From: Bacillus sp. FJAT-29790
GTDB lineage: Bacteria; Bacillota; Bacilli; Bacillales; Cytobacillaceae
Direction of reading: 5' to 3'
Assembly (NCBI RefSeq): GCF_019039215.1
Contig: NZ_JAHNZZ010000001.1
Span: 957,658-1,021,657, forward strand
DNA length: 64,000 nucleotides
Shown: positions 1 to 64,000 of the stretch, piece after piece
How the letters are laid out: each line of letters begins with the position of its first letter
Numbering within the stretch: the first letter of the stretch is position 1
Translations under genes and position numbers: made by a program
Notes under the pieces: model-generated
Database searches by the model: none
Seen by the model: the letters and a program-made list of their open reading frames with translations, nothing else
Told to the model about the DNA's origin: nothing

Positions 1-56
1 AGTGTTGCCAAGAGTGAATAAAATGACTCATCTTTTTTACACAATTATACGGACTT

Positions 57-330
57 AATCCTCTATTGTACCGCTAGTGATAAAAAATCATGCTCAAAGG
101 CAAATAGAACCGCTCAATTGGACCGCTAGTGTTGAAAAATCAAGTTCAAGGTCAAATAGAACCGCTCAATTGGACCGCTAGTGTTGAAAAATCAAGTTCA
201 AGGTCCAATAGAACCGCTCAATTGGACCGATAGTGATGAAAAATCAAGTTCAAGGGCAACTAGAACCGCGCAATTGGACCACTAATGATGAAAAATTATG
301 TTCAAAGTCAAATACAACCGCTCTATTGGA
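57..330. repeat. 52-bp tandem repeat array, about five copies
   Basis: The phrase ACCGCTCAATTGGACCGCTA recurs at 109, 161, 213 and 265, with variants at 57 and 317, giving an exact 52-bp period. Copies diverge by a few bases and the whole unit repeats. There is no constant repeat with variable spacer, so this is not a CRISPR. The array ends against the tail of a transporter gene. A second cluster with the same period and the core CTATTGGACCG lies at 58467-58640. Confidence 0.9.
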
Positions 331-335
331 CTGCT

Positions 336-479
336 AGCTCTTTAAGTCTCCTAAATAAATTTAATAGCTCCATCCCAATTTCAATTTATTTAGTTATATC
401 AAGTATCATTTCTATTTCATGTATCATTTTAGTAAAAGAAACAAAAGGTAAATCACTTACTTTTAAGAAAGAACAGTAA
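336..479 (+). pseudogene. C-terminal remnant of an MFS transporter
   Basis: The last ~45 codons of this frame read as the final transmembrane segment of a major facilitator permease: a hydrophobic stretch (residues about [19 protein letters not shown]) followed by KETKGKSL, the typical cytoplasmic end of metabolite:H+ symporter MFS proteins. The rest of the gene is missing. The repeat array occupies the upstream side, and an open frame from 285 runs through the last repeat only by chance. I infer that the gene was truncated and the repeats now adjoin it. The exact substrate class cannot be told from the tail. Confidence 0.55.
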
Positions 480-480
480 A

Positions 481-836
481 TATTTTCGTCAGCCATAGAT
501 ATTCGTTTCAGTAAGGCTGATGCCAATCGGCAAATACCATAGCTTCATAAAAGTTGATATAAAAGTCCTTGAAAAATATATCAGTAATTATGAAGTAACA
601 ATACTTGTTTGTTATCATTAAAGCAGCCTTTCTTTTGGAGAGGCGCTTTTTTGTTTATAATGTGGAAGCAGCCCTGTGAAAAATGAAATTTAGTTAGGTA
701 TTGTCTTTTGTGATTTTTTACCAGAGTGAAGATATATCTGAATTCTCAAATACAAGTCATCTACTTTTATGCACCACTTGTGAAACAAAACATAAAACGA
801 ACAATCTACTAATTGTAAAGAGTGGTGGAAAATAAA
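481..836. other. intergenic stretch, no gene seen
   Basis: AT-rich sequence with no open frame that looks coding. A GC-rich pair followed by a T-run near 623-652 may be a weak terminator for rightward transcription, but its stem is poor. The promoter for the gene at 837 should lie in the last 100 bases; I could not pick convincing -35/-10 boxes. Confidence 0.4.
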
Positions 837-1362
837 ATGAAGAGAAAAATAATATTAAATTTAGCAGTAAGTATTGATGGATATATAGCATCAGAAGATG
901 GTGGATTTGACTGGATAGTTGGAGATGGTGATGAGAAACTAGATACTCAAAACAAATGGGACTATACTGAGTTTTTAAGTAATATTGATGTAGTGGTAAT
1001 GGGCAGAAAATGTTATGATCAAAATTTTCATAATGATTTTAAGGATAAGAAAGTTTATGTAGCAACTTCAAAAGATTTAAAAGACCATGACAATATTCAT
1101 TTTGTAACTGGTGACATATGCAAAGTAATAGAGGATGAAAGACTAAACGAGGGTAAAGACATATTTCCTATTTGGTGGGGGCGGCCTAGTCGATAATTTT
1201 ATTAAAGCTGACATTGTTGATGAATATGTGATTGGCATAATTCCCACTATATTAGGAAAAGGAAGACCTTTATTCTTAGGAAATAATCCTAAAATAGATT
1301 TACATTTACAGGAATATGTTGCAGATAAGGGTATTATGGTATTAAGATATTCAAAAAGATAA
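837..1362 (+). pseudogene. RibD C-terminal/dihydrofolate reductase family protein, frameshifted
   Basis: The first frame starts with MKRKIILNLAVSIDGYIA, the N-terminus of the DHFR-like RibD_C family (NADPH-dependent reductases, often of unknown substrate in Bacillus), and continues with VVMGRKCYD. At 1167-1168 there is one extra C. Removing it joins the frame to FGGGGLVDNFIKADIVDEY and PTILGKGRPLFLG, the family's C-terminal half, ending at the TAA at 1360. Together the halves give a normal ~175-residue protein. The start at 837 is preferred over the in-frame GTG at 822 because the family begins at MKR. A single-base lesion may be a sequencing error or a recent loss. Confidence 0.8.
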
Positions 1363-1786
1363 CTGTATTAAAAATGTTATTGAAATTAATATCATAAAAA
1401 TAATAATAATTTTTTGAGACTATACGGAAAATGTATGTTTTGTATATTGAGAAAAGATCAGCCTTTTTGAAATTAATTACAAATTTATTGCGGAAGAAAT
1501 CACTTTGATTGATCTTTTTTATCAAAATGATTTCTTTTAATTTGTCTTAAAATAAAGGCTTATGTAATATTCCAAAGCTACAATTGGCCATTCAAAGAAA
1601 ATCCCAACAGCCAGGATGAGTGAAAAAAAAGCGTTAATCACCTTGGTATTCAAAAATTGCAATCCATTGAGGAGCTTAAAAAAGAATAATTCATCCCTAG
1701 ATGTCACTTGGATTTGATATTTTGGAGGTATCACTTGGTAGAAATGTTGAGAGAAAATAATTACAAAAGAAAAGGAGAATTTTAAA
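1363..1786. other. intergenic stretch; possible decayed alpha-CTD fragment
   Basis: No intact gene. Around 1634-1688 a plus-strand frame reads NHLGIQKLQSIEELKKE. This resembles the helix-hairpin-helix part of the RNA polymerase alpha C-terminal domain encoded by the next gene, so it may be a decayed duplicate. The match is short and I hold it weakly. The last 40 bases hold the AAGGAG ribosome site for the gene at 1787. Confidence 0.25.
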
Positions 1787-2080
1787 ATGACAACTTCAGA
1801 AAAAAATTTAAGGACATGCAACAAAGGACACAAGTATTATAAAAGTAGTGATTGTCCAACATGTCCGATTTGTGAGCAAGAACGCAAACCTGATCATGGA
1901 TTTCTTTCACTACTATCGGCACCAGCAAGACGAGCATTGGAACACAATGGAATAAAATCTTTGCATCAGCTATCAACATATAGTGAAAAAGAGATTTTGC
2001 AATTTCACGGGATGGGGCCAGCTTCTTTACCTAAACTTAGGTCTGCTTTAAAGGAAAATGGGTTATCATTCAGAATCTAA
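1787..2080 (+). CDS. zinc-ribbon plus RNA polymerase alpha C-terminal-domain-like protein
   Basis: A 97-residue protein. Residues ~10-35 carry a CxxGH...CPTCPxCE zinc-ribbon-like pattern. Residues ~45-97 read as an alpha-CTD helix-hairpin-helix domain (APARRALEHNGI, then HGMGPASLPKLRSAL). In RNA polymerase this domain contacts UP-element DNA and activators; here it stands alone without the assembly domain. Such small alpha-CTD proteins occur in Bacillaceae, but their role is not established to my knowledge. It has a good ribosome site (AAAAGGAG) and is monocistronic, with a terminator pair downstream. A DNA-binding or polymerase-modulating role is inference. Confidence 0.8.
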   Translation: MTTSEKNLRTCNKGHKYYKSSDCPTCPICEQERKPDHGFLSLLSAPARRALEHNGIKSLHQLSTYSEKEILQFHGMGPASLPKLRSALKENGLSFRI

Positions 2081-2263
2081 ACACCATGAATTAATACACT
2101 TACAGAAAAAGTGTGCTTATGATTACGTGAGTATGATTATATTTGAATATTTGTGTAAGTGATTTGGGGGTTAAGGAAATGGTGAATCTCGGAAAAATCA
2201 TTCAAATCTTCACGCCAGATGATTCACCGACAAGTGTAAATCCTGCCTTTTAACCAAAAAAAT

Positions 2264-2296
2264 AATCCTCCATGAGTAATGGCTCAGGTGGATTTT
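2264..2296 (+). terminator. hairpin, probable terminator
   Basis: AATCCTCCATGAG pairs with CTCAGGTGGATT, followed by TTTT. It lies downstream of the alpha-CTD gene. Confidence 0.6.
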
Positions 2297-2343
2297 CCTG
2301 CCTAAATAGGCGATTCTTTTGTGTTAATCGTCTATTGCTGAAT

Positions 2344-2377
2344 CGGACATGTTAGCAGCATGTCCGGTTTTTTTTAT
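2344..2377 (+). terminator. intrinsic terminator upstream of prs
   Basis: CGGACATG pairs with CATGTCCG around a short loop, followed by eight T. With the hairpin at 2264 it isolates prs from upstream transcription, or acts as an attenuator in its leader. Confidence 0.8.
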
Positions 2378-2457
2378 TTATGTTGTACTTTTTCTTTTTA
2401 TAACTGATAATTGAGAAAAAGTTCAATTTCTTTATTATCGAGCATGGAGGAAAAAAG

Positions 2458-3408
2458 ATGTCCTACAATCTAAAAGAAAATTTCAAACTGTTTACCCTAA
2501 ATTCGAATCGACAGTTAGCCGAAGAGATGGCAAAGCTTTTAGGCTGTGAACTTGGGAAAAGCTCAGTTACACAATTCAGTGACGGAGAGATTCAAATTCG
2601 TATTGAAGAGAGCGTCCGAGGAAGTGAGGTTTTTTTAGTTCAATCGACTTCAGAGCCAACGAATGAACATATAATGGAGCTCCTCATTATGATTGATGCC
2701 TTAAAACGAGCTTCTGCTAAAATGATCAATGTTGTGATGCCTTACTATAGTTATGCTCGTCAAGATCGAAAAGCGCGGTCTCGGGAGCCGATTACAGCGA
2801 GACTCATTGCCAATCTTTTAGAGAGGGCTGGAGCAACAAGGATCCTGACAATCGACTTTCATTCCCCACAAGTACAAGGCTTTTTTGACATACCTGTGGA
2901 CCATCTAACCGGGATTCCAATCCTCGCAGACTATTTTAAGAAAACAGAAATAGAGGATCTTGTCATTGTAGCACCGCATAATGGGGGAGTTGTTAGGGCA
3001 AGAAAGATGGCTAATTTACTGAATGTACCACTTGCCCTCATTGATCGCCGGCGTCCGGAACATGATGAAACTGAAATTATGCACATCATTGGGAATACTG
3101 AGGGGAAAAACGCTATTATTATTGATGATCTAATCGACACAGCCGGAACCATTACAACTGGTGCTAAAGCTTTAATGGAGAATGGGGCAAAAGCGGTATA
3201 CGCCTGCTGCACCCACGCTGTTTTATCGGCTCGTGCTTTGGATCGAATCAAGTCTTCACCTATTAGAGAATTAGTGATAACGAATACAATTAAGGTCCCT
3301 GAAGAAAAAAGAATAGATACAATTACATTATTATCAGTTGCCCCATTACTTGTAGAAGCTATTGATCGCATTCACAATGAAAAAGCTGTGAGTCCATTAT
3401 TTGAATAA
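2458..3408 (+). CDS. prs: ribose-phosphate pyrophosphokinase (PRPP synthetase)
   Basis: This 316-residue cytosolic enzyme makes PRPP from ribose 5-phosphate and ATP for nucleotide, His and Trp synthesis. The catalytic flexible-loop signature [16 protein letters not shown] is intact (~residues 97-115). The PRPP-binding loop [20 protein letters not shown] is present near residues 221-240. Length is normal for class I enzymes. The start follows GGAGGAAAAAAG. In Bacillus the main prs sits between glmU and ctc; this one stands alone behind two terminators, so it is probably a second copy, though that needs the rest of the genome. The decayed nicotinamidase fragment directly behind it suggests a former link to NAD metabolism. 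Confidence 0.95.
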
Positions 3409-3410
3409 CG

Positions 3411-3618
3411 AAAATTAATGTAGATTACACCTATGATTTTGCAGATGATGAGGGTGTATTCACTTGCGGGAAACCTGCTTAAGCATTTGAAGAATGAATT
3501 ACAGAAATTACAAAAGAATGTATTGATAAGGATGATTATGCCGTTTTTGTAATAGATGCCCATAGAAGGAAACCCATTTCATCCAGAAACGAACTTGTTT
3601 CCGCCCTATAATTTAGTG
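3411..3618 (+). pseudogene. nicotinamidase (PncA/isochorismatase-family) remnant
   Basis: Three bases after prs a frame reads INVDYTYDFADDEGVFTCGKPA. After two in-frame stops it continues ITEITKECIDKDDYAVFVIDAH, and after a frameshift EGNPFHPETNLFPPYN. These match the order of the N-terminal half of Bacillus nicotinamidase: the metal/catalytic IDYTNDF segment, then VVFAIDxHxEGDxxHPExKLFPPHN. Two stops, one frameshift and loss of the C-terminal half make a clear pseudogene. An intact copy would deamidate nicotinamide to nicotinate. Confidence 0.65.
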
Positions 3619-3807
3619 ATACAAAAGGATAAAATAGGATATGCATTTATTTATCTGTAAAAACTGGCGAACAAAACCAAGGCTGTTCGCCAATTTTTAC
3701 GAATTTCCAAAATAAATTAGTAATTTAAGATATTGACTATTGAGGTTTGTCTTCTAGCACTTTGTACAATGTGGGATGCATCCCCTTATTATATTTCGCA
3801 ACTGAAA

Positions 3808-4761
3808 TTACCATTCTATTGAAGAACTCGTAATACGTTTAATCCCCCTTAAAGCTGCTACTTCTTCTATTAGTCTTTGCATGGCAAGGTTTTTCTGTTT
3901 GGCTTCTATCATGATGTCAAAGTCCTGATTTAGCTCTTTTGCCATTTTCAGAAAGGGGAGTACAAAATGTAAGGAGACAAAATCGGCGTGTGAACGATAG
4001 GCTTGGTCCGATTTTGGTGAAGATAGGTGAACTTTAGGTACAGTATTAATAGTTTTCCATGTGTTAAATATTCGTTGTAAATAGAGTTCGAGATCGACCT
4101 GTCCTTTATTTGCCATGAAGTGATGATAATCGAGAATCATTGGGATGTTTTCCTTTTCACAAGTATTGAGTGTTTCTTGGACATCGTATGTTTTATCATC
4201 ATTTTCCAGTGTCATTTGCTTCTTTATTTCCTCTGGTAATTTTTTTAGATTCTGATGGAATCGATTTAACGTCTTATTTTTATCGCCATAGCTTCCGCCA
4301 ATATGAATATTTATTAAACCAGTTTTGAGAGCATTCATAGTATCCAGCATTTTATAATGATATTCCATATCCTTCACTGCATTTATGGTCACTTCGTCTC
4401 TTGGACTCGTGAAAAGGGTATATTGGGATGGATGAAAGCTTACTCGAAGTCTAAACTGATTTACTATATGTCCTAATTCTCCCCATTCTTTTTTAAATGG
4501 CGTGATAAAATCCCACATTACTTCCGGATGCGTTGCTAATGGAACGATTGCGCTTGAAAACCGATATAGCTCGATTTCGTGCGCAATATTATAATATAGA
4601 ATTCTTTTTGTGTGATATAAATTTTGTGCAGTAATGGATTTAAGTTTTTCCAATCGTTCGTTTTTGGGTAATGCTGAATATCGTGCAAAAGTTAAAGTCT
4701 TTGAAGGGCTTGCATCCCATAATCCTACTGCATTTGCGACATAGCCGAAACGTATCTTCAT
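3808..4761 (-). CDS. uvsE: UV DNA damage endonuclease
   Basis: A 317-residue protein of the UvdE/UvsE family, TIM-barrel endonucleases that nick 5' of UV photoproducts and start excision repair independently of UvrABC. The N-terminus MKIRFGYVANAVGLWDASPS and the core motifs FHPSQYTLFTSP, INIHIGGSYGDK, LENDDKTY and LDYHHF are family landmarks that supply metal ligands. Length agrees with B. subtilis YwjD/UvsE. A Shine-Dalgarno AAAGGAAAAAAG precedes the ATG. The gene is monocistronic on the minus strand and convergent with prs. Confidence 0.92.
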   Translation of the reverse strand: MKIRFGYVANAVGLWDASPSKTLTFARYSALPKNERLEKLKSITAQNLYHTKRILYYNIAHEIELYRFSSAIVPLATHPEVMWDFITPFKKEWGELGHIVNQFRLRVSFHPSQYTLFTSPRDEVTINAVKDMEYHYKMLDTMNALKTGLINIHIGGSYGDKNKTLNRFHQNLKKLPEEIKKQMTLENDDKTYDVQETLNTCEKENIPMILDYHHFMANKGQVDLELYLQRIFNTWKTINTVPKVHLSSPKSDQAYRSHADFVSLHFVLPFLKMAKELNQDFDIMIEAKQKNLAMQRLIEEVAALRGIKRITSSSIEW

Positions 4762-4990
4762 CTTTTTTCCTTTAATATTGAGTATTTTGTAGAAAATCTA
4801 TCAAATTCTTTATAATTACTATCATTATCATTAACAAAAAAATTTATGATATACAGAAAATTTCTGTTTTATTTCCATTTTAAAAGTATAAAAACATTCC
4901 TAATTAATCCAACCCTAGCCTAATATATGTAAAATCATTACGCCTTTTGTAGTATAATAGAAGAAAACCTCAGATTGTGGAGTGGTACAA

Positions 4991-5113
4991 TTGGCTTTTA
5001 CAATTCCTGAAACGATTCGTTCGACTGCGACGGCAGGTGAGAGGCTGCTTTTCCGAACGTTGAAGAGCTATTTGCCGGATGATTATATTGTGTATTATAG
5101 GTGGGTATATTAG
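4991..5113 (+). pseudogene. N-terminal fragment of a NERD/UvrD-type helicase
   Basis: From a TTG with a fair ribosome site the frame reads AFTIPETIRSTATAGERLLF and YLPDDYIVYYR, then stops after 40 codons. This matches the first residues of NERD-domain superfamily I helicases, which commonly open with IPxxIRxxASAGE and LPDDYxVYYE. Nothing of the helicase core follows. I call it a truncated remnant; a functional 40-residue peptide is unlikely. Confidence 0.5.
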
Positions 5114-5169
5114 AGTTAGCTAACGGTAGTTAAAAAAAGAACTCTTTAATTTACATCAGGGGTAAAATT

Positions 5170-5349
5170 ATGAAGAAATATAGGTTGAAAAGTGAATTTA
5201 AAGGCAACAAAAAAGGAACTGGATTTTATGTTGTAGCAGAATCGGAGTTTATCGGTGTAAAAGAATTTGTATTAAGAACCCAAGATTTAAAACACAGGAT
5301 CGTCATTACAGAAGATGAACTGAATAAGAATTTTATTTTAATAAAATAG
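5170..5349 (+). CDS. small conserved-looking hypothetical protein
   Basis: A 59-residue frame beginning MKKYRLKSEFKGNKKG behind AGGGGT at a good distance. It is rich in charged and beta-forming residues, has no membrane segment, and reads as one compact domain ending near ITEDELNKNFILIK. I do not recognise the family. It is too short for most automatic thresholds, but codon usage and ribosome site look genuine. It stands alone, with no operon partner. Confidence 0.55.
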   Translation: MKKYRLKSEFKGNKKGTGFYVVAESEFIGVKEFVLRTQDLKHRIVITEDELNKNFILIK

Positions 5350-5794
5350 TTCTGTTTTTTCGTCCTTTTGTTTTACTTTTTTTCATATTGAAGTCTTGAT
5401 CAACATAGACAACATGTTTTTCATTAAATTGTCTTTGTGATGTCAAACCTGCAGTAGCAAGAAAACAATTCTAAGTTCGGCTCGATTCTGTGTGAGCTAA
5501 TTCTGTTATTAAGATTCCATAGCAGAATCCCCAATAATCTTACTGACAAAATATTAATTCCTCCTGTTTCATCTCAGTGAAAAAAATGTATTAACGAAAA
5601 TAGGTATAATTAACTGGTAATAAACTTTGTTCTAGAAAAGCCTACCGAATATAGTGCTGTTGATTTTGACGGAATGATCGGAAGATGAAATTCGGAAATG
5701 ATAGGAACAGGGAGTTGAATATATTTTCATAATTTGTACTAACTACCTATTTCCCTCATATACTTTAAATAATTTGCTATAAGGGGGGATTAAT
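5350..5794. other. intergenic region upstream of the lactate permease
   Basis: No gene seen with confidence. A minus-strand stretch around 5370-5480 is open and reads NEKHVVYVDQDFNMKKSK but has no recognisable family. The last 100 bases must hold the permease promoter; the ribosome site AGGGGGG lies at about 5780. Confidence 0.35.
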
Positions 5795-7534
5795 ATGGAA
5801 TTTCATCAAGTGTATGACCCTATGGGGAATGCGTTTCTCTCAACTTTTTTGGCAGCCATTCCAATACTGACCTTGTTGTATTTTCTTGCTTTTCATCCTC
5901 ATAGGGATAAGTTGGGTAAAACTCATTATGGTATTGCAGCGCCAAAGGCTGCGCTTATTGCTGGGGTAGTCACTATTATTACGGCCATTTGGCTTGTTGG
6001 TATGCCTGTTTCTAGTACGTTAGCTGCTTTTGGTTATGGTTCTTTCTTCGGCATGATGCCGATCGGCTGGATTGTTGTTGCAGCCATGTTTTTGTATACG
6101 ATTACATTGGTTACTGGTCAATTTGAAATTGTAAAATCAACCGTTGTTTCGTTATCTTCTGACAGACGTATCCAAACACTTCTTATTGCTTTTTCCTTTG
6201 GCGCTTTTATCGAAGGTGCTGCGGGGTTTGGTACTCCAGTCGCGATCGCTGGAGCATTGATGGTCGGTCTTGGATTTCGACCAATGGCGGCAGCTGTGCT
6301 CTGTTTGATTGCTAATACGGCACCTGTTGCCTTTGGGGCAGTCGGGACGCCAATCATTACATTGGCTAATGTCACTGGACTTCCGGAGCTAGCTTTATCA
6401 GCAATGGCAGGGCGTCAACTTCCGTTTTTCTCCATTCTAGTGCCCTTTTGGCTTGTCGCGACGATGGTGTTCATGCATAAAGGAAAATGGAAACAGGTCA
6501 TGGAAATCTGGCCGGCTATTTTGGTTACTGGTGCCACATTCGCATTAGCACAGTTTTATGTTTCCAACTTTATTGGTCCGATGTTAGTTGATATTTTGGC
6601 AGGAATTATTTCTATTATTGCCCTAATTTTACTTCTTAAAGTATGGCAACCAAAGAATAAATTCTATCTGCCTGGTGAAGAGGAATCAATGAAGTCCCTG
6701 GAGCAGCAGAAATCAAAGTATACAACAAGACAAGTAGTAAAGGCTTGGACGCCGTGGGCCTTTTTAACTCTTTTTGTTTTCATGTGGGGTCTGCCTCAAT
6801 GGAAAGCCATTTTAAACTCATTAACCCTTTTTGGCATTAAATCATTATATGCGATTCCTGTTCCCTTTTTGGACCAGTTAGTTTTCCGTAGTCCACCTCT
6901 TGCAAAGGAGTTAGTACCCGAAGCAGCTATTTATTCCTTTAATTGGCTTTCAGCAGCAGGGACCGGAGTGTTTTTTGCCGCATTATTAAGCGGCTTGTTC
7001 CTAAAAATGAGCAAAGACCAATGGAAGCTTTCGTTCATACGAACTGCCCAAAGAATGAAAACGCCATTAATTACAATTGCTTTAGTACTAGGCTTAGGAT
7101 ATACAACGCGATATTCCGGATTGGATGCCATCCTTGGTCTTGCTTTTACCAAAACTGGGGTATTCTACCCATTCTTTGCAGCAATGATCGGCTGGCTTGG
7201 GGTCTTCTTAACAGGTAGTGATACATCATCCAATGCCCTTTTCGGGAGTATGCAGAAAATTACTGCAGGGCAGTTGGGCCTAGATCCGGTGCTTATTGCT
7301 GCATCGAACTCAACTGGGGGAGTCATGGGGAAAATGATTGATGCCCAAAGTATTGTCGTTGCGACTGCCGCATGTTATGAAAATCGTGTTGAAGGGGCTA
7401 ATGCTGTCGGTCCAATATTCCGAGCGGTCATCTTCCATAGTATTGCCTTAGCCGCCTTGATGGGAATTTTAGTCATGTTGCAGGCATATGTCTTCCCGTG
7501 GATGATTCCAGCGTATACACTATTAATATTATAA
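5795..7534 (+). CDS. lctP: L-lactate permease (LctP/LldP family)
   Basis: A 579-residue integral membrane protein with 12 or more hydrophobic segments. Family hallmarks are GAAGFGTPVAIAGALMVGLGF (residues ~140-160, here written across two motifs GAAGFGTP and AIAGALMVGLGF), AVGTPI, and GVFLTGSDTSSNALFG followed by NSTGGVMGKMIDAQSIVVA near the C-terminus. LctP imports lactate, and in some homologues glycolate, with protons. It is monocistronic, with a strong terminator at 7579. No lactate-utilisation lutABC genes are nearby. Substrate choice within the family is inferred from similarity. Confidence 0.93.
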   Translation: MEFHQVYDPMGNAFLSTFLAAIPILTLLYFLAFHPHRDKLGKTHYGIAAPKAALIAGVVTIITAIWLVGMPVSSTLAAFGYGSFFGMMPIGWIVVAAMFLYTITLVTGQFEIVKSTVVSLSSDRRIQTLLIAFSFGAFIEGAAGFGTPVAIAGALMVGLGFRPMAAAVLCLIANTAPVAFGAVGTPIITLANVTGLPELALSAMAGRQLPFFSILVPFWLVATMVFMHKGKWKQVMEIWPAILVTGATFALAQFYVSNFIGPMLVDILAGIISIIALILLLKVWQPKNKFYLPGEEESMKSLEQQKSKYTTRQVVKAWTPWAFLTLFVFMWGLPQWKAILNSLTLFGIKSLYAIPVPFLDQLVFRSPPLAKELVPEAAIYSFNWLSAAGTGVFFAALLSGLFLKMSKDQWKLSFIRTAQRMKTPLITIALVLGLGYTTRYSGLDAILGLAFTKTGVFYPFFAAMIGWLGVFLTGSDTSSNALFGSMQKITAGQLGLDPVLIAASNSTGGVMGKMIDAQSIVVATAACYENRVEGANAVGPIFRAVIFHSIALAALMGILVMLQAYVFPWMIPAYTLLIL

Positions 7535-7578
7535 AAAAATCTAGTAATATATTATGAGGGCAATGTCCCTTTAAAGCA

Positions 7579-7622
7579 AAAAGGTATAATACCTCATAAA
7601 CTGAGGGGATTATACCTTTTTT
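7579..7622 (+). terminator. intrinsic terminator of lctP
   Basis: AAAAGGTATAAT pairs with ATTATACCTTTT, with a second inner pairing CCTCA/TGAGG, followed by a T-run. The long symmetric stem may also serve the convergent NERD gene. Confidence 0.85.
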
Positions 7623-7679
7623 GCTATATAAATTGAGGAAAACGATTTAAATTGTTCGAAAAAAGTAAATGATAAATGC

Positions 7680-8477
7680 TTAAGATTTAGTTAAAGCTGT
7701 AAACCTGCACTTCGGATAATTACTGCAGCCTTTAAATGTTCCATGTTTACCTTTTCTATCTACCAGTAAGTTTCCGCACCTAGGACATTCATTATTCTTT
7801 GCTTTTTGTCTCTTTCCCTTGAGTTGATCTTTGACTTGGGAAACGTGCTGCTTTGCCCTTTGTTTCTGTTCTTTCCTATCAGTCACTTCTAAGGTGGCTA
7901 GCTTTCTCTGTATCTGGATGATTTTAAAAGGATTTATATCATTTTCCTCTTTGTAGTTTTGTATGGTAGAGATAAGGTGCTTTCTATTGATTACAGATGC
8001 TTTATTAAAAGAATCTGTAAACTTTAGAGTAGCCTCATTACTAAATACAATTATGGACTGAAGCGAAATTTGTTCAGTAAGTTCTTCTCCTAAAAAATGC
8101 TTCAAGGCCTTGATATGCCCGTAGTTTTGCCAAATCGGATTATACAATCTTTCCTGCCGTTTATAAATGACTTGTTTCCAATACTGACTGTTTTCTTTTC
8201 CAATAATCCAACCGGTATAGTTTTTCGTTTCGATGACAAAGATTCCTTTAGGGGAAAGAACAAGATGATCAATTTGTGAAGTTTTCCCATTCTCAGTAGG
8301 AATATATAGATCATTTAATATGGTATATGTAGCTGGATCTAAAGCACTAAGCGTTTTAATAACCTGTTTTTCTCCCGCGAGTCCTTTCAAACTGGCAAAG
8401 TTCAACCTAAACCACACTAATAGACTAACCATTAACAATACTAAAAATATTGAAAGCAAAGTTTTCCCTTCTTTCAT
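7680..8477 (-). CDS. membrane-anchored NERD-domain protein with C-terminal topoisomerase-type zinc finger
   Basis: A 265-residue protein. Residues ~7-24 form one N-terminal hydrophobic anchor. Residues ~35-150 are a NERD (nuclease-related) domain with DHLVLSPKGIFVIETKNYTG, carrying the D...ExK residues of the PD-(D/E)XK fold. The C-terminus (~230-265) is a topoisomerase-I-type zinc ribbon, CPRCGNLLVDRKGK...FKGCSNYPKCRF. A basic linker (~190-225) separates them. This architecture is frequent in Bacillus; nuclease activity is inferred from the fold. The ribosome site is weak. Monocistronic. Confidence 0.85.
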   Translation of the reverse strand: MKEGKTLLSIFLVLLMVSLLVWFRLNFASLKGLAGEKQVIKTLSALDPATYTILNDLYIPTENGKTSQIDHLVLSPKGIFVIETKNYTGWIIGKENSQYWKQVIYKRQERLYNPIWQNYGHIKALKHFLGEELTEQISLQSIIVFSNEATLKFTDSFNKASVINRKHLISTIQNYKEENDINPFKIIQIQRKLATLEVTDRKEQKQRAKQHVSQVKDQLKGKRQKAKNNECPRCGNLLVDRKGKHGTFKGCSNYPKCRFTALTKS

Positions 8478-8741
8478 CTAATATTGAATAAATTAGGAAA
8501 GTGAAATATAGGGATATTATACCAGAAGAAATCGAATAATTTAGTTAATAGTAGTAAAAAAGTTATATTTTGTTAAAATTAATAAATGAGGGAATATTAG
8601 AAGTGGAATTTTAAAAGATCGAAGTGTTGGTAACAAATCTAATAATAAAGATGTTAATTGAAAAACTTGAAATAATGGACTATTAGTATCTACTAAGTAT
8701 AAAAATCGGGTATCAAATAATTTCCATTTGTGGAGGAAACC

Positions 8742-8962
8742 ATGAAAAAGGCAATTTATGTAGTTGGAGCAGTGATCATTCAAAACGATAAAATCTTATG
8801 TGCTCAAAGAGGTCAATCGAAAGTATTACCCCTTAAATGGGAATTTCCAGGTGGGAAAATAGAACAAGGAGAAACACCCCAAGAAGCACTACGACGAGAA
8901 ATTAATGAAGAATTGCATTGTAAAATTGATATTGGTGAGCAAATTGATTATACATATCAACA
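8742..8962 (+). pseudogene. NUDIX (MutT-type) hydrolase, 3' truncated by an IS21 remnant
   Basis: From ATG at 8742 (ribosome site TGGAGGAA) the frame starts MKKAIYVVGAVIIQND. It contains the NUDIX box G-x5-E-x7-REUxEE-x-G-like segment KIEQGETPQEALRREINEEL. The N-terminal ~70 residues match 8-oxo-dGTP/CTP pyrophosphohydrolases of Bacillus. After EQIDYTYQQ homology ends where a different frame picks up istB; the chimeric frame runs on to 9059. The C-terminal third of the NUDIX fold is missing, so the product is probably inactive. Confidence 0.8.
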
Positions 8963-9175
8963 GATGAAGCAGCAATTCTACTGGAAATTACAGAAGCTCG
9001 TCACAAAGTTGGTTCGACTATTTTTTGTTCACAGATCGATCCTAATGGGTGGCATATAAAACTAGGAAATGAAACTATTGCGGAGGCTATTTTAGACCGC
9101 ATTATTCATGACTCCTACCAGATTCTACTAGACGGAGATGTTTCTATGCGTGAGCGTCACGGGTTAGGGAGTTAA
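8963..9175 (+). mobile_element. IS21-family IstB helper ATPase, C-terminal remnant
   Basis: Frame 8963-9175 reads DEAAILLEITEARHKVGSTI, then FCSQIDPNGWH and ETIAEAILDRIIHDSYQILL, ending with an SMRERHG tail. That is the C-terminal ~70 residues of IstB, the AAA+ helper ATPase of IS21-like elements. The upstream ~180 residues, istA and the left end are absent. It begins exactly where the NUDIX gene loses homology, so an IS21-type insertion followed by deletion is the simplest history. Confidence 0.75.
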
Positions 9176-9182
9176 TTATAAT

Positions 9183-9395
9183 ATGACCACATTGACAAGA
9201 AAGGAAATTCGGAAAGTTGAAGAATACTATTATTGGATAGGTTACAAAAGCTGGTATCCTTTTCCCGAGGAACTAAAAGAAAAGCTTATGAGTGTTTATG
9301 GGGTGGAGCCTTTTCCCCATATCTGGACTGAGCAAGATATTTATGAAGGATCTAGAAAATTAATCTTCAATTATTTCAGTAACAAATCTATGTAA
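9183..9395 (+). CDS. small hypothetical protein
   Basis: A 70-residue, aromatic- and charge-rich protein (MTTLTRKEIRKVEEYYYWIG; PFPHIWTEQDIYEGSRKLI) with no membrane segment. It starts 8 bases after the istB remnant and ends at a strong terminator. I do not recognise the family; the E/Y-rich helices suggest a soluble helical protein. The ribosome site is only a distant AGGGAG. It could be the tail of a larger gene cut by the IS, but the frame begins with a plausible start. Confidence 0.5.
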   Translation: MTTLTRKEIRKVEEYYYWIGYKSWYPFPEELKEKLMSVYGVEPFPHIWTEQDIYEGSRKLIFNYFSNKSM

Positions 9396-9406
9396 TTATA
9401 AAAATT

Positions 9407-9453
9407 AAAAGTCCTACAAGATTGATAAAATCTTAATCTGTAGGACTTTTTTT
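9407..9453 (+). terminator. intrinsic terminator
   Basis: AAAGTCCTACAAGATT pairs with AATCTGTAGGACTTT, followed by seven T. Confidence 0.85.
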
Positions 9454-9787
9454 ACATTGGTAAACATATTGGCGTAGCTTGGTAAACCCCTTGTCAAACA
9501 GTGGTAAAAAACATGGCAAGGGTGGTAAAATCTAATGGCCGTAATCACCATTAAAAGTAACTACTCATAAGGACTATAATTGGATTAAAAATTTAATTAT
9601 CTAATACTTTGAACTTAATATGACTGGATTAAGATGAAATTCATAATCTTAAAGTAGAAAAATCAATTCAAAATCGGAATTAATTTGGATATTAGTTGTA
9701 ACCAATTCCATTAAATTTTCTCTTAAAGACCATTAGAATTCATCATGCCCGAAGATATAATGATTTAAAAAATCGAAGGAAAACATG
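9454..9787. other. intergenic region with four TGGTAAA copies
   Basis: Between about 9458 and 9532 the heptamer TGGTAAA occurs four times, unevenly spaced (contexts ATTGGTAAAC, CTTGGTAAAC, AGTGGTAAAA, GGTGGTAAAA). CCTTGTCA and ATGGCAAGGG partly face each other. This could be a protein-binding cluster for the following gene. The rest is AT-rich with no gene. Confidence 0.35.
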
Positions 9788-10295
9788 ATGAAACTATACG
9801 AAGTAATGGAAGAATTAAACACAGGAAAAACAATTGGTGAGTTAGCAACCAATTTGGGTATTCGAGAAAGTGATTTAGAAAGAAAATTAAGAAATGCGGC
9901 TATAGTGTTTGATGAAGATAAAAAGGTTTGGGTATATATGGGGGGTTCAGCAGAAAAATCGTTAAGTAGAAATGTAAATAAGAAAATTCGTACTTTAGAG
10001 GCCGATAAACCTTATGTTAATTATGAAAAAGATCAGGAACCGAAGGAAACCGTCGTTATCGAAAAAGATTATGAATACAAATTGTACAAAGATTATTTAA
10101 ATGTTGATCCTTCATTCTTAATGGAGAAAAAGACATTCTTCTTATCGAATTGAGATATACAAAACAATAAAACGTGAAAGTACAAAAAAATCACTTAAAA
10201 TTAATGTATTGTTAAATATATTGCTCTTAAAAGGATTGGAACATTATAATATAGACTTTGTTGATAATAATGAAAAAGAAGATATGAGTGACTAA
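9788..10295 (+). pseudogene. hypothetical HTH-like/ribbon protein, frameshifted
   Basis: The first frame (ATG 9785/9788, ribosome site GAAGGA) starts MKLYEVMEELNTGKTIGELA and has a helix-turn-helix-like N-terminus (TIGELATNLGIRESDLERKL). It ends at 10153 in a short unrelated tail. Deleting one A from the run at 10125-10129 opens the continuation RHSSYRIEIYKTIKRESTKK and LKINVLLNILLLKGLEHY, ending at 10295. This reads like a short DNA-binding tail of the YRID/CopG kind. I infer a ~168-residue DNA-binding protein with a one-base lesion in a homopolymer; sequencing error is possible. Confidence 0.55.
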
Positions 10296-10617
10296 AAAGG
10301 AAGAAGATTTTTGATTTCTAAGTGTTTGAAAAAGTAAGATGATGCTTTTGCAGACCCATTTGGGTTTTTCATAAGTTTAGTAGACTTTTAAATTTTAGGG
10401 GAAAATTTAATAAAATGGGTTAAAAAGAGTTAATGTGTTAGATAGAATAATAATAGATGATAAATTTTATTTACTTTTTCTTTCACAAAATAATTTAATA
10501 GAAGGACCTTTTGGTCGAATAATCAGTGAAAAATCATCGGTAGGATGTGTGACGAAAATAAACGTGACATTCTTATCGATGTTTTTTTTTATAAAGAATC
10601 TAGATGGAGGGAAACTA
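10296..10617. other. intergenic stretch, no gene
   Basis: The open frame running from GTG 10435 into the next gene is not supported: it has no ribosome site there and low-complexity composition, while the true start at 10618 has GGAGGG. Nothing else recognised. Confidence 0.5.
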
Positions 10618-10869
10618 ATGAATCAAATGGAAATGTATTATGTAGTAAGAAGAACAAATGAGAAGAACGAACAATTTACAGTGATAAATGCAATATCACT
10701 GGATGAAGCAAATGCAATCTTTGAAATTCGCCATAAAGCCGATATGGAAGCAATGAAAGAAGGAGAGGCATATTTTATCTTTGAAGCTGATGAAGCTCTG
10801 AAGTTTGATGAATATAATCAGGCGGTATTCCCATCCGGCAGAATGGCTATCATTCATAAAATATGTTAA
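10618..10869 (+). CDS. small hypothetical protein
   Basis: An 83-residue protein starting MNQMEMYYVVRRTNEKNEQF at an ATG 7 bases after TGGAGGG. It is acidic, with no membrane segment, and has a beta-alpha-beta feel (VINAISLDEANAIFEIRHKA; YFIFEADEALKFDEY). Not recognised. It is monocistronic, with a terminator directly downstream. It sits at the left edge of the defence island; no functional link is claimed. Confidence 0.65.
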   Translation: MNQMEMYYVVRRTNEKNEQFTVINAISLDEANAIFEIRHKADMEAMKEGEAYFIFEADEALKFDEYNQAVFPSGRMAIIHKIC

Positions 10870-10874
10870 TAATG

Positions 10875-10915
10875 AAAATGACTCTTGATAGTTATTCTAT
10901 CAGGAGTCATTTTTA
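10875..10915 (+). terminator. intrinsic terminator
   Basis: AAATGACTCTTGATAG pairs with CTATCAGGAGTCATTT, followed by T-rich sequence. Confidence 0.85.
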
Positions 10916-11073
10916 TTTATTTCGATTTACAATAATTTAAATTTAAAATATTTAGTTATTGGATTTTGTTTACAATTATCAAATATTAGATTATGTTATA
11001 AGTGTGATAGATTTACTAGTAGTATTTGGGTACTATGTATTATTTTGTTACATTATTAATGGAGGTGTCAAGC

Positions 11074-11844
11074 ATGTATGCTGGCTTTAATTTGAATATA
11101 AATGATGAGTTAGTTCATTATAAATCAATTGGAAATACGATATACAATACTCAAAAGCAAACAGTTAAAGATGGGATAAGTAAATTTATCCTTGATGATG
11201 GTACTATAAACGGAACTGACATGCAAAACAGCTGGTTTCCACAAATTCAGGCGGATATTTTTATTTCTCACTCTCATAACGATAAAGAAAAAGCAATTGC
11301 ACTGGCTGGCTGGTTAAAACATACGTTTGACTTAGATGTCTTTATTGATTCTTCGGTATGGGGAAGTGCGGATGAACTTTTAAAAAAAATAGATGATCAA
11401 TATTGTAAAAATAATGATAGTTCAACATATAGCTATGAAAAACGAAACTTTTCTACAAGTCATGTTCACACTATGTTATCTACAGCGTTGATGATGATGA
11501 TTGATCAAACAGAGTGCCTGCTTTTTTTAAACACCCCAGAATCTATTAATACTTCTTCTGTAGTTAATAATACAAAATCTCCGTGGATTTATTATGAAAT
11601 TGGCGTTTCAAAGTTTGTTAGAAAGCGTGAACCGAATAGACCAAAGGGCATGATTAAAAAAGGAATATTTGAAAATGCTCAAGACCTTACTATCCAGTAT
11701 AAATTAGATATAGACCATCTATACGATTTAAACCAAGCTAACCTTCTTGATTGGCAGAGACTATTCGCACAACATAAGGGAAACCATCCGTTAGATTTAC
11801 TGTATGGTATGAAAAGGCTACTGCTAGAATATTCAGTGTCTTAA
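11074..11844 (+). CDS. TIR-domain protein, first ThsB-like component of a type II Thoeris-like locus
   Basis: A 256-residue protein. The start at 11074 is preferred to 11026 because GGAGGTGTCAAGC precedes it. Residues ~60-200 form a TIR domain: ADIFISHSHNDKEKA opens strand A, and SPWIYYEIGVSK near residue 175 carries the expected catalytic glutamate (E175) of TIR NADases. In Thoeris systems TIR proteins sense infection and make an ADP-ribose-derived signal from NAD+. The next genes encode a TM-macro protein and an MTH538/DUF1863-type TIR, as expected for type II Thoeris with two TIR sensors. A hairpin at 11851 lies between this gene and the effector. Phage defence is inferred from family and context. 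Confidence 0.8.
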   Translation: MYAGFNLNINDELVHYKSIGNTIYNTQKQTVKDGISKFILDDGTINGTDMQNSWFPQIQADIFISHSHNDKEKAIALAGWLKHTFDLDVFIDSSVWGSADELLKKIDDQYCKNNDSSTYSYEKRNFSTSHVHTMLSTALMMMIDQTECLLFLNTPESINTSSVVNNTKSPWIYYEIGVSKFVRKREPNRPKGMIKKGIFENAQDLTIQYKLDIDHLYDLNQANLLDWQRLFAQHKGNHPLDLLYGMKRLLLEYSVS

Positions 11845-11850
11845 TGTGAA

Positions 11851-11868
11851 GGGTTCTTTCTAGAACCC
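11851..11868 (+). promoter_or_regulatory. hairpin between TIR gene and TM-macro gene
   Basis: GGGTTCT pairs with AGAACCC around a 4-base loop, followed by CTTTGG, not a T-run. It could trim read-through so that the toxic effector is made at a lower level than the sensor, or stabilise the mRNA 3' end. Confidence 0.5.
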
Positions 11869-11902
11869 CTTTGGTGATATTGGGAGTATAGGAGATTAAA
11901 AG

Positions 11903-12757
11903 ATGAGATTTTATAAGAAGGTAAAGGTCCGCTTTTTTGACAGGACTTTATTAAAAGATTGGTTAGCAGTTCTATCGCCAATAAGTGTTATCATAACATG
12001 TATTTCAATAGCGATAAGTATTCCTGATAACTACAAATCATGGGTTTTTATCTCAATCCTCGTTCTTTTCGCCTTGATTTACGTAATCCTATGGGTTAGA
12101 GCAAATTTATTAACTGAAACGAAACTAAACATAAATAATTCTACCGTAACGATTAAAGTGGGAGACATTTTTGAGGAGTCTGGATTAAAAGTAATAGCTT
12201 TTAATGAATACTTTGATACACAAGTTGATAATCAAATTATCTCTGATAAAACTTTAAATGGCATCTATCTAAGACGTAAGGTAAAAGATATACAGGCTTT
12301 GGATCGATTAATAGAACAAGATGAACGTTTAAATTCAGATGGAATTAAAATAGACAGTAATAAAACTAGAAGACGAGGAAAGAAGGATAGATATAAGTTA
12401 GGTACTATTTTTCAACATGAGGAATACTTACTAACCGCTTTTTCAAAGTTTGATAATGAAAATAGAGCTAACTTGCATATGAATGATTATATAAACCTTT
12501 TATTAAACTTTTGGAATGAAATAGATATTGTTTATAATGGTAGATCCATTGTTATCCCGCTATTAGGGTCAGGATTAACAAGGTTTAAAAATTATGAAAT
12601 GATTACAGATCAAGAGCTTTTAGAATTGTTAATTTGGTCTTTCAAAGTAAGCAAAATAAAATTCACTTATCCGTCTACAGTATCCATTATCATTCATGAA
12701 TCTAAAAAGGATAAGATTAATTTCTATAAATTAAAGGAGCAAGCAAATGGCTTATAG
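11903..12757 (+). CDS. thsA: TM-macro effector, ThsA of type II Thoeris-like system
   Basis: A 284-residue protein with two N-terminal membrane helices (~20-41 and ~47-66), then a ~210-residue cytosolic domain. That domain carries VKVGDIFEESGLKVIAFNEY (strand and loop of a macro-type ADP-ribose pocket) and VIPLLGSGLTRF, a macro-like glycine loop. This two-TM plus macro layout is that of the type II Thoeris effector (DUF6430-like). There, binding of a TIR-made ADPR conjugate is believed to trigger membrane damage and abortive infection. Its ATG follows GGAGATTAAAAG, and its 3' end overlaps the next gene by 11 bases, so the two are translationally coupled. Assignment rests on architecture, since I could not run a profile search. 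Confidence 0.78.
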   Translation: MRFYKKVKVRFFDRTLLKDWLAVLSPISVIITCISIAISIPDNYKSWVFISILVLFALIYVILWVRANLLTETKLNINNSTVTIKVGDIFEESGLKVIAFNEYFDTQVDNQIISDKTLNGIYLRRKVKDIQALDRLIEQDERLNSDGIKIDSNKTRRRGKKDRYKLGTIFQHEEYLLTAFSKFDNENRANLHMNDYINLLLNFWNEIDIVYNGRSIVIPLLGSGLTRFKNYEMITDQELLELLIWSFKVSKIKFTYPSTVSIIIHESKKDKINFYKLKEQANGL

Positions 12758-13307
12758 AAATGGAACTTATGTTGCATTTGACGGAAATGGAACAACAAAT
12801 CCAACTAAAGGTGATATGAAATATTTCGGACTTTTACGAAGTTGGAATACTTCTAGTAAAACGGATTTCACTTTCAGTGATAGTCACAAAAAGACATTCC
12901 AAGTTAAGGATACTAGTTTAAAAAGAACGTTGCAGGCAAGACTTTTAGAACGAATGAGAAATTCTAAAAACATGTTATTAATAATATCAGAAGACACAAA
13001 CTGGGATCGTGGAATGTTGAATTTTGAGATTGAAAAAGCTATTGATTTTTATAAAATTCCAATCATTGTTGCGTATACAGGGTATGAATACATTTTGAAT
13101 CCTCAAGCTCTATCTCAAAAGTGGCCAAAAGCACTTCATGAAAGAATAATAAATCGAACAGCAAAAAGCATTCATATTCCTTTTAAACAAAAATGCATTG
13201 CATCTGCTATTTCTCAGTTCAGTGTAAATAATAAAGTGGATCAATTAACTTCACCACTTGATTATTATAGTGAGGAAGCCTATAAGCAATGGGGTTATAT
13301 TTATTGA
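12747..13307 (+). CDS. thsB: MTH538/DUF1863 TIR-like protein, ThsB
   Basis: A 186-residue protein opening MAYRNGTYVAFDGNGTTNPT, typical of ThsB-type TIR-like (Thoeris) sensors that begin with an xYVAFD strand. It continues with KRTLQARLLERMRNSKNMLL and IISEDTNWDRGMLNFEIEKA, the TIR core with the conserved W-x-x-G...E near residues 92-101. ThsB proteins recognise phage components and synthesise the second messenger. The ribosome site AAAGGAGCAAGCAA lies inside the upstream gene. A second TIR protein at 11074 gives the locus two sensors for one effector. Confidence 0.82.
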   Translation: MAYRNGTYVAFDGNGTTNPTKGDMKYFGLLRSWNTSSKTDFTFSDSHKKTFQVKDTSLKRTLQARLLERMRNSKNMLLIISEDTNWDRGMLNFEIEKAIDFYKIPIIVAYTGYEYILNPQALSQKWPKALHERIINRTAKSIHIPFKQKCIASAISQFSVNNKVDQLTSPLDYYSEEAYKQWGYIY

Positions 13308-13342
13308 AGTCCCCTTAATTCATAAAAGTTTATAAAATCATT

Positions 13343-13384
13343 GCTGCGGAGTCTCGCTTATGAGTTCTGCAGCTTTTTATTTTA
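13343..13384 (+). terminator. terminator of the Thoeris-like locus
   Basis: GCTGCGGAGTCTCG pairs with GAGTTCTGCAGC, with mismatches, then TTTTTATTTT. Confidence 0.75.
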
Positions 13385-13585
13385 AATCAAACTAATTACT
13401 AAGGAAAAAGCATAAATTTCGGTACATATTGTAATTCAGAATTATATATTTTTCTTTTTTTAGGGGTTATTAAACTATATAAGACATTTTGTGTTGTTCC
13501 TTTTGACTAAAGGATTGGTTATAAAGGGGAAAGTGTATTAAATTTTTGGTGAATGTGAATTGCAAAAGAAAAGGAGCGATAACAA

Positions 13586-14257
13586 TTGCAAATACCATAC
13601 CTTGTTGAAATGGACTATAAAGAGTTAATAAAAGAAATAATTGAAAAAAGCTACAATATACTTTTAGCACAGATTTCCAAAGGAAGAATTATCATTGATA
13701 ATGAAGCATCGTTTCAACTACAGTTTTCTTATATTTTAAAAGTCATAGGTGAATTGCATCAATTTTCTCCTGATGATTTATTTTCCATAAGATTAGAAAC
13801 TCCTTTCTTATCGGAAGTTGAGCTGGCTAAGAGTAAGTCAAAAAGGGCAAAAATCGATATAACTGTAACAATGGAGAATCGTTTACAAAAAGAGACCAAA
13901 GTATCTTGTACGATAGAGTTAAAATACTTTCAATGGGCAAATCATCGAGAACCCAATAATCGCTACGACGCTTTTAATGATCTTCTAAATCTAGAGGAAT
14001 ATGTTTACTCCAATCAATATAATTTTGGGGTTTTTATTATAGGTACCGATCACTTACATTATGTAAATCAAGATAACTACTCTGAGAATACTAGGGACTT
14101 TGATATGAGAGATGGCAAGACCTATAAGGCTGGTTCGTTACTAGAATATAAAACTATGAACCCCTATGGTCCCGCAATACAATTAAAGAATGACTATGTA
14201 TTTAGTTGGGAAAACATAAATCAAAAATACTTTTTAAAGCTACTAATTGAACAGTGA
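13586..14257 (+). CDS. PD-(D/E)XK nuclease-like hypothetical protein
   Basis: A 223-residue protein from a TTG preceded by AAAGGAG. The middle (~90-120) reads KRAKIDITVTMEN...KVSCTIELKYFQWAN: an Asp on one strand and an E-x-K on the next, the signature of a PD-(D/E)XK nuclease core. The N-terminal ~80 residues are helical. The rest has no family I recognise. It lies between the Thoeris-like locus and another nuclease-like gene 66 bases downstream on the same strand, which suggests one transcript. DNA cleavage is inferred from the motif only. Confidence 0.65.
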   Translation: MQIPYLVEMDYKELIKEIIEKSYNILLAQISKGRIIIDNEASFQLQFSYILKVIGELHQFSPDDLFSIRLETPFLSEVELAKSKSKRAKIDITVTMENRLQKETKVSCTIELKYFQWANHREPNNRYDAFNDLLNLEEYVYSNQYNFGVFIIGTDHLHYVNQDNYSENTRDFDMRDGKTYKAGSLLEYKTMNPYGPAIQLKNDYVFSWENINQKYFLKLLIEQ

Positions 14258-14323
14258 ACATCAAAAATTTTAGGAACAAAAATTCGTTGAATAAATTATC
14301 TGCTTTATGTTAGGGGAATTCAA

Positions 14324-15106
14324 ATGATAGCTGATATACGAGGGAAAATCAGTCGTTTAGGTTCAAATTTAACGGAACGGTTAGAGGATAATTTGACTGG
14401 AAATGTGTTTGGTGTATTAAGATACATGCCCTTTTCTCCAATAATGGGTGAAATACTTGTTAATGCGGTGTATCCAAAATCTATTGGTGAAGATATTCGA
14501 GATATCCAATATGGATTTTGGGCTGACAAGGTGCAATTTTGGCCCTATGATCGTGAAGGGGAAATAGATGCACTGATTGAATTTGAAAATATGATTATAG
14601 GGATTGAAGTGAAATATACAAGTGGACTATCCTCTGATGATGATATTTCAAATAACGAAGATGTCGAATTCAAGAATAAAGAAGAGATGAAGAAAAGTAT
14701 CAATCAAATTGCTAGAGAATCTCGCATTATTTCACAAAAAGGGAACAACAAAAAGAAGGTTCTTCTTTTTGTTGCTGATCGCGAATCTTGCAAAGAAGTT
14801 TATACGGATATTCTAAAACGAAACATTATAGAGAGTGAAGTAGCATTTGGGTACATCTCTTGGCAAGACTTTTTACTTCAGTTAAAAAAGTTAAAGGTAA
14901 CAGATCCATATCACCAAGTTATTATTAATGATGTAATTGCACTGCTTACGCGAAAAGGGTTTGAAGACTTTACTAATATGAATATTGAGGTTCCACAGCC
15001 AATCAATGTTGAACAGTATTTCCAATTTAATATAAAGAGTAAATTAAAAATTAGTTTTCAAACAGATATATCAATTAAGGGGGGATTATATTATGAGTTC
15101 AGCTGA
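14324..15106 (+). CDS. PD-(D/E)XK nuclease-like protein
   Basis: A 260-residue protein. The catalytic core is visible near residues 80-100: EGEIDALIEF, then IIGIEVKYTSGLSSDDD, i.e. E...D...E-x-K with the usual two strands. Acidic and lysine-rich linker ~105-125; the following segment KKVLLFVADRESCKEVYTDI looks like an alpha/beta half of the same fold. The ATG follows TAGGGGAA. Its last 14 bases overlap the next gene, so the two are co-translated and probably interact. I do not recognise a named family. A restriction-like or toxin role is inference from the fold and island context. Confidence 0.68.
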   Translation: MIADIRGKISRLGSNLTERLEDNLTGNVFGVLRYMPFSPIMGEILVNAVYPKSIGEDIRDIQYGFWADKVQFWPYDREGEIDALIEFENMIIGIEVKYTSGLSSDDDISNNEDVEFKNKEEMKKSINQIARESRIISQKGNNKKKVLLFVADRESCKEVYTDILKRNIIESEVAFGYISWQDFLLQLKKLKVTDPYHQVIINDVIALLTRKGFEDFTNMNIEVPQPINVEQYFQFNIKSKLKISFQTDISIKGGLYYEFS

Positions 15107-15683
15107 AAATATACGCAATGCTTTCCATGTCGTTTATAAATCATATGAAAATATTCAAAAGTTAATAGATTACTGTAAAACAATCGGTCTGGAAAAGAGT
15201 AATTACATTAGTATGGTGGATAAATTTTTACGTTATAAATCAGATAATAATCTATCAGGATGGTTTATTCACAATTTTATAATGTTATTTCAAGATAAAA
15301 ATGATGCTGAGTTAGACAATGGCTGGCGAAATGGACCAATTTATGTAATGGAGATTGAACTGTATAATCCGGAATCCGAATTTGAAAATATAGTAGATCT
15401 TCCTTGTATTCGTCTTTCAAAATTTGAATATGATAATTTAGAAAAATGGGAGTCAGGTTGCTCTCCATCTAATCATTGGAGATTTTATTATCCACTTCGC
15501 AGAAATGACATTATGAATATTCAAGAAAATGGGGACTATTTACACATCACTACCAGAGATCAGGAAGCGAGTAATCGTCATTATTGGGGTGTGAAGAAAA
15601 TAACTAGTAAACGTATTCCACTTATTGAGATCACCGCAGATAATGTTGTAGAAAAGGTATTTGGAACGTTTGATAATTTATAA
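15093..15683 (+). CDS. hypothetical partner of the upstream nuclease
   Basis: A 196-residue protein starting MSSAENIRNAFHVVYKSYEN at an ATG after AAGGGGGG. The overlap of 14 bases with the nuclease-like gene argues for a functional pair. Sequence features: an N-terminal helical part; a central region with GWFIHNFIMLFQDKND; a C-terminal stretch SNRHYWGVKKITSKRIPLIE. I see no catalytic signature. It could be an immunity, specificity or target-binding subunit, which is speculation. Confidence 0.6.
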   Translation: MSSAENIRNAFHVVYKSYENIQKLIDYCKTIGLEKSNYISMVDKFLRYKSDNNLSGWFIHNFIMLFQDKNDAELDNGWRNGPIYVMEIELYNPESEFENIVDLPCIRLSKFEYDNLEKWESGCSPSNHWRFYYPLRRNDIMNIQENGDYLHITTRDQEASNRHYWGVKKITSKRIPLIEITADNVVEKVFGTFDNL

Positions 15684-15870
15684 AATTTGGATAGAATTAT
15701 CGGTGCTGCTAAAATGGAGTTCAATCATAAGAAGTTACGATTTGGGGAATTGAAGATTAAATTTTAAAAATATATTATCATTGTCAATTTACCTGAGACC
15801 GAGACGTTATTGTAAATGGCAAAAGAAACAATTGATGGATTAAAAAGAGGAAGACTAATTCGGAGGATAT

Positions 15871-16845
15871 ATGGATAAAAATCGGTATGTTTTTAACTAT
15901 TATAGTCAAAAGGAAAATAATATTACGAAGGCGTTTCTAAATGTTTTAGAACATTCCGTACCGAAATTGACAGAAAAGTTTATAAGAACCTTACTGCATT
16001 TTGATACTAACACGTTTGAATTTAAATATAAATACCAAGTAGTAAGTGGTGAATATAACCTTCATAATAAAGAAGCGAAAAATTTCATTATAGGAATATC
16101 AGATACTGAAGAAATTAAAACTATAGAAGAAAATGCCTTATCTAGTGTCCCCGATGGAGGTATTTTTCCAAAAGGAAAAGGCGATTTTAACATAATAATC
16201 GAATCTAAAGTAGGGAAAAATTCTTTTTTAACTGAAGGACAGTTGCAGAGACATATAAATTTAGTAAGACACTCAGAAGACATAAATCTAGAATTTTTAC
16301 TTTGGGATCATATAAGAGAATTTTTTAAAATGTTTAAAGAGACTACTACCGATAGATTAACCATATTTTTAATAGACCATTTTGAAAATCTTTGTATTAC
16401 TAATGATATAGGTACTAATACTGTTGATAACGATTATTGGTTTTATCAATTTGGTGACTTAGAATATATTGCTAGACAACTAGATCATACTATTATGAAT
16501 GAAATAAATTATAAAGTATATTATCAGAATACTAGAAACAATGGCATAGGTTATCACCAACATTATAATCGTAGTAAAGAGGGATTTGCAAAACTTCATG
16601 TTGGTGGCGATGTCAAATGCCTAATATTAAGATATGGTAGTGGTAAAGATGATTTTGGTATTAAGCTACAGGAAAGAGTTTATAAAGCATACAATTTAAA
16701 AGACAGGAGAAACAAATCAAACAGTATTGCCCAACCAAATGAGTTATGGATGCATTTTGATTGGATTGCCCATAATCAAATTGAGTATAGAAAATTGATA
16801 GAACTAATTGAGCTGTCTTATGAGAGAAAATATAAGATAAAATAA
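15871..16845 (+). CDS. PD-(D/E)XK nuclease-superfamily protein
   Basis: A 324-residue protein starting MDKNRYVFNYYSQKENNITK after CGGAGG. The opening ENNITKAFLNVLEHS is typical of long nuclease-like proteins whose N-terminal ENxxTxALxxxL helix precedes a PD-(D/E)XK core. Here the core is PDGGIFPKGKGDFNIIIESK near residues 92-112 (D...ESK). The C-terminal half is helical with a conserved-looking LWMHFDWIAHNQIEY. It is 187 bases from the previous gene, so possibly its own transcript, same strand. No named family recognised; nuclease role inferred. Confidence 0.62.
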   Translation: MDKNRYVFNYYSQKENNITKAFLNVLEHSVPKLTEKFIRTLLHFDTNTFEFKYKYQVVSGEYNLHNKEAKNFIIGISDTEEIKTIEENALSSVPDGGIFPKGKGDFNIIIESKVGKNSFLTEGQLQRHINLVRHSEDINLEFLLWDHIREFFKMFKETTTDRLTIFLIDHFENLCITNDIGTNTVDNDYWFYQFGDLEYIARQLDHTIMNEINYKVYYQNTRNNGIGYHQHYNRSKEGFAKLHVGGDVKCLILRYGSGKDDFGIKLQERVYKAYNLKDRRNKSNSIAQPNELWMHFDWIAHNQIEYRKLIELIELSYERKYKIK

Positions 16846-17002
16846 TAACCCGGAATTAAACATGTTATTTGTTAGAGACAAACGCAATTTAAGTGATGGA
16901 AGTTATTTGTCATTAAGATGTTACAACATAAATCTTATGGGCTGTAAGTTATAATAACGCCCTAATTCGATTTCAAATTATTAGATAATGGAGGGGAATT
17001 TA

Positions 17003-17797
17003 TTGGCTTGGGAACCCGATTGGAATGAAGAAAATATTGGATATCCGAAACCAGAAGAATTTGAAAATATGACTCAAGAAGAATTTGAAGAACATTGCGA
17101 ATTACTGGACCTTGCCCCTACGCAATATGAATATGCTCGTCTAGACGCTTTGTCTAATAATTTTAACTACATAAGTACAGTTTTAGAGAAGATAGATATG
17201 GAAGGTTGGCCAACAGTTGCGGTAGACAGGGATTTAGAGTTAGGTTGGTTAGAATGGGGTAAACCATTAAAGATGCAGAGGAAAGATTATGAAACTCTAT
17301 ATAAAAGCTGTACTCATTGGTCAAACATGTGTGAAAGTCCAATTGAGTGTATGCTATACGATGAAGTAAAGAAAATTGACCTAAATCCGGAAATTAATTT
17401 AACTCTAGGGGATTTGCTTTTTAAATGCAAAAGAGATATTGCAGGAAGGTTTACTGAAGGTGCAGGGGAGCGTTATGATCAGATTTACATGATTATGGAT
17501 GGAAACCACCTAGTTCCTATTCTAATTGTAGAGTGTGATGGGGAAGCAAATCACACGAAAGTGGAAGATATAAAGAAGGATGCAATGAAAGAACATAACC
17601 TTTGCAGTCACTTTCCACACGTGCCTGTTCTTCGATTCACGGGTACAGAAATTAAAAGTTCTGGAAAAAAGTGTGCCTCTTTAATTAAGAGTACTTTTGA
17701 ATTTCTTTGTTCAATATATCCACAATTAAAAGCCAATCCTGACATGGTTAAACAAATTAGGGATAATGCAGTACAAAGATTGGTTAAAATAATATAA
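17003..17797 (+). CDS. DUF559/Vsr-like nuclease-fold protein
   Basis: A 264-residue protein. The TTG at 17003 is the likely start: GGAGGGG lies 6 bases before it, and the alternative ATG at 16988 overlaps that site. The N-terminal ~100 residues are very acidic (repeated EEFE). From ~112 the sequence has CESPIECMLYDEVKKI, then YDQIYMIMDGNHLVPILIVE, ECDGEANHT and VPVLRFTGTEI. This is the order of DUF559/very-short-patch-repair-type endonuclease folds (ESxxE...D...E-x-D/H...RFTxxEI). It closes the run of nuclease-like genes. Catalysis is inferred. Confidence 0.68.
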   Translation: MAWEPDWNEENIGYPKPEEFENMTQEEFEEHCELLDLAPTQYEYARLDALSNNFNYISTVLEKIDMEGWPTVAVDRDLELGWLEWGKPLKMQRKDYETLYKSCTHWSNMCESPIECMLYDEVKKIDLNPEINLTLGDLLFKCKRDIAGRFTEGAGERYDQIYMIMDGNHLVPILIVECDGEANHTKVEDIKKDAMKEHNLCSHFPHVPVLRFTGTEIKSSGKKCASLIKSTFEFLCSIYPQLKANPDMVKQIRDNAVQRLVKII

Positions 17798-18305
17798 TGC
17801 ATTTTTTTAGGAATCCATTGTTGAACTACTGTGTTAGAATGATATTTTCTTCACTTACTGTGGTGAAGCATGGCTGCATGAATAGCTATAGTGTGCGTTT
17901 AGTTCAATAAATATTAGGCTATTTAGAATTCTATGTAACTTGAAATCAATCACTTGCATTCAAGGTTTTGCTTTTCTAATGCCTCGGATCAAATTGCAAA
18001 ATTTTTTAAGGCATTTTTTCTTCTATGGTTTGTTACATAAAGACTTCACGCATGTTGTGTGTAGAAACAAAAGAAGCAGGTTAAAGTAATCACCTGCAAA
18101 TTATTTTACACGAATTTTACACATAGCTATTGCCAAACCTTATCAAATCAATACTTTAAAGGATAAATCGACCCCGGCCACCGGTATCAGAAAGCTTATA
18201 AAGAAAGGCTTCAACAGAAATGTTGAAGTCTTTTTTGTGTTTTTTCAACACGACATAAATAATCGAAAATCGTGTGCGGTGAATCGTGTGCGTAGGAGGC
18301 TGTTT
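17798..18305. other. intergenic region upstream of integrase remnant
   Basis: No gene recognised. At 18168-18190 a GC-rich patch (CGACCCCGGCCACCGGTA) stands out from AT-rich surroundings. Its spacing loosely resembles the 3' part of a tRNA (TCGA loop, stem, acceptor), but the 5' half is absent and there is no CCA. It could mark a former attachment site next to the integrase fragment. Confidence 0.35.
18205..18237 (+). terminator. intrinsic terminator
   Basis: GGCTTCAACA pairs with TGTTGAAGTC around GAAA, then six T. Confidence 0.8.
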
Positions 18306-18619
18306 ATGAAAGACGTGGAGAACTAACGGAGGATGAATTAAGAATTATTAAGAAGAAAATTTCTGATGATGAAGCTTTTGAAAAGTTTTATAAGGACTGC
18401 TATCTAAGAAATTTACGACCTGCTACCATCAATTACTATAAAAATGTATTTCATGCAGCAAGACTAAAGATTAATAAGCAGTTAGTAGATTGTGAACAGA
18501 AAGATATTGAAGATTTAATTTTGCAGAGTAAAGAATTAATGAAGATTACAACGATTAATACTCGTTTACGCGTATTTCGAGCGTTTTACAACTTCCTATT
18601 GATAGAAAGGGGATGGTGA
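18306..18619 (+). pseudogene. tyrosine recombinase (integrase) N-terminal remnant
   Basis: AGGAGG precedes ATG 18306. Reading MK and then, after restoring one A, RRGELTEDELRIIKKK continues with FYKDCYLRNLRPATINYYKN and ITTINTRLRVFRAFYNFLLI. This is a core-binding SAM-like domain of phage/ICE tyrosine integrases. The frame ends in ERGW plus stop, so the whole catalytic domain (R...HxxR...Y) is missing. Frameshift plus truncation make it non-functional. It probably marks the integration of an island segment here. Confidence 0.75.
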
Positions 18620-18620
18620 T

Positions 18621-18849
18621 ATGCAAAGAAATGAAAAGTTAAACTATTTAATGTTACTAAGAAATGATATTGGCGAAGAACAATTTAAGTTTGCAGCAGC
18701 AAACAATTCTTGCTAAAGAATATTCAGAGTTGCTTCAATGGAGTAGCATCAAGAGAAGTAGAATGAATGTGTTAGATCGTATTAATCTAATGTTAAGAAG
18801 CATGGGGTGTGACGAGGTAAGCTATGGTTTTATTCGTCAATTCATCTAA
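18621..18849 (+). CDS. small hypothetical protein, possibly frameshifted
   Basis: The ATG at 18621 follows GGGGATGGTGAT and opens MQRNEKLNYLMLLRNDIGEE, stopping at 18716. An overlapping frame continues QQQTILAKEYSELLQW and LDRINLMLRSMGCDEVSYGF to 18849. Joined by one shift near 18685 they would give a ~75-residue helical protein coupled to the integrase fragment. Function unknown. Either half alone could be spurious. Confidence 0.4.
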
Positions 18850-19176
18850 GACTTAGTTGATGATGAATGAAGTTATTGTTGAAGTAGTAAGTTTTTGTTG
18901 AAGTAGATGAAGGTGAAGTGAGAGTGGTGGTGAGTGGGTTTGTCTCGGACTGTCTCGTCTTCGTCCGGGTTTCGCCCTACCTTTTTTGAAAAAAAGCAAA
19001 CGAGCTTAGAAATAACGTGGGAGGATACACTTTTAGTGGCGGTACCAAAACTCCAAATGAGAGTTGAAATCCTGCAAAAGAATCTATAAAAGAATAAAAT
19101 ATTTTGTTTTTTCTTTTAATCTATGTATACAGAATTTACCTTATGCTAGAATAAGGGTAAAAAGTAGGGAAGAACA
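18850..19176. other. intergenic region upstream of the MBL-protease-SMC operon
   Basis: A G-rich purine stretch of GTTGAAGTAG-like repeats (18880-18940), then a short GC-rich block (TGTCTCGGACTGTCTCGTCT) with local direct repetition. The last 100 bases are AT-rich, hold the presumed promoter (a TAGAATAAGG element near 19147), and end in the ribosome site AGGGAAG. Confidence 0.4.
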
Positions 19177-20406
19177 TTGTCGGAAATTAGAATTGAAAGT
19201 TTTCCAGCCCAAGAAGGTGACTGCTTTTTGGTGAGTATAGGAAAGGAAAAAAATAAAACCCATATACTAATTGATGGAGGATATTCCGAGACTTACCATG
19301 ATTATCTTAAATCAAGGCTCGAAGAACTGAATAAAGTTGGGGAATATTTAAATTTAGTGGTTGTTACTCATATAGATTCAGACCATATAGAAGGGATAAT
19401 TGAATTATTAACTGAAAATAAATCAGCCGAAAGTCCCCAAGTTATTAGAATAGATGAAATTTGGCACAACAGTTATAGACATCTCAATTTTGAAAAGAAT
19501 CAGACTGTATTAAACCCAGATGAAAAATCAATACTTTTTGATATGATAAATAGAGGTAAAATAAGCCATCGAGATAATAAGGCTGACCAGCAAAATCAAA
19601 GTAAGGAAATAAGTGCAAGAGATGGTTCTACTCTAGCAGGATTAATATATCATGGAAAATATAATTGGAATAGTTCGATGGGTTCTTCAGCAATCAAATG
19701 TAATACACCCGATATTATAAGTTTAACTCCTGACATAAAAGTTCGAATTCTCTCGCCAAGTTTGGAGAGTTTAAATAAGTTAAAAAAGATGTGGGTTAAG
19801 GAACTAAAGAAAGACAAATACGATTTTAAGTTAAATGATGATGGACTATTTGATGATGCTTATGAATTTTTTTTATTGAATAAAGATATTTATGAAGATA
19901 TTGAAGAGGATAAAGACGTCTCACACAAAAATCAGAACCTCAAATTAGAGTCTCTTTTAAAGATAAAAACAAAAAAAGACACATCAGTGGCCAATGGGTC
20001 CTCAATTTCTTTTATAGTCGAATATAAAAATAAAAAGTTACTATTCCTAGCAGATTCCCACCCTCAAGATATATATAAGGAAATCGAGAGGTTAAAAAAA
20101 GAGTGTAAATATAATACTTACTTTGATTTTATTAAGGTTTCCCATCACGGGAGTAATAGAAACACTAGTCCTGAATTACTTACTCTGATTGATTCACCTA
20201 TTTATTTTTTTTCAACAAATGGCCAGAAACACAATCATCCTCATCCTGAAACAATTGCCAGGATTATTTCCAGAAGTGGACAGAAAAGGTGCCTAATGTT
20301 CAACTACCCTTTGGAGAGTGAGCTATTTATTGATGATTTAAAGAAAGAATATTCTTTTGAGGTTGATTTTGGTAATGGCGAAACATTTAAAGCAATAGAC
20401 TTATAG
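19177..20406 (+). CDS. metallo-beta-lactamase-fold hydrolase, first effector of a Lamassu/ABC-3C-like operon
   Basis: A 409-residue protein from a TTG behind AGGGAAG. It opens RIESFPAQEGDCFLVSIG, as ComEC/Rec2-type MBL proteins do. ILIDGGY (D33), THIDSDHIEG (H65, D67, D69, H70) and VSHHGSNRN (H323/H324) supply the two-metal site, and the C-terminal HNHPHPETI is the family end motif. A charged insert (~130-270) separates the motifs. It is followed after 14 bases by a protease gene, then by middle-component and SMC genes. This matches the hydrolase-plus-protease effector pair of Lamassu (ABC-three-component) defence systems. The substrate (nucleotide, nucleic acid or lipid) is unknown. Confidence 0.82.
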   Translation: MSEIRIESFPAQEGDCFLVSIGKEKNKTHILIDGGYSETYHDYLKSRLEELNKVGEYLNLVVVTHIDSDHIEGIIELLTENKSAESPQVIRIDEIWHNSYRHLNFEKNQTVLNPDEKSILFDMINRGKISHRDNKADQQNQSKEISARDGSTLAGLIYHGKYNWNSSMGSSAIKCNTPDIISLTPDIKVRILSPSLESLNKLKKMWVKELKKDKYDFKLNDDGLFDDAYEFFLLNKDIYEDIEEDKDVSHKNQNLKLESLLKIKTKKDTSVANGSSISFIVEYKNKKLLFLADSHPQDIYKEIERLKKECKYNTYFDFIKVSHHGSNRNTSPELLTLIDSPIYFFSTNGQKHNHPHPETIARIISRSGQKRCLMFNYPLESELFIDDLKKEYSFEVDFGNGETFKAIDL

Positions 20407-20420
20407 AGGTGTAACAAATA

Positions 20421-21509
20421 ATGGCTAATTTTGTAAGGTTAGAAAAGGCAGTATGTAAATTAACATGTGGGGAAATAAAAGATTGTGAAAAAGCAACCGC
20501 TTTTCTTATCTCGCCTAATAAGGCAATAACAGCAAGACATGCTATTGAAGATTACTACGATGAAAATAAACAAATTTTTCTTGAATTTTGTAACATTACT
20601 AGTAAACCCATTTTCCGAAAAGCGAAGCCTCTTGATATACCTCCAAATATAAATAGTCCTATTGTTATTCTGGAGCTTGACGAATGCGTAGAAACCGATG
20701 TTTATTTATCCTTTTGTGACTACGAGATAGAAAAAGATGATAGATATGAAACATTTGGCTATCCGGTTGTTAAATGGCAAATGGGTCAATGGATAAACAG
20801 TGAAGTTTCTAGACGGGTTACCCAACAAATGGCAAGACCATTTGATTGGGATATAGATCTAAACCATTCATCAAATATAAAAGATTTTGGAGGTTTATCC
20901 GGAGCCCCTTTATTTATAAAAAAACAGTTAGTAGGAGTTTTACTTACAGAATCTAAAGCTGGGGGAAAGGCTATATCTTTAGGTTGTATTAGTATTGAAA
21001 GGCTAAAAGACGTTTTACAACATTTCGATATTCCAATTAAGGAGTTTAGTCATGACTTCATAATGGATGAAATATATGAGTTGGACGATGATAGTAACTT
21101 TTCTGAGTCAATTTTTATAGCTAAGTTGGAATCGGCTCAAATCTTTGATCACGAAGATTATCAACAAGAATTTTTCAATGCTGAGATTGCAAAGACTTCA
21201 ATAGAAAGTAGAAACATATCTACTGAAGTAAAAAGTTTTTCTATGTTGCAGAATAATATTAAAAGTATTTGGCGAACTCAACATCTATCCTATAATGATG
21301 ATTTTGATGGAAGAGAATTGTTAACGAAAGTCTATACAAGAGTTGAAGACTTAAATGAAGGTACACTTAAAAGTACTCCCGAATTACCCCTTTTGGTAAA
21401 AAAAGGGATCCTCCATCAACTTTCGGATGAATGTAAAGTTGGATGGACTAAAAACTATAAAGATAGGTTGAAAAGCTATCTAGAAGAGAGGGAGCGTATA
21501 GATGGGTGA
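20421..21509 (+). CDS. trypsin-like serine protease with C-terminal adaptor, second effector
   Basis: A 362-residue protein. Residues 1-205 are a chymotrypsin/trypsin-like fold: ATAFLISPNKAITARHAIED places the catalytic His at 40, and FGGLSGAPLF places the Ser at 160. The usual D-I-A-L-L strand is replaced by NSPIVILEL (78-86), so the canonical Asp is not obvious. Residues ~225-360 are helical and end in KVGWTKNYKDRLKSYLEERE, like the C-terminal domain that ties effectors of ABC-three-component systems to their ATPase. It lacks a signal peptide, so it acts in the cytosol. Its stop overlaps the next gene by 8 bases. I infer that the ATPase complex unleashes proteolysis on infection. Confidence 0.8.
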   Translation: MANFVRLEKAVCKLTCGEIKDCEKATAFLISPNKAITARHAIEDYYDENKQIFLEFCNITSKPIFRKAKPLDIPPNINSPIVILELDECVETDVYLSFCDYEIEKDDRYETFGYPVVKWQMGQWINSEVSRRVTQQMARPFDWDIDLNHSSNIKDFGGLSGAPLFIKKQLVGVLLTESKAGGKAISLGCISIERLKDVLQHFDIPIKEFSHDFIMDEIYELDDDSNFSESIFIAKLESAQIFDHEDYQQEFFNAEIAKTSIESRNISTEVKSFSMLQNNIKSIWRTQHLSYNDDFDGRELLTKVYTRVEDLNEGTLKSTPELPLLVKKGILHQLSDECKVGWTKNYKDRLKSYLEERERIDG

Positions 21510-21984
21510 GTTGAATTTAGTTAATAGGGATTTAATATTAAATTCAACTAGAATATTAATATTAATTTCAAAATTTGAAACAAAAAAAACATTTAAATTA
21601 AATTTATATAAAATTATGCTTTACGATTTTTATATGAAATTCCCTCAAACAATGCTATCTAAAGAAGTAAGAAATAATAACTCAAAAGATTTTAATGAGT
21701 TTTATTCCTATTTTCATTGGCAGCCAGATAGAGATGAATATAATTTATATCTTCGTTATTTAATTGGTAAAAAGTTAATTGATAAAATTATCATTGGTAC
21801 TGACTTATGTTACCGAATTAATGAAAAAGGTATTAATGTATTAAAAAGGTTAGAAAGTAGTTATTCTTATGAATTAAAGAGTATTGCAGATTATATAAAG
21901 AAAGAAATTTCAAAATTAAGTGATTCAATAATAGAAAGTCAGATTGTTAATGAATCGTTAAAAAGTAATAAGGATGATTACTGA
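21502..21984 (+). CDS. ABC-three-component middle component (LmuC-like)
   Basis: A 160-residue helical protein with a winged-helix-like middle: STRILILISKF, KIMLYDFYMKFPQTMLS, IGTDLCYRINEKGINVLKRL. It overlaps the protease gene by 8 bases and the ATPase gene by 1 base (TGATG coupling). Middle components of ABC-three-component/Lamassu systems are small proteins in exactly this place that bridge the effector and the SMC-like ATPase; their sequences vary strongly. The assignment rests mainly on position and on the RILILL...LLDF pattern. Confidence 0.72.
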   Translation: MGELNLVNRDLILNSTRILILISKFETKKTFKLNLYKIMLYDFYMKFPQTMLSKEVRNNNSKDFNEFYSYFHWQPDRDEYNLYLRYLIGKKLIDKIIIGTDLCYRINEKGINVLKRLESSYSYELKSIADYIKKEISKLSDSIIESQIVNESLKSNKDDY

Positions 21985-23930
21985 TGAGTAAAAGAATATT
22001 TTTGGAAAAACTTATACTAATAGGATTTAGGAAAAACTATGAAATAGAATTTAAAAGGGGTTTAAATTTTATTTCTGGGCCTATGTCAACTGGGAAATCA
22101 TCAATTGCTGAAATGATTAATTATGCTTTTGGAAGTGAGAAACATAATGCCTATATTGAGATAAGGAACAGCTGTAAGGAAGTAGAGTTACAATTTGTTA
22201 TTGGGGATCGTAAATTTAAAATAGTTAGGCCATTATTTGATTTTAATAGACCTGTTAAATTATTTAGATGGATAGAAGAAAAAAGTTCTTTCAGTGAAGA
22301 TTTTGAGCTTTTGCCAATAGATAGCCCAGCAAATGAAGCTTCACTATCAGCTTTCTTGTTAAATGAAATTGGTCTTGCTGATATTACAGTTGCAAATCAA
22401 ACTTTCAGTTATAGAGACTTGTTCAAGTATTGTTATGTAAGACAATCAACTATAGACTCTGAAAATTTATTGAAGGAAAAGGACTGGGGTTCAAGCATAA
22501 AGAGACGCCCTACATTTGAAATAATATTTAATATTTATAATGATTTGTTAGGTAATCTTAGACAAAAGTTAAAAGAAAAGGGTCAGTATATTAATATTCT
22601 AGTTAAAAAAAGAGATGGTGTTTATGAATTTTTAAAAGAGATAAAAATATCGGATGTAGATGAAATCTTAAAGGAAAAGGAAAGGCTTAACCAACTTCTA
22701 GGTGAAAAGAATAAAAAATTAGTTGAGATAAAAGCTTCAGGAAAGTACGATGATGAACTTACTTTAAGTTTAGAAGAAGGAATAGCAAAACTTAAGGAAA
22801 AAATTATCAACTATGAATTGGAAATACAAGATAAAATTAAATATATAGAAAAACTAATATTACTTAGAAATCAATACTCGAGTGAAGTTCAAAAAATTGA
22901 ATTTATCTTAGAAGGTGCTCTGGTACTGAATAAAATTGACTTTGAGATTTGCCCTTCGTGTCTTAATGCAATCGAAGAAAAAAAAGGTTGCAACTTATGT
23001 GGTAGTGAACTAAGGGATCTTTCGGAATCAGAGATTAGGATATATAAAAGTGAACTTTTTAGAATAAAGAGAAAATTTAATGCTTTAACTAGTTTTATTG
23101 AATCACAGGAATTCTCCTTAAGTGATCTAAAAAAGATTAGAAGGGAAAAGAATGAAGAATTACATAGAAAGCAAAGAGAACTCGACAGATTAAGGAATAA
23201 CTATATTAGTCCATTTATTGAACAAATTGAACAAATAAATTTTGAAATCGGTAATATTTACAAAAGCTTGGAACAATTAGAGAATGATTTAAAAGTAAAA
23301 AGTCATTTTTCTAAACTAAACGAAAAAATATTAGAGGAAGAGAATTTATTCGATGGATTAAAAAAGGAAATTGAAAACTTACAACTTGAAACTATCACTA
23401 AAGACGAAGTTATCAAAGATCTGTCTGTTTTATTAAGTAACATTCTAAAGGAGTTCAATTTTCCAAAATTAAGTGAAGCCTATATTAAAGATTCTAACTA
23501 TTTACCTTATGTTCGTGGTGTGAAGTATGATGAGTTAGGTAGTGGTGGAGCAATTACAATGACAACAATGGCTTACTTTCTTTCTATTGCCTTATTAAAG
23601 ACAAATAGCAAAAATCATCCTGGATTTTTAATTATTGACTCCCCAAGAAAGAATCTTGGTGCAGATGCTAAGAATAATGATGAATTTAAAGATGAGGAAA
23701 TATTTAATTCAATAATTAAGTATTTTATTTCAATAACAAATAATTCTACTAATAGTGGTGGTAAAGATAAAGAAGAAGACGTAGTAGAAATAATTAATGA
23801 TTTGCAGTTGATCGTTATAAACAATGGTTATCCAGATTTCTTAAATCAAAACGACCTCATTAAAATATTTGATGGAAAAGGAACAAAGGATCTTCCTTAT
23901 GGATTAATAGATGATATTGAAAATCCATAA
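21984..23930 (+). CDS. SMC-like ABC ATPase (LmuB-like)
   Basis: A 648-residue protein. Walker A SGPMSTGKSS spans residues 31-40. A long coiled coil (~180-320 and ~340-470) is broken by a zinc hook with two CxxC pairs at 323/326 and 336/339 (CPSCLNA...CNLCG). The ABC signature region is YDELGSGGAITMTTMA near 515-525, and Walker B is GFLIIDSPRKN with D552. It is a Rad50/SMC-type DNA-sensing ATPase whose hook is of the zinc kind, as in Rad50. In Lamassu systems the homologue dimerises on foreign or aberrant DNA ends and activates the effector. It is the last gene of the operon, with a terminator at 23981. Confidence 0.87.
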   Translation: MSKRIFLEKLILIGFRKNYEIEFKRGLNFISGPMSTGKSSIAEMINYAFGSEKHNAYIEIRNSCKEVELQFVIGDRKFKIVRPLFDFNRPVKLFRWIEEKSSFSEDFELLPIDSPANEASLSAFLLNEIGLADITVANQTFSYRDLFKYCYVRQSTIDSENLLKEKDWGSSIKRRPTFEIIFNIYNDLLGNLRQKLKEKGQYINILVKKRDGVYEFLKEIKISDVDEILKEKERLNQLLGEKNKKLVEIKASGKYDDELTLSLEEGIAKLKEKIINYELEIQDKIKYIEKLILLRNQYSSEVQKIEFILEGALVLNKIDFEICPSCLNAIEEKKGCNLCGSELRDLSESEIRIYKSELFRIKRKFNALTSFIESQEFSLSDLKKIRREKNEELHRKQRELDRLRNNYISPFIEQIEQINFEIGNIYKSLEQLENDLKVKSHFSKLNEKILEEENLFDGLKKEIENLQLETITKDEVIKDLSVLLSNILKEFNFPKLSEAYIKDSNYLPYVRGVKYDELGSGGAITMTTMAYFLSIALLKTNSKNHPGFLIIDSPRKNLGADAKNNDEFKDEEIFNSIIKYFISITNNSTNSGGKDKEEDVVEIINDLQLIVINNGYPDFLNQNDLIKIFDGKGTKDLPYGLIDDIENP

Positions 23931-23980
23931 AATGCTCTTTAAAGTTTGGAATATAATAAAATATCAATTTTATTTCACAA

Positions 23981-24018
23981 AAAATCACCTCGATTTAGGA
24001 ATCGAGGTGATTTTTATT
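23981..24018 (+). terminator. terminator, probably bidirectional
   Basis: AAATCACCTCGATT pairs with AATCGAGGTGATTT; a T-run follows on this strand and an A-run precedes the stem. It closes the SMC operon and may also serve the minus-strand gene. Confidence 0.85.
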
Positions 24019-24111
24019 ATTCTGTATTGCGACGAGTAATAGGAATATATTACTGGCATAAGTTAATTTTCTCTGAGAGCCCCTCAGAAACATAGCTTTT
24101 CCTCATTATGT

Positions 24112-24408
24112 TTATTCCCAGTCTTCTTCTACTCTCGGAAGATTTTGATTGTTGTAAAATTCATAAAACATCTCCGTCAAGAATTTATGCCTTTCATCAT
24201 TAGACATCCATTTATCAAGATTTTTCACGATCTCCATCATTTCTTCGGCAGTATGCTTTTGTTCATGAAGCTGCTCTTCCTTCGCTTCCATTTCTTTATT
24301 GATATGATTTAAGTACATATCATGTAATCCAATTTTTCTAGATAGAAATTGAAGGTCCTTTTTTATATTCAAAATTTCTTGTTCTAAGATTTCCTCAGCA
24401 GTTTGCAT
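24112..24408 (-). CDS. coiled-coil hypothetical protein
   Basis: A 98-residue, strongly charged helical protein (MQTAEEILEQEILNIKKDLQ; KEEQLHEQKHTAEEMMEIVK), almost all predicted coiled coil, with a C-terminal EEDWE tail. The ribosome site AAAGGAG is good. It has no catalytic motif or membrane segment. It could be a structural or regulatory small protein of a mobile element; family not recognised. Confidence 0.65.
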   Translation of the reverse strand: MQTAEEILEQEILNIKKDLQFLSRKIGLHDMYLNHINKEMEAKEEQLHEQKHTAEEMMEIVKNLDKWMSNDERHKFLTEMFYEFYNNQNLPRVEEDWE

Positions 24409-24502
24409 TTTAAAAACTCCTTTCTTTTGTCTTCTTTAAAAATATTTTACCACACCTTTTTACAAATGATTTAGAGCAGATACAAAGAATAAAGAGGTGA
24501 TT

Positions 24503-24871
24503 ATGGTGCTACCAAATAAAAAACAATTAGTTCAACATTTATCTGATAAAATGACCAATCAAGATATAGCTAAGATTTATGGGACTACTTTTCAGAAAAT
24601 AATTCAACTTATAAAAAAATATCATATAAACCCAAATGAACTTAGAAAAGTAAACAACTATATTGTATATGAGCATTGGAATAAAGGTGAAGTTGTTTAT
24701 GTCGGAAGTGGAGTCTGGTATCGTTGCAGAAGATATACAAATAGAAGAAACTCTGAACATAGAAGATTGATGCAAGAAGGGAAGATCCTTTATAAAATTT
24801 TGGCTGAGTTTGAAATTGAGGAAGAAGCAAGACAATATGAAGCTAACTTGATAAAAAATATAAACAAATAG
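24503..24871 (+). CDS. HTH plus GIY-YIG-like nuclease protein
   Basis: A 122-residue protein. ATG 24503 is preferred over GTG 24497 because AGAGGTG lies just before it. The N-terminus (MTNQDIAKIYGTTFQKIIQL) is a helix-turn-helix of the invertase/LuxR type. Residues ~52-120 look like a compact GIY-YIG domain: YIVYEHW...VVYVGSG in place of GIY/YIG, an RCRRYTNR arginine segment, and EIEEEARQYEANLI with the metal-binding Glu. The order HTH then nuclease is reversed from most homing endonucleases. DNA cleavage is inferred. A terminator follows at 25065. Confidence 0.65.
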   Translation: MVLPNKKQLVQHLSDKMTNQDIAKIYGTTFQKIIQLIKKYHINPNELRKVNNYIVYEHWNKGEVVYVGSGVWYRCRRYTNRRNSEHRRLMQEGKILYKILAEFEIEEEARQYEANLIKNINK

Positions 24872-25261
24872 GTCAAGCAAAATTCAATAAACAAACTAGT
24901 TAATGCTTGACGATAATACAAACCAAAGGCATAATTGTCAGTAATCGTGTTAATCGGAAAAATAAAAAAATTCATCAACTGTTGTTGTTCCTAACATAAT
25001 AAGCAGATAGGATATTTTTGGGACTCAAAATCGTGTTCCTTTATGAAAAATAATATGATCTATTAACAGACAGGAAAAGTATTTATCCTGTCTGTTTTTT
25101 GCCTCTTAAATACGGTGAGGCGTATCATAAATAGAAAAAAGTTTTGAAAAAGTTTAATTGCAAATTATTGTTTATAAGGAAAAAAACGCAAATGTTTAAA
25201 TGCTAAAATATTACTAGATAAGTTAAGTAATAAGGTTTTGGATAAAAGGGGGAAGAAAGTA
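24872..25261. other. intergenic region between the GIY-YIG gene and the DUF4062 remnant
   Basis: Holds the terminator at 25065-25100. Otherwise AT-rich with no gene. The AAAAGGGGGAAG ribosome site at its right end belongs to the decayed DUF4062 gene. Confidence 0.5.
25065..25100 (+). terminator. intrinsic terminator
   Basis: AACAGACAGGA pairs with TCCTGTCTGTT, followed by TTTTTT. Confidence 0.88.
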
Positions 25262-25591
25262 TTGGCTAGTCCAAAGGTATTTATTAGTTCTACTTGCTAT
25301 GATTTATAATATATATTGGAAAATATAAAATACTTTGTAAGAACACTAGGATATGAGCCTATTCTAAGTGAAGATGGAGATGTGTATTAAAATCCACAAT
25401 CACACACTCATGATACTTGTTTGGATGAAGTCCCAAATTGTCAAATATTTGTTTTAATAATTGGTGGGCGGTATGGAGGTAAATTTAATGGTGCCCAAAA
25501 TTCAATAACAAATGCAGAATATAAGGAAGCCATAAAACAGAAAAAAATTCAATTACTTTAGTAGAACAGGGTGAAATCAGCTCATAATTGT
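25262..25591 (+). pseudogene. DUF4062-domain protein, decayed N-terminal part
   Basis: From TTG 25262 (ribosome site GGGGGAAG) the frame reads ASPKVFISSTCYDL, stop, YILENIKYFVRTLGYEPILS, stop, then CLDEVPNCQIFVLIIGGRYG and ITNAEYKEAIKQKKIQLL. A frameshift near 25553 restores TLVEQGE. This is the complete N-terminal DUF4062 domain, a TIR-fold-like module found at the front of many bacterial conflict and NTPase proteins. Two stops, a frameshift and loss of everything downstream make it a pseudogene. Confidence 0.8.
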
Positions 25592-26025
25592 TTATTATTG
25601 AAATGAGGAGAAAGTTATTTTCCTCTTTTAAGATTTATCTAATTAGATGACTGATTCTGTTACTTTAAAGGGAAAATGGCCAAAATAGAAACAGTATATA
25701 ATGTATAATATGGTAATATCAGAAATAAATAGTTTTGAAGAGAGATACGTTGGTGTCCCTTATTAATATGGGAAATAGGAGAGCTTGTATAATTAATTTT
25801 TTTAATATTAAAGTAGATTATTTTCAGCAGGACTAAATTGATTTTGCTATATAAGATTGACATGGTAGAGGTCACTCAAAATATTTTTTTCTAAAGTCCT
25901 AAAATCTTCTCGTGATTTCAGGACTTTTTTACATTTAATGTCGTATTCAGATAATTAATATTTATTAATTATTAACCAACCTAATTTGCTATAATGGTTT
26001 TATTAATATCTGGAGGGTTATTTGT
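25592..26025. other. intergenic region upstream of the MazG-like gene
   Basis: No gene recognised. Contains the terminator at 25893-25931 and, just before the gene, TATAAT at about 25990, a good -10 box for the MazG-HNH transcript, and GGAGGG as ribosome site. Confidence 0.5.
25893..25931 (+). terminator. intrinsic terminator
   Basis: AAAGTCCT...GATT-type stem (AAAGTCCTAAAATC with GATTTCAGGACTTT) followed by T. It isolates the MazG-HNH unit from upstream transcription. Confidence 0.8.
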
Positions 26026-26349
26026 ATGCCTGTTTACAACAAACTAGTCCGCGACCGCATCCCAGAAATTATCGAGAACACCGGAAAGCAATTTTCTACC
26101 AGAATCCTAGACGGCAACGAATACATAAATGAACTGAAGAATAAGAGTTTTGAAGAGCTAAAAGAATACATGAACACAACAAGCAACGAAGATGCCATTG
26201 AAGAATTGGCAGATGTATTAGAAATTATTCATGCACTTGCCAATTATCACGGTGCATCCTTTGATAAAGTAGAGGAAGTTCGAAAGGAGAAGGCGGAGAA
26301 GCGAGGGCAATTTCGTGAAAAAATATTTCTGATTGAGGTTGAAGATTAA
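26026..26349 (+). CDS. MazG-like / phosphoribosyl-ATP pyrophosphohydrolase-like protein
   Basis: A 107-residue protein of the all-alpha NTP pyrophosphatase superfamily: MPVYNKLVRDRIPEIIENTG is its diagnostic start, and EELKEYMNTTSNEDAIEELADVLEII holds the E-x-x-E...E-x-x-D Mg2+ site (written here across two segments). Family members hydrolyse (d)NTPs or related nucleotides for pool sanitation. It is not a His-operon HisE, since it lacks that context. The next gene, 35 bases on, is an HNH endonuclease, so the two probably form a small operon. Confidence 0.85.
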   Translation: MPVYNKLVRDRIPEIIENTGKQFSTRILDGNEYINELKNKSFEELKEYMNTTSNEDAIEELADVLEIIHALANYHGASFDKVEEVRKEKAEKRGQFREKIFLIEVED

Positions 26350-26384
26350 TATGAGGTTTTACTTGCTTAGAGAACAGGTGAGCT

Positions 26385-27389
26385 ATGAGTCATAAACTGC
26401 AGGTTGGGGAAATGAAGGCTGCATATTTAACAGATAAAGAAATATGGGGGCATTTTAATTTTATTTTTTCTGCTAAATCACGAAATTCAACGACATACAA
26501 ATTCGTTCTGATTAAATCGTTGATTGAGAACCTCTATAATGTGAATGAAAAGCTTGAATTGAATTACGATATTCTGTTCAATAGCTTTTCTCAGATATAT
26601 TGGAATCTAGTTGTTCATCATGATCTCCATCAGATTAATATGGTCGGTAAGAAAGCAGAAGTTCAGAGAATTCTTTTGGATGCGCAATCAAAGTATCAAA
26701 TTCCGGATACATTTGTGTTTGATAAACTTTCAGATGAATTGCAAATATTTTTAGTCAATAAGGTAAAAAGGAAATGTAAGCTTAATGTGATGGGAGCCAT
26801 TTACGGTGATACAGCTGGCACCATATATGATTTTGATAATGAACGGGAATATATTCGCTTTAATTCTGCTTTTTACTCTTTTATGCAGCGGTTTCAGCGT
26901 GTGCTAAGGTATATGTCAAATTATCATTTAGCCTTATTTTTGGAAAAGTTCAATGAACAGGGAGATACTACAAAGCTTTTATTGAAAGTTGAGAATGTAT
27001 CGAAGCGTTCTTCTTTAGATCCATTTTATCAGGTCTTGTCATCTTTTTATGATGGAACATGCTTTTATTGTAAAAAAAGTATTAAAAAGAAGGACCAGGC
27101 ACATGTCGATCATTTTATTCCATGGAGTTTTGTTCAAGCAGATCAGCTCTGGAATTTAGTCATTGCGTGTTCTACTTGCAATCTTTCAAAAAACGACAAA
27201 CTAGCGATGGATTTCTTTTTAGAAGCGTTAATGGATCGCAATAGTAGTTTCCTAGCATCACCTTCACTGAAAAATAGAGAGGACATGAAGGTTTACACTA
27301 GTAAAAAGTTACAGGACCTTTATGAATATTCAATAGACAATGGTTATACAGATATATGGAAACCTAGGAAAAAAATCTGCCACCCTTAA
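26385..27389 (+). CDS. HNH endonuclease-domain protein
   Basis: A 334-residue protein. The C-terminal third is an HNH nuclease with structural zinc: CFYCKKSIKK (Cys 226/229), then HVDHFIPWSF, then NLVIACSTCNLSKNDK (second CxxC and the catalytic N/H region). The N-terminal ~210 residues are helical and not assigned; they start MSHKLQVGEMKAAYLTDKEI. McrA-like and phage-defence HNH proteins have similar layouts. It is coupled to a MazG-like gene and ends at a terminator (27464). DNA or RNA target unknown. Confidence 0.8.
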   Translation: MSHKLQVGEMKAAYLTDKEIWGHFNFIFSAKSRNSTTYKFVLIKSLIENLYNVNEKLELNYDILFNSFSQIYWNLVVHHDLHQINMVGKKAEVQRILLDAQSKYQIPDTFVFDKLSDELQIFLVNKVKRKCKLNVMGAIYGDTAGTIYDFDNEREYIRFNSAFYSFMQRFQRVLRYMSNYHLALFLEKFNEQGDTTKLLLKVENVSKRSSLDPFYQVLSSFYDGTCFYCKKSIKKKDQAHVDHFIPWSFVQADQLWNLVIACSTCNLSKNDKLAMDFFLEALMDRNSSFLASPSLKNREDMKVYTSKKLQDLYEYSIDNGYTDIWKPRKKICHP

Positions 27390-27463
27390 ATTGATGAAAT
27401 ATCGGTAGAAATGCCATATTGTGCAGGCAAAACATTACTGGTATAGATAAAAATTAAAGATAG

Positions 27464-27495
27464 CTCGGTCCATACGTCCTGGATCGAGTTTTTTC
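27464..27495 (+). terminator. terminator of the MazG-HNH unit
   Basis: CTCGGTCCA pairs with TGGATCGAG around TACGTCC, then TTTTTTC. Confidence 0.85.
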
Positions 27496-27682
27496 ATGGT
27501 TGAAATATTACTTCAATCAATGTTCATACACAAAACATTAACGTAATTCCTCAAGGAAATTCGCTAATTGGGTCATACGCTGTTAGCTATGGAAAAGTAG
27601 TGAAATAATCTGATTTTTGATAAAAAGGGCTCAATTATTTGGCTTAATAGGCTGATAATACGCAATTCCCCTTATTTACCAA

Positions 27683-28465
27683 TCATAGTTCATTCCTAAT
27701 AAACCCCATCTCAAATAGCTCCTCAAAGTAAAGCTCTTCAAATTTTTTCTCCAAAATGCCATAAAAATAGGCGATCGCATTTTTAGGTGCGTTTTTTGTT
27801 TTTATTTTGCGAATCAATTGCTTAAATGACCGGATGGAAATGGCGAGGGTCTGATCCGTTTCTTTTTCCCGGTTATTTCTATATGCCGCTACTTTCGTCA
27901 TTCTCCAAAATTCTTCAATCGTTTTTGCTTCCGAAAAAAAGCACTTTACGATTTCAACAAAGGGTTGGGGTACTCGATCATTTGTAAATGTGTAATCAAG
28001 GTCCGCTTCTTTACGTTTAATATTCTTTTTAATTTTAGTTTTAGAAAGATTGATAGTTTTATTAGGGTGGTTCAATTGTTCCTTTTTAGGTGGTTCACAT
28101 TTAGGAAAACGATTGAATACATAAAGATTGCTAGATTGAGAACCGTTTTTTCTTTCTGTTTCATGGACAGTAAAAATCCCAAGTGCTGCTGCTTTCACGA
28201 TCATTCTTTTAAAAGTAGAGCGGGAAATGCCATTGTTATCGTATTCTTCATGAATCGCTTTTAAGATAGTGCCAATTTTCGCATTACAGACTCCGGGTAT
28301 TTTGGCAGAAAAACGGACCAGCCGTTTCAAACCGACTAGCTCACCTTTTGAAAATTCATGCTTATATACCGCCATCCACATCTCCATATGGCGATTAAAC
28401 TCTTGAAGATCTGCAAACGAAGAAAAGTGTTCAAATTGATCAATCCTGCCTGATTTTAAATTCAT
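27683..28465 (-). CDS. helix-turn-helix protein, replication-initiator-like
   Basis: A 260-residue soluble protein beginning MNLKSGRIDQFEHFSSFADL. Residues ~40-120 look like a winged helix (LVGLKRLVRFSAKIPGVCNA; ISRSTFKRMIVKAAALGIFT; ETERKNGSQSSNLYVFNRFP), as in DnaD/RepN-like and other Bacillus HTH proteins. A basic linker rich in K and N (~130-160) precedes a helical C-terminal domain. I recall proteins of this type as common Bacillus chromosomal genes annotated only as HTH-domain or cytosolic proteins. DNA binding is inferred. Monocistronic. Confidence 0.6.
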   Translation of the reverse strand: MNLKSGRIDQFEHFSSFADLQEFNRHMEMWMAVYKHEFSKGELVGLKRLVRFSAKIPGVCNAKIGTILKAIHEEYDNNGISRSTFKRMIVKAAALGIFTVHETERKNGSQSSNLYVFNRFPKCEPPKKEQLNHPNKTINLSKTKIKKNIKRKEADLDYTFTNDRVPQPFVEIVKCFFSEAKTIEEFWRMTKVAAYRNNREKETDQTLAISIRSFKQLIRKIKTKNAPKNAIAYFYGILEKKFEELYFEELFEMGFIRNEL

Positions 28466-28956
28466 TTAATTGCACCACCCTTTCACACTTCATATAGTGA
28501 TGAAGGGCTGAAAAGGACAGTATGAAAAGCCGATATTGGTTACAGAATTGTGACACGCAAAACAGAATGGAAATTCAAAGGAATATACTTCTTAAATGAG
28601 CTCATTCAACCAGTGAATAATCTAAAATCATACCAATAAGTCGAATTAAAGACGATTGATAATTTCATGGCCTATTTAGTTATGGAAATATAGTGAAAAT
28701 TAGGTGAATATAGTAAAATAGTAAAATAGTAAAATAGTAAAATAGTAAAATCCCTTAGGAACTACTGAGGTACACTATGAAGCAATGGACCGCTGTTAAC
28801 ATCCTAAAACAAGAGATTCCAAAAGACGTTTTTTCCGTACTTTGAAGCACAGTCATAAAAAAAATTGAATATTTCAGCAAATACTTCGATTCCATATTGA
28901 CTCACAGCTAATTCTAGGTAACGATAGTAATAAATCTTTATTTTCTGGAGGATATG
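28466..28956. other. intergenic region upstream of thrC with an 8-bp repeat
   Basis: No gene. 28710-28751 holds five perfect copies of AGTAAAAT. A single core CAATGGACCGCT near 28784 resembles the 52-bp repeat unit found at 57-330. The right end carries the TGGAGG ribosome site of thrC. Confidence 0.5.
28710..28751. repeat. AGTAAAAT x5 microsatellite
   Basis: Eight-base unit repeated five times head to tail with no interruption. Copy number of such repeats can vary between strains. Confidence 0.9.
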
Positions 28957-30357
28957 ATGAAATATATTAGTACACGCGGGAATGTAAGTAAAATTGGTTT
29001 TATTGAAACAGTCTTAATGGGACTGGCAACAGATGGAGGTCTTTTAGTTCCGGAAAAAATCCCGCAAGTTACTGCGGAAAAGCTGCAGGCAATGGCACAG
29101 ATGACTTATCAGGAATTGGCATACGAAATCATTTCCTATTATGTTGATGGGGAAATTCCGGAAAATGAACTTAAGGAATTAATCGGGAAAAGCTATGGAA
29201 CCTTCCGCCACCCTGAGGTAACGCCTGTTCAAAAGGTAAAGGATAACCTTTATGTATTAGAACTGTTCCATGGTCCTACTTTTGCTTTTAAAGATGTGGC
29301 TCTACAGTTTTTAGGGAATTTGTATTCCTATATCGCAAAGAAGACAGGTGTCACGATCAATATTGTTGGGGCTACTTCAGGGGATACAGGGGCATCCGCC
29401 ATTGAGGGCGTAAGAGGAAAAGAAGGGATCCGAATTTGTATTTTGCACCCTCATGGGAAAGTAAGTAAGGTACAAGAGCTGCAAATGACGACAGTTCATG
29501 ACGAAAGCGTTTTGAATTTAGCGATAAAAGGAACATTTGATGATGGCCAGAGAATTATTAAGGAATTATTCGCTGATTTGGAATTCAAAGAGAAATATCA
29601 TTTGCGTGCGATTAACTCGATTAACTTTGCCCGGATTTTAGCTCAAACTGTTTATTATTTCTATGCGTATTTCCAGGTGGCAAAAGACAAAGACATTAAG
29701 AGCCTGAACTTTAGTGTGCCGACTGGAAATTTTGGGGACATCTTTGCCGGTTATTTGGCGAAGAGAATGGGTCTTCCTGTCGGGAAGCTCATTGTCGCAA
29801 CAAATGAAAATAATATTTTAGAACATTTTATCAAGGATGGCGTGTACCAGCTTGGTGAGTTCTGCAGCACATATAGTCCGTCCATGGATATTCAAGTAGC
29901 CAGTAACTTCGAGCGATATCTGTACTACTTGCTTGATGAAAATCCAAGCGCAGTATCTGTTTTAATGGATCAATTCAAGTCAGAAGGAAAAATGGTTGTG
30001 AATGCTGAGCTGCTTCGACAGGTAAAAGCAGATTTTTCGGCACACGGGGTGCAGGGAGAAGAATGCCTGCAAACCATCAGCAAATATTATGCTGAAACCA
30101 ATTATTTACTTGATCCGCATACTTCCTGCGGAGTCGCTGCATCTGAAGCATGTAATGACCCAAATGAGGTATGTGTCACACTTGCAACCGCACATCCGGT
30201 AAAATTCAATGAATCCATTGCACTTTGTCATATTGAGCAGCCATTCCCAGAACAGATTCGTCAATTGTTTGAAAAGCCACAATATCTGGAAGTCATCGAG
30301 GCCGAAAATAATGAAATCGTTCGTAAATTAGAGAAGCATTTTAGTTCTTCCGTTTAA
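28957..30357 (+). CDS. thrC: threonine synthase (long form)
   Basis: A 466-residue PLP enzyme converting O-phospho-homoserine to threonine. It belongs to the longer class typical of E. coli and yeast, starting MKYISTRGNVSKIGFIETVL with the N-terminal domain LATDGGLLVPEKIP. The PLP lysine is in GPTFAFKDVALQFLGN (~residue 105) and the phosphate-binding region in GATSGDTGASAIEG. The second ATG is used because GGAGG is 5 bases before it. B. subtilis has a shorter thrC in hom-thrC-thrB; here the gene is alone, so it may be a second threonine synthase. A terminator follows. Confidence 0.93.
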   Translation: MKYISTRGNVSKIGFIETVLMGLATDGGLLVPEKIPQVTAEKLQAMAQMTYQELAYEIISYYVDGEIPENELKELIGKSYGTFRHPEVTPVQKVKDNLYVLELFHGPTFAFKDVALQFLGNLYSYIAKKTGVTINIVGATSGDTGASAIEGVRGKEGIRICILHPHGKVSKVQELQMTTVHDESVLNLAIKGTFDDGQRIIKELFADLEFKEKYHLRAINSINFARILAQTVYYFYAYFQVAKDKDIKSLNFSVPTGNFGDIFAGYLAKRMGLPVGKLIVATNENNILEHFIKDGVYQLGEFCSTYSPSMDIQVASNFERYLYYLLDENPSAVSVLMDQFKSEGKMVVNAELLRQVKADFSAHGVQGEECLQTISKYYAETNYLLDPHTSCGVAASEACNDPNEVCVTLATAHPVKFNESIALCHIEQPFPEQIRQLFEKPQYLEVIEAENNEIVRKLEKHFSSSV

Positions 30358-30470
30358 TTAAATGTGAAATAAACCCTTTAACAGACTAAATACCTAATGT
30401 AAGAGAAATCAATTGTAGGAAACCTTAAGATTACAGGACTTTTACATGAAATGAAACTCCAAGATTATTC

Positions 30471-30506
30471 AACCGCACGGTGATTCCTCACTTGTGCGGC
30501 TTTTTC
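30471..30506 (+). terminator. terminator downstream of thrC
   Basis: AACCGCAC pairs with GTGCGG around a loop, then CTTTTTC. Confidence 0.75.
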
Positions 30507-30911
30507 GTTATACGGAGACAATTGTAAATCCGCTTTCGAAATTTATGCTAAGCAGAATAGATAATTCAGGGGTTATTTCTATTCATATGTTTAGGTTTAT
30601 CTTATGTTTTGAAAAATATTTTTTTTATGTTCATGAATCAACGTAGCTAGTCTTTCTTATGGTTTATATTTCAGCAAGAGTGCTAATGGCCTCTAAAATA
30701 ATTTTTTTTAGAACAAGTCATTAAGATAGAAAACTGTAGTAAATCGAGATTCATAATCTATGGATTTATAAACATTTTTATATTTTGAGCGGCTGCTTTT
30801 GTATTTGTAGTTAGAACAGCGGATGGAAATAAAATAATTGGGCTGATAGGCAAGGTACCAAAACCAGCTTCAGGCAATAAGTTACTTGTAGAAGCCGAAA
30901 GTGGTGAGAAA
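30507..30911. other. region upstream of cwlJ-like gene with open in-frame extension
   Basis: No separate gene. From 30783 the sequence is open in frame with the following gene and reads hydrophobic residues, a TGA at about 30788, AAAFVFVVRTADGN and PKPASGNKLLVEAESG up to the ATG at 30912. It could be a decayed signal/anchor segment of an originally longer hydrolase, or chance. Confidence 0.35.
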
Positions 30912-31388
30912 ATGGGTAGACCAATAAAACATACTTCACGTGACGTGGAGGAGTTATCGAGGCTCATGCTAGCGGAAGCGCTCAGCGAAGGCGTTCAAGG
31001 GATGAACATGGTAGGAACGGTTGTGGCCAATCGAGTCGAGGCTGACTGTCCTCCTGACTTCAAAGGGTTGCGTAATATCAGACATGCGATCTATCAAACC
31101 ATACCTGGAACTGGTATTCCTCACTTCGAGCCTGTCTTAAATGGAACATTGTATACACAACGTCCCAAAGAAGCTGACCTCCAGAGGGCTAGGAGTTTGT
31201 TACAGGGTTATAGGGAACCTCGTTCAAGAATGAGTTTGTGGTTTTTTAACCCTAGTCCGGGGAAAAAGTACCGAGCTCCTTGTACCGAAACGATGCCAAG
31301 ATCCCCTATGACGAAGTTCGATTTTGCGCACAGGAACCATTGCTTCTATGTCGCGGTTCAAGGCTATTGCCCAGAGTTTTATAGATAA
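30912..31388 (+). CDS. cwlJ: CwlJ-like spore cortex/cell-wall hydrolase
   Basis: A 158-residue protein of the Hydrolase_2 (SleB/CwlJ catalytic) family: LSRLMLAEALSEGVQGMNMV with the catalytic Glu of the lytic-transglycosylase-like fold, VVANRVEADCPPDFKGLRNI, and MSLWFFNPSPGKKYRAPCTE. CwlJ degrades muramic-delta-lactam cortex during germination and needs GerQ for its spore-coat position. gerQ follows 24 bases downstream, which supports the name. The C-terminus (FAHRNHCFYVAVQGYCPEFY) is longer than in B. subtilis CwlJ. It lacks a signal peptide, as CwlJ does. Mother-cell sporulation expression is inferred. Confidence 0.85.
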   Translation: MGRPIKHTSRDVEELSRLMLAEALSEGVQGMNMVGTVVANRVEADCPPDFKGLRNIRHAIYQTIPGTGIPHFEPVLNGTLYTQRPKEADLQRARSLLQGYREPRSRMSLWFFNPSPGKKYRAPCTETMPRSPMTKFDFAHRNHCFYVAVQGYCPEFYR

Positions 31389-31411
31389 ATTAAAGAGGAG
31401 CTGATCTTCTC

Positions 31412-31873
31412 ATGACTTACGAAGACTCTACTTATTATCCAACGAATTATTATCATGGTTATTATCCAGCTTACATGATGCGGAGCAACGGCGCACAACC
31501 TGCTGGCTCTCTGATGGCTATGCATTCTGGACCCTCGTATGCCGTTCCGACGGTACCAATGGGGACTGCACAGCAACTTCTGGGAGGCGCGATCGAAGAA
31601 TCATTTATCGAAAATATTTTACGCATCAACAAAGGTAAGGTTGGTACATTCTACTTTACTTACCAAGGTAACAACAGATGGAATGCGATGGTATACCACG
31701 GCCGCGTAGAAACGGCTGGTCGTGACCACATCATCATCAGCGACCCGTCCAGCGGCAAACGCTACTTACTGATGATGGCAAATCTCGACTGGGTAGAATT
31801 CGAGGAGAAAATTAACTATCCTTACCCGAAAATCAGTCCGGATGTCCAGGCGTCCCTGACAACATCGGACTGA
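31412..31873 (+). CDS. gerQ: spore coat protein GerQ
   Basis: A 153-residue protein. The N-terminal third is Tyr/Pro/Met-rich and low-complexity (YYPTNYYHGYYPAYMM), typical of coat proteins. The conserved C-terminal domain reads ESFIENILRINKGKVGTFYF, then GRVETAGRDHIIISDPSSGK and LVEFEEKINY-like residues (DWVEFEEKINYPYP). GerQ is an inner-coat protein needed for CwlJ localisation and calcium-dipicolinate-triggered germination. In Bacillus it becomes cross-linked by transglutaminase. It forms a two-gene unit with cwlJ and ends at a terminator. Confidence 0.92.
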   Translation: MTYEDSTYYPTNYYHGYYPAYMMRSNGAQPAGSLMAMHSGPSYAVPTVPMGTAQQLLGGAIEESFIENILRINKGKVGTFYFTYQGNNRWNAMVYHGRVETAGRDHIIISDPSSGKRYLLMMANLDWVEFEEKINYPYPKISPDVQASLTTSD

Positions 31874-31888
31874 GTTAGTAGAACACTT

Positions 31889-31930
31889 AAAACCCGCTTA
31901 CTTCTTTTTGGAAAATGAGCGGTTTTTTTA
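31889..31930 (+). terminator. terminator of cwlJ-gerQ
   Basis: AAAACCCGCT pairs with AGCGGTTTT across an A/T loop, followed by T. Confidence 0.8.
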
Positions 31931-32049
31931 GTTCGGACCAATATAGATTGCAAATTCGGCAATAAATTGAAGCGAACTGTTTCGCTGGTGCTATTAACAC
32001 ATTTGAAGATAATACATATGATAAATTCGGTCATGCTTGGTTTCACGAG

Positions 32050-32256
32050 AAGAGTCAGAGAATCTCTACCGGTATAAAAACAGCTTCACTAAAGGGGGGG
32101 AAAGACTCAAATCCTCCTTATGGCTACTTTTTTAAGGAAAATAAATTAGATTCAAGAAATGATGCAACAATAGAACCTGTGAGGAAAATTTTTTCATTAT
32201 ATATGCAAGGAGTCGGATTTGGAACCATCGTAAGAAAAATGGATGAAGGTCATTAG
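32050..32256 (+). pseudogene. serine recombinase (resolvase/invertase family) internal remnant
   Basis: Frame 32062-32256 reads ISTGIKTASLKGGKDSNPPY, GYFFKENKL and IEPVRKIFSLYMQGVGFGTI, ending RKMDEGH plus stop. This is the recombinase domain (KGGxxxPPYGY...VRxIFxLYxxGxGxxxIA) of large serine recombinases and the IS607/SCC type. The catalytic N-terminal resolvase domain and the zinc ribbon/coiled coil are absent. It is flanked by unrelated sequence, so it is a relic of a mobile element near gerQ. Confidence 0.75.
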
Positions 32257-32718
32257 AGTTTACAACTACAGACTTATTGGTAGGGTATAGAATCTTATCT
32301 TCTAGAGATGGCTCAATGTTAAACTTCAATTCAGGAATAGGAAGTATGAAAATATCTCCGAAAGATAAAACTTTATTCTCATCAGAATTAAGAAAGCGCA
32401 TGCCCAATGTAAATATCAAAGAAAGCTATTATGCTAAACCGTAAATGTTCAGCGTTTTTTTCGTTACTAATATATTAACAAGGAAGAAGGGACTAAAACT
32501 AATACGGTTTTATAGTCTCTTCTTCTTTGCTGGTATTTTTGAAGAGAATCACCATAATAAACATTACTGCCCATTAGCTTTATAACATTTTTTTAGAGGA
32601 ACGAGGCATAAAGACATTAAAGTCTCGCTATGAATTCATCTAATCACCCGACAAAAGTGCAAGAGACCGAATAAGGACTGGAGACTTCTTTATCATTAAA
32701 TATCATTTGCCCTTAATT
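32257..32718. other. intergenic region with unrecognised coding-like stretch
   Basis: A plus-strand frame at 32267-32443 reads LVGYRILSSRDGSMLNFNSG and LFSSELRKRMPNVNIKESYY without a start codon or ribosome site. It may be another relic; I do not recognise it. A long imperfect hairpin at 32483-32527 (GAAGAAGGGACTAAAAC with GTTTTATAGTCTCTTCTTC) lies downstream of the minus-strand nitrilase gene. Confidence 0.4.
32483..32527. terminator. long hairpin, possible terminator for the minus-strand operon
   Basis: Stem of about 17 pairs with two mismatches, located ~190 bases after the nitrilase gene. The U-run on the minus strand is weak, so the role is uncertain. Confidence 0.4.
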
Positions 32719-33516
32719 TTAATAAACATCTGTCCGTCTTTCCTGAAGCATTGTATAAAATGTATCCTTTAATTCTTTTCGCCACGCATCATTCAAATCT
32801 GCAGCAATTATCACCTCTGCACCATCTTTAGCTGAGGCAATGACTGTTCCATCAGGAGCATAGATAGCTGACTCCCCAAAGAATGAGAGATTTTCCGATG
32901 GACCTATGTGATTAGTGGCAGCTACATAGACTGTATTATCTATTGCCCTTGCCATGCCGAATGTCGTAAATGAAGAGGAAAACGGGTTTTCCCACGCACT
33001 TGGTGCTACAAGGATATTTGCACCTTGTAAGGCTAATTGACGGGCAAGTTCCGGGAAGGCGAGATCCCAGCAAATCATTAACCCAATTTTCCCAATTTCC
33101 GTATCGGCTAAAATTATTTCTGAACCCGGACTGAAGATATCTCTTTCAAGTGGTGTAAGATGAATTTTACGATAGTTTGCAAGCGCAATTCCGTTTGGAT
33201 CGATCAGTTTAATGGAGTTGTAGATTTGACCAGATTGATCGAGTTCCACATAGCCATACACGACATATAGATTATTCTCTCCGGCAACTTTACTCATAAA
33301 CTGAAAAATAGACCCATTCATATCCTCAGCCATCTCTTTTAACGATGAAGTGAGAAAGTAACCTGTTGCAGAAAGTTCAGGGAATACGATCAGCCTGGCT
33401 GATGGATTCTCCTTTTTACACTGTTTGATCATATTTTCCATACGGCTTAAGTTATAAGGGATATCCCCATTCTTAAAAGATGCTTGAGCAACACTGATTT
33501 GAATATTTTTCTCCAT
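32719..33516 (-). CDS. carbon-nitrogen hydrolase (nitrilase superfamily)
   Basis: A 265-residue cytosolic amidase-fold enzyme with the Glu-Lys-Cys triad: VFPELSATGY (Glu), NYRKIHLTPLE (Lys) and GLMICWDLAFPELAR (Cys). Members hydrolyse omega-amides, carbamoyl groups or nitriles. It starts 3 bases after the permease gene ends and has its own GGAGGC site, so the two are one operon. The pairing with an NCS1 purine/pyrimidine-type permease suggests use of an imported N-heterocycle or ureide/amide as nitrogen source; the exact substrate is unknown. Confidence 0.88.
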   Translation of the reverse strand: MEKNIQISVAQASFKNGDIPYNLSRMENMIKQCKKENPSARLIVFPELSATGYFLTSSLKEMAEDMNGSIFQFMSKVAGENNLYVVYGYVELDQSGQIYNSIKLIDPNGIALANYRKIHLTPLERDIFSPGSEIILADTEIGKIGLMICWDLAFPELARQLALQGANILVAPSAWENPFSSSFTTFGMARAIDNTVYVAATNHIGPSENLSFFGESAIYAPDGTVIASAKDGAEVIIAADLNDAWRKELKDTFYTMLQERRTDVY

Positions 33517-33519
33517 TAT

Positions 33520-34890
33520 TTATGCCTCCAGTTTTGTGGTTTCCCGTCCCGTATTCTGTTCTACCGATGCTTGCTTTGAAAACACCATCAAAACCCAATA
33601 AGAAACGCCTGAAATAACAAAAGTAAGAATTGTAGAACCGATGCTTATTGGATGAACATAAGTGAAATAATAGGCAAAGATTGCTCCTGCAAAAAAAGAA
33701 ATAAAGGCAGCGTAGTTTACGCCATTTCGATATTGATATATCCCTTTAGTATCGAATGCGATGTCATCAGCATCGTAATGCCCTTTTTTAATAATAAAGT
33801 AATCTACGAGGACAATCGCAAATACAGGTATAAATAATGTTGCGACTAATAAAACAAAGTTAAAAAAGTTATTCATTAAGGCTTCTTTTAACAAGGCGCC
33901 AGTTGTACACAAAATGCCCAAAATAAGAGTCGGCTTCCAAAATCCAAGCTTAGGGAAAACATTCATAAATGACATTGTCGCACTATAAAGAGCCATTACA
34001 TTTGTTGTTACTACTGAGAAAAACACGACAATTGAAGCAATAAAACCAAATCCGTACGATGACAATAAAATAATGATGTCATATGTGCGTTCCATATTTG
34101 ACAGAATACTAAATCCACTTACAACAGCACCAAGTCCCATTGCTATAAGTGCAGCTGTAAGGTACCCAAGGTAAGTTCCCCACATGCCGCTTTTTTCAGA
34201 TTTACAATTTCGATTATAGTCACAAACGGATGACATCCATGAAAAGGCAGTTGCAACGACAATATCAAATGCAATAATACCTGTAATGGCAGGGTTTTCA
34301 CTTGCCTTCATATTGATCAAGGAGGCGGCGTCACCTGTTGTGAATAGCTTGATAAAAACAATGGCTGAAAGAATAAGCATCACTATCGAGAACAAACTTT
34401 CAATTCTTTCAACACCACGGTGCCCATAGATGGTAATGGAAACGACTAGCACTTCTGTTATGATGACGAAGAGATTGATATTGCTATAGCCGGTCATATA
34501 ATTTACCGCGTAATTAAGACTTAAACCAGCCATATAAGCTTGGATCCAACTCCAGCCAATTAGAATGATTGTATTAACAATAGCGGGGAGAACAGCTCCC
34601 TTTTGGCCGAATGCCCCCCTTGTAATGACCATTGTTGAAAGACCTGTCCGTATACCGATATTTCCTGTTAGCGCGAGAGGAATACCTCCGATAGCGGAGC
34701 CAATAAGTATGGCTAATATGGTAGCTTTGAATGAAATATCCGGAACAAACATCATTCCTGTCATTACTGTTGTAATGACGACATTCGCTGAAAGCCATAA
34801 AGCAAAAGTCGTAAAAAAAGTCATACTCCTATTATTTCTTGCCGTTGGAGAAATATTATCATGCCCAAAATGATTTACAAGTTCACTCAA
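33520..34890 (-). CDS. NCS1-family cytosine/purine-type permease
   Basis: A 456-residue membrane protein with 12 hydrophobic segments. The N-terminal NISPTARNNRSMTFFTTFAL and the TM1 region LWLSANVVITTVMTGMMFVP match the CodB branch of the nucleobase:cation symporter-1 family. The later WMSSVCDYNRNCKSEKSGMW is the NCS1 loop with the conserved DYxR. Translation starts at TTG with AAGGAGTGG before it. A possible 12-codon leader ORF lies upstream (34930-34968). The likely ligand is a pyrimidine, purine or related ring compound processed by the downstream nitrilase. Confidence 0.88.
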   Translation of the reverse strand: MSELVNHFGHDNISPTARNNRSMTFFTTFALWLSANVVITTVMTGMMFVPDISFKATILAILIGSAIGGIPLALTGNIGIRTGLSTMVITRGAFGQKGAVLPAIVNTIILIGWSWIQAYMAGLSLNYAVNYMTGYSNINLFVIITEVLVVSITIYGHRGVERIESLFSIVMLILSAIVFIKLFTTGDAASLINMKASENPAITGIIAFDIVVATAFSWMSSVCDYNRNCKSEKSGMWGTYLGYLTAALIAMGLGAVVSGFSILSNMERTYDIIILLSSYGFGFIASIVVFFSVVTTNVMALYSATMSFMNVFPKLGFWKPTLILGILCTTGALLKEALMNNFFNFVLLVATLFIPVFAIVLVDYFIIKKGHYDADDIAFDTKGIYQYRNGVNYAAFISFFAGAIFAYYFTYVHPISIGSTILTFVISGVSYWVLMVFSKQASVEQNTGRETTKLEA

Positions 34891-34929
34891 TGAACACCAC
34901 TCCTTAATTTTAATAATATTCAGTCTATT

Positions 34930-34968
34930 TTACTGATAGCAAGGTAACGAATCTTTTGGTTGATACAT
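34930..34968 (-). CDS. candidate 12-residue leader peptide
   Basis: On the minus strand an AGGAGG site is followed 6 bases later by ATG and the peptide MYQPKDSLPCYQ, then TAA 39 bases before the permease TTG. The ribosome site is stronger than many full genes have. This layout could support translation-dependent attenuation or coupling. It may be chance; no terminator/antiterminator pair is obvious. Confidence 0.4.
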   Translation of the reverse strand: MYQPKDSLPCYQ

Positions 34969-35203
34969 AATGAACCTCCTAATTTTTTTTACAATATTTA
35001 TATTAAAAGCAAGATTTGTGCCACCTTATAAATAAAGAATATTCAAACAAATTAAGGCTTAGTTAATTCATAAATGAATTAAACAGACTAGGATTGATTT
35101 ATATTTGAATTGTGATTCATTATTGCATTAATTCAATGCTTTTTATAAAATAAGCTGTACGCCCATTATTTGAATAAAGTCTAGTTCAACATATTTCGTA
35201 ATG

Positions 35204-35231
35204 AAAAAGAGCTGCATAGACGCAGCTCTTT
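35204..35231 (-). terminator. terminator of the ECF S-component gene
   Basis: On the minus strand AAAGAGCTGC pairs with GCAGCTCTTT, followed by TT; the U-run is short but the stem is perfect. Confidence 0.75.
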
Positions 35232-35287
35232 ACTGTATATTCTATGTATTTCCTTTTGGAGTATCGCTTTATCCGGAACTATCCCTG

Positions 35288-35824
35288 CTACAATTGATTG
35301 AATTGCCCAGTTCTTTTTAAGCGTCCCACTATTGGCACTACAATTATCCCTGCAATTACTACCTGCATAACGTTTCCAGGGATAGAGCCGAATGGAAGTA
35401 TCCAGTTACTGTAAATAATCACTTCGGCAAAATAGTAGCCCACGATTTTTATTATTAATGCAACAATAACTGCCAGTGTGTTTACAACTACCCTTTTGCC
35501 GGGTACCTTTTCGGATATGAGGCCGGCTAAAAAGCCCATTGTACCTACGATAATGAATGTAAACGGTGCCCAGGCAGCCCAACCAGAGAGAAGATCGAAG
35601 AAGCCCATTCCGAAGGCTCCTGCTACGGCCCCGGTCTTTTTGCCGTAAACCAAGGCTGCAATAAATAGAGGCACGTTCCCCAGATGGATTAGGCCTCCAT
35701 TGCCCATTATTGGGAGCTTTATGTTGATGAACATTGTAGCTACAAGGGTAAGTGCAATGAAAAGTGCATTGATTACTAATGTTTTTGTTTTCGTTGATTC
35801 TGTCTGTAAGACTGTTGAATTCAT
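35288..35824 (-). CDS. ECF transporter S component
   Basis: A 178-residue protein with five to six membrane segments. The opening TKTLVINALFIALTLVATMF and the LPIMGNGGLIHLGNVPLFIA segment, followed by YGKKTGAVAGAFGMGFFDLL, match substrate-binding (S) subunits of energy-coupling factor vitamin importers (HmpT/ThiW/PdxU2-like branch). It needs a shared EcfAA'T module encoded elsewhere. No vitamin riboswitch consensus was seen upstream, so the ligand is open; a pyrimidine or B6/B1 precursor is plausible from the neighbouring NCS1 permease. Ribosome site GAAAGAGGC. Confidence 0.83.
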   Translation of the reverse strand: MNSTVLQTESTKTKTLVINALFIALTLVATMFINIKLPIMGNGGLIHLGNVPLFIAALVYGKKTGAVAGAFGMGFFDLLSGWAAWAPFTFIIVGTMGFLAGLISEKVPGKRVVVNTLAVIVALIIKIVGYYFAEVIIYSNWILPFGSIPGNVMQVVIAGIIVVPIVGRLKRTGQFNQL

Positions 35825-36080
35825 AGGATTGCCTCTTTCATTTTTTATATATTATCATACTGCTAATTGGATATTTAATAAATAGATATCTTACTATTTA
35901 ATAAAAGAGAAGTATGGAAATATAGCATGTGACGGAGGTGTAGGTCTATAGTCTTGCTTGGAATATGGAATCTGTCCGAACTAATTCCATCACTTTCCCT
36001 ATTAATTATCTAAATTTTACAAAAATAGAAGGATATTAGGAATATCTATAGAATAGTAAGATATATTTAGGGAGGGATAT

Positions 36081-37808
36081 ATGATGAATCAAAATATTGA
36101 TGTATTGGATGAGAAGAAAATAGCGAGTTACCCACAACAACCGCATGGTGGGAAATTAGTTAATCGTGTTCTTGCGGGTAAAGAACGTGATGAAGCGATG
36201 GAAAGGGCGAAGCAGTTACCTATGATTATGGTTGATTTGGAGGCGGTCATTACACTTGAAATGATAGCAACAGGGGTATTATCTCCTAATGAAGGTTTTA
36301 TGGTTGAGGAGGATTACAAGTCTGTTCTTTTGGATGGCCGATTAAAAAATGGATTGGTTTGGCCAGTGCCGCTCAGTTTTGCACCAATTGGCGACATGAA
36401 TAAACAGATTATTCAGTCATTGTCAATTGGGGATGAAGTAGCCCTTGTGGATGGAACGAGAGAGCCAGTCGCCATTCTTAAATTGGATGATATCTTTCAT
36501 TACGATCGGGACTTCCGTGCAACGCAACTTTTCGGTACGAATGACCGCAACCATCCTGGTGTAGATTCCATTTATCGACGGATGGGTGATACTGCATTAG
36601 GTGGCCCAATCCAATTGCTTCGCCGGGTACATTGGGGGCCATTTGAAAAAATAAGAATGGAGCCAAAAGAAACGTGGAAACTATTTTACGAGGAGAAGAA
36701 GTTTAAATCAGTTGGAGGATTTATCACTGGAGCAAACCCTTTACACCGTGGACATGAGTATATACATAGAAATGCATTAGAAGAGTTGGATGGTTTGTTT
36801 GTTCAGCCACTAGTAGAACTTGCAAAACGTGAATATACTCGTCATGAGTTTCGTATGTTGTCCTACCGTAGTGTTTTGGATACATATTACCCGAAAGAAA
36901 GAACAATTCTTGCACCATTAAGGGTTACATATATCTTCGCTGGCCCTCGTGAAGCGGTACTTCATGCCTTAATTATGAAAAACTATGGTTGTACTCATGC
37001 GCTAATTGGACGAGATCATGCGGGTGTTGGTGACTATTATGATAAATATGCTAGTCATACCATTTTTGATGAGTTTACAGCAGATGAACTAGGAATTGAT
37101 ATCCGACTTTTCCATGAAGTATTTTATTGTACTCGATGTGATAGTCTTGCAAGCGACCAAACGTGTCCTCATGATGTGAAGTATCGAATTAATATTTCTG
37201 GTACAGGTATTAGGGAATTATTGCGTTACGGTGTATTGCCTCCGAAGGAAATTGTTAGACCAGAATCAGCCCGGATTGCGATGCAAGGGGTTCAGCCAAA
37301 GGGTGTAGACGAGAATAACCAAGCCATAGCTCCAGTTGGCAAAACGATTAAAAGTATCTTCCCATATTATTTAAATAGATCTAGAATAGGCGGACCAAAG
37401 CGAAAAACGCCTCTTGAGTTAGAACAACTAACAATCGAAGATCTGGAAGCAGCTATTATGGATGTTCGATCGAATGCTGATCAGATTTATGATGGAATAT
37501 TTAAAGAGTTTAGTTTTGTTTCTGACACACTTCGTTCCGCCCAGCCTGATTGGGTAGCTGCTGCTCGTGAATCTATCTATAAACAACAAGAAATGGTTGT
37601 TGAGTATTTAGAAGAAAAAGTGGATAAAGCACCAGACGAAGCATCAGATGAATTTATGTATCAAGATAAGGGTGAAGCAGAGCGCGAATTAGAAGTTGCA
37701 CGGAAAATATTCGACGATATTCCGTCTTCACTCCGTGCTGAGGAGCTGCAATACCGAATTTGGAACCCACTACCATATAAACGCTATCGAGGAAGTGACG
37801 AAGAGTAG
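36081..37808 (+). CDS. atypical sulfate adenylyltransferase-like protein with long C-terminal extension
   Basis: A 575-residue protein. Residues ~20-390 align by eye with ATP sulfurylase: PUA-like N-domain, catalytic domain with HRGHEYIHR, AGPREAVLHALI, IGRDHAGVGDYY, the zinc site CTRCDSLASDQTCPHD and ISGTGIRELLRYG. But the sulfate-site motif Q-T-R-N-P is replaced by TGANP, so the active-site Arg is missing. A ~185-residue helical, acidic C-terminus (from ~395) has no APS-kinase P-loop and is not a family I know. B. subtilis Sat is about 382 residues. No cysH or cysC lies beside it. It may be a divergent nucleotidyltransferase. Terminator at 37932. A second ATG at 36084 is equally possible. 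Confidence 0.75.
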   Translation: MMNQNIDVLDEKKIASYPQQPHGGKLVNRVLAGKERDEAMERAKQLPMIMVDLEAVITLEMIATGVLSPNEGFMVEEDYKSVLLDGRLKNGLVWPVPLSFAPIGDMNKQIIQSLSIGDEVALVDGTREPVAILKLDDIFHYDRDFRATQLFGTNDRNHPGVDSIYRRMGDTALGGPIQLLRRVHWGPFEKIRMEPKETWKLFYEEKKFKSVGGFITGANPLHRGHEYIHRNALEELDGLFVQPLVELAKREYTRHEFRMLSYRSVLDTYYPKERTILAPLRVTYIFAGPREAVLHALIMKNYGCTHALIGRDHAGVGDYYDKYASHTIFDEFTADELGIDIRLFHEVFYCTRCDSLASDQTCPHDVKYRINISGTGIRELLRYGVLPPKEIVRPESARIAMQGVQPKGVDENNQAIAPVGKTIKSIFPYYLNRSRIGGPKRKTPLELEQLTIEDLEAAIMDVRSNADQIYDGIFKEFSFVSDTLRSAQPDWVAAARESIYKQQEMVVEYLEEKVDKAPDEASDEFMYQDKGEAERELEVARKIFDDIPSSLRAEELQYRIWNPLPYKRYRGSDEE

Positions 37809-38222
37809 TATAAAAAAGGCTAGGATAAGGACTTGCCAAATTTTTTGCGAGAAGCTTTTTCATGGTTTGTGCCGTTTGGGTGTTTGACATAGGACACGTT
37901 TCACGGGAATCTATAAAAATGATCTCATTTTAACCGCTCATAAATGTTGTTTGTTCAACGTTTCTGAGTGGTTTTTTTGTTAGAGCAGAGTACTTTCTCT
38001 ACGTCCAATCAACTTCATAAAAAACATTTTTTAAAATAACAATCTTTTAGAACCTTAAATAAAGACTATTTTTCTAGATTTTCTGTAAAAAAGGAAATTT
38101 AACCAATAAATCGGACATATATATGATGTGATATTTAAAATATTTAAATTAATTTTCATATTTGGAAAGTAGGGATGTAAAATTATAACTTTATCAATGA
38201 AATAATTCTGAGGTGAAAAAAA
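37809..38222. other. intergenic region between sat-like gene and dipeptidase gene
   Basis: Contains the terminator at 37932-37979. The remainder is very AT-rich with no gene and should hold the dipeptidase promoter. The ribosome site is TGAGGTGA before a TTG start. Confidence 0.5.
37932..37979 (+). terminator. terminator of the sat-like gene
   Basis: ACCGCTCA pairs with TGAGTGGT, with a further TAAATGTTG/CAACGTTT inner pairing, then seven T. Confidence 0.88.
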
Positions 38223-38843
38223 TTGTTAGTTCCAGTTTCAAAGGCAACTGAGAAAATACATATCTATCCTTATTATTATCTTCAGGGTTTTCCAGTTACC
38301 AAAAATGAGTGTTATTTAAGAGAAACGGTATTGGATAAGTTGATTGAAGCGACTAAACTTTTACCGGAAGGGCTCTCTTTTGTCATTATTGATGGTTGGC
38401 GTTCATATGAGACACAGCTTGCGATTTATGAGCAAACGAAGTGTGACCTGGAGAAACAAGGCTTCCATGGATTGAAATTAAAACAGGAATTATCAAAATA
38501 TGTTGCTACACCTACAAAAGATATAACACAACCATCCCCGCATTTAACCGGTGGAGCCGTCGATCTAACAATTGCAGATCAAAACGGCTGGATTCCGATG
38601 GGAAGTGAATTTGACGAATTTAATGAAAGGTCCCAACTGGATTGGTTTGAAAAAAAGGCTGATTTGTCATTTGAAGAGACGGAATTTTTAAATAATAGGA
38701 GAATGTTAAAAAAGATCATGTTGGAAGTTGGCTTCATTTCAAACGCTGACGAGTGGTGGCATTATGAATTTGGGACAAAAACATGGGCACAGAGCAGGGG
38801 AGAAAATAATTATTTCAACGGTATTCTTAAATTAGGGCTATAA
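38223..38843 (+). CDS. ddpX: D-alanyl-D-alanine dipeptidase (VanX/DdpX family)
   Basis: A 206-residue zinc peptidase of the M15D family. The metal site is SPHLTGGAVDLTI (H and D of SxHxxGxAxD) and EWWHYEFGTKTW (catalytic E and ligand H of ExWxH). DGWRSYETQLAIYEQ provides the substrate-binding Arg. No signal peptide, so it acts in the cytosol. It precedes a complete peptide ABC importer, as ddpX precedes ddpABCDF in E. coli. The inference is recovery of D-Ala-D-Ala from wall turnover as carbon/nitrogen source, not vancomycin resistance, since vanH and vanA are absent. Confidence 0.87.
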   Translation: MLVPVSKATEKIHIYPYYYLQGFPVTKNECYLRETVLDKLIEATKLLPEGLSFVIIDGWRSYETQLAIYEQTKCDLEKQGFHGLKLKQELSKYVATPTKDITQPSPHLTGGAVDLTIADQNGWIPMGSEFDEFNERSQLDWFEKKADLSFEETEFLNNRRMLKKIMLEVGFISNADEWWHYEFGTKTWAQSRGENNYFNGILKLGL

Positions 38844-39219
38844 GTGATTATTGTATATGCCGTAAGTGTGCATGTGAACGGGTTTTTTCGGGACGATTAA
38901 CTAAGTGAACGTGTTTGCATAAGGCGGAATTAATATCCACAATTTTATTTAAAAAGGCTATTTACGTAAAGTTTGTTGCTTTAATAATGTGATTTTTATT
39001 TAATAATCTGAGTTGATTGGAGCGGAGGGCACTTGACTCCAGCGGGAGATAGAGGGAACGGGAGACCCCACAGGCGGTAACGCCGAGGAGGCTCCCGTCC
39101 CTCCCCGCGGAAAGCAAGTGCCCGCAGCGGAAATCAACGGGCAAACTTTATAGGCTAAAACAACAATATATGCGAAAACAGCCTTTAAAAAAGACTAAAT
39201 TAAAAAGTGAGGGATAAGA
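38844..39219. other. intergenic region holding a GC-rich structured element
   Basis: Contains the palindromic repeat element at 39012-39138 and the ribosome site GTGAGGG of the next gene. No ORF is credible; the minus-strand frame across the element is an artefact of its GC content. Confidence 0.6.
39012..39138. repeat. GC-rich palindromic intergenic element of Bacillaceae type
   Basis: The outer arms GTTGATTGGAGCGG and CCGCAGCGGAAATCAAC, and inner arms CACTTG/CAAGTG, GGGAACGGGAG/CTCCCGTCCC and GGCGGTAACGCC, fold into a long multi-arm structure. It is far more GC-rich than the surroundings. Near-identical elements are, as I recall, scattered in many copies in Bacillaceae genomes between genes. 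Origin and role are not established. Confidence 0.8.
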
Positions 39220-40812
39220 ATGAAGAAAAAGTTAATGTTCCTTATATTTAGTGTACTTTTAGTTTTGGCAGGTTGTGTCCAAAACTCAAATGCACCCTCC
39301 ACAGCAGAAAAAGAAGGTTCGGAATCAATTAAAGAAAGCAGCACAGAAAAACAAGTTTTAACGGTTGCCATGACTGCTGACCAAGGTACATTGGACCCTG
39401 CAGTTACAATGGACAATTCAGCCTGGAAAATTACGTATCCAACCTATGAGAGATTAGTAGAGTATGACGGTGGGTCAACAGAAGTAAAACCAGGTTTAGC
39501 AAAGGAATGGAATGTAAGTGAAGACGGACTAACGTGGACATTCACATTAAATGAAGGTCATAAATTTTCCGATGGAAAAGAGGTTAATGCAGAAGCAGTA
39601 AAAGCAAGCTTTGAACGGACATTAAAAATTGGAAATGGTCCTGCCGAAGTTTATGGTGTCATTTCAGAGATCAAGGTAGAGTCCCCTTATGTTGTAACCT
39701 TTGTGTTAAAAGAAAATTTTCCACCTTTTTTATCAACATTAGCAGCAAACTATGGAGGAATTGTTAATCCTAAAGTAACAGAACATGAAAAAGATGGAGA
39801 TTTAGGCCAAAATTATTTAGCAACCCATACAATGGGAAGTGGCTCCTATGAATTAACTGAGTGGAAACAAGGGGAGTATATTAAACTTTCAGTTAATAAA
39901 GAGGCGAAGGTTCAACCTAGTATTGAGGAAGTGTATTTTAGAATTGTAGCAGATGGCGCAACACAGCGTTTGCAATTGGAAAAAGGAGAGATTGACATCG
40001 CTGAGGGAATTCCAACTGAACAAATTGAATCTGTACGTTCAATGGATCATGTTGAGTTATTACAAAACCCAAGCTTGCTCGTAGACTATGTATATGTAAA
40101 TTCTACTAAAGGAAATGAAGCATTGAAAGATCCTAGAGTAAGACGGGCATTGAGCTACGGAATTGATTACGAATCGATGATTGACGTTGTTCACCAAGGG
40201 TTTGCCACTCCTATGAGAGGACCAGTTCCAGATGGTTTATGGGGGCATAATCCGAATGCCTTCCAATACAAACTAGATAACGAAAAAGCAAAGCAATTAT
40301 TGGCAGAAGCGGGAGCAGCAGATTTAACATTGACTTTATTGTATTCAGATAATAAAACATGGTGGGAAACTGAAGCTTTAACGATTCAGGCAAACTTAAA
40401 AGAAATAGGTATAATCGTTGAATTAAACAAGGTTGCTTATGCTACTTCTCGGGAGATGATGGATAAGGGTGAATTTGATTTAGCACTTGGCGTGTGGAGC
40501 CCTGACTTTGGGGATCCATATATGTTTATGAATTATTGGTATGACTCTGTAAACTTCGGTCTAGCTGGAAACCGTGCTTTTTATAAAAATGAAGAGGTTG
40601 ATCAATTATTAAAGCAAGCAGCAACATCTAATGACCAAAAAGAAAGAGAATCGCTTTATTTTGAAATCCAAGATATTGTGATTGAGGAAGCACCGTACAT
40701 TTTGCTGTTTCAAAAGGATTTTGTCCTGCCGGTAAGCAAATCGGTACAAGGCTTTGTATACAATCCAATGCTAGAAGGGATATATAATTTGGCAGAAATG
40801 AGTAAGCAATAA
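39220..40812 (+). CDS. ABC transporter substrate-binding lipoprotein (peptide family 5)
   Basis: A 530-residue extracellular lipoprotein. A signal peptide with lipobox LVLAGC (Cys 19) anchors it. The mature part follows the SBP_bac_5 pattern: LDPAVTMDNSAWKITYPTYE, KPGLAKEWNVSEDGLTWTFT, RRALSYGIDY and VLPVSKSVQGFVYNP-like ends. It binds peptides or similar ligands for the downstream permease/ATPase genes. A long hairpin at 40905 separates it from the permease, likely allowing higher expression of the binding protein. The context with a VanX-type dipeptidase suggests D-Ala-D-Ala or murein peptides. Confidence 0.92.
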   Translation: MKKKLMFLIFSVLLVLAGCVQNSNAPSTAEKEGSESIKESSTEKQVLTVAMTADQGTLDPAVTMDNSAWKITYPTYERLVEYDGGSTEVKPGLAKEWNVSEDGLTWTFTLNEGHKFSDGKEVNAEAVKASFERTLKIGNGPAEVYGVISEIKVESPYVVTFVLKENFPPFLSTLAANYGGIVNPKVTEHEKDGDLGQNYLATHTMGSGSYELTEWKQGEYIKLSVNKEAKVQPSIEEVYFRIVADGATQRLQLEKGEIDIAEGIPTEQIESVRSMDHVELLQNPSLLVDYVYVNSTKGNEALKDPRVRRALSYGIDYESMIDVVHQGFATPMRGPVPDGLWGHNPNAFQYKLDNEKAKQLLAEAGAADLTLTLLYSDNKTWWETEALTIQANLKEIGIIVELNKVAYATSREMMDKGEFDLALGVWSPDFGDPYMFMNYWYDSVNFGLAGNRAFYKNEEVDQLLKQAATSNDQKERESLYFEIQDIVIEEAPYILLFQKDFVLPVSKSVQGFVYNPMLEGIYNLAEMSKQ

Positions 40813-40904
40813 TTGAAAAAACATTCTCGTAAAAGCTAACGCTTTTTCTCGTGTGATGACTATTACAGATGACTTACTTGTCCTGACCGTCATTGAGCCT
40901 GTAT

Positions 40905-40972
40905 GGGCAGTTGATCTCCCCACTTCCTCTTTATTGTTTCATTCGTACTTCAAAGTGGGAATCATACTGCCC
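40905..40972 (+). promoter_or_regulatory. long inverted repeat between SBP and permease genes
   Basis: GGGCAGTTGATCTCCCCACT pairs with AGTGGGAATCATACTGCCC across a ~30-base loop, with small mismatches. No strong U-run follows. It may stabilise the upstream SBP mRNA or reduce read-through, setting the usual excess of binding protein over permease. Confidence 0.6.
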
Positions 40973-41002
40973 GTTATTTTGCAATAAGACCGGGGGATTG
41001 CC

Positions 41003-42007
41003 ATGGCAAAGATGATTTTTAAAAGGTTATTGTTACTTGTTTTTGTTGTATTTGGTGTAACATTTATAACCTTTATACTTTCAAATATTATTCCTGGAGA
41101 TCCGGCTAGTATGATGGCTGGGCAGCGGGCTAATGAAGAAACTTTAGAGCAAGTAAGAAAGCAATTAGGCTTGGATCAGCCCATTCTGACTCAATATACG
41201 AAATACATGCAAGGATTGCTAAGCGGGGATCTGGGTACATCGATACGTACGCAAAAGCCAGTATTGGATGATTTACTAGTATTTTTCCCAGCTACATTGG
41301 AATTAGCAATATTGGCCTTTATCACTGCAATCTTAATTGGGATTCCTTTAGGGATTTTAGCTGCGGTTAAGAGGAATACCTTCTGGGATCATTCAAGCAG
41401 AATTTTTACTATCAGTGGCATTTCAACACCCGTTTTCTGGAGCGGTTTAGTTGTAATCTTCGTCTTCTATGGATTATTAGGCTGGTTTCCAGCAAACGGC
41501 AGAATTGATATGAATATTAATCCGCCTACACATGTTACAGGTTTTTATCTGTTAGATAGTTTATTAAGTGGGGATTGGGTTGCGTTTCAAAGCAGCCTTC
41601 GCCATATTATTCTTCCAGCACTTGTCCTGTCTTTTGCCCAATTGGCTATTATTACACGTCAGGTTAGGGCAAGTATGTTAGAGGTAATAGAAAAGGAATA
41701 TTTCCGCACAGCCATTGCAAATGGAATTAATGGGCCTTATCTCTTTATTAAGTATGGTTTACGAAACGCCTTAATCCCAACAATCACAATAATCGGAGTC
41801 TCGTTTGGTGCATTACTTGGAGGGGCGGTCGTTACGGAAACTATATTTGGCTGGCCTGGAATGGGGAGATATGTGGTTCAATCCATTTCTTATTTAGACT
41901 TTCCGGCAATGATGGGATTTACTGTATTTATCTCGATTGGTTATGTGCTTATAAACCTAATTGTTGATATTTCTTATTATTTTCTGAACCCTCAAATAAA
42001 AGAATGA
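41003..42007 (+). CDS. dppB: peptide ABC transporter permease (DppB/OppB type)
   Basis: A 334-residue membrane protein with six hydrophobic segments. The N-terminal IKRLL-type start, IPGDPASMMAG loop (TFILSNIIPGDPAS) and the EAA loop EYFRTAIANGINGPYLFIKY, followed by GGAVVTETIFGWPGMGRYVV, are typical for DppB. It forms the transmembrane channel with the next gene product. Ribosome site CGGGGGAT; 19 bases to the next start. Confidence 0.92.
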   Translation: MAKMIFKRLLLLVFVVFGVTFITFILSNIIPGDPASMMAGQRANEETLEQVRKQLGLDQPILTQYTKYMQGLLSGDLGTSIRTQKPVLDDLLVFFPATLELAILAFITAILIGIPLGILAAVKRNTFWDHSSRIFTISGISTPVFWSGLVVIFVFYGLLGWFPANGRIDMNINPPTHVTGFYLLDSLLSGDWVAFQSSLRHIILPALVLSFAQLAIITRQVRASMLEVIEKEYFRTAIANGINGPYLFIKYGLRNALIPTITIIGVSFGALLGGAVVTETIFGWPGMGRYVVQSISYLDFPAMMGFTVFISIGYVLINLIVDISYYFLNPQIKE

Positions 42008-42025
42008 TAGAAAGGAGGAAGTGAG

Positions 42026-42904
42026 TTGGAACCAGAACCGCAAACGAATGTACAACCATTACCTTTTGCAAAAAGAAGTGCCCTTTTATACAAGTTACAG
42101 AAAAACAAGCTGACGCTAGTAGGCGGGATTCTTTTAGGTGTAATCATTCTTTCAGCTATATTAGCACCATTATTAACTTCATACAATCCGAATGTAATAG
42201 ATGCAGCGAATAAGTTTCAAGCCCCATCATGGTCCCATTGGTTTGGCACAGATGAAGTGGGAAGAGATATTTTTACTAGAATTTTATTTGGAGCTAGAAT
42301 ATCGCTCGGATTAGGTATACTGGCCATTTTAATAGCTGCTTTAATTGGATTGATAATTGGAACGATTTCTGGCTATTTTGGCGGGGTCATTGATCAAGCC
42401 ATTATGAGGATGATGGATATGATATTGGCTTTTCCTACCCTCATTCTTGCAATGGCCTTAGCATCTGCATTAGGACCAAGTATTCAAAATGCCATGATTG
42501 CTATTGCAATAATTAAAATTCCTGTCTATGTACGTTTGGCCAGAAGTGAAACATTAAGTTTACGGGAGTCATTGTTTGTAAAATCTGCGCAAACATTTGG
42601 AATCCATCCGTTTCGGATCATTCGGAAACATATTATGCCAAATTCAGTTTCTCCTGTTATCATTCAAGGGACATTGGATGTAGGCGATGCCATTTTATTA
42701 ATTGCGACTTTAGGTTTTTTAGGTTTAGGAGCACAGCCACCTGCACCTGAATGGGGAGCAATGATAAGCATCGGCTGGAAGTACTTGCTTGATTTTTGGT
42801 GGTATCCAACTTTTCCGTGTTTATTCCTTTTTTTATCTGCAGGAGCATTAAATTTAATTGGGGATGGGATCCGAGATGTATTGGATCCGAAATCAAGCAG
42901 ATAG
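42026..42904 (+). CDS. dppC: peptide ABC transporter permease (DppC/OppC type)
   Basis: A 292-residue permease with an N-terminal cytosolic tail, TM1 near 30-52, then the hallmark HWFGTDEVGRDIFTRILFGA and the EAA loop SLFVKSAQTFGIHPFRIIRK. It starts at TTG right after AAAGGAGGAAGTGAG. It pairs with DppB. The stop is 12 bases before the first ATPase gene. Confidence 0.92.
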   Translation: MEPEPQTNVQPLPFAKRSALLYKLQKNKLTLVGGILLGVIILSAILAPLLTSYNPNVIDAANKFQAPSWSHWFGTDEVGRDIFTRILFGARISLGLGILAILIAALIGLIIGTISGYFGGVIDQAIMRMMDMILAFPTLILAMALASALGPSIQNAMIAIAIIKIPVYVRLARSETLSLRESLFVKSAQTFGIHPFRIIRKHIMPNSVSPVIIQGTLDVGDAILLIATLGFLGLGAQPPAPEWGAMISIGWKYLLDFWWYPTFPCLFLFLSAGALNLIGDGIRDVLDPKSSR

Positions 42905-42916
42905 GAGGGCGGTGTC

Positions 42917-43873
42917 ATGTTAGAAATAAAAAACTTGCATGTGAACTTTCAAACCTTTAGAGGGACAATTGAAGCATTAAAAAATATAAATCTTTCTGTT
43001 GAGGAAAAGGAAATTGTTGGCATAGTGGGAGAATCCGGGTCAGGAAAATCAATCACTGCTCTATCTATTTTAGGTCTGCTAGAAAATAACGCACAAATAT
43101 CAGATGGAGAAATCTCCTATCGGGGAAAAAATCTATTAACCTTATCAAAAAAAGAGTTTCAAAAGATAAGAGGGAAAAAGATTGCAATGGTGTTCCAAGA
43201 GCCTATGACAGCACTTCATCCAACGATGAAGGTTGGACAGCAATTATCTGAGGTTATCCGAAGACATAGAAAAGTGAGCAAAAAAGAGTCGGTACAATTA
43301 ATGATAAATGCCTTAAAAGATGTACATATTCACAATTCCGAGCATGTAGCTAAACAGTATCCCTTTGAATTAAGTGGAGGAATGCGTCAAAGAATTGTTA
43401 TTGCCTTAGCAATGGCAGCTCCTCCTGATTTGCTAATCGCAGATGAACCGACAACAGCCTTAGATGTAACAATTCAGCATGAAATTTTGCAGCTTATGAA
43501 AGAATTAAATAACAAAAAGGGGACATCGATTCTGTTTATTACGCATGATTTAGGTGTAGTTTCCCAAATATGTGATCGAACGGTTGTCATGTATGCGGGA
43601 GAAGTAATTGAGTCCGGCAAGACTAAGGAGGTTTTATTCTCACCACAACATCCATATACAAAGGCCCTTATTGAGGCTTTACCGGATGGAAAGGATGCGT
43701 ATGAACCATTAAGAGCGATTCATGGGGAGGTGCCAAACTTAATGGAACGGCCGATAGGATGTGCGTTTGCTTCTAGATGTCAGTATGTAATGGATATTTG
43801 TCGGTCAAAGCAGCCAGAATTAACATATTGGCAAAATCAACGTGACGTAGCTTGTTGGCTAGAAAGGGATTGA
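42917..43873 (+). CDS. dppD: peptide ABC transporter ATPase (DppD/OppD type)
   Basis: A 318-residue ATPase with Walker A GESGSGKSITALSILGL, Q-loop MVFQEPMTALHPTMKVGQQL, signature LSGGMRQRIVIA, Walker B LLIADEPTTALDVT, and the oligopeptide-specific C-terminal tail with Cys residues (GCAFASRCQYVMDICRSKQP) that in the family forms a 4Fe-4S-like or regulatory site. It powers import with DppF. Ribosome site AGGAGGG. Confidence 0.94.
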   Translation: MLEIKNLHVNFQTFRGTIEALKNINLSVEEKEIVGIVGESGSGKSITALSILGLLENNAQISDGEISYRGKNLLTLSKKEFQKIRGKKIAMVFQEPMTALHPTMKVGQQLSEVIRRHRKVSKKESVQLMINALKDVHIHNSEHVAKQYPFELSGGMRQRIVIALAMAAPPDLLIADEPTTALDVTIQHEILQLMKELNNKKGTSILFITHDLGVVSQICDRTVVMYAGEVIESGKTKEVLFSPQHPYTKALIEALPDGKDAYEPLRAIHGEVPNLMERPIGCAFASRCQYVMDICRSKQPELTYWQNQRDVACWLERD

Positions 43874-43877
43874 TTCT

Positions 43878-44810
43878 ATGCAAGCAATTATCGAAATGAC
43901 ACATGTGCAAAAGCATTATCATAAAGGTAAATTAACTGTAAAAGCACTGGATAATATGTCCATTTCTATATTTGAAGGAGAAGTGTTAGGCCTTGTAGGT
44001 GAATCTGGATCTGGTAAAAGTACGTTTGGTAAGTTGATCATTGGACTTGAATCTCCTACAGCGGGAGAAATCCTTTATCATGGCAATCCTTTATGGAAAA
44101 GAAATAAATATATACGCCGAAAGCCTGGGGAATTACAAACCGTTTTTCAAGACCCGCAATCCTCACTAGACCCTAGAATGACGATAAAAGAAATCATTCT
44201 TGAACCACTCTATGCACTAGATAAAATTGAAAGAAAGAAGAAAGGGTCATATGATAATTTATTGAATTTAATAAAACGAGTAGGGTTAAAGGAAGAGTAT
44301 CTAGACCGATATCCACATGAATTTAGCGGCGGCCAGCGTCAAAGAATTGCGATTGCCAGAGCCCTCATAACAGATCCGTCATTTATTGTACTGGACGAAC
44401 CCACTTCAGCCTTAGACGTATCTGTTCAGGCGCAGGTTCTCAATCTATTAAAAGAATTAAAGGAAGAACGAGGCTTAACCTACTTATTTATTTCACACAA
44501 CATGTCCGTCATTAAATTTATGTGCAGCCAAGTGGCTGTACTTTATAAAGGTAATATTGTAGAAATGGGTCAAACTGATCAACTATTTAATAATCCACGT
44601 CACCCCTATACAAAAATTCTATTATCATCATTGCCCAGTCTCTTTGAAAATCATCAACAAAGCATGGAGGGCTTCGCTGAATCCATACAGCCAGAAAATC
44701 AAACAAGCTGCGTGTTTTATGAAAAATGTCCAAAGCGAACAGAAAAATGCTTAATAAGCCCTGTTTTCGAGGTAAAGGATCAAAATCATCTAGCTGCATG
44801 TCATTATTAA
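43878..44810 (+). CDS. dppF: peptide ABC transporter ATPase (DppF/OppF type)
   Basis: A 310-residue ATPase with Walker A GESGSGKSTFGKLIIGLE, Q-loop TVFQDPQSSLDPRMTIKEII, signature FSGGQRQRIAIARAL, Walker B IVLDEPTSALDVS, and a C-terminal cysteine tail (SCVFYEKCPKRTEKC). It is the last gene of the SBP-B-C-D-F importer, 4 bases after dppD. No terminator is obvious directly behind it. Confidence 0.94.
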   Translation: MQAIIEMTHVQKHYHKGKLTVKALDNMSISIFEGEVLGLVGESGSGKSTFGKLIIGLESPTAGEILYHGNPLWKRNKYIRRKPGELQTVFQDPQSSLDPRMTIKEIILEPLYALDKIERKKKGSYDNLLNLIKRVGLKEEYLDRYPHEFSGGQRQRIAIARALITDPSFIVLDEPTSALDVSVQAQVLNLLKELKEERGLTYLFISHNMSVIKFMCSQVAVLYKGNIVEMGQTDQLFNNPRHPYTKILLSSLPSLFENHQQSMEGFAESIQPENQTSCVFYEKCPKRTEKCLISPVFEVKDQNHLAACHY

Positions 44811-45322
44811 AGGGTAAATACAGAGATGATAAAAGACCATCAGTGGGGGATGATAAACTTACTACAATTGTGTAAAGATGAGAATGGATTTTTTGGAATG
44901 TATAATAGAAGAGGGGAAAGTTGAAACAGAAAATGGAAGGCGGAATGTGTGCAGGAGGTTGAATCCCAAATTTTCGTATTGTTTCGTTTGCCGGGCGGAT
45001 GAGATTCTTACGTTTGGCTAATCACTTGCGGCTTAGAAAAACAGAGAAATTGTTTCAAATTGTAGATGCTTTGAAAAAAGATTGAAATTTAGTTCACTTA
45101 GAAGGCAAGTACCAATTTCAGCTGAAATTTCCATATATTTATCTTACAATAAAACATACGTTCTTGATTGTGTGTTAATATGGTAAACTAAAAGAGCAAT
45201 AGGACGGTCATCGTTCTTGGATGAACTAGGGAAGTTGAAATAATCGGAAATCATGTGTTTCATTGCTTGAAGTCGATGTGTAATGGATGAACATACCATT
45301 TTTCCGTAGGAGGAGTTTTTTT
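44811..45322. other. intergenic region after the peptide importer
   Basis: No recognised gene. A 28-codon frame at 45000-45086 reads MRFLRLANHLRLRKTEKLFQ without a ribosome site and may be a relic. The right end carries the strong site TAGGAGGAG for the SDR gene. Confidence 0.4.
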
Positions 45323-46084
45323 ATGGATTTACAATTACAAGGGAAAAATGTACTTATTACAGGTGGTTCTAAAGGGATAGGGAAAGCAATTGCAAAAGCA
45401 TTCATTTCAGAGGGAGCGAATGTTTCTATTGCTGCCCGTAGTATCGAATTTTTAGAAAAGGCTAAAGAAGAACTTGGCGGCAATGTATCTATTTTCCAGG
45501 CTGATATTTTAAAAGCGGTTGAACGGGAAAAATTGATCCAATCTGTTATTGAACAACAAGGATCGATTGATGTCCTAATCAATAATGCAGGCGGTAGCAA
45601 TGGAGGAGCTGCAACAGAAACGGAGATGGATCTATTTTATGAAGCAATGGATCTAAATTATTTTTCGGCTGTTCATTTAAGTAAATTAGCTGTAGACCAC
45701 ATGAAGCAATCCCGCTGCGGCTCGATTATTAATATAACGTCTATTTTCGGAAGAGAAAGCGGCGGGAAAGTTACATATAATAATGCCAAATCAGCTCTTA
45801 TTAGTTTCACAAAGTCTTTGGCAGACGAAGTGATCCCTTATGGCATTCGCGTTAACAGCATTGCTCCCGGAAGTATTTTGCATAAAACAGGAAATTGGAA
45901 AAAACGCCTCGAGGAGGACCCTGAAGGCATAAAAGCGTTTGTTAAAAATGAAATTCCGGCAGGGCGTTTCGGTACACCTGAAGAAGTGGCCAATGTCGTT
46001 TCTTTCCTGGCTTCTGATAAAGCATCTTGGGTTGTGGGAGCTAGTATTAATGTAGATGGCGGACAATCTAGGATGAATTTTTAA
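45323..46084 (+). CDS. short-chain dehydrogenase/reductase
   Basis: A 253-residue Rossmann-fold NAD(P)-dependent oxidoreductase. ATG 45323 is chosen because TAGGAGGAG precedes it; the upstream in-frame ATG at 45287 lacks a site. Cofactor motif TGGSKGIGKAIA (~residues 12-23), NNAGG, catalytic ITSIFGRESGGKVTYNNAKS (Ser...Tyr-x-x-x-Lys), and the C-terminal SDKASWVVGASINVDGGQS of 3-oxoacyl-ACP-reductase-like classical SDRs. Substrate not predictable. Monocistronic. Confidence 0.9.
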   Translation: MDLQLQGKNVLITGGSKGIGKAIAKAFISEGANVSIAARSIEFLEKAKEELGGNVSIFQADILKAVEREKLIQSVIEQQGSIDVLINNAGGSNGGAATETEMDLFYEAMDLNYFSAVHLSKLAVDHMKQSRCGSIINITSIFGRESGGKVTYNNAKSALISFTKSLADEVIPYGIRVNSIAPGSILHKTGNWKKRLEEDPEGIKAFVKNEIPAGRFGTPEEVANVVSFLASDKASWVVGASINVDGGQSRMNF

Positions 46085-46182
46085 CGTGGATTTGAAACAA
46101 TTATAGGTTCAACTAACAGATCGTCTAAGAAATTTTAGCAGGAAAATATGAAATGTTATAAATTTAGAAACAGGTGAAAGAT

Positions 46183-46809
46183 TTGAACGGAACATCACAT
46201 ACAGTCATCGGAGCAACAGCAGGATTCATTACAGCAAATATCTTTCAATCTGATCCAACTGCAACAATTTTTCTAGTAGGGGCAGGAGCAATTTCAGGTC
46301 TAATGCCTGATTTAGATATTGATGGGAAGCTTAGAAACAAAATCACAGTTTCTCATAAAATTATTCGAGGCGTTGCCCGGTTTATTGCGGTTTTAATGAT
46401 TTTGTATAGCTTTTTTACTGGAACAGGAATGGATAAATGGATAGGTATTGGAGCAGGAGTTACCATCATTTTCATTTCGTCTTTAATCACTCAAAAACGA
46501 ATGCTAACTGTTACAGGTATAGGGGTCCTTATCGGAGGTCTATCATTAGCCGAAAATTGGTTATGGTTGTTGGGTATTTATATTATTGTAGCTTCATTTG
46601 TTCCTCATAGAAGCTATACACATTCCCTATTAGGGACTCTTTTTTTCGCAATCATAGCGTTTCAATTAGAAGAATCACTTGGGCTTGATGGAGTATTTAT
46701 TACTTGTATATTGGGCTATTTGAGCCATTTAGTTGCAGACATGAAGTTGCTGCCAGTTAACAAACGGGGAATAAAATTCTTCTTGCCACTTTCGAAAAAG
46801 GAATTTTAA
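46183..46809 (+). CDS. membrane-bound metal-dependent hydrolase-like protein (YdjM family)
   Basis: A 208-residue membrane protein starting MNGTSHTVIGATAGFITANI (TTG 46183, preceded by AGGTGAAAG; an upstream GTG at 46174 is less likely). Five or six hydrophobic segments. Conserved HxxxG near the start, LMPDLDIDGKLRNK, VPHRSYTHSLLGTLFFAI and GYLSHLVADMKLLPVNKRGI supply the His/Asp set of the YdjM/LexA-regulated DUF457 family, thought to be phospholipase-C-like metal hydrolases. Function is unproven. A strong terminator lies at 46991. Confidence 0.85.
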   Translation: MNGTSHTVIGATAGFITANIFQSDPTATIFLVGAGAISGLMPDLDIDGKLRNKITVSHKIIRGVARFIAVLMILYSFFTGTGMDKWIGIGAGVTIIFISSLITQKRMLTVTGIGVLIGGLSLAENWLWLLGIYIIVASFVPHRSYTHSLLGTLFFAIIAFQLEESLGLDGVFITCILGYLSHLVADMKLLPVNKRGIKFFLPLSKKEF

Positions 46810-46990
46810 ATGATTAATAGAAAATGATAGTATCCCAATAAAATAAATCTCTCTTATTTCTTTTCCTTCGGTTAAGTGATTGGCTATTTAATATCGTATC
46901 ACCAGTTTTAGACGTATAAGTGGTACATTATGCATGAGAACGAGTAATTTTTGGTATTTGACTTTTTATTTTTCATAGTGGATACACCAT

Positions 46991-47041
46991 GCCTGCCCTC
47001 GGTGCGTTACCAGTTAACGCACCGGGGGCAGGCGTTTTTTA
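46991..47041 (+). terminator. strong intrinsic terminator
   Basis: GCCTGCCCTCGGTGCGTTA pairs almost perfectly with TAACGCACCGGGGGCAGGC, then T6. Unusually stable and GC-rich for this genome. Confidence 0.92.
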
Positions 47042-47544
47042 ATTCACCATTATTTTCAACAGAATTTTTCTTTTTTAAGTAGAATTGTCATTTAAATTCC
47101 AGTTTTATCAAATTATCATCCAATGTGGCTTATGTCTTTTAAATTGGTTTAAATTCCCATCTACTAGTGATAAATATAACAGTGCGTGTGGTAAATGATG
47201 GTAAAAAAGCTACTTATCGAAAAATGAAATGAAATAGAATCATATGATTTGCAAATAATATGTAACAAAGGTTGAAAAAACAAACGAAAATAAAACAAAT
47301 TGTCCACTTGACAAGATTTAACGAAGGGTATAAAATTTTTAAAGTTCACATGTGATGCGATTATCAACAGTTATAAGAGAAATATTTATTTTAGGTATTA
47401 AAAAGAAAGGGTATGTTGCAATATTATCCAATTACCATGATTAAGGACGTATTACCGCAAAGAAAATAGACTTTCATTGATATAGTTCTATTAAAAATGA
47501 AGTTAAAAGGGAAATAATGGATTAATGGCTATTATAATTTTTTT

Positions 47545-47558
47545 TGTAAGCACTTGCA
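47545..47558. promoter_or_regulatory. imperfect cre-like palindrome upstream of gntP-type gene
   Basis: TGTAAGCACTTGCA differs from the CcpA consensus TGWAANCGNTNWCA at the central G and one outer base. It is placed ~130 bases before the permease. Carbon catabolite control of a sugar-acid permease would make sense. Weak on sequence alone. Confidence 0.35.
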
Positions 47559-47631
47559 GGTGTGATGGAAGAGTTAACAGTTTTAGTCAATTGTAAGGTT
47601 GCAGGTATATACATCATGTGTAAGAGAAGCA

Positions 47632-47644
47632 AATTGCAACATTT
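47632..47644. promoter_or_regulatory. TTGCAAC-type operator candidate before the permease
   Basis: AATTGCAACATTT lies 43 bases before the permease start, with a related ATGTTGCAATAT at 47414. The same core recurs before larE, the regulator and the DUF1537 kinase. Confidence 0.4.
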
Positions 47645-47686
47645 AAATATATATAAACTATCAGGCTTTACATGAGGAGGACTATT

Positions 47687-49033
47687 ATGCCGTTATTAAT
47701 TATTGCAATAGGGGTAGTATTATTACTTATATTGATTATGGGCTTGAAATTAAACACATTTATTTCCTTAATCATTGTGTCAATCGTTGTAGCTTTATCA
47801 CTAGGGCTGCCAATGAGTGATGTTGTAAAATCTATTGAAAGCGGTTTAGGTGGAACACTTGGTCATATTGGTTTAATTTTTGGATTAGGTGCCATGCTCG
47901 GTAGGTTAATTGCTGATGCAGGTGGAGCCAATCGTATTGCTACAACCTTAATTGATAAATTTGGGGCAAAAAGAATTGAATGGGCTATTTTATTTGCTTC
48001 ATTTATTGTAGGGATCGCATTATTCCTTGAAGTAACAATTGTATTATTAGTTCCAATTATTTTCTCAATCGCAAAAGAATTAAAAGTTTCTATTGTAAAA
48101 TTAGGTCTGCCAATGGTTACTGCTGCCTTAGCGGCACATGCTTTCTTGCCTCCACATCCGGGCCCAATAGCTGTCGCTGCAGAATATCATGCAAATGTTG
48201 GTTTAGTTTTAATTTATGGAATTATTGTCGCAATCCCGACTGTTATTATTGCTGGTATTTGGTATCCTAAGCTTGCCCGAAAAATTGTGCCAAGTGCATT
48301 TACAAGAGAAGGCAGTGAATCTTTCGGTATCCAGAAGAAATTCAAATTAGAAGAAACACCTAGCTTTGGTATCAGCGTATTTACAGCATTATTTCCTGTT
48401 ATTTTAATGGCTTTAGGTGCAATTGTTGATATGACTCAACCGGCTTTAGGATTTAAAGACAGTTGGTTTACCGTATTTATTCGTTTTATCGGGAACTCTT
48501 CGATAGCTATGCTGCTTTCCGTATTGCTTGCAATTTACACAATGGGATTAAGAAGAAAAATTCCTGTGAAGAATTTGATGGAATCGTGTTCTTCAGCAGT
48601 TAATGCATTGGGAATGCTACTTTTAATTATTGGTGGCGGCGGTGCGTTAAAACAAGTACTTATTGATGGTGGCGTTGGTGATTATGTTTCTAAAATATTT
48701 GAAGGTACTTCGATGTCACCAATTCTATTTGCTTGGATTGTCGCAGCATTATTACGTGTCTGCTTAGGATCTGGAACTGTTGCAACGTTAACAACACCAG
48801 GGCTAGTTCTTCCGTTACTTTCAACCATGCACGGTGTTAACTTAGAACTAGTCGTACTTGCAACTGGAGCTGGAAGTGCAATTGCATCACATGTTAATGA
48901 TGCTGGATTCTGGATGGTTAAAGAGTCTTTAGGTATGAGCTTGAAAGAAGCATTTGGAACATATACCGTACTTTCCACTATTGTTTCTGTATCTGGATTA
49001 GTATTTATTCTATTATTAAATGCAATTCTTTAA
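47687..49033 (+). CDS. GntP-family gluconate/sugar-acid permease
   Basis: A 448-residue membrane protein with 12 or more hydrophobic segments. ATG 47687 follows TGAGGAGGACT. The GntP landmarks LGAMLGRLIADAGGANRIAT, FLEVTIVLLVPIIFSIAKEL, HAFLPPHPGPIAVAAEYHAN and ASHVNDAGFWMVKESLGMSL are intact. Members import gluconate, glycerate, and in C4-acid clusters erythronate or threonate, with protons. The kinase, dehydrogenase and racemase-like genes downstream support a C4 sugar-acid substrate. The terminator at 49051 makes it monocistronic. Confidence 0.9.
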   Translation: MPLLIIAIGVVLLLILIMGLKLNTFISLIIVSIVVALSLGLPMSDVVKSIESGLGGTLGHIGLIFGLGAMLGRLIADAGGANRIATTLIDKFGAKRIEWAILFASFIVGIALFLEVTIVLLVPIIFSIAKELKVSIVKLGLPMVTAALAAHAFLPPHPGPIAVAAEYHANVGLVLIYGIIVAIPTVIIAGIWYPKLARKIVPSAFTREGSESFGIQKKFKLEETPSFGISVFTALFPVILMALGAIVDMTQPALGFKDSWFTVFIRFIGNSSIAMLLSVLLAIYTMGLRRKIPVKNLMESCSSAVNALGMLLLIIGGGGALKQVLIDGGVGDYVSKIFEGTSMSPILFAWIVAALLRVCLGSGTVATLTTPGLVLPLLSTMHGVNLELVVLATGAGSAIASHVNDAGFWMVKESLGMSLKEAFGTYTVLSTIVSVSGLVFILLLNAIL

Positions 49034-49050
49034 TATATTTCAGTCTGCAA

Positions 49051-49092
49051 AAGAAACCATTTTATATGCTCTATAAAATGGTTTCTTTTTTT
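49051..49092 (+). terminator. terminator of the permease gene
   Basis: AGAAACCATTTTATA pairs with TATAAAATGGTTTCT, then seven T. Confidence 0.92.
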
Positions 49093-49293
49093 GTTGTTTA
49101 CAAATTGTTATGGTGAATCGTATTACAAGGTAAATTACTCCACTTCATTATTTAGATTCAGTGTTTTTCAATGATTTCATTATATTCTCTGTAATATCAA
49201 TAACAATCTTTTGGGTTATGAGCGCATCAACTGCCACTAAAAATATAACGTAGTGGAGTAACCCTGTTCTCCTACGTACAATTTTGGGAATAC

Positions 49294-49324
49294 AAAAAGA
49301 GCCCATCGTATCCAGAGGGCTCTC
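49294..49324 (-). terminator. terminator of the HAD gene
   Basis: On the minus strand GAGCCC pairs with GGGCTC and is followed by TTTTTG, 14 bases after the HAD stop. Confidence 0.8.
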
Positions 49325-49337
49325 ATATATACATTCT

Positions 49338-50165
49338 TTAATTGTGGGACACAGCCTCTTTTTCACCTGTTAATTTTAGTTGCTGCCGCATGGCATAGGA
49401 AAACCCATCTTCATCATTTGTCTTTGTGACAATATCTGCATGTTTTTGAATAGCGAGAGGGGCATTTCCCATTGCAATCGATGTGGTTGCTACCTCGAAT
49501 TGGGCGAGATCATTCCCTCCATCTCCTATCGCAATAATCTCTTCGAATGGTAAATTCATCATTTGCTGGTATCGCAATAAAGCTTTCCCTTTATGGGCTT
49601 CACTAGAAGTAATTTCTAGATTATTAGGAAAAGAAGAAGCCATGGAAATTTCAAACTTATTTGCTAAGGCCAATTTTACTTGCTCGATTTTTTCCAATTG
49701 ATCGTGATAAACCAATGCAATTAATTTATAGATTTTCAGATTGTCTTGGCCTAGAATTTCATCATAATTGTACTCATTAAAAAGGGAAGTGAGTTCATCT
49801 TTGCTTTTATCATGCAGTGGTGGCAAAGTTGAAGGAAAGCCGCCGTAATTGGTATAGACAAGTATGCCTACACCCAATTCTTTTAAAATCGAGAATATTT
49901 TCTTGTAAGTAGGAACAGAAATCGTTGCTTCATAAAGAACCTCTCTTGTTTTAGAATATAAAACAGAGCCGTTAATACAAAAAATTGGAAGCTCCATTTT
50001 TTGTATCGCTTTTAGTTTGATCACATCTGCAAACGCACGACCTGTGTTCAAAATAATACAGTGTCCTTGTACTTGCAATTCCTTTAAGGTTTTTGAGTTT
50101 TCTTCAGATATCTCTTGTTGAGAGTTTAATAACGTCCCATCTAAATCAATCGAAATACATTTCAT
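49338..50165 (-). CDS. Cof-type HAD-IIB phosphatase
   Basis: A 275-residue cytosolic phosphatase. Motif I DLDGTLLNSQQEIS, motif II ILNTGRAF, the type IIB cap (~80-185) and motif IV GDGGNDLAQFEVA all present. Such enzymes dephosphorylate sugar phosphates, PLP or FMN-like compounds with low specificity. It lies on the opposite strand between the permease and larE of the sugar-acid cluster, where it might remove accumulating phosphosugar-acids; that is inference from place only. No strong ribosome site; AAAGGAAA precedes the ATG. Confidence 0.9.
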   Translation of the reverse strand: MKCISIDLDGTLLNSQQEISEENSKTLKELQVQGHCIILNTGRAFADVIKLKAIQKMELPIFCINGSVLYSKTREVLYEATISVPTYKKIFSILKELGVGILVYTNYGGFPSTLPPLHDKSKDELTSLFNEYNYDEILGQDNLKIYKLIALVYHDQLEKIEQVKLALANKFEISMASSFPNNLEITSSEAHKGKALLRYQQMMNLPFEEIIAIGDGGNDLAQFEVATTSIAMGNAPLAIQKHADIVTKTNDEDGFSYAMRQQLKLTGEKEAVSHN

Positions 50166-50485
50166 TGGATTCTTATATTTCCTTTCAATGTTTTAAGGTT
50201 CGTTGAAACAAAACTTAATGTAATTTTAGCTGATTCGTTTACATACTACTATATTTATAGAAATTAAAACACAATTTAACGATAATATATTTTGAAATCG
50301 CTTTAATAACTACTTTTACTTTCATATAAATTCGCTTATAATTGATTGGTGTTGCAAAATGCACAAATGCCTTTTCGGTTTTCGGATCGAAAAAAACTCT
50401 ATAATAATCGGTTGCTCTTGCGACAGTATAAATTAATGAATAATTCATGAAAAATATTGAAAATATAGTGATAGGTGGAATTAAG
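50166..50485. other. divergent promoter region between HAD and larE
   Basis: AT-rich. Holds an operator candidate TGTTGCAAAATGCACA (50350-50365) and promoters for both directions. The minus-strand frame 50239-50448 lacks a ribosome site and is not supported. Confidence 0.45.
50350..50365. promoter_or_regulatory. double TTGCA operator candidate before larE
   Basis: TGTTGCAAAATGCACA contains two TGCA cores in tandem, matching the boxes at 47632, 51355, 53246 and 53316. Confidence 0.4.
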
Positions 50486-51295
50486 ATGAATGAAAAGTAT
50501 GAACGGCTGAAAGAAATCTTGAAAGAGATGGAAAATGTAGTTGTTGCTTTTTCAGGCGGTGTCGATAGTACGTTGCTATTAAAGGTTGCGGTTGATATTT
50601 TAGGGGTAGAAAATGTCTTAGCTGTTACGGCAGATTCCGAAACGTATCCTTCAAGTGAGTTAGAAGAAGCTAAGAAGTTAGCTAAAATGATTGGAGCAAC
50701 ACACCAAGTGATTGAAACCTCTGAATTGAATATACCAGGCTATGCAGAAAATGACCAGAACCGTTGTTATTTCTGTAAAAATGGGTTGTTTGAACAAATC
50801 GTTCCGATCATGCATCAGAAGGAATTTCAAAACGTTGTATATGGTTTGATTGCTGATGACATGAGTGAACATCGTCCTGGTGTACGTGCAGCAAAAGAAC
50901 ATGGTGTCCGGGGGCCGCTTCAAGAAGCGAATCTTTATAAAGAAGAAATTCGTGAGCTTTCAAAACAATTAAACTTGCCTACTTGGGAAAAGCCATCGTT
51001 CGCTTGTTTATCTTCACGCATCGCTTATGGTGAAAAAATTACGCAAGAAAAATTAACAAAGGTTGAAAAGTCTGAGGCATATTTAAAGGGGCTAGGCATT
51101 AAACAAGTGCGCGTTCGAACTCATCAAGAGATTGCTAGGATCGAAGTAGAGCAAGAAGATATGCAGCTAATTTTAACAAACCATAAAGATATTATGGAAA
51201 ACCTTCAACGATTTGGATATAAATATGTCACCCTTGATCTTCATGGCTATATGAGCGGCAGCATGAATAAAGTGTTGCCAACAAGTGTTAACTAA
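50486..51295 (+). CDS. larE: ATP-dependent sacrificial sulfur transferase LarE
   Basis: A 269-residue PP-loop enzyme: VVVAFSGGVDSTLLLKVAVD is the ATP pyrophosphatase loop. CYFCKNGLFEQI, GVRAAKEHGVRGPLQEANLY and KPSFACLSSRIAYGE follow LarE order; the Cys in FACLSSRI corresponds to the sacrificial cysteine region (Cys176 in the Lactiplantibacillus enzyme). LarE donates sulfur to build the nickel-pincer cofactor of LarA-type racemases. The start ATG 50486 follows AGGTGGA. A LarA-like gene lies at 56037, but larB and larC, needed for the other steps, are not in this window. Confidence 0.9.
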   Translation: MNEKYERLKEILKEMENVVVAFSGGVDSTLLLKVAVDILGVENVLAVTADSETYPSSELEEAKKLAKMIGATHQVIETSELNIPGYAENDQNRCYFCKNGLFEQIVPIMHQKEFQNVVYGLIADDMSEHRPGVRAAKEHGVRGPLQEANLYKEEIRELSKQLNLPTWEKPSFACLSSRIAYGEKITQEKLTKVEKSEAYLKGLGIKQVRVRTHQEIARIEVEQEDMQLILTNHKDIMENLQRFGYKYVTLDLHGYMSGSMNKVLPTSVN

Positions 51296-51353
51296 AGGTA
51301 AGTTGTATATATATTAAATGGATAAGTTATTACTAATAATAAGTCGTGTTGAT

Positions 51354-51365
51354 TTTTGCAACAGA
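51354..51365. promoter_or_regulatory. TTGCAAC operator candidate at the regulator gene
   Basis: TTTTTGCAACAG lies 15-26 bases upstream of the regulator start, overlapping its leader; compatible with autoregulation. Confidence 0.35.
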
Positions 51366-51379
51366 GGGTGAAGGGGAAA

Positions 51380-53152
51380 ATGATTAAAGCATTGGTAATT
51401 GTTCCTTATGAGGGACTATATGAAATGATGAAAGAGATCGATCAAGAAGTTGAAGATATTCAATTACACATCGAAATAGGTAATTTACATGAAGGAGTAG
51501 CTATTGCAAAGAATGCTGAAAATAACGGCTATCATGTCATAATCAGCCGTGGTGGTACAGCCTCATTGATTCAGGAGGCTGTATCTATTCCGGTGATTGA
51601 CATTCCGGTGTCTGGCTATGATGTATTGCGTATTTTAACACTAGTTAAAGGATTTTCAAGTAAAGCTGCTATCGTTGGATTCTCGAATATTACACAAGGT
51701 GCTGCCACGATATGTAAGCTTCTTGATTTTGACATTAAAACATTAACGATTACAAAAGAGATTGAGGTTAAAGAAAAATTAACGAATTTAAAAAAACTTG
51801 GCTATGAAGTGGTCATTGGAGATGTAGTTACAGTTCAAGCTGCGAAGCAATTAGGTCTAACAGGAGTCCTAATTACATCTGGAAGGGAAGCTATTCTTGA
51901 TGCATTAGAAGAAACGAGAAGGTCATATCGTTTATTCTCGCGCTTGCAACAGAATGTTTCTTTATTTCAATCTATTCTCGATTGTAACGAACAAGCAATC
52001 GTTGTTTTTAATAGAGAAGAGAAAATTGTTTATGAGAATGAACGTTTCAATAAAGAATTTCATTGGATGAACTTAGAGAATTCGACTGATGTAATAAACT
52101 TGATTCAAGAAACAGCCTTAACAGGTGAAAAGCAAACAAAAACGCTTCACATCAATGAGTCATTTTGGAAAATAACCGCATGTCCGATAGAAGATGCTAT
52201 TGTTTTATACGTTGAAAACAGCCTTCCTAATCAAGTTCTTGTACAGGATGGGAACATGAACTTGAATGCAATTGAATTTCATACAGTTACTTCTTATATC
52301 CCTATTTCAGGAAAAAGTGAACAGATTCAGAAGGTACTAAAGGAAATAGATCAATTTAGTAAAAGTGAAGAACCTGTGTGGATTATGGGGGAAGAGGGCA
52401 ATGGAAAAGAACTAGCGGCCCACTCTATATATTTTAAAAGGAAAACAATGAGTGAAACATTGATCACATTGCATTGTGACTTATTAAGTGAAGAACAACT
52501 GAAAGGTTTAATGAACGAAGCCTTTTTTCAAAAATACGCCAATGGGGTTATTTACTTAAAAAACATTGATAAATTAAACTCCTATCTGCAAAATGAATTA
52601 TATCATATACTCAAGAATGAAAATGAAAAAAAGGTGCAATGGTTGGTGTCTTCTAATGAAACCATTGAAGAAAAGGTTAAAAATGGCACATTTCATCGAG
52701 ATTTATTTCATACATTAGCGCAATTGAAAATTCATATCCCACCATTGAGAGAACGTAGAAATGATATTGAGGATTTGGTTCATGTATTTATTTCTGAATT
52801 ACATCCAAAATACGGAAATGAAGTAGTTGGGATTCGACAGGATGCACTAGAGGAACTAACCAATTATGATTGGCCAGGAAATGTAGAACAACTTAAACAA
52901 GTAATCGAGCAATTATTTTTACAATCACATTCTTATTTTATCGAGAAGAAAGAAGTTGAAACAGTTTTTTATCAATTAGAGCAGCAAGAGAAGAAGAATG
53001 ATGCATTAATACCAATCGATATAACTGGCACATTAGAAGAAATCGAAAAACAAGTAATAACAAAAGTCCTTGAAGAGGAAGGATTGAATCAATCAAAAGC
53101 AGCTAAACGGTTAGGGATAAACCGCTCTACATTGTGGCGCAAGCTAAAATAA
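51380..53152 (+). CDS. PrpR_N-type regulator with degenerate AAA+ domain and Fis-type HTH
   Basis: A 590-residue cytosolic regulator. ATG 51380 is chosen for AAGGGGA before it. Residues 1-180 are a PrpR_N sensor domain (VIISRGGTASLIQEAVSIPV; DIPVSGYDVLRIL), known to bind carboxylic-acid effectors. A PAS-like middle follows. The AAA+ region (~310-530) keeps Walker A GEEGNGKELAA and the arginine-finger region FHRDLFHTLAQLKIHIPPLR. It lacks GAFTGA and has Walker B altered to IYLKNID (LDE lost). The C-terminus LNQSKAAKRLGINRSTLWRK is an HTH_8/Fis domain. So it probably acts without sigma-54, controlling the sugar-acid genes around it. Confidence 0.85.
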   Translation: MIKALVIVPYEGLYEMMKEIDQEVEDIQLHIEIGNLHEGVAIAKNAENNGYHVIISRGGTASLIQEAVSIPVIDIPVSGYDVLRILTLVKGFSSKAAIVGFSNITQGAATICKLLDFDIKTLTITKEIEVKEKLTNLKKLGYEVVIGDVVTVQAAKQLGLTGVLITSGREAILDALEETRRSYRLFSRLQQNVSLFQSILDCNEQAIVVFNREEKIVYENERFNKEFHWMNLENSTDVINLIQETALTGEKQTKTLHINESFWKITACPIEDAIVLYVENSLPNQVLVQDGNMNLNAIEFHTVTSYIPISGKSEQIQKVLKEIDQFSKSEEPVWIMGEEGNGKELAAHSIYFKRKTMSETLITLHCDLLSEEQLKGLMNEAFFQKYANGVIYLKNIDKLNSYLQNELYHILKNENEKKVQWLVSSNETIEEKVKNGTFHRDLFHTLAQLKIHIPPLRERRNDIEDLVHVFISELHPKYGNEVVGIRQDALEELTNYDWPGNVEQLKQVIEQLFLQSHSYFIEKKEVETVFYQLEQQEKKNDALIPIDITGTLEEIEKQVITKVLEEEGLNQSKAAKRLGINRSTLWRKLK

Positions 53153-53439
53153 CAGCTTGCGTTTTTTTGTGCACAAAACGGTATGGATTGATGCAAATAG
53201 AAACATAATAATAATTTATTAAAAAATCTTTATAAATATATTGCTAAATGCAACGCTTTTGTATTATGATTATTGCTGTAAGCGTTTGTAGTGTTCGGAA
53301 GTAAAACGATATATAAATGTTGCAGAATTAACATCAAATACAAAAACTTATTATGCAATATAGAATAGGCGATATAAGCCGAATTAAAAAGACGCAATCA
53401 ATATAAACTATTATTACGTTAAAGGGGGTCGGGGGTTAG
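53153..53439. promoter_or_regulatory. promoter/operator region of the DUF1537 kinase operon
   Basis: Contains AAATGCAACGC (53246-53256), AATGTTGCAGAA (53316-53327) and a cre-like TGTAAGCGTTTGTA (53277-53290). The two TTGCAAC-type boxes face each other about 70 bases apart with the cre-like site between, a layout fit for a substrate-responsive activator plus CcpA control. Confidence 0.45.
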
Positions 53440-54759
53440 GTGAAACTAGCAATTATAGCAGATGATTTAACAGGCGCAAGTGATTCCGCTGTCCAATTTG
53501 CGAAACAAGGGTTAAATACGACAGTGCTATTTTCAAATACACAATTACAGTCAACGCATTTAAGTGCAGATGTCATTGTCTTAAATTCCGATAGCCGTGC
53601 ATTAAATTCTGAAAAGGCCTACGAAGTAGTTTTTAATATATCAAACCAACTGAACAACTTAAACATTTCAAATGTGTTTAAGAAGGTAGATTCAACGATG
53701 CGGGGAAATATTGGCCCGGAAATTGATGCGGTAATGGATGTATTTAAGATTAATACATCGTTTGTTGTACCGGCTTTTCCGAAAAGCAATAGAACGACAA
53801 TAAATGGAATACATTATGTCGATGGTGTGCCTCTTGAGGAAACCGAAATTGCACATGATCCCGCCTGCCCAGTAAAAGAAAGTCATCTACCTACCTTGTT
53901 GCAAGAGCAAAGTAAGCGGAAAGTTGAATTAATTTCAATTTCTGATGTGCAAAAAGGAAAAAGCCATTTATATGAAAAAATGAACACGTTGGCTTCAACT
54001 GCACAATCAAAAATTATTATCATTGATGCAACAACTGATAAAGAACTAAAAACAATCGTCGAAGCTGCTCAATTATTAAATGAGAAGTTCCTTTGGGTTG
54101 GCTCAGCTGGAATTGCATCACATCTTTCCAGCACAGGCAATTCTGAAGAATCGTTACGTAAGGTGCAGGTAGGTGAAAGACTTCCGGTGTTAGTTGTAGC
54201 TGGAAGTGTAAAGTCCATCACTCATCGACAAATTCAAGAGCTTAAAGAAAAACATAACGCTGAAGAAATTGTTATTTCCCCAGAAGAATTCTTTTATGAA
54301 GATAGAAGAAAACTTGAAATGGAACGCATTGTTAAAGCAGGTCAAGCCTTACTTGAAAAAGGTGATTTAGTGGTATCTACCAATCGTGAGCAAGAGACGA
54401 TAAATAGAGTTAAGGATCTCCAACAATCTCTAGGTTTATCGAACTTTGATGTAGGCCATACAATTGCTGAAGCGATGGGAGAAATCGCTGGTCAATTAAT
54501 TGAAAGTAAGCGTATTTGCGGTGCTGTTTTAACAGGTGGAGATATTGCAGCTGCAACATGTAAAGTATTAAACGGTGAAGGAATACAAGTCATTGGTGAA
54601 GTCGAAGCGGGTATTCCTTATGGGAAATTGTTCGGCGGTTTATATGATGGTTTACCGCTTGTTACGAAAGCCGGTGCATTTGGAACTGAACAAGCACTTG
54701 CAAAAGCGCTTCAAACAATTACTGAACTAAATGCCCACGAAAATACTTGTAATTCATAA
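53440..54759 (+). CDS. dtnK: four-carbon acid-sugar kinase (DUF1537 / DtnK-OtnK family)
   Basis: A 439-residue cytosolic kinase from GTG after GGGGGTCGGGGGTTAG. The N-terminal substrate domain begins VKLAIIADDLTGASDSAVQF and has FKKVDSTMRGNIGPEI; the C-terminal nucleotide-binding domain has LVVAGSVKSITHRQI, ICGAVLTGGDIAAAT, EAGIPYGKLFGGLYDGLPLV and TKAGAFGTE. These are the signatures of the kinases that 4-phosphorylate D-threonate, D-erythronate or 3-oxo-tetronates. The neighbouring PdxA2 points to the D-threonate/D-erythronate type. Dtn naming is by family and context. Confidence 0.88.
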   Translation: MKLAIIADDLTGASDSAVQFAKQGLNTTVLFSNTQLQSTHLSADVIVLNSDSRALNSEKAYEVVFNISNQLNNLNISNVFKKVDSTMRGNIGPEIDAVMDVFKINTSFVVPAFPKSNRTTINGIHYVDGVPLEETEIAHDPACPVKESHLPTLLQEQSKRKVELISISDVQKGKSHLYEKMNTLASTAQSKIIIIDATTDKELKTIVEAAQLLNEKFLWVGSAGIASHLSSTGNSEESLRKVQVGERLPVLVVAGSVKSITHRQIQELKEKHNAEEIVISPEEFFYEDRRKLEMERIVKAGQALLEKGDLVVSTNREQETINRVKDLQQSLGLSNFDVGHTIAEAMGEIAGQLIESKRICGAVLTGGDIAAATCKVLNGEGIQVIGEVEAGIPYGKLFGGLYDGLPLVTKAGAFGTEQALAKALQTITELNAHENTCNS

Positions 54760-54879
54760 AATGAACTGAAATTGAAGCTTTTATACTAATATGAGCTGTA
54801 GAAAATGGTACGACCGCTTTTACAGAATAAGTGTTAAATTAAGCGGACAAAATAAGATGTGAAACGGGAGGAAATAATT

Positions 54880-55878
54880 ATGGCTATCAAAAAACCAATA
54901 ATTGCTATTACAATGGGGGATCCCTCAGGAGTCGGCCCTGAAATTATTGTTAAATCTTTGAATGATAAAAACATTTATGAAAATTGCCGTCCATTTGTCA
55001 TTGGCGACCTTAAAATTCTTAAAAGAGCTTTAGAAGTAACAAATATAGATCTTCAACTAAATGGCATTTCAAATCCTGAAGATGCAAAGTGCCAATATGG
55101 AACAATCGATATTATCGATTTAGATCTAGTTCCAGAAGATTTACCGTGGGGCCAAGTTTCTCCTGTAGCTGGTAATGCAGCATTTCGCTATTTAGAAAAG
55201 GCAATTAACTATGCCAATGAAGAAAAAATCCAAGGAATTTGTACAGCTCCTTTAAATAAAGAAGCGCTCCATAAAGCAGGCCATATTTACCCTGGACACA
55301 CTGAAATATTAGCAGAATTAACAAATACAAAAGATTTTGCGATGATGTTATCAGCTCCTGGTTTAAGAGTTATCCATGTGACCACACATATTGGTATTAT
55401 TGATGCAATTAAGAAAATCAACGTTGATCGTCAATATACAGTTATTAAACTTGCACATGAGACATTACAAAAAGCAGGAATTAAATCTCCTCGAATCGCA
55501 GTTTGTGGGATTAACCCTCATGCTGGAGAAAATGGTCTTTTTGGAAATGGTGAAGAAGAAGAAAAAATTATTCCTGCTGTAGAAAAAGCTCAGGCAGAAG
55601 GAATTAATGTACAAGGGCCACTTCCAGCAGATACATTATTCTTTAGAGCAAAACGTGGTGACTTTGACATTGTTGTTGCACAATATCATGATCAAGGACA
55701 TGGACCAATTAAAGTTTTAGGTCTTGAAGCTGGTGTTAATATTACTGTCGGCCTTCCAACGATTCGTACAAGCGTTGACCATGGAACTGCTTTTGATATC
55801 GCTGGGAAAAATATTGCGGACGAGCTATCTTTAAAAGAAGCGATTCGTATGGCGATTGAATTAGCTCCTGAGAAATAA
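54880..55878 (+). CDS. pdxA2: 4-phospho-D-threonate/D-erythronate dehydrogenase (PdxA2)
   Basis: A 332-residue dehydrogenase. ATG 54880 follows GGGAGGAAATAATT; the upstream ATG at 54859 lacks a site. It has PIIAITMGDPSGVGPEIIVK, HTEILAELTNTKDFAMMLSA, VCGINPHAGENGLFGNGEEE and QYHDQGHGPIKVLGLEAGVN, the metal-binding His set of PdxA. Vitamin B6 PdxA is not expected in Bacillus, which uses PdxST, so the catabolic paralogue that oxidatively decarboxylates 4-phosphotetronates to DHAP is the better call. It follows the DUF1537 kinase by 120 bases and ends at a terminator. Confidence 0.88.
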   Translation: MAIKKPIIAITMGDPSGVGPEIIVKSLNDKNIYENCRPFVIGDLKILKRALEVTNIDLQLNGISNPEDAKCQYGTIDIIDLDLVPEDLPWGQVSPVAGNAAFRYLEKAINYANEEKIQGICTAPLNKEALHKAGHIYPGHTEILAELTNTKDFAMMLSAPGLRVIHVTTHIGIIDAIKKINVDRQYTVIKLAHETLQKAGIKSPRIAVCGINPHAGENGLFGNGEEEEKIIPAVEKAQAEGINVQGPLPADTLFFRAKRGDFDIVVAQYHDQGHGPIKVLGLEAGVNITVGLPTIRTSVDHGTAFDIAGKNIADELSLKEAIRMAIELAPEK

Positions 55879-55939
55879 ACTGAAACATCCATCAGTGGAG
55901 AATTCTACCCGTTAATGCGGGAAAAAATAATGATATCTA

Positions 55940-55979
55940 AGCAAGGGATCAATGAAAGATCTCTTGCTGCCTTTTTATA
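55940..55979 (+). terminator. terminator after pdxA2
   Basis: AGCAAGGGATC pairs with GATCTCTTGCT, then CCTTTTT. It suggests that the LarA-like gene has its own promoter or depends on partial read-through. Confidence 0.82.
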
Positions 55980-56036
55980 TTAAGTTTTATTTAAAAAAAT
56001 CAAACCTTTATTTGTATAGTTTGAATGGAGTGTAGG

Positions 56037-57290
56037 ATGATGACTTTTCCGAAGTTTGCAAAAATAAGACAAAAATTTCAAGTAAACAGTTTAGAAAATA
56101 TCCCTGCTACGATTACAGACCAATTTCAGCATGTGAATGCAGATGAAAAAATTAAGCCTGGAATGGAAATTGCGATCACCGTTGGAAGCCGGGGGATTGC
56201 TAATATTCCATTAATCGTCAAAAGTGTTGCTGATGAAATCAAAAAAAGAGGCGCAATCCCATTTATAATCCCAGCAATGGGAAGTCACGGTGGAGCGACA
56301 GCAGAAGGGCAAATTGAAGTATTAGAAGGTTTAGGAGTTACAGAGGAATCAACAGGGTGTGAAATCCGTTCATCTATGGATGTTGTTGAGATTGGTAAAA
56401 CATCAGCGGGTATTCCTGTTTATCTTGATAAACATGCTTATCATGCAGATGGAATTATCATTATGGGCCGCGTTAAACCTCACACTGATTTTAAGAAGGA
56501 AATCGAGAGCGGTGTTTTGAAGATGGCATCCATTGGAATCGGGAAGCATAAACAAGCACTTGCATTACATACATATGGGATTGAAGGAATCCGTGATATG
56601 ATGCCTGATGTAGGAAAAGTAGTGTTTAAGCAACCAAATACATTGTTTGGAGTAGCTATTGTTGAAAACGCACATGAAGAAACTGCAATCATTGAAGCTA
56701 TCGAATCAGATCGAGTTGAGGAACGTGAAAAAGAATTATTGGTAGAAGCATTTAAATTGATGCCTAGCTTACCGATAGATGAACTGGATATTTTAGTAGT
56801 GGATGAAATCGGCAAGAATTTCAGTGGCACAGGGATGGATACGAATATTATTGGTCGTATTCGTGTATTAGGAGTAAAAGAACCGAAAAAACCAAATGTG
56901 AAATATATTATTGCGTCGAATTTAAGTGAAGCTTGCCATGGTAATGCGCTCGGAATTGGCTTGGCTGATTTAACAACTAAGCGTCTCTTTGACAAAATTG
57001 ATTATAAAGCAATGAATGAAAATGTTGTCACAAGTACATTTTTAGATCGAGCTAAAATTCCGATTGTTCTTGATAATGACCAGGAAGCACTGAAAGCAGC
57101 TCTACGTGCTAATTGGGGTGTTGCTTCCGAAGAGGCAAGAATTGCCAGGATTCCAAATACTCTTCATATTGGGGAATTATTTGTATCTGAAGTCATTTTT
57201 AATGAGTTGAAAGATAAAGAAAATATCGAAGTAATAGAGGATCTGCACGAAATGAAGTTTGATGAAGACGGTTATTTTTGGCCGATGTAA
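56037..57290 (+). CDS. LarA-family (nickel-pincer) hydroxyacid racemase/epimerase homologue
   Basis: A 417-residue protein (ATG 56037; GGAG seven bases before). It has AITVGSRGIANIPLIVKSVA, PAMGSHGGATAEGQ (His of the LarA NPN-cofactor site), GRVKPHTDFKKEIESGVLKM (His and Lys positions equivalent to His174/Lys184), ASIGIGKHKQALALH, and a C-terminal DUF2088-like half (ASNLSEACHGNALGIGLADL). Unlike true lactate racemases it has PHTDF in place of HxxAGF, so it belongs to a divergent branch. With larE upstream and a C4-acid kinase beside it, I infer C2 epimerisation of threonate/erythronate-type acids. Cofactor assembly requires LarB and LarC from elsewhere. Confidence 0.82.
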   Translation: MMTFPKFAKIRQKFQVNSLENIPATITDQFQHVNADEKIKPGMEIAITVGSRGIANIPLIVKSVADEIKKRGAIPFIIPAMGSHGGATAEGQIEVLEGLGVTEESTGCEIRSSMDVVEIGKTSAGIPVYLDKHAYHADGIIIMGRVKPHTDFKKEIESGVLKMASIGIGKHKQALALHTYGIEGIRDMMPDVGKVVFKQPNTLFGVAIVENAHEETAIIEAIESDRVEEREKELLVEAFKLMPSLPIDELDILVVDEIGKNFSGTGMDTNIIGRIRVLGVKEPKKPNVKYIIASNLSEACHGNALGIGLADLTTKRLFDKIDYKAMNENVVTSTFLDRAKIPIVLDNDQEALKAALRANWGVASEEARIARIPNTLHIGELFVSEVIFNELKDKENIEVIEDLHEMKFDEDGYFWPM

Positions 57291-57769
57291 CAGGCACCTT
57301 TTTGAGGATAATCTTTTAAGATATAGCAAACATTAAAAAACGGCTAACGGTTTCCGATAAGAGAGAGAAACAATACAATTAGGGTATCAATTAACAGACT
57401 AATTCGCATAGCGAGGTAGTCTGTTTTTTTATTGTTATATCAATTCAACAAGGACAATAGTTGTTGTCCGCCATAAAATTGATATGCTAAAATTACTGCT
57501 AAATCATATGTTAAAATGTTGGATATTTGACTTTTGAAATAAAGGACATTTTGTATTAGAGGAAATTTAAGTGAGTAAATTTCACAATGTATTTAACTAG
57601 ACCAAAAAACGAATAAAATAATATTTTGTTATCGCTATTATTCCGATTAAATCGGATAATTAGATATATATAAAGATATTGTTCGTTTTTTAATTCAAAA
57701 AAGCCTTTATGAAATTCATTCAAGTAACAAATAATTGAACAAGTACGTCTTATTATATGGGGTATCAAA
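57291..57769. other. intergenic region after the LarA-like gene
   Basis: Holds the terminator at 57394-57431 and otherwise AT-rich sequence without a credible frame. The right end carries the GGGG site for the lipoprotein gene. Confidence 0.5.
57394..57431 (+). terminator. terminator of the LarA-like gene
   Basis: ACAGACTA pairs with TAGTCTGT around GCGAGG-type loop sequence, then seven T. Confidence 0.82.
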
Positions 57770-58159
57770 ATGAATAACCTCATATTAAGCCTAATGCTGA
57801 TGGTATCTTTGTTCTATTTATCAGGTTGTGTTGATTCGGAAACCAAAACCTCGGCTTCGAGACATCCAGACGCAGAAGAAGTATTGCGTCTGGATGAAAA
57901 TGCAAATATTTTTCAATGGGAAGGGTTAATTTATAAAACTGATATTGATTGGGTAAACGAATTAGAACTTTCCAAGAAAGAATTGGTTGGCGCGATTACA
58001 GAATTATTTACAAATCAAGACACTAAATCATTTAAAAATGGTATGGCGAACAAATTACCAATAGGTACAAAAATTTATTCTACAAACGAAAGTGAAGGCA
58101 TTTTTATTGTTGAATACAAGGGTGAAGAAAAGTATTATTTATCCCTAGTTGAGGGGTAA
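57770..58159 (+). CDS. small predicted lipoprotein
   Basis: A 129-residue secreted protein. Signal peptide MNNLILSLMLMVSLFYLSGC ends in lipobox LSGC (Cys 20). The mature part reads VLRLDENANIFQWEGLIYKT, SKKELVGAITELF, LPIGTKIYSTNESEGIFIVE, similar in feel to DUF3221-like Bacillus lipoproteins that sit on the outer face of the membrane. Function unknown. Monocistronic. Confidence 0.8.
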   Translation: MNNLILSLMLMVSLFYLSGCVDSETKTSASRHPDAEEVLRLDENANIFQWEGLIYKTDIDWVNELELSKKELVGAITELFTNQDTKSFKNGMANKLPIGTKIYSTNESEGIFIVEYKGEEKYYLSLVEG

Positions 58160-58267
58160 AAGGGGTAAAAGGGGTTAAGGTTAGTATAAAAACACCACCC
58201 CATAATTCCGATGCTGTTTTTGATATTTAGTGTACCTATTAAATTTACTGCTATTTACCTTGTTATT

Positions 58268-58375
58268 TTAACTAATTTTATTGATTTTCTCTCCCAATAA
58301 TCCATTCGGTACGTTGTTGCTGTAGCCCATTATGATAATTCTTACTGCTGCATTGATATCTGTTTTACTAATCAC
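58268..58375 (-). pseudogene. possible TnpB-type transposase C-terminal relic
   Basis: On the minus strand a short frame reads VISKTDINAAVRIIIMGYSN and NGLLGEKINKIS before a stop. D-x-N-A-A-x-x-I resembles the DRDxNAAxNIL segment at the end of IS200/IS605-type TnpB proteins. Only ~35 residues and no zinc CxxC, so this is tentative. Confidence 0.3.
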
Positions 58376-58466
58376 CTTTACATATAAGTCTTTTAAGAAT
58401 CATCAGGTTTAGGCAAATGAGACTGAATAAATTATAATGATCAAAACAATGGGTATTAGATTGTCG

Positions 58467-58640
58467 TATGGAATATCTCAAGTTAGATATCCTAGCTCAC
58501 GGGATAATTAAACGCTCCTATTGGACCGAGATGAGTCGATTTCCTGGTTCGTGGGCCTATTAAGCGATTCTATTGGACCGAGATGAGGGGATTTCCAAGC
58601 TCGTAGGCCTATAAAACGCTTCTATTGGACCAATATAAGT
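58467..58640. repeat. second 52-bp-period repeat cluster
   Basis: TATTGGACCG recurs at 58519, 58571 and 58623, exactly 52 bases apart, with CGTGGGCCTAT/CGTAGGCCTAT between. It shares the CTATTGGACCG core and the period of the array at 57-330, though the rest of the unit differs. At the left edge the partial unit GCTCACGGGATAATTAAACG starts near 58490. Confidence 0.88.
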
Positions 58641-58713
58641 TTCAATGAGTAAAAAGGGGAATAGTTATATTTTCGATATGTTTAAATGGCGATAAGCATC
58701 TGGAGGGAGTTGG

Positions 58714-59217
58714 ATGAAAGAATTAAGTTTGTTATTGACAGAGTTATTTTGTCTACTATTATTAACAGCCTGTAATAATAAAGAGCCACTAATAGAAATT
58801 GAAATGAAAGTTTCTCCGATAAGTGATGAGGCATACGGTGTAGTTGGTGGCACTAAAGTTTTGATTGAACCAAAGCAAGAGGACTTTAAAATACTTGACT
58901 TTAAGTTTAATATGGAACACACAGATGTTGTGACAAATCGGCAAATTGAGATGTTTGAGGATTGGAAAAAAACGCTTGATAGCATAGATGAAATTCAGCG
59001 TTATTGGAATGGAAGTGCTTCAGAAAAAGATAATGCATCTGAAAATTTTGCGGAATATAAACAAGAAATTGTTTTTTACGCAAAAGGATTATCTGACGAG
59101 GATATAAAAAAAGCGTTTAAAGATGCTAAGATTACAGTGGCATGGACAGACAATAATAATGAACAAAAAGAAAAGCAATACAATATAACTGATTTAATAG
59201 AGTTTGGTTCCGAATAA
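58714..59217 (+). CDS. predicted lipoprotein, unknown function
   Basis: A 167-residue protein with signal LSLLLTELFCLLLLTAC (lipobox LTAC) behind GGAGGGAG. The mature part contains VSPISDEAYGVVGGTKVLIE, a strand-rich segment, then QIEMFEDWKKTLDSIDEIQR and EIVFYAKGLSDEDIKKAFKD with a WTDNNN-type end. The immunoglobulin-like feel recalls other Bacillus cell-surface lipoproteins. No family recognised. Downstream ~330 bases have no gene. Confidence 0.75.
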   Translation: MKELSLLLTELFCLLLLTACNNKEPLIEIEMKVSPISDEAYGVVGGTKVLIEPKQEDFKILDFKFNMEHTDVVTNRQIEMFEDWKKTLDSIDEIQRYWNGSASEKDNASENFAEYKQEIVFYAKGLSDEDIKKAFKDAKITVAWTDNNNEQKEKQYNITDLIEFGSE

Positions 59218-59545
59218 ATGGGTTTTTATTCCATTACTGAGTTGTTTTACTTCAATAAAGAGTAAAGCCTTTTTCTTCTTCAAGTGATGAAGCAGGTTAA
59301 TCAAAAAAGGTGAAAACGGAATTGGGAGCGAAATGTAAATGAAGGATGGGGAGAAAACCATCACTTTTTGGTTAATTGCACCTGTTTTCTAATTAGCAAT
59401 TCTAAGCGGTTAGTGATATATACATTGGATCGTATCCCTATGTATAGACAAACTCTTGCACAGTATGTTATTAAATTGGAAATAGCCTATTATGTATTAG
59501 AAAAAGCTAGTGCCTAATTCATTTATTTTAAAGGAGGAAAACATC
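59218..59545. other. intergenic region upstream of SRPBCC gene
   Basis: A 25-codon frame (MYRQTLAQYVIKLEIAYYVL, 59439-59516) lies just before the gene without a ribosome site. GATGGGGAGAAAA at 59346-59358 is identical to the inner part of the inverted repeat at 60044-60056; it could be a solo element end. Right end: AAAGGAGGAAAA. Confidence 0.4.
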
Positions 59546-60028
59546 ATGATAGCAAAGATTGAAAAAGTTGAAAGCGGCTATAAAGCAACCTTTGAGCGTC
59601 TTTTTATGCACCCCGTTGAAAAAGTATGGAAGATGCTTACAGACAATGAACAATTAGCAAAATGGTTTTCCGAACTACGGGTCGATGAACTTCGTAAAGG
59701 CGGTTTTATTAAGTTTGATATGCAGGATGGCACCTTTGTGGATATGGAAATTATCGATCTCAACGTATTTTCAGTATTGGAATATACATGGGGTGAAGAT
59801 ATTGTTCGTTTTGAGCTAGAACAAGAATCAGATGGCTGTAAATTAATTTTGATAGAAAAGATCAAGGAAATGACAAATCATACCCCAAAAGACCTTGCAG
59901 GATGGCATGTATGTCTTGATGTCATTAATAAACTACTTGACGGCAAGACTATAGGTTCACGAGAAGAAGAGTGGAAAAAATGGTACGAGCAATATGTGCC
60001 CGCTGTTAAAAAAGCATCTGAAAATTAA
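59546..60028 (+). CDS. SRPBCC-superfamily (AHSA1-type START-like) protein
   Basis: A 160-residue soluble protein; ATG 59546 is 7 bases after AAAGGAGG. It opens with FERLFMHPVEKVWKMLTDNE and LAKWFSELRVDELRKGGFIK, the AHSA1/Aha1-C start, and continues through VLEYTWGEDIVRFELEQESD and GWHVCLDVINKLLDGK. These proteins bind hydrophobic ligands in a deep cavity; many Bacillus homologues pair with an ArsR regulator, which is missing here. The stop codon abuts the inverted-repeat-bounded element that begins at 60031. Confidence 0.87.
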   Translation: MIAKIEKVESGYKATFERLFMHPVEKVWKMLTDNEQLAKWFSELRVDELRKGGFIKFDMQDGTFVDMEIIDLNVFSVLEYTWGEDIVRFELEQESDGCKLILIEKIKEMTNHTPKDLAGWHVCLDVINKLLDGKTIGSREEEWKKWYEQYVPAVKKASEN

Positions 60029-60130
60029 TTAACGGGTTCGGTTGATGGGGAGAAAAGTGCTAAAAACAATGTATTTAACAACATAATTAGCATATGTTTT
60101 AACAGTGAATTAGCAATATAAATAGCAAGT

Positions 60131-60163
60131 AAAAACGCTCAGAACTATTCTGAGCGTTTTTTC
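60131..60163. terminator. terminator inside the element, left side
   Basis: AAAACGCTCAGA pairs with TCTGAGCGTTTT around ACTAT, with a T-run on the plus strand and an A-run on the other side, so it can act both ways. It closes the DUF6518-like gene on the minus strand. Confidence 0.85.
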
Positions 60164-60172
60164 CATAATATT

Positions 60173-60880
60173 TTACCAACCTACTAATTTAGAATAACCA
60201 TTCACAAGTAGTGGGGTCCATACGAGGAAATACAAGGCAGTTCCCAGTAGCCCTAGTATTACGATGGATGTCAACATAGTGAACACATTTATTCGTCGTT
60301 CGTTAATCACAAATTTAATCAGCAATAACGCAAGAAGAGATATAGTAATAATAAAGAGGATACCATCCATCAAGCCTTTACTCAGGCTATCGATGGTTTC
60401 TGGAATTGACCAAGCGAACGGTATAGCAAGGCTTAGGTCACCCAACAATCCACGCTTATGTGATAGGGCAGCAATTGTACCAATGATTGGGCTGGCTGGT
60501 ATGGTGAGAAAAAGCCAAGGTGCAGCGTTATTCCATCCATCAGCTAAAGTTACGGATTCACGGACTACAAACAAAAGATAGTACGACACAATCCACGCAA
60601 CTAGGTAGGTTAATATGCTCACCGTAGCGATAAGTATGGTTTTACGTAATGTATGAACCCCGCGTGATGTTGAGAAGGAAAGCAAAAATCCAACGAATAC
60701 CCACGGTGCAGTCGAAGCCCCTAAATACATCAGGGCTCCAGGAATTTGTCTGAGGAACTGTGCCAAGATGCCAAAAACAACCCCTACGATGCAGGCTTTT
60801 AACCACACCCCGTTACTTGATTTGAATATATTCAGCACGCTAACCCCCTGTGAAATACTGAGATTCATTTTTAAGAACAT
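60173..60880 (-). CDS. DUF6518-like membrane protein, passenger gene
   Basis: A 235-residue protein with six or seven hydrophobic helices (GVVFGILAQFLRQIPGALMY; WVFVGFLLSFSTSRG; LTYLVAWIVSYYLLFVV; ending FLVWTPLLVNGY). The arrangement fits DUF6518-type proteins of unknown function. It lies between the inverted repeats of the element at 60031-61743, followed by a bidirectional hairpin. The ribosome site is weak. What a membrane protein does in an IS is unknown; it could be a selectable passenger or simply a gene that was there before rearrangement. Confidence 0.6.
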   Translation of the reverse strand: MFLKMNLSISQGVSVLNIFKSSNGVWLKACIVGVVFGILAQFLRQIPGALMYLGASTAPWVFVGFLLSFSTSRGVHTLRKTILIATVSILTYLVAWIVSYYLLFVVRESVTLADGWNNAAPWLFLTIPASPIIGTIAALSHKRGLLGDLSLAIPFAWSIPETIDSLSKGLMDGILFIITISLLALLLIKFVINERRINVFTMLTSIVILGLLGTALYFLVWTPLLVNGYSKLVGW

Positions 60881-60930
60881 TTTTTAAAATCCATATATTT
60901 ATTTTAACATAAAAATTCCAATCTCCTTCA

Positions 60931-60963
60931 AAAAATAAGTTCGCTTCGTATTAAGCGAACTAT
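60931..60963 (-). terminator. hairpin after the transposase remnant
   Basis: AGTTCGCTT pairs with AAGCGAACT. On the minus strand it is followed by a TTATTTTTT run, about 20 bases after the transposase stop. Confidence 0.82.
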
Positions 60964-60982
60964 CTCAGATAAATTATATCTT

Positions 60983-61660
60983 TTAAATCAAACTTTTTAT
61001 CTGTAATTCCCAATCGTTGTGTGGGAGTTTCCATGTTCCGTTAGATTTAAAGGCGAAACAAAAGTTGTAATAAGTTCGCAGGATGGTGATAGCCATTTGA
61101 GCATACTTAGGGTTAAAGTTTGAATAGATATAGCTTTTTCCATCTCCTCTTGCCGTAGTTAGAGGTCTTTCCAGAATAGAAAGCCTTCTCCGAATTTGTT
61201 GGATAAAGGTAATCGTTGCATTGTCGTTGACATTCATTATTAAAGCAGCGACATCTTTTGGTTCCAACGAAGAAAGGTTTGTCGTACAATCTACGGAACG
61301 CAACCCTCTATCAATTGTAGTAAGAGGATGCAAGATAGGGTTATCGGCATATTCAAAGTGTGTTCCTAAAGAAGTGGAAACTTCCTTGTGGAAATGATGA
61401 TGCTCAAACAATTCCTGTAATTGCAGAAATGCCAATTTTCTTAGAGACCCCGTTCCATATCCTCGCATTGTTCCCCAATTATTTAAATCAACCCTTGCCT
61501 AAACAAATTCCTCACGAGCTTGTTTTCTAGTTTTCGTCTTATCTGTTTGACACAAGAAATGATGGGCATCAGATAGTCGTATTTCCTTTGAAAACACTCG
61601 ATTGATGGATGTCATAAGAGAGTTATCTTCATCGGTCACGAAACATTGATATTACAACAA
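60983..61660 (-). pseudogene. transposase, N-terminally truncated with internal stop
   Basis: On the minus strand the frame upstream of 61468 reads TDEDNSLMTSINRVFSKEIR, LSDAHHFLCQTDKTKTRKQA and REEFV, then a TAG, then VDLNNWGTMRGYGTGSLRKL and, further on, KSYIYSNFNPKYAQMAITIL and RTYYNFCFAFKSN. The TDEDNSL...F start and the YNPKYAQxxLTILRTYYN tail match DDE-type insertion-sequence transposases whose ends I recall but cannot name. The N-terminal half is absent, and a hairpin (61665-61697) sits at the break. The intact ORF 60983-61468 (161 residues) is only the C-terminal part. Confidence 0.6.
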
Positions 61661-61664
61661 AAAA

Positions 61665-61697
61665 GGAGACACCAATTCATATATGAATTGTGTCCCC
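61665..61697 (-). terminator. hairpin at the broken end of the transposase
   Basis: GGAGACACCAATTCAT pairs with ATGAATTGTGTCCCC, with an oligo-T on the minus strand. Probably brought in with the deletion that removed the transposase N-terminus. Confidence 0.75.
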
Positions 61698-61743
61698 AAT
61701 TAAACTGTTATTTAATGTTTTCTCCCCACGAACTGAACCCGTT

Positions 61744-62224
61744 AAAAATTAATAATTGCTTCTTATAAATAGGGGATGCATATATTTTTATTTCGAAAAG
61801 AGGTTGGCACTGTTTGCTACTTTTTGAAGAGTTTTGCATGAAAGGTTGGCACTTACTATCCATAGAAGGTTAGATTCATATGAATCCTACCATTCAAATC
61901 AATTTTGAAAATGACTTTGCCTATAGTGTCTTGTCATTATCCGAAATGTTCGTTCAATGCTATCTCCAAAATTAATATCATTTCTGAAAAGCTAAACAAA
62001 TTGGAAGATGTTTTTATGTTAATAACACTTGGAATAGTGTAGCAGGTGCATAGCTTGTTAGACCGTACTTAAGACAAAAGAAGTACCCACCAATTCCGAA
62101 GCATTTGGTGGGTGAGGTTTACAAAAAGACAGTTCATTAACGAGTTCAGCGATTCAAAACCTATCGACAAATATCAACAAAAACCTGCTATAATAAATGT
62201 AGCAAATGAAGGAGGTGAGAATAG
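61744..62224. other. intergenic region right of the element
   Basis: No gene. AGGTTGGCACT occurs twice (61801, 61852), a 50-base-spaced direct repeat. A perfect hairpin at 62084-62113 (ACCCACCAA with TTGGTGGGT) is followed by GAGGTTT, a weak terminator. Right end: GAAGGAGGTGAGAATAG. Confidence 0.45.
62084..62113. terminator. hairpin, uncertain terminator
   Basis: Nine-pair perfect stem around ATTCCGAAGCAT, without a convincing T-run on either side. Confidence 0.4.
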
Positions 62225-62605
62225 ATGGAAAAAACGCTCAAGTTGATATTAGACAAAATTGATTCCTTAGACCAAAAGGTAACCAGCCTTGATCAAAAAG
62301 TAAATTCCTTAGATCAAAAAGTAACCGCAATGGATCAAAGAATGACTGACATGGATGAAAGGTTAACTAGCGAACAAAAAAGACAAGAGGGCTTATTACA
62401 TCAATTAATTAATACAGTAGCTGCCACGAATGTAAAAGTTTCTGAAACCAATGATAGAATAGATGTCCTTGAAAGGAAAATGGACACTATTATTGAAGAT
62501 GTTAAAGACATTAAAGATTCTATGGCCACAAAAAATGACCTTGAATATTATGACCAAATGATTTCTGAACACTCTAGAGAAATTTACAAGTTAAAAAATA
62601 GTTAA
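62225..62605 (+). CDS. coiled-coil protein with SLDQKV heptads
   Basis: A 126-residue protein, almost entirely heptad coiled coil. Three to four tandem copies of SLDQKVT/SLDQKVN/AMDQRMT (residues ~13-47) are followed by TNVKVSETNDRIDVLERKMD. It has a very strong ribosome site GAAGGAGGTGAGAATAG. Similar short coiled-coil proteins are common in Bacillus (Xpa/BhlA-type regions or DUF3898-like), with no fixed function. The repeated heptads at DNA level (TTAGACCAAAAGGTAACC-like, 21 bases) make copy-number change likely. Confidence 0.7.
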   Translation: MEKTLKLILDKIDSLDQKVTSLDQKVNSLDQKVTAMDQRMTDMDERLTSEQKRQEGLLHQLINTVAATNVKVSETNDRIDVLERKMDTIIEDVKDIKDSMATKNDLEYYDQMISEHSREIYKLKNS

Positions 62606-62767
62606 TATCTCCATCAAGAATCCTCAATAAATACTTCATTCAATAAATTAAATTCTCCGATCCTTTTTTATTAATGATGCGGGGGTATCTGGAACAAGTA
62701 CTTACTTCTAATGCTCTATACTCTGATAAGAGCAATGTGTCCGCAATTGAAAAATAAATGGGATACT

Positions 62768-62808
62768 GGCAAAAGAGCCGGAAGTTTTTAAAACGGCTCC
62801 TTTTGCCA
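62768..62808. terminator. bidirectional terminator
   Basis: GGCAAAAGAGCCG pairs with CGGCTCCTTTTGCC, flanked by T-rich and A-rich sequence on both sides. It separates the coiled-coil gene from the convergent small gene. Confidence 0.82.
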
Positions 62809-62815
62809 ATTATTA

Positions 62816-63022
62816 TTAATCCTCAAAATAGTCTCTGAATGCCTTTAAATCCGTATTCCTATCATTTTGAAAATAAGGATTATCCACAGTTGAGTCTTTA
62901 GGGTCTAAATTAGTTTTAATTTCTAAAGTCGGCCCGGATGTCCTTCGTTCAGCTATTAACCGGTCATTCAATTCTTCAAAGTCCGGAAGATCTTTGTTTC
63001 CGGGTTGTCTCGGTTCTGTCAT
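62816..63022 (-). CDS. small acidic protein
   Basis: A 68-residue protein starting MTEPRQPGNKDLPDFEELND behind AGGAGGTGTAGC. Rich in D, E, N, P; no hydrophobic core, so probably disordered. Such small genes with very strong ribosome sites are typical of sporulation-period proteins of Bacillaceae. Function unknown. Confidence 0.6.
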   Translation of the reverse strand: MTEPRQPGNKDLPDFEELNDRLIAERRTSGPTLEIKTNLDPKDSTVDNPYFQNDRNTDLKAFRDYFED

Positions 63023-63237
63023 TGCTACACCTCCTATATAATTAGATTGCTGTTCTTAATGGAAATTATGTAAACATCAGGTGTTGAAGATAACAGCATT
63101 TGATTTCATATTTCCTAAAAACTTAAATTTGAAATTATCATTTACTTTGCGACAAGAGGATTTGAATTAAATGATTATATTTTATAAATATAAGCAAAAT
63201 AAGAGGGTGAAATCGATAATTCAAAGGAGGATATTAA

Positions 63238-63378
63238 GTGTCGAAGAATAAGCAAACACCATCGGAAGAAGTAGATCAAAAGAAATTATTAAACGACAAA
63301 GTCGAAGCACTTCGAAAAAACAACTTCGAAAATAACCATGTCCGAAGAGTCACTTCTAATGGTGCAGATGGTCAATAA
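63238..63378 (+). CDS. 46-residue small protein
   Basis: A GTG start after AAAGGAGGATATTAA. The sequence MSKNKQTPSEEVDQKKLLND and VEALRKNNFENNHVRRVTSN is hydrophilic and lysine/asparagine-rich, as are small sporulation proteins. It ends in NGADGQ. Too short for usual length filters, but ribosome site and composition support it. The divergent small gene at 62816 shares the intergenic region. Confidence 0.6.
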   Translation: MSKNKQTPSEEVDQKKLLNDKVEALRKNNFENNHVRRVTSNGADGQ

Positions 63379-63434
63379 AAAGAATAACTACATTAATTGA
63401 ATGCTTAATACCACTAAGCAGGTAAAGTGAAATT

Positions 63435-63466
63435 AAAAGGAGTTGTTAAGACAGCTCCTTTTTTAG
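63435..63466 (+). terminator. terminator upstream of the dioxygenase gene
   Basis: AAAAGGAGTTGTT pairs with CAGCTCCTTTT with one mismatch, then T6. Confidence 0.8.
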
Positions 63467-63566
63467 AGAATAGGTGAATGTTTAAAGATTTTTAGGAGTG
63501 TCGCCATTATTAACCGTACTAATTGACAGCAATCAAAATTTATGATATTTTTAACTTGCATTAAAA

Positions 63567-63586
63567 ATATCTCGAATTAAAGATAT
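63567..63586. promoter_or_regulatory. MhqR-type operator palindrome
   Basis: ATATCTCGAATTAAAGATAT is an imperfect palindrome that matches the MhqR operator consensus TATCTCGAATTCGAGATA of B. subtilis at most positions. It lies 130 bases before a ring-cleaving dioxygenase gene of the kind MhqR represses. Quinones would relieve the repression. Confidence 0.6.
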
Positions 63587-63716
63587 TTTAATAAAGGGTA
63601 AAAACAAATTAAACTGCTTTATTAGATAAAGAAAGTTAATCAACAGGGAAAATCGAAAAAATAGATAAGTACCTTAATTTAGGAGCGCATTTATGGCTCA
63701 AGTGGAGGGATTATTA

Positions 63717-64000
63717 ATGAACGAATTAAAAGGAATACATCACGTAACCGCTATTACAAGCAGTGCAGAAAAGAATTATGAATTTTTCACTTATGTTTTA
63801 GGTATGCGTTTAGTAAAGAAAACAGTTAACCAAGATGATATTAAAACGTATCATTTGTTTTTTGCAGATGACAAAGGCAGTGCAGGTACAGATATGACGT
63901 TTTTCGACTTTCCAGGCATTCCGAAAGGCGTACATGGGACGAACGAGATTTCAAAAACCTCTTTCCGTGTGCCAAATGATGCAGCATTAGATTATTGGGT
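63717..64000 (+). CDS. ring-cleaving dioxygenase (VOC superfamily, MhqO-type), 3' end outside window
   Basis: The first 94 residues are visible: MNELKGIHHVTAITSSAEKN, FFTYVLGMRLVKKTVNQDD, DDKGSAGTDMTFFDFPGIPK and GVHGTNEIS. HHVT (metal His) and TMTFFDFP are signatures of glyoxalase-fold extradiol-type dioxygenases MhqA/MhqE/MhqO, which cleave hydroquinone-derived rings during quinone stress. ATG 63717 follows GTGGAGGG; an in-frame ATG at 63693 also has an AGGAG site. The MhqR-type operator upstream supports the call. The frame stays open to the end of the window. Confidence 0.85.
   Translation, partial: MNELKGIHHVTAITSSAEKNYEFFTYVLGMRLVKKTVNQDDIKTYHLFFADDKGSAGTDMTFFDFPGIPKGVHGTNEISKTSFRVPNDAALDYW

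Follow-up and report, generated by a model that had tools for sequence, protein, structure and literature searches.

A putative two-gene nuclease module of Bacillota, located between two defence loci of Bacillus sp. FJAT-29790

Several described systems come close to the locus analyzed here. PADLOC-DB 2.0.0 lists the candidate PDC-M15, composed of PDC-M15A and PDC-M15B, and PDC systems are characterized in PMC12988326 as mostly unvalidated candidates. For the ARG-centric conflict systems, section 3.8 of PMC9503650 places chaperone domains of the T3S/YbjN type together with effectors of the REase fold and proposes that they cooperate. The Pfam family REase-ARP (PF22558) presumably derives from that work; no paper naming PDC-M15, REase-ARP or PF22558 was found in the open-licence literature, a scope that leaves bioRxiv outside. 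A YbjN-like protein of Deinococcus is described in PMC3575483 as binding an SSB-like DNA repair protein. For type IV restriction of the McrBC kind, PMC11090510 defines McrC by its DUF2357-nuclease arrangement; McrB-like and DUF2357/PDDEXK_7 genes are thus typical components of modification-dependent McrBC.

The window, i.e. the whole 64,000-nucleotide stretch of Bacillus sp. FJAT-29790 that was analyzed, contains five consecutive genes that an earlier note had placed between two defence loci and credited with four nuclease signatures. All five open reading frames were recovered on one strand (Table 1), and the quoted motifs are present in them. Profile matches identified the flanking loci as Thoeris upstream (ThsA macro 2.3e-61, ThsB 1.8e-67, and a second ThsB-type TIR 1.8e-80) and Lamassu/ABC-3C downstream (LmuB 8.8e-178, MC2 7.1e-9), the latter with genes for an MBL-fold protein, a trypsin-like/CTD7 protein, MC2 and an SMC-like ATPase. 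Both lie in the same island as g1 to g5, but their components have no sequence match in these five genes. As a loose D...ExK pattern matched 16 of the 44 non-overlapping window ORFs of at least 150 aa, the motif by itself is weak, and independent evidence was needed for each gene. Three of the signatures were borne out by alignment, in g2 (28/28), g4 (PD...ExK in 11/11 homologues) and g1 (D...ExK in 5/5 homologues), the latter two by our own reading of small alignments, and the conserved Asp of g4 sits in PDGG and not in the GDF quoted before. The fourth did not stand in the same way: the nuclease label of g5 rests on motif reading, since g5 has no homologue and no DUF559 match in Pfam at E ≤1. 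Scans for promoters and terminators stayed close to chance (33 vs 25.9 expected and 2 vs 2.0 expected). In an empty-site comparison with the nearest genome from a permease search, the permease alone aligned.

Table 1. Positions of the five genes and of the g2/g3 overlap in the window
Feature	Position	Strand	Description
g1	13586-14257	+	223 aa, TTG start; nuclease-like (D...ExK)
g2	14324-15106	+	260 aa; PD-(D/E)XK nuclease subunit of two-gene module
g3	15093-15683	+	196 aa, starts within g2; partner subunit, predicted chaperone-like (T3S chaperone/YbjN) fold
g4	15871-16845	+	324 aa; PD-(D/E)XK-like (PDGG...IESK)
g5	16988-17797	+	269 aa; orphan; by eye, a motif similar to DUF559; TTG 17003 as probable start
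g2/g3 overlap	15093-15106	+	14 bases; strong predicted ribosome-binding site for g3 inside g2 end

The firmest assignment concerns g2. Six residues (E21, E80, D82, E95, K97 and Q128) are invariant in the 28 aligned g2 proteins and also in 7/7 across sub-types, and g2 has both the conserved acidic and ExK active-site residues of the PD-(D/E)XK superfamily and a restriction-endonuclease-like fold. Family matches were weak and scattered within the nuclease superfamily, with NERD in 17/28 members, DUF4143 in 14/28 and REase-ARP in 1/28. REase-ARP was the best Pfam match of the window g2, scoring 24.2 bits against a gathering cut-off of 27 bits, and was dropped as a family assignment with this single matching member (E ≤0.01). 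A sequence search against solved structures returned no homologue of g2.

The pairing of g2 with g3 was followed in several genome sets, the earlier note having named neighbourhood conservation as the check for these two genes. Among 193 genomes of the family, g2 and g3 were each found in 12, and in 9 they are both present and adjacent. The other genomes carry a g2 remnant with a g3 containing a stop (G127), a g3 fragment (G146), a truncated g3 (G164), a truncated g2 without g3 (G063), a distant pair (G053) or a distant single gene (G115). Within the genus, the distribution is patchy (1/36 genomes). Among plasmids, both genes occur in one record, a mobilizable Niallia plasmid (identity 60% and 61%), where they are adjacent with an identical 14-base overlap and with flanks that differ from the window. 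A g3 alignment used to search more widely, in the GTDB-220 species collection, gave at least 33 loci in Bacilli and Clostridia, and g2 lies directly upstream of g3 in 30 of the 33 listed. The three exceptions are all degraded: both genes are broken in L065, the g3 start is missing and g2 is absent in L074, and only the last 29 residues of g2 precede an open g3 in L076. The 14-base overlap noted for the window is real, and wherever both genes are intact single ORFs, an overlap of 11-26 bases is present in 26/28 loci, a figure that depends on the start chosen, and is possible with an earlier start in the remaining two.

As a guard against selection bias, a g2-anchored search was carried out in 239 genomes of the order. 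The g2 profile matched 16 of them, and g3 adjoins in all seven with an intact close g2; five of these seven records were already among the 33 listed loci, the new ones being the window and G822. The other matches were three broken g2 genes without g3, two distant g2 genes that overlap a small partner gene and four distant single-gene cousins without a partner. An intact close g2 without g3 was thus found in 0/7 cases in the order, and likewise in 0/8 full-length close copies in the 193 family genomes. The pairing is obligate-looking in Bacilli and Clostridia. No relative of g2 or g3 appeared in five viral-contig scans or in phage searches for a phage origin, and the module has no family in Pfam (28 g2 and 32 g3 proteins) or NCBIfam (window copies).

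Within the pair, g3 is the gene for which the earlier note suggested a specificity or immunity subunit, a fair guess given that the conserved pairing makes g3 the partner of the nuclease. Sequence profiles gave little on it: among 32 members, the best E values were 0.0097 in Pfam and 0.021 in PADLOC, each for one member, 0/32 matched any TY-chaperone family of Pfam at E ≤1, and the window copy had no match in NCBIfam or PHROGs. By sequence against solved structures, g3, like g1, returned chance-level rows only. The structure model of g3 is confident and has no clear structural match; a structural look-up in viral models returned nothing at E ≤0.001. Its predicted fold appears to resemble protein-binding chaperones (T3S/YbjN) more than a known DNA-reading domain, which we treat as a lead only, and this lead favours a protein-binding over a DNA-reading partner.

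Purifying selection acts on both genes, with dN/dS at 0.02-0.19 in seven of eight comparisons, the eighth being saturated and dropped. Mean identity was 0.43 in g2 and 0.40 in g3, and of 378 comparisons, 30% showed g3 as the better conserved of the two; these values do not bear out a rapid evolution of g3, which would have hinted at an arms race. The correlated divergence of the two genes (r 0.92) was left out as evidence, as it is expected of linked genes. Decay is asymmetric: g2 is frameshifted in L064 and L071 and deleted in L076 except for its end, while g3 stays open. A harmful protein and its antidote would be expected to decay in this way, but the cases are only three, and two of them may be assembly errors.

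The explanation that we consider the best, if tentatively, is that g2 and g3 form a compact, uncharacterised two-gene module of Bacillota in which a PD-(D/E)XK nuclease acts under restraint by a cognate protein-binding partner from the overlapping gene. The overlap, the invariant pairing and the decay pattern together speak for g3 either holding the nuclease back or stabilising it. The setting between Thoeris and Lamassu was counted as support for the module, as were the same-strand McrB-like AAA genes of 8 of the 33 listed loci, the partners kept by distant g2 relatives and the precedent of PMC9503650. In such a scheme, g3 would be made together with g2 from the overlapping gene, would bind it via the T3S-chaperone/YbjN-like fold and would keep it inactive or direct it. 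Phage infection might then free the nuclease, either by a phage protein that captures g3 or by loss of g3, and the freed g2 would cut DNA and halt the infection, perhaps at a cost to the cell. Read in this way, the module would be a weapon against viruses that carries its own safety catch. We hold it to be unlikely, albeit worth stating, that it is a stand-alone immune system whose chaperone-fold partner is safety catch and sensor in one, binding phage proteins to release the DNA-cutting enzyme, and that McrBC-type systems have repeatedly taken it up as an extra effector arm.

A doubtful alternative is a restriction-like nuclease of two subunits. Recognition would then fall to g3, the target being modified DNA, a structure or a replication protein; g3 would also be required for cutting, and host DNA would be spared for want of the target. 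The fixed pairing fits this as well, and so do same-strand McrB-like genes, accompanied by DUF2357/PDDEXK_7 genes in three Pfam-confirmed loci. However, the g3 model seems closer to protein-binding chaperones than to a known DNA-reading domain, and the survival of g3 beyond g2 in the three decayed loci would be odd for a subunit serving cutting only. An ordinary methylation-protected system is unlikely, since by eye no methyltransferase was seen among the six neighbour families common to at least three loci.

The McrBC-like neighbours deserve a closer description. In 8 of the 33 listed loci (L051, L052, L063, L064, L068, L069, L073 and L076), the pair has an McrB-like AAA gene close by on its own strand, with AAA_5 found by Pfam in five of the eight. 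The DUF2357/PDDEXK_7 gene is recognised by Pfam in L052, L068 and L073 and by BLAST grouping in three more, and in L068 g2 overlaps it by 4 bases. The eight loci are not independent, as five are from Paenibacillus, and L063 and L076 carry McrBC-like genes that seem disrupted. The flanks of many other loci look metabolic.

It is less probable still that the pair is a stabilisation module of the toxin-antitoxin type with no direct antiviral role. The asymmetric decay, the occurrence on a mobilizable plasmid and the patchy spread within the genus would all suit such a module, but neither a nuclease-first order nor proteins of 260 and 196 aa are common in classical pairs, most of the 33 listed loci are on contigs that carry no plasmid label, and McrB-like neighbours recur. 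We rate as very improbable that the pair belongs to McrBC-like type IV restriction as an accessory module able to persist by itself: the eight same-strand McrB-like genes and the 4-base overlap in L068 speak for it, but 25 of the 33 listed loci and the window have a pair without such a neighbour in the flanks examined, and the eight are weighted towards Paenibacillus and include broken genes. That all five genes make up one defence operon, as their shared strand, short gaps and defence loci on both sides had suggested, deserves hardly any credence and was rejected on neighbourhood evidence, because the g1 and g4 profiles had no match next to any close g2-g3 pair other than that of the window and g5 is without homologue. 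The one near case is a g4-like gene approximately 1.5 kb before a distant pair in L111.

With regard to the proposed restrained-nuclease module, more distant relatives extend the family into three branches, namely the window branch, a second at approximately 35% identity and a third formed by L042, L111 and L143. For the g2-like genes of the third branch, alignment to the family has a probability of 99.1% (E 8.6e-19, from L042 and L111), and they keep E21-D22-x-L-T, F72-W73-P74, E80, D82, E95, K97 and Q128, as does L116. All four of these distant g2 relatives have an overlapping partner. Third-branch partners have diverged so far that single sequences do not suffice to detect them; compared profile to profile with g3, they reached 86.4% (E 4.7e-6, 160 columns) with L143 included and only 6.8% probability with two sequences, before L143 was added. 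When 1098 distinct ORFs from the retrieved loci were scored with the g3 profile, the top three non-family hits were these partners (E 0.0015, 0.036 and 0.069, equalled or bettered by 0, 3 and 2 of 500 shuffles), those of L042 and L111 being weak alone at the latter two values. The short partner of L116 scored at chance (6/500 shuffles as good).

For comparison with the described systems, the closest link is to PDC-M15. The window g2 matches PDC-M15A at 2.1e-9 over residues 10-125, and all ten g2-type proteins scanned match it at E ≤5e-4, PADLOC being used here without a cut-off. The earlier statement that the genes match no named system is accordingly to be qualified, g2 being a remote relative of this candidate. 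PDC-M15B resembles g3 in length (211 positions) but matches 0/32 g3 proteins and 0/3 distant partners, with none in the own genome. It was also found in 0/348 genomes of the phylum and in none of the controls, so that the comparison with PDC-M15 is one of profiles. As PDC-M15B is unmatched by any g3 and there is no true locus to compare, the module was not filed as PDC-M15.

ARG-centric systems combine a REase-fold protein with a T3S/YbjN-type chaperone, a combination that g2 and the predicted fold of g3 may mirror, but they differ in that g2 proteins match NERD far more often than REase-ARP, no g3 matches a TY-chaperone family, and inspection of the genes next to the pair revealed no ADP-ribosyl-glycohydrolase. 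McrBC/DUF2357 type IV restriction differs in that g2 has no DUF2357 region and most pairs have no McrB in their flanks. The pair is a small, portable and testable unit spread over Bacilli and Clostridia, and PDC-M15 gains a wider family context and a set of invariant residues. If g3 restrains g2, a chaperone-like restraint would be added to the known safeguards on suicidal nucleases, among which is protease gating, as in the Lamassu-type pair adjoining in the window.

Finally, for g1, g4 and g5 nothing convincing was found in Pfam, NCBIfam, PADLOC and PHROGs, and g4 and g5 have no homologue by sequence among solved structures. The start of g5 is more likely TTG 17003, as ATG 16988 would abut its predicted ribosome-binding site; the gene was found in its own genome only among the 193 of the family, and in no plasmid, phage or viral contig. 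Homologues of g1 occur in 3/193 family genomes and nine plasmid records, those of g4 in 14/193 and one plasmid. The gene g1 is probably separate from the g2-g3 pair. In the near-identical loci of G031 and G042, g1 and g4 homologues lie 92 bases apart without the pair between them, and on the basis of this one outside lineage the pair, which in the window separates g1 from g4, may sit inside a unit made up of these two genes. An assay split at 15683/15871, as proposed previously, would part g1 from g4. By eye, the G031 and G042 loci also carry TnsC- and TniQ-like genes.

Among close relatives of g2, the PD-(D/E)XK nuclease gene of the conserved g2-g3 pair, the greatest divergence was found at residues of approximately 45-75 and 180-225, and similarity was retained in the N-terminal 45 columns of g2 and in g3, its small overlapping partner. 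A comparison of the two loci L048 and L049 from other genomes gave 97% for g3 and 76% for g2. The two divergent stretches of g2 may be considered as candidate parts for target contact.

Relatives of g2 were also encountered without the small partner. At five loci (L043 and L144-L147), cousins of g2 occur as single genes and have the motif RSENSEDA in common. At L041 and L141, two loci related to each other, g3 is missing as well, and the C-terminal end of g2 is altered or truncated.

Within the region 13586-16845, the g2-g3 pair lies between the separate nuclease-like genes g1 and g4 and looks as if it were embedded there. At the near-identical loci L103 and L104, a g1 homologue adjoins a g4 homologue, and TnsC/TniQ-like genes were recognized by eye. 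At a further locus, L112, a g4-like gene is clustered with an McrB-like AAA gene, which by eye resembles those adjoining some g2-g3 pairs.

The other features of the window are summarized in the table below. In the Lamassu/ABC-3C locus downstream, the Avs1a-type MBL gene scored above the NCBIfam cut-off, and the locus bears a likeness to the nuclease-protease pairs of PMC12799240. The threonine synthase gene with its Thr_synth_N domain was found in none of the 35 other genomes of the genus and, because of this absence, was probably acquired.

Other genes and loci of the window
Feature	Position	Remarks
NERD-domain protein	7680-8477	with topoisomerase-type zinc ribbon; edge of island
Thoeris locus	11026-13307	upstream; a single ThsA gene; two TIR genes of the ThsB type, at 11026 and 12747
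Lamassu/ABC-3C locus	19177-23930	Avs1a-type MBL gene, trypsin-like/CTD7 gene, MC2, LmuB
HNH endonuclease gene	26385-27389	PtuB-like matches
Threonine synthase	28954-30357	Thr_synth_N domain
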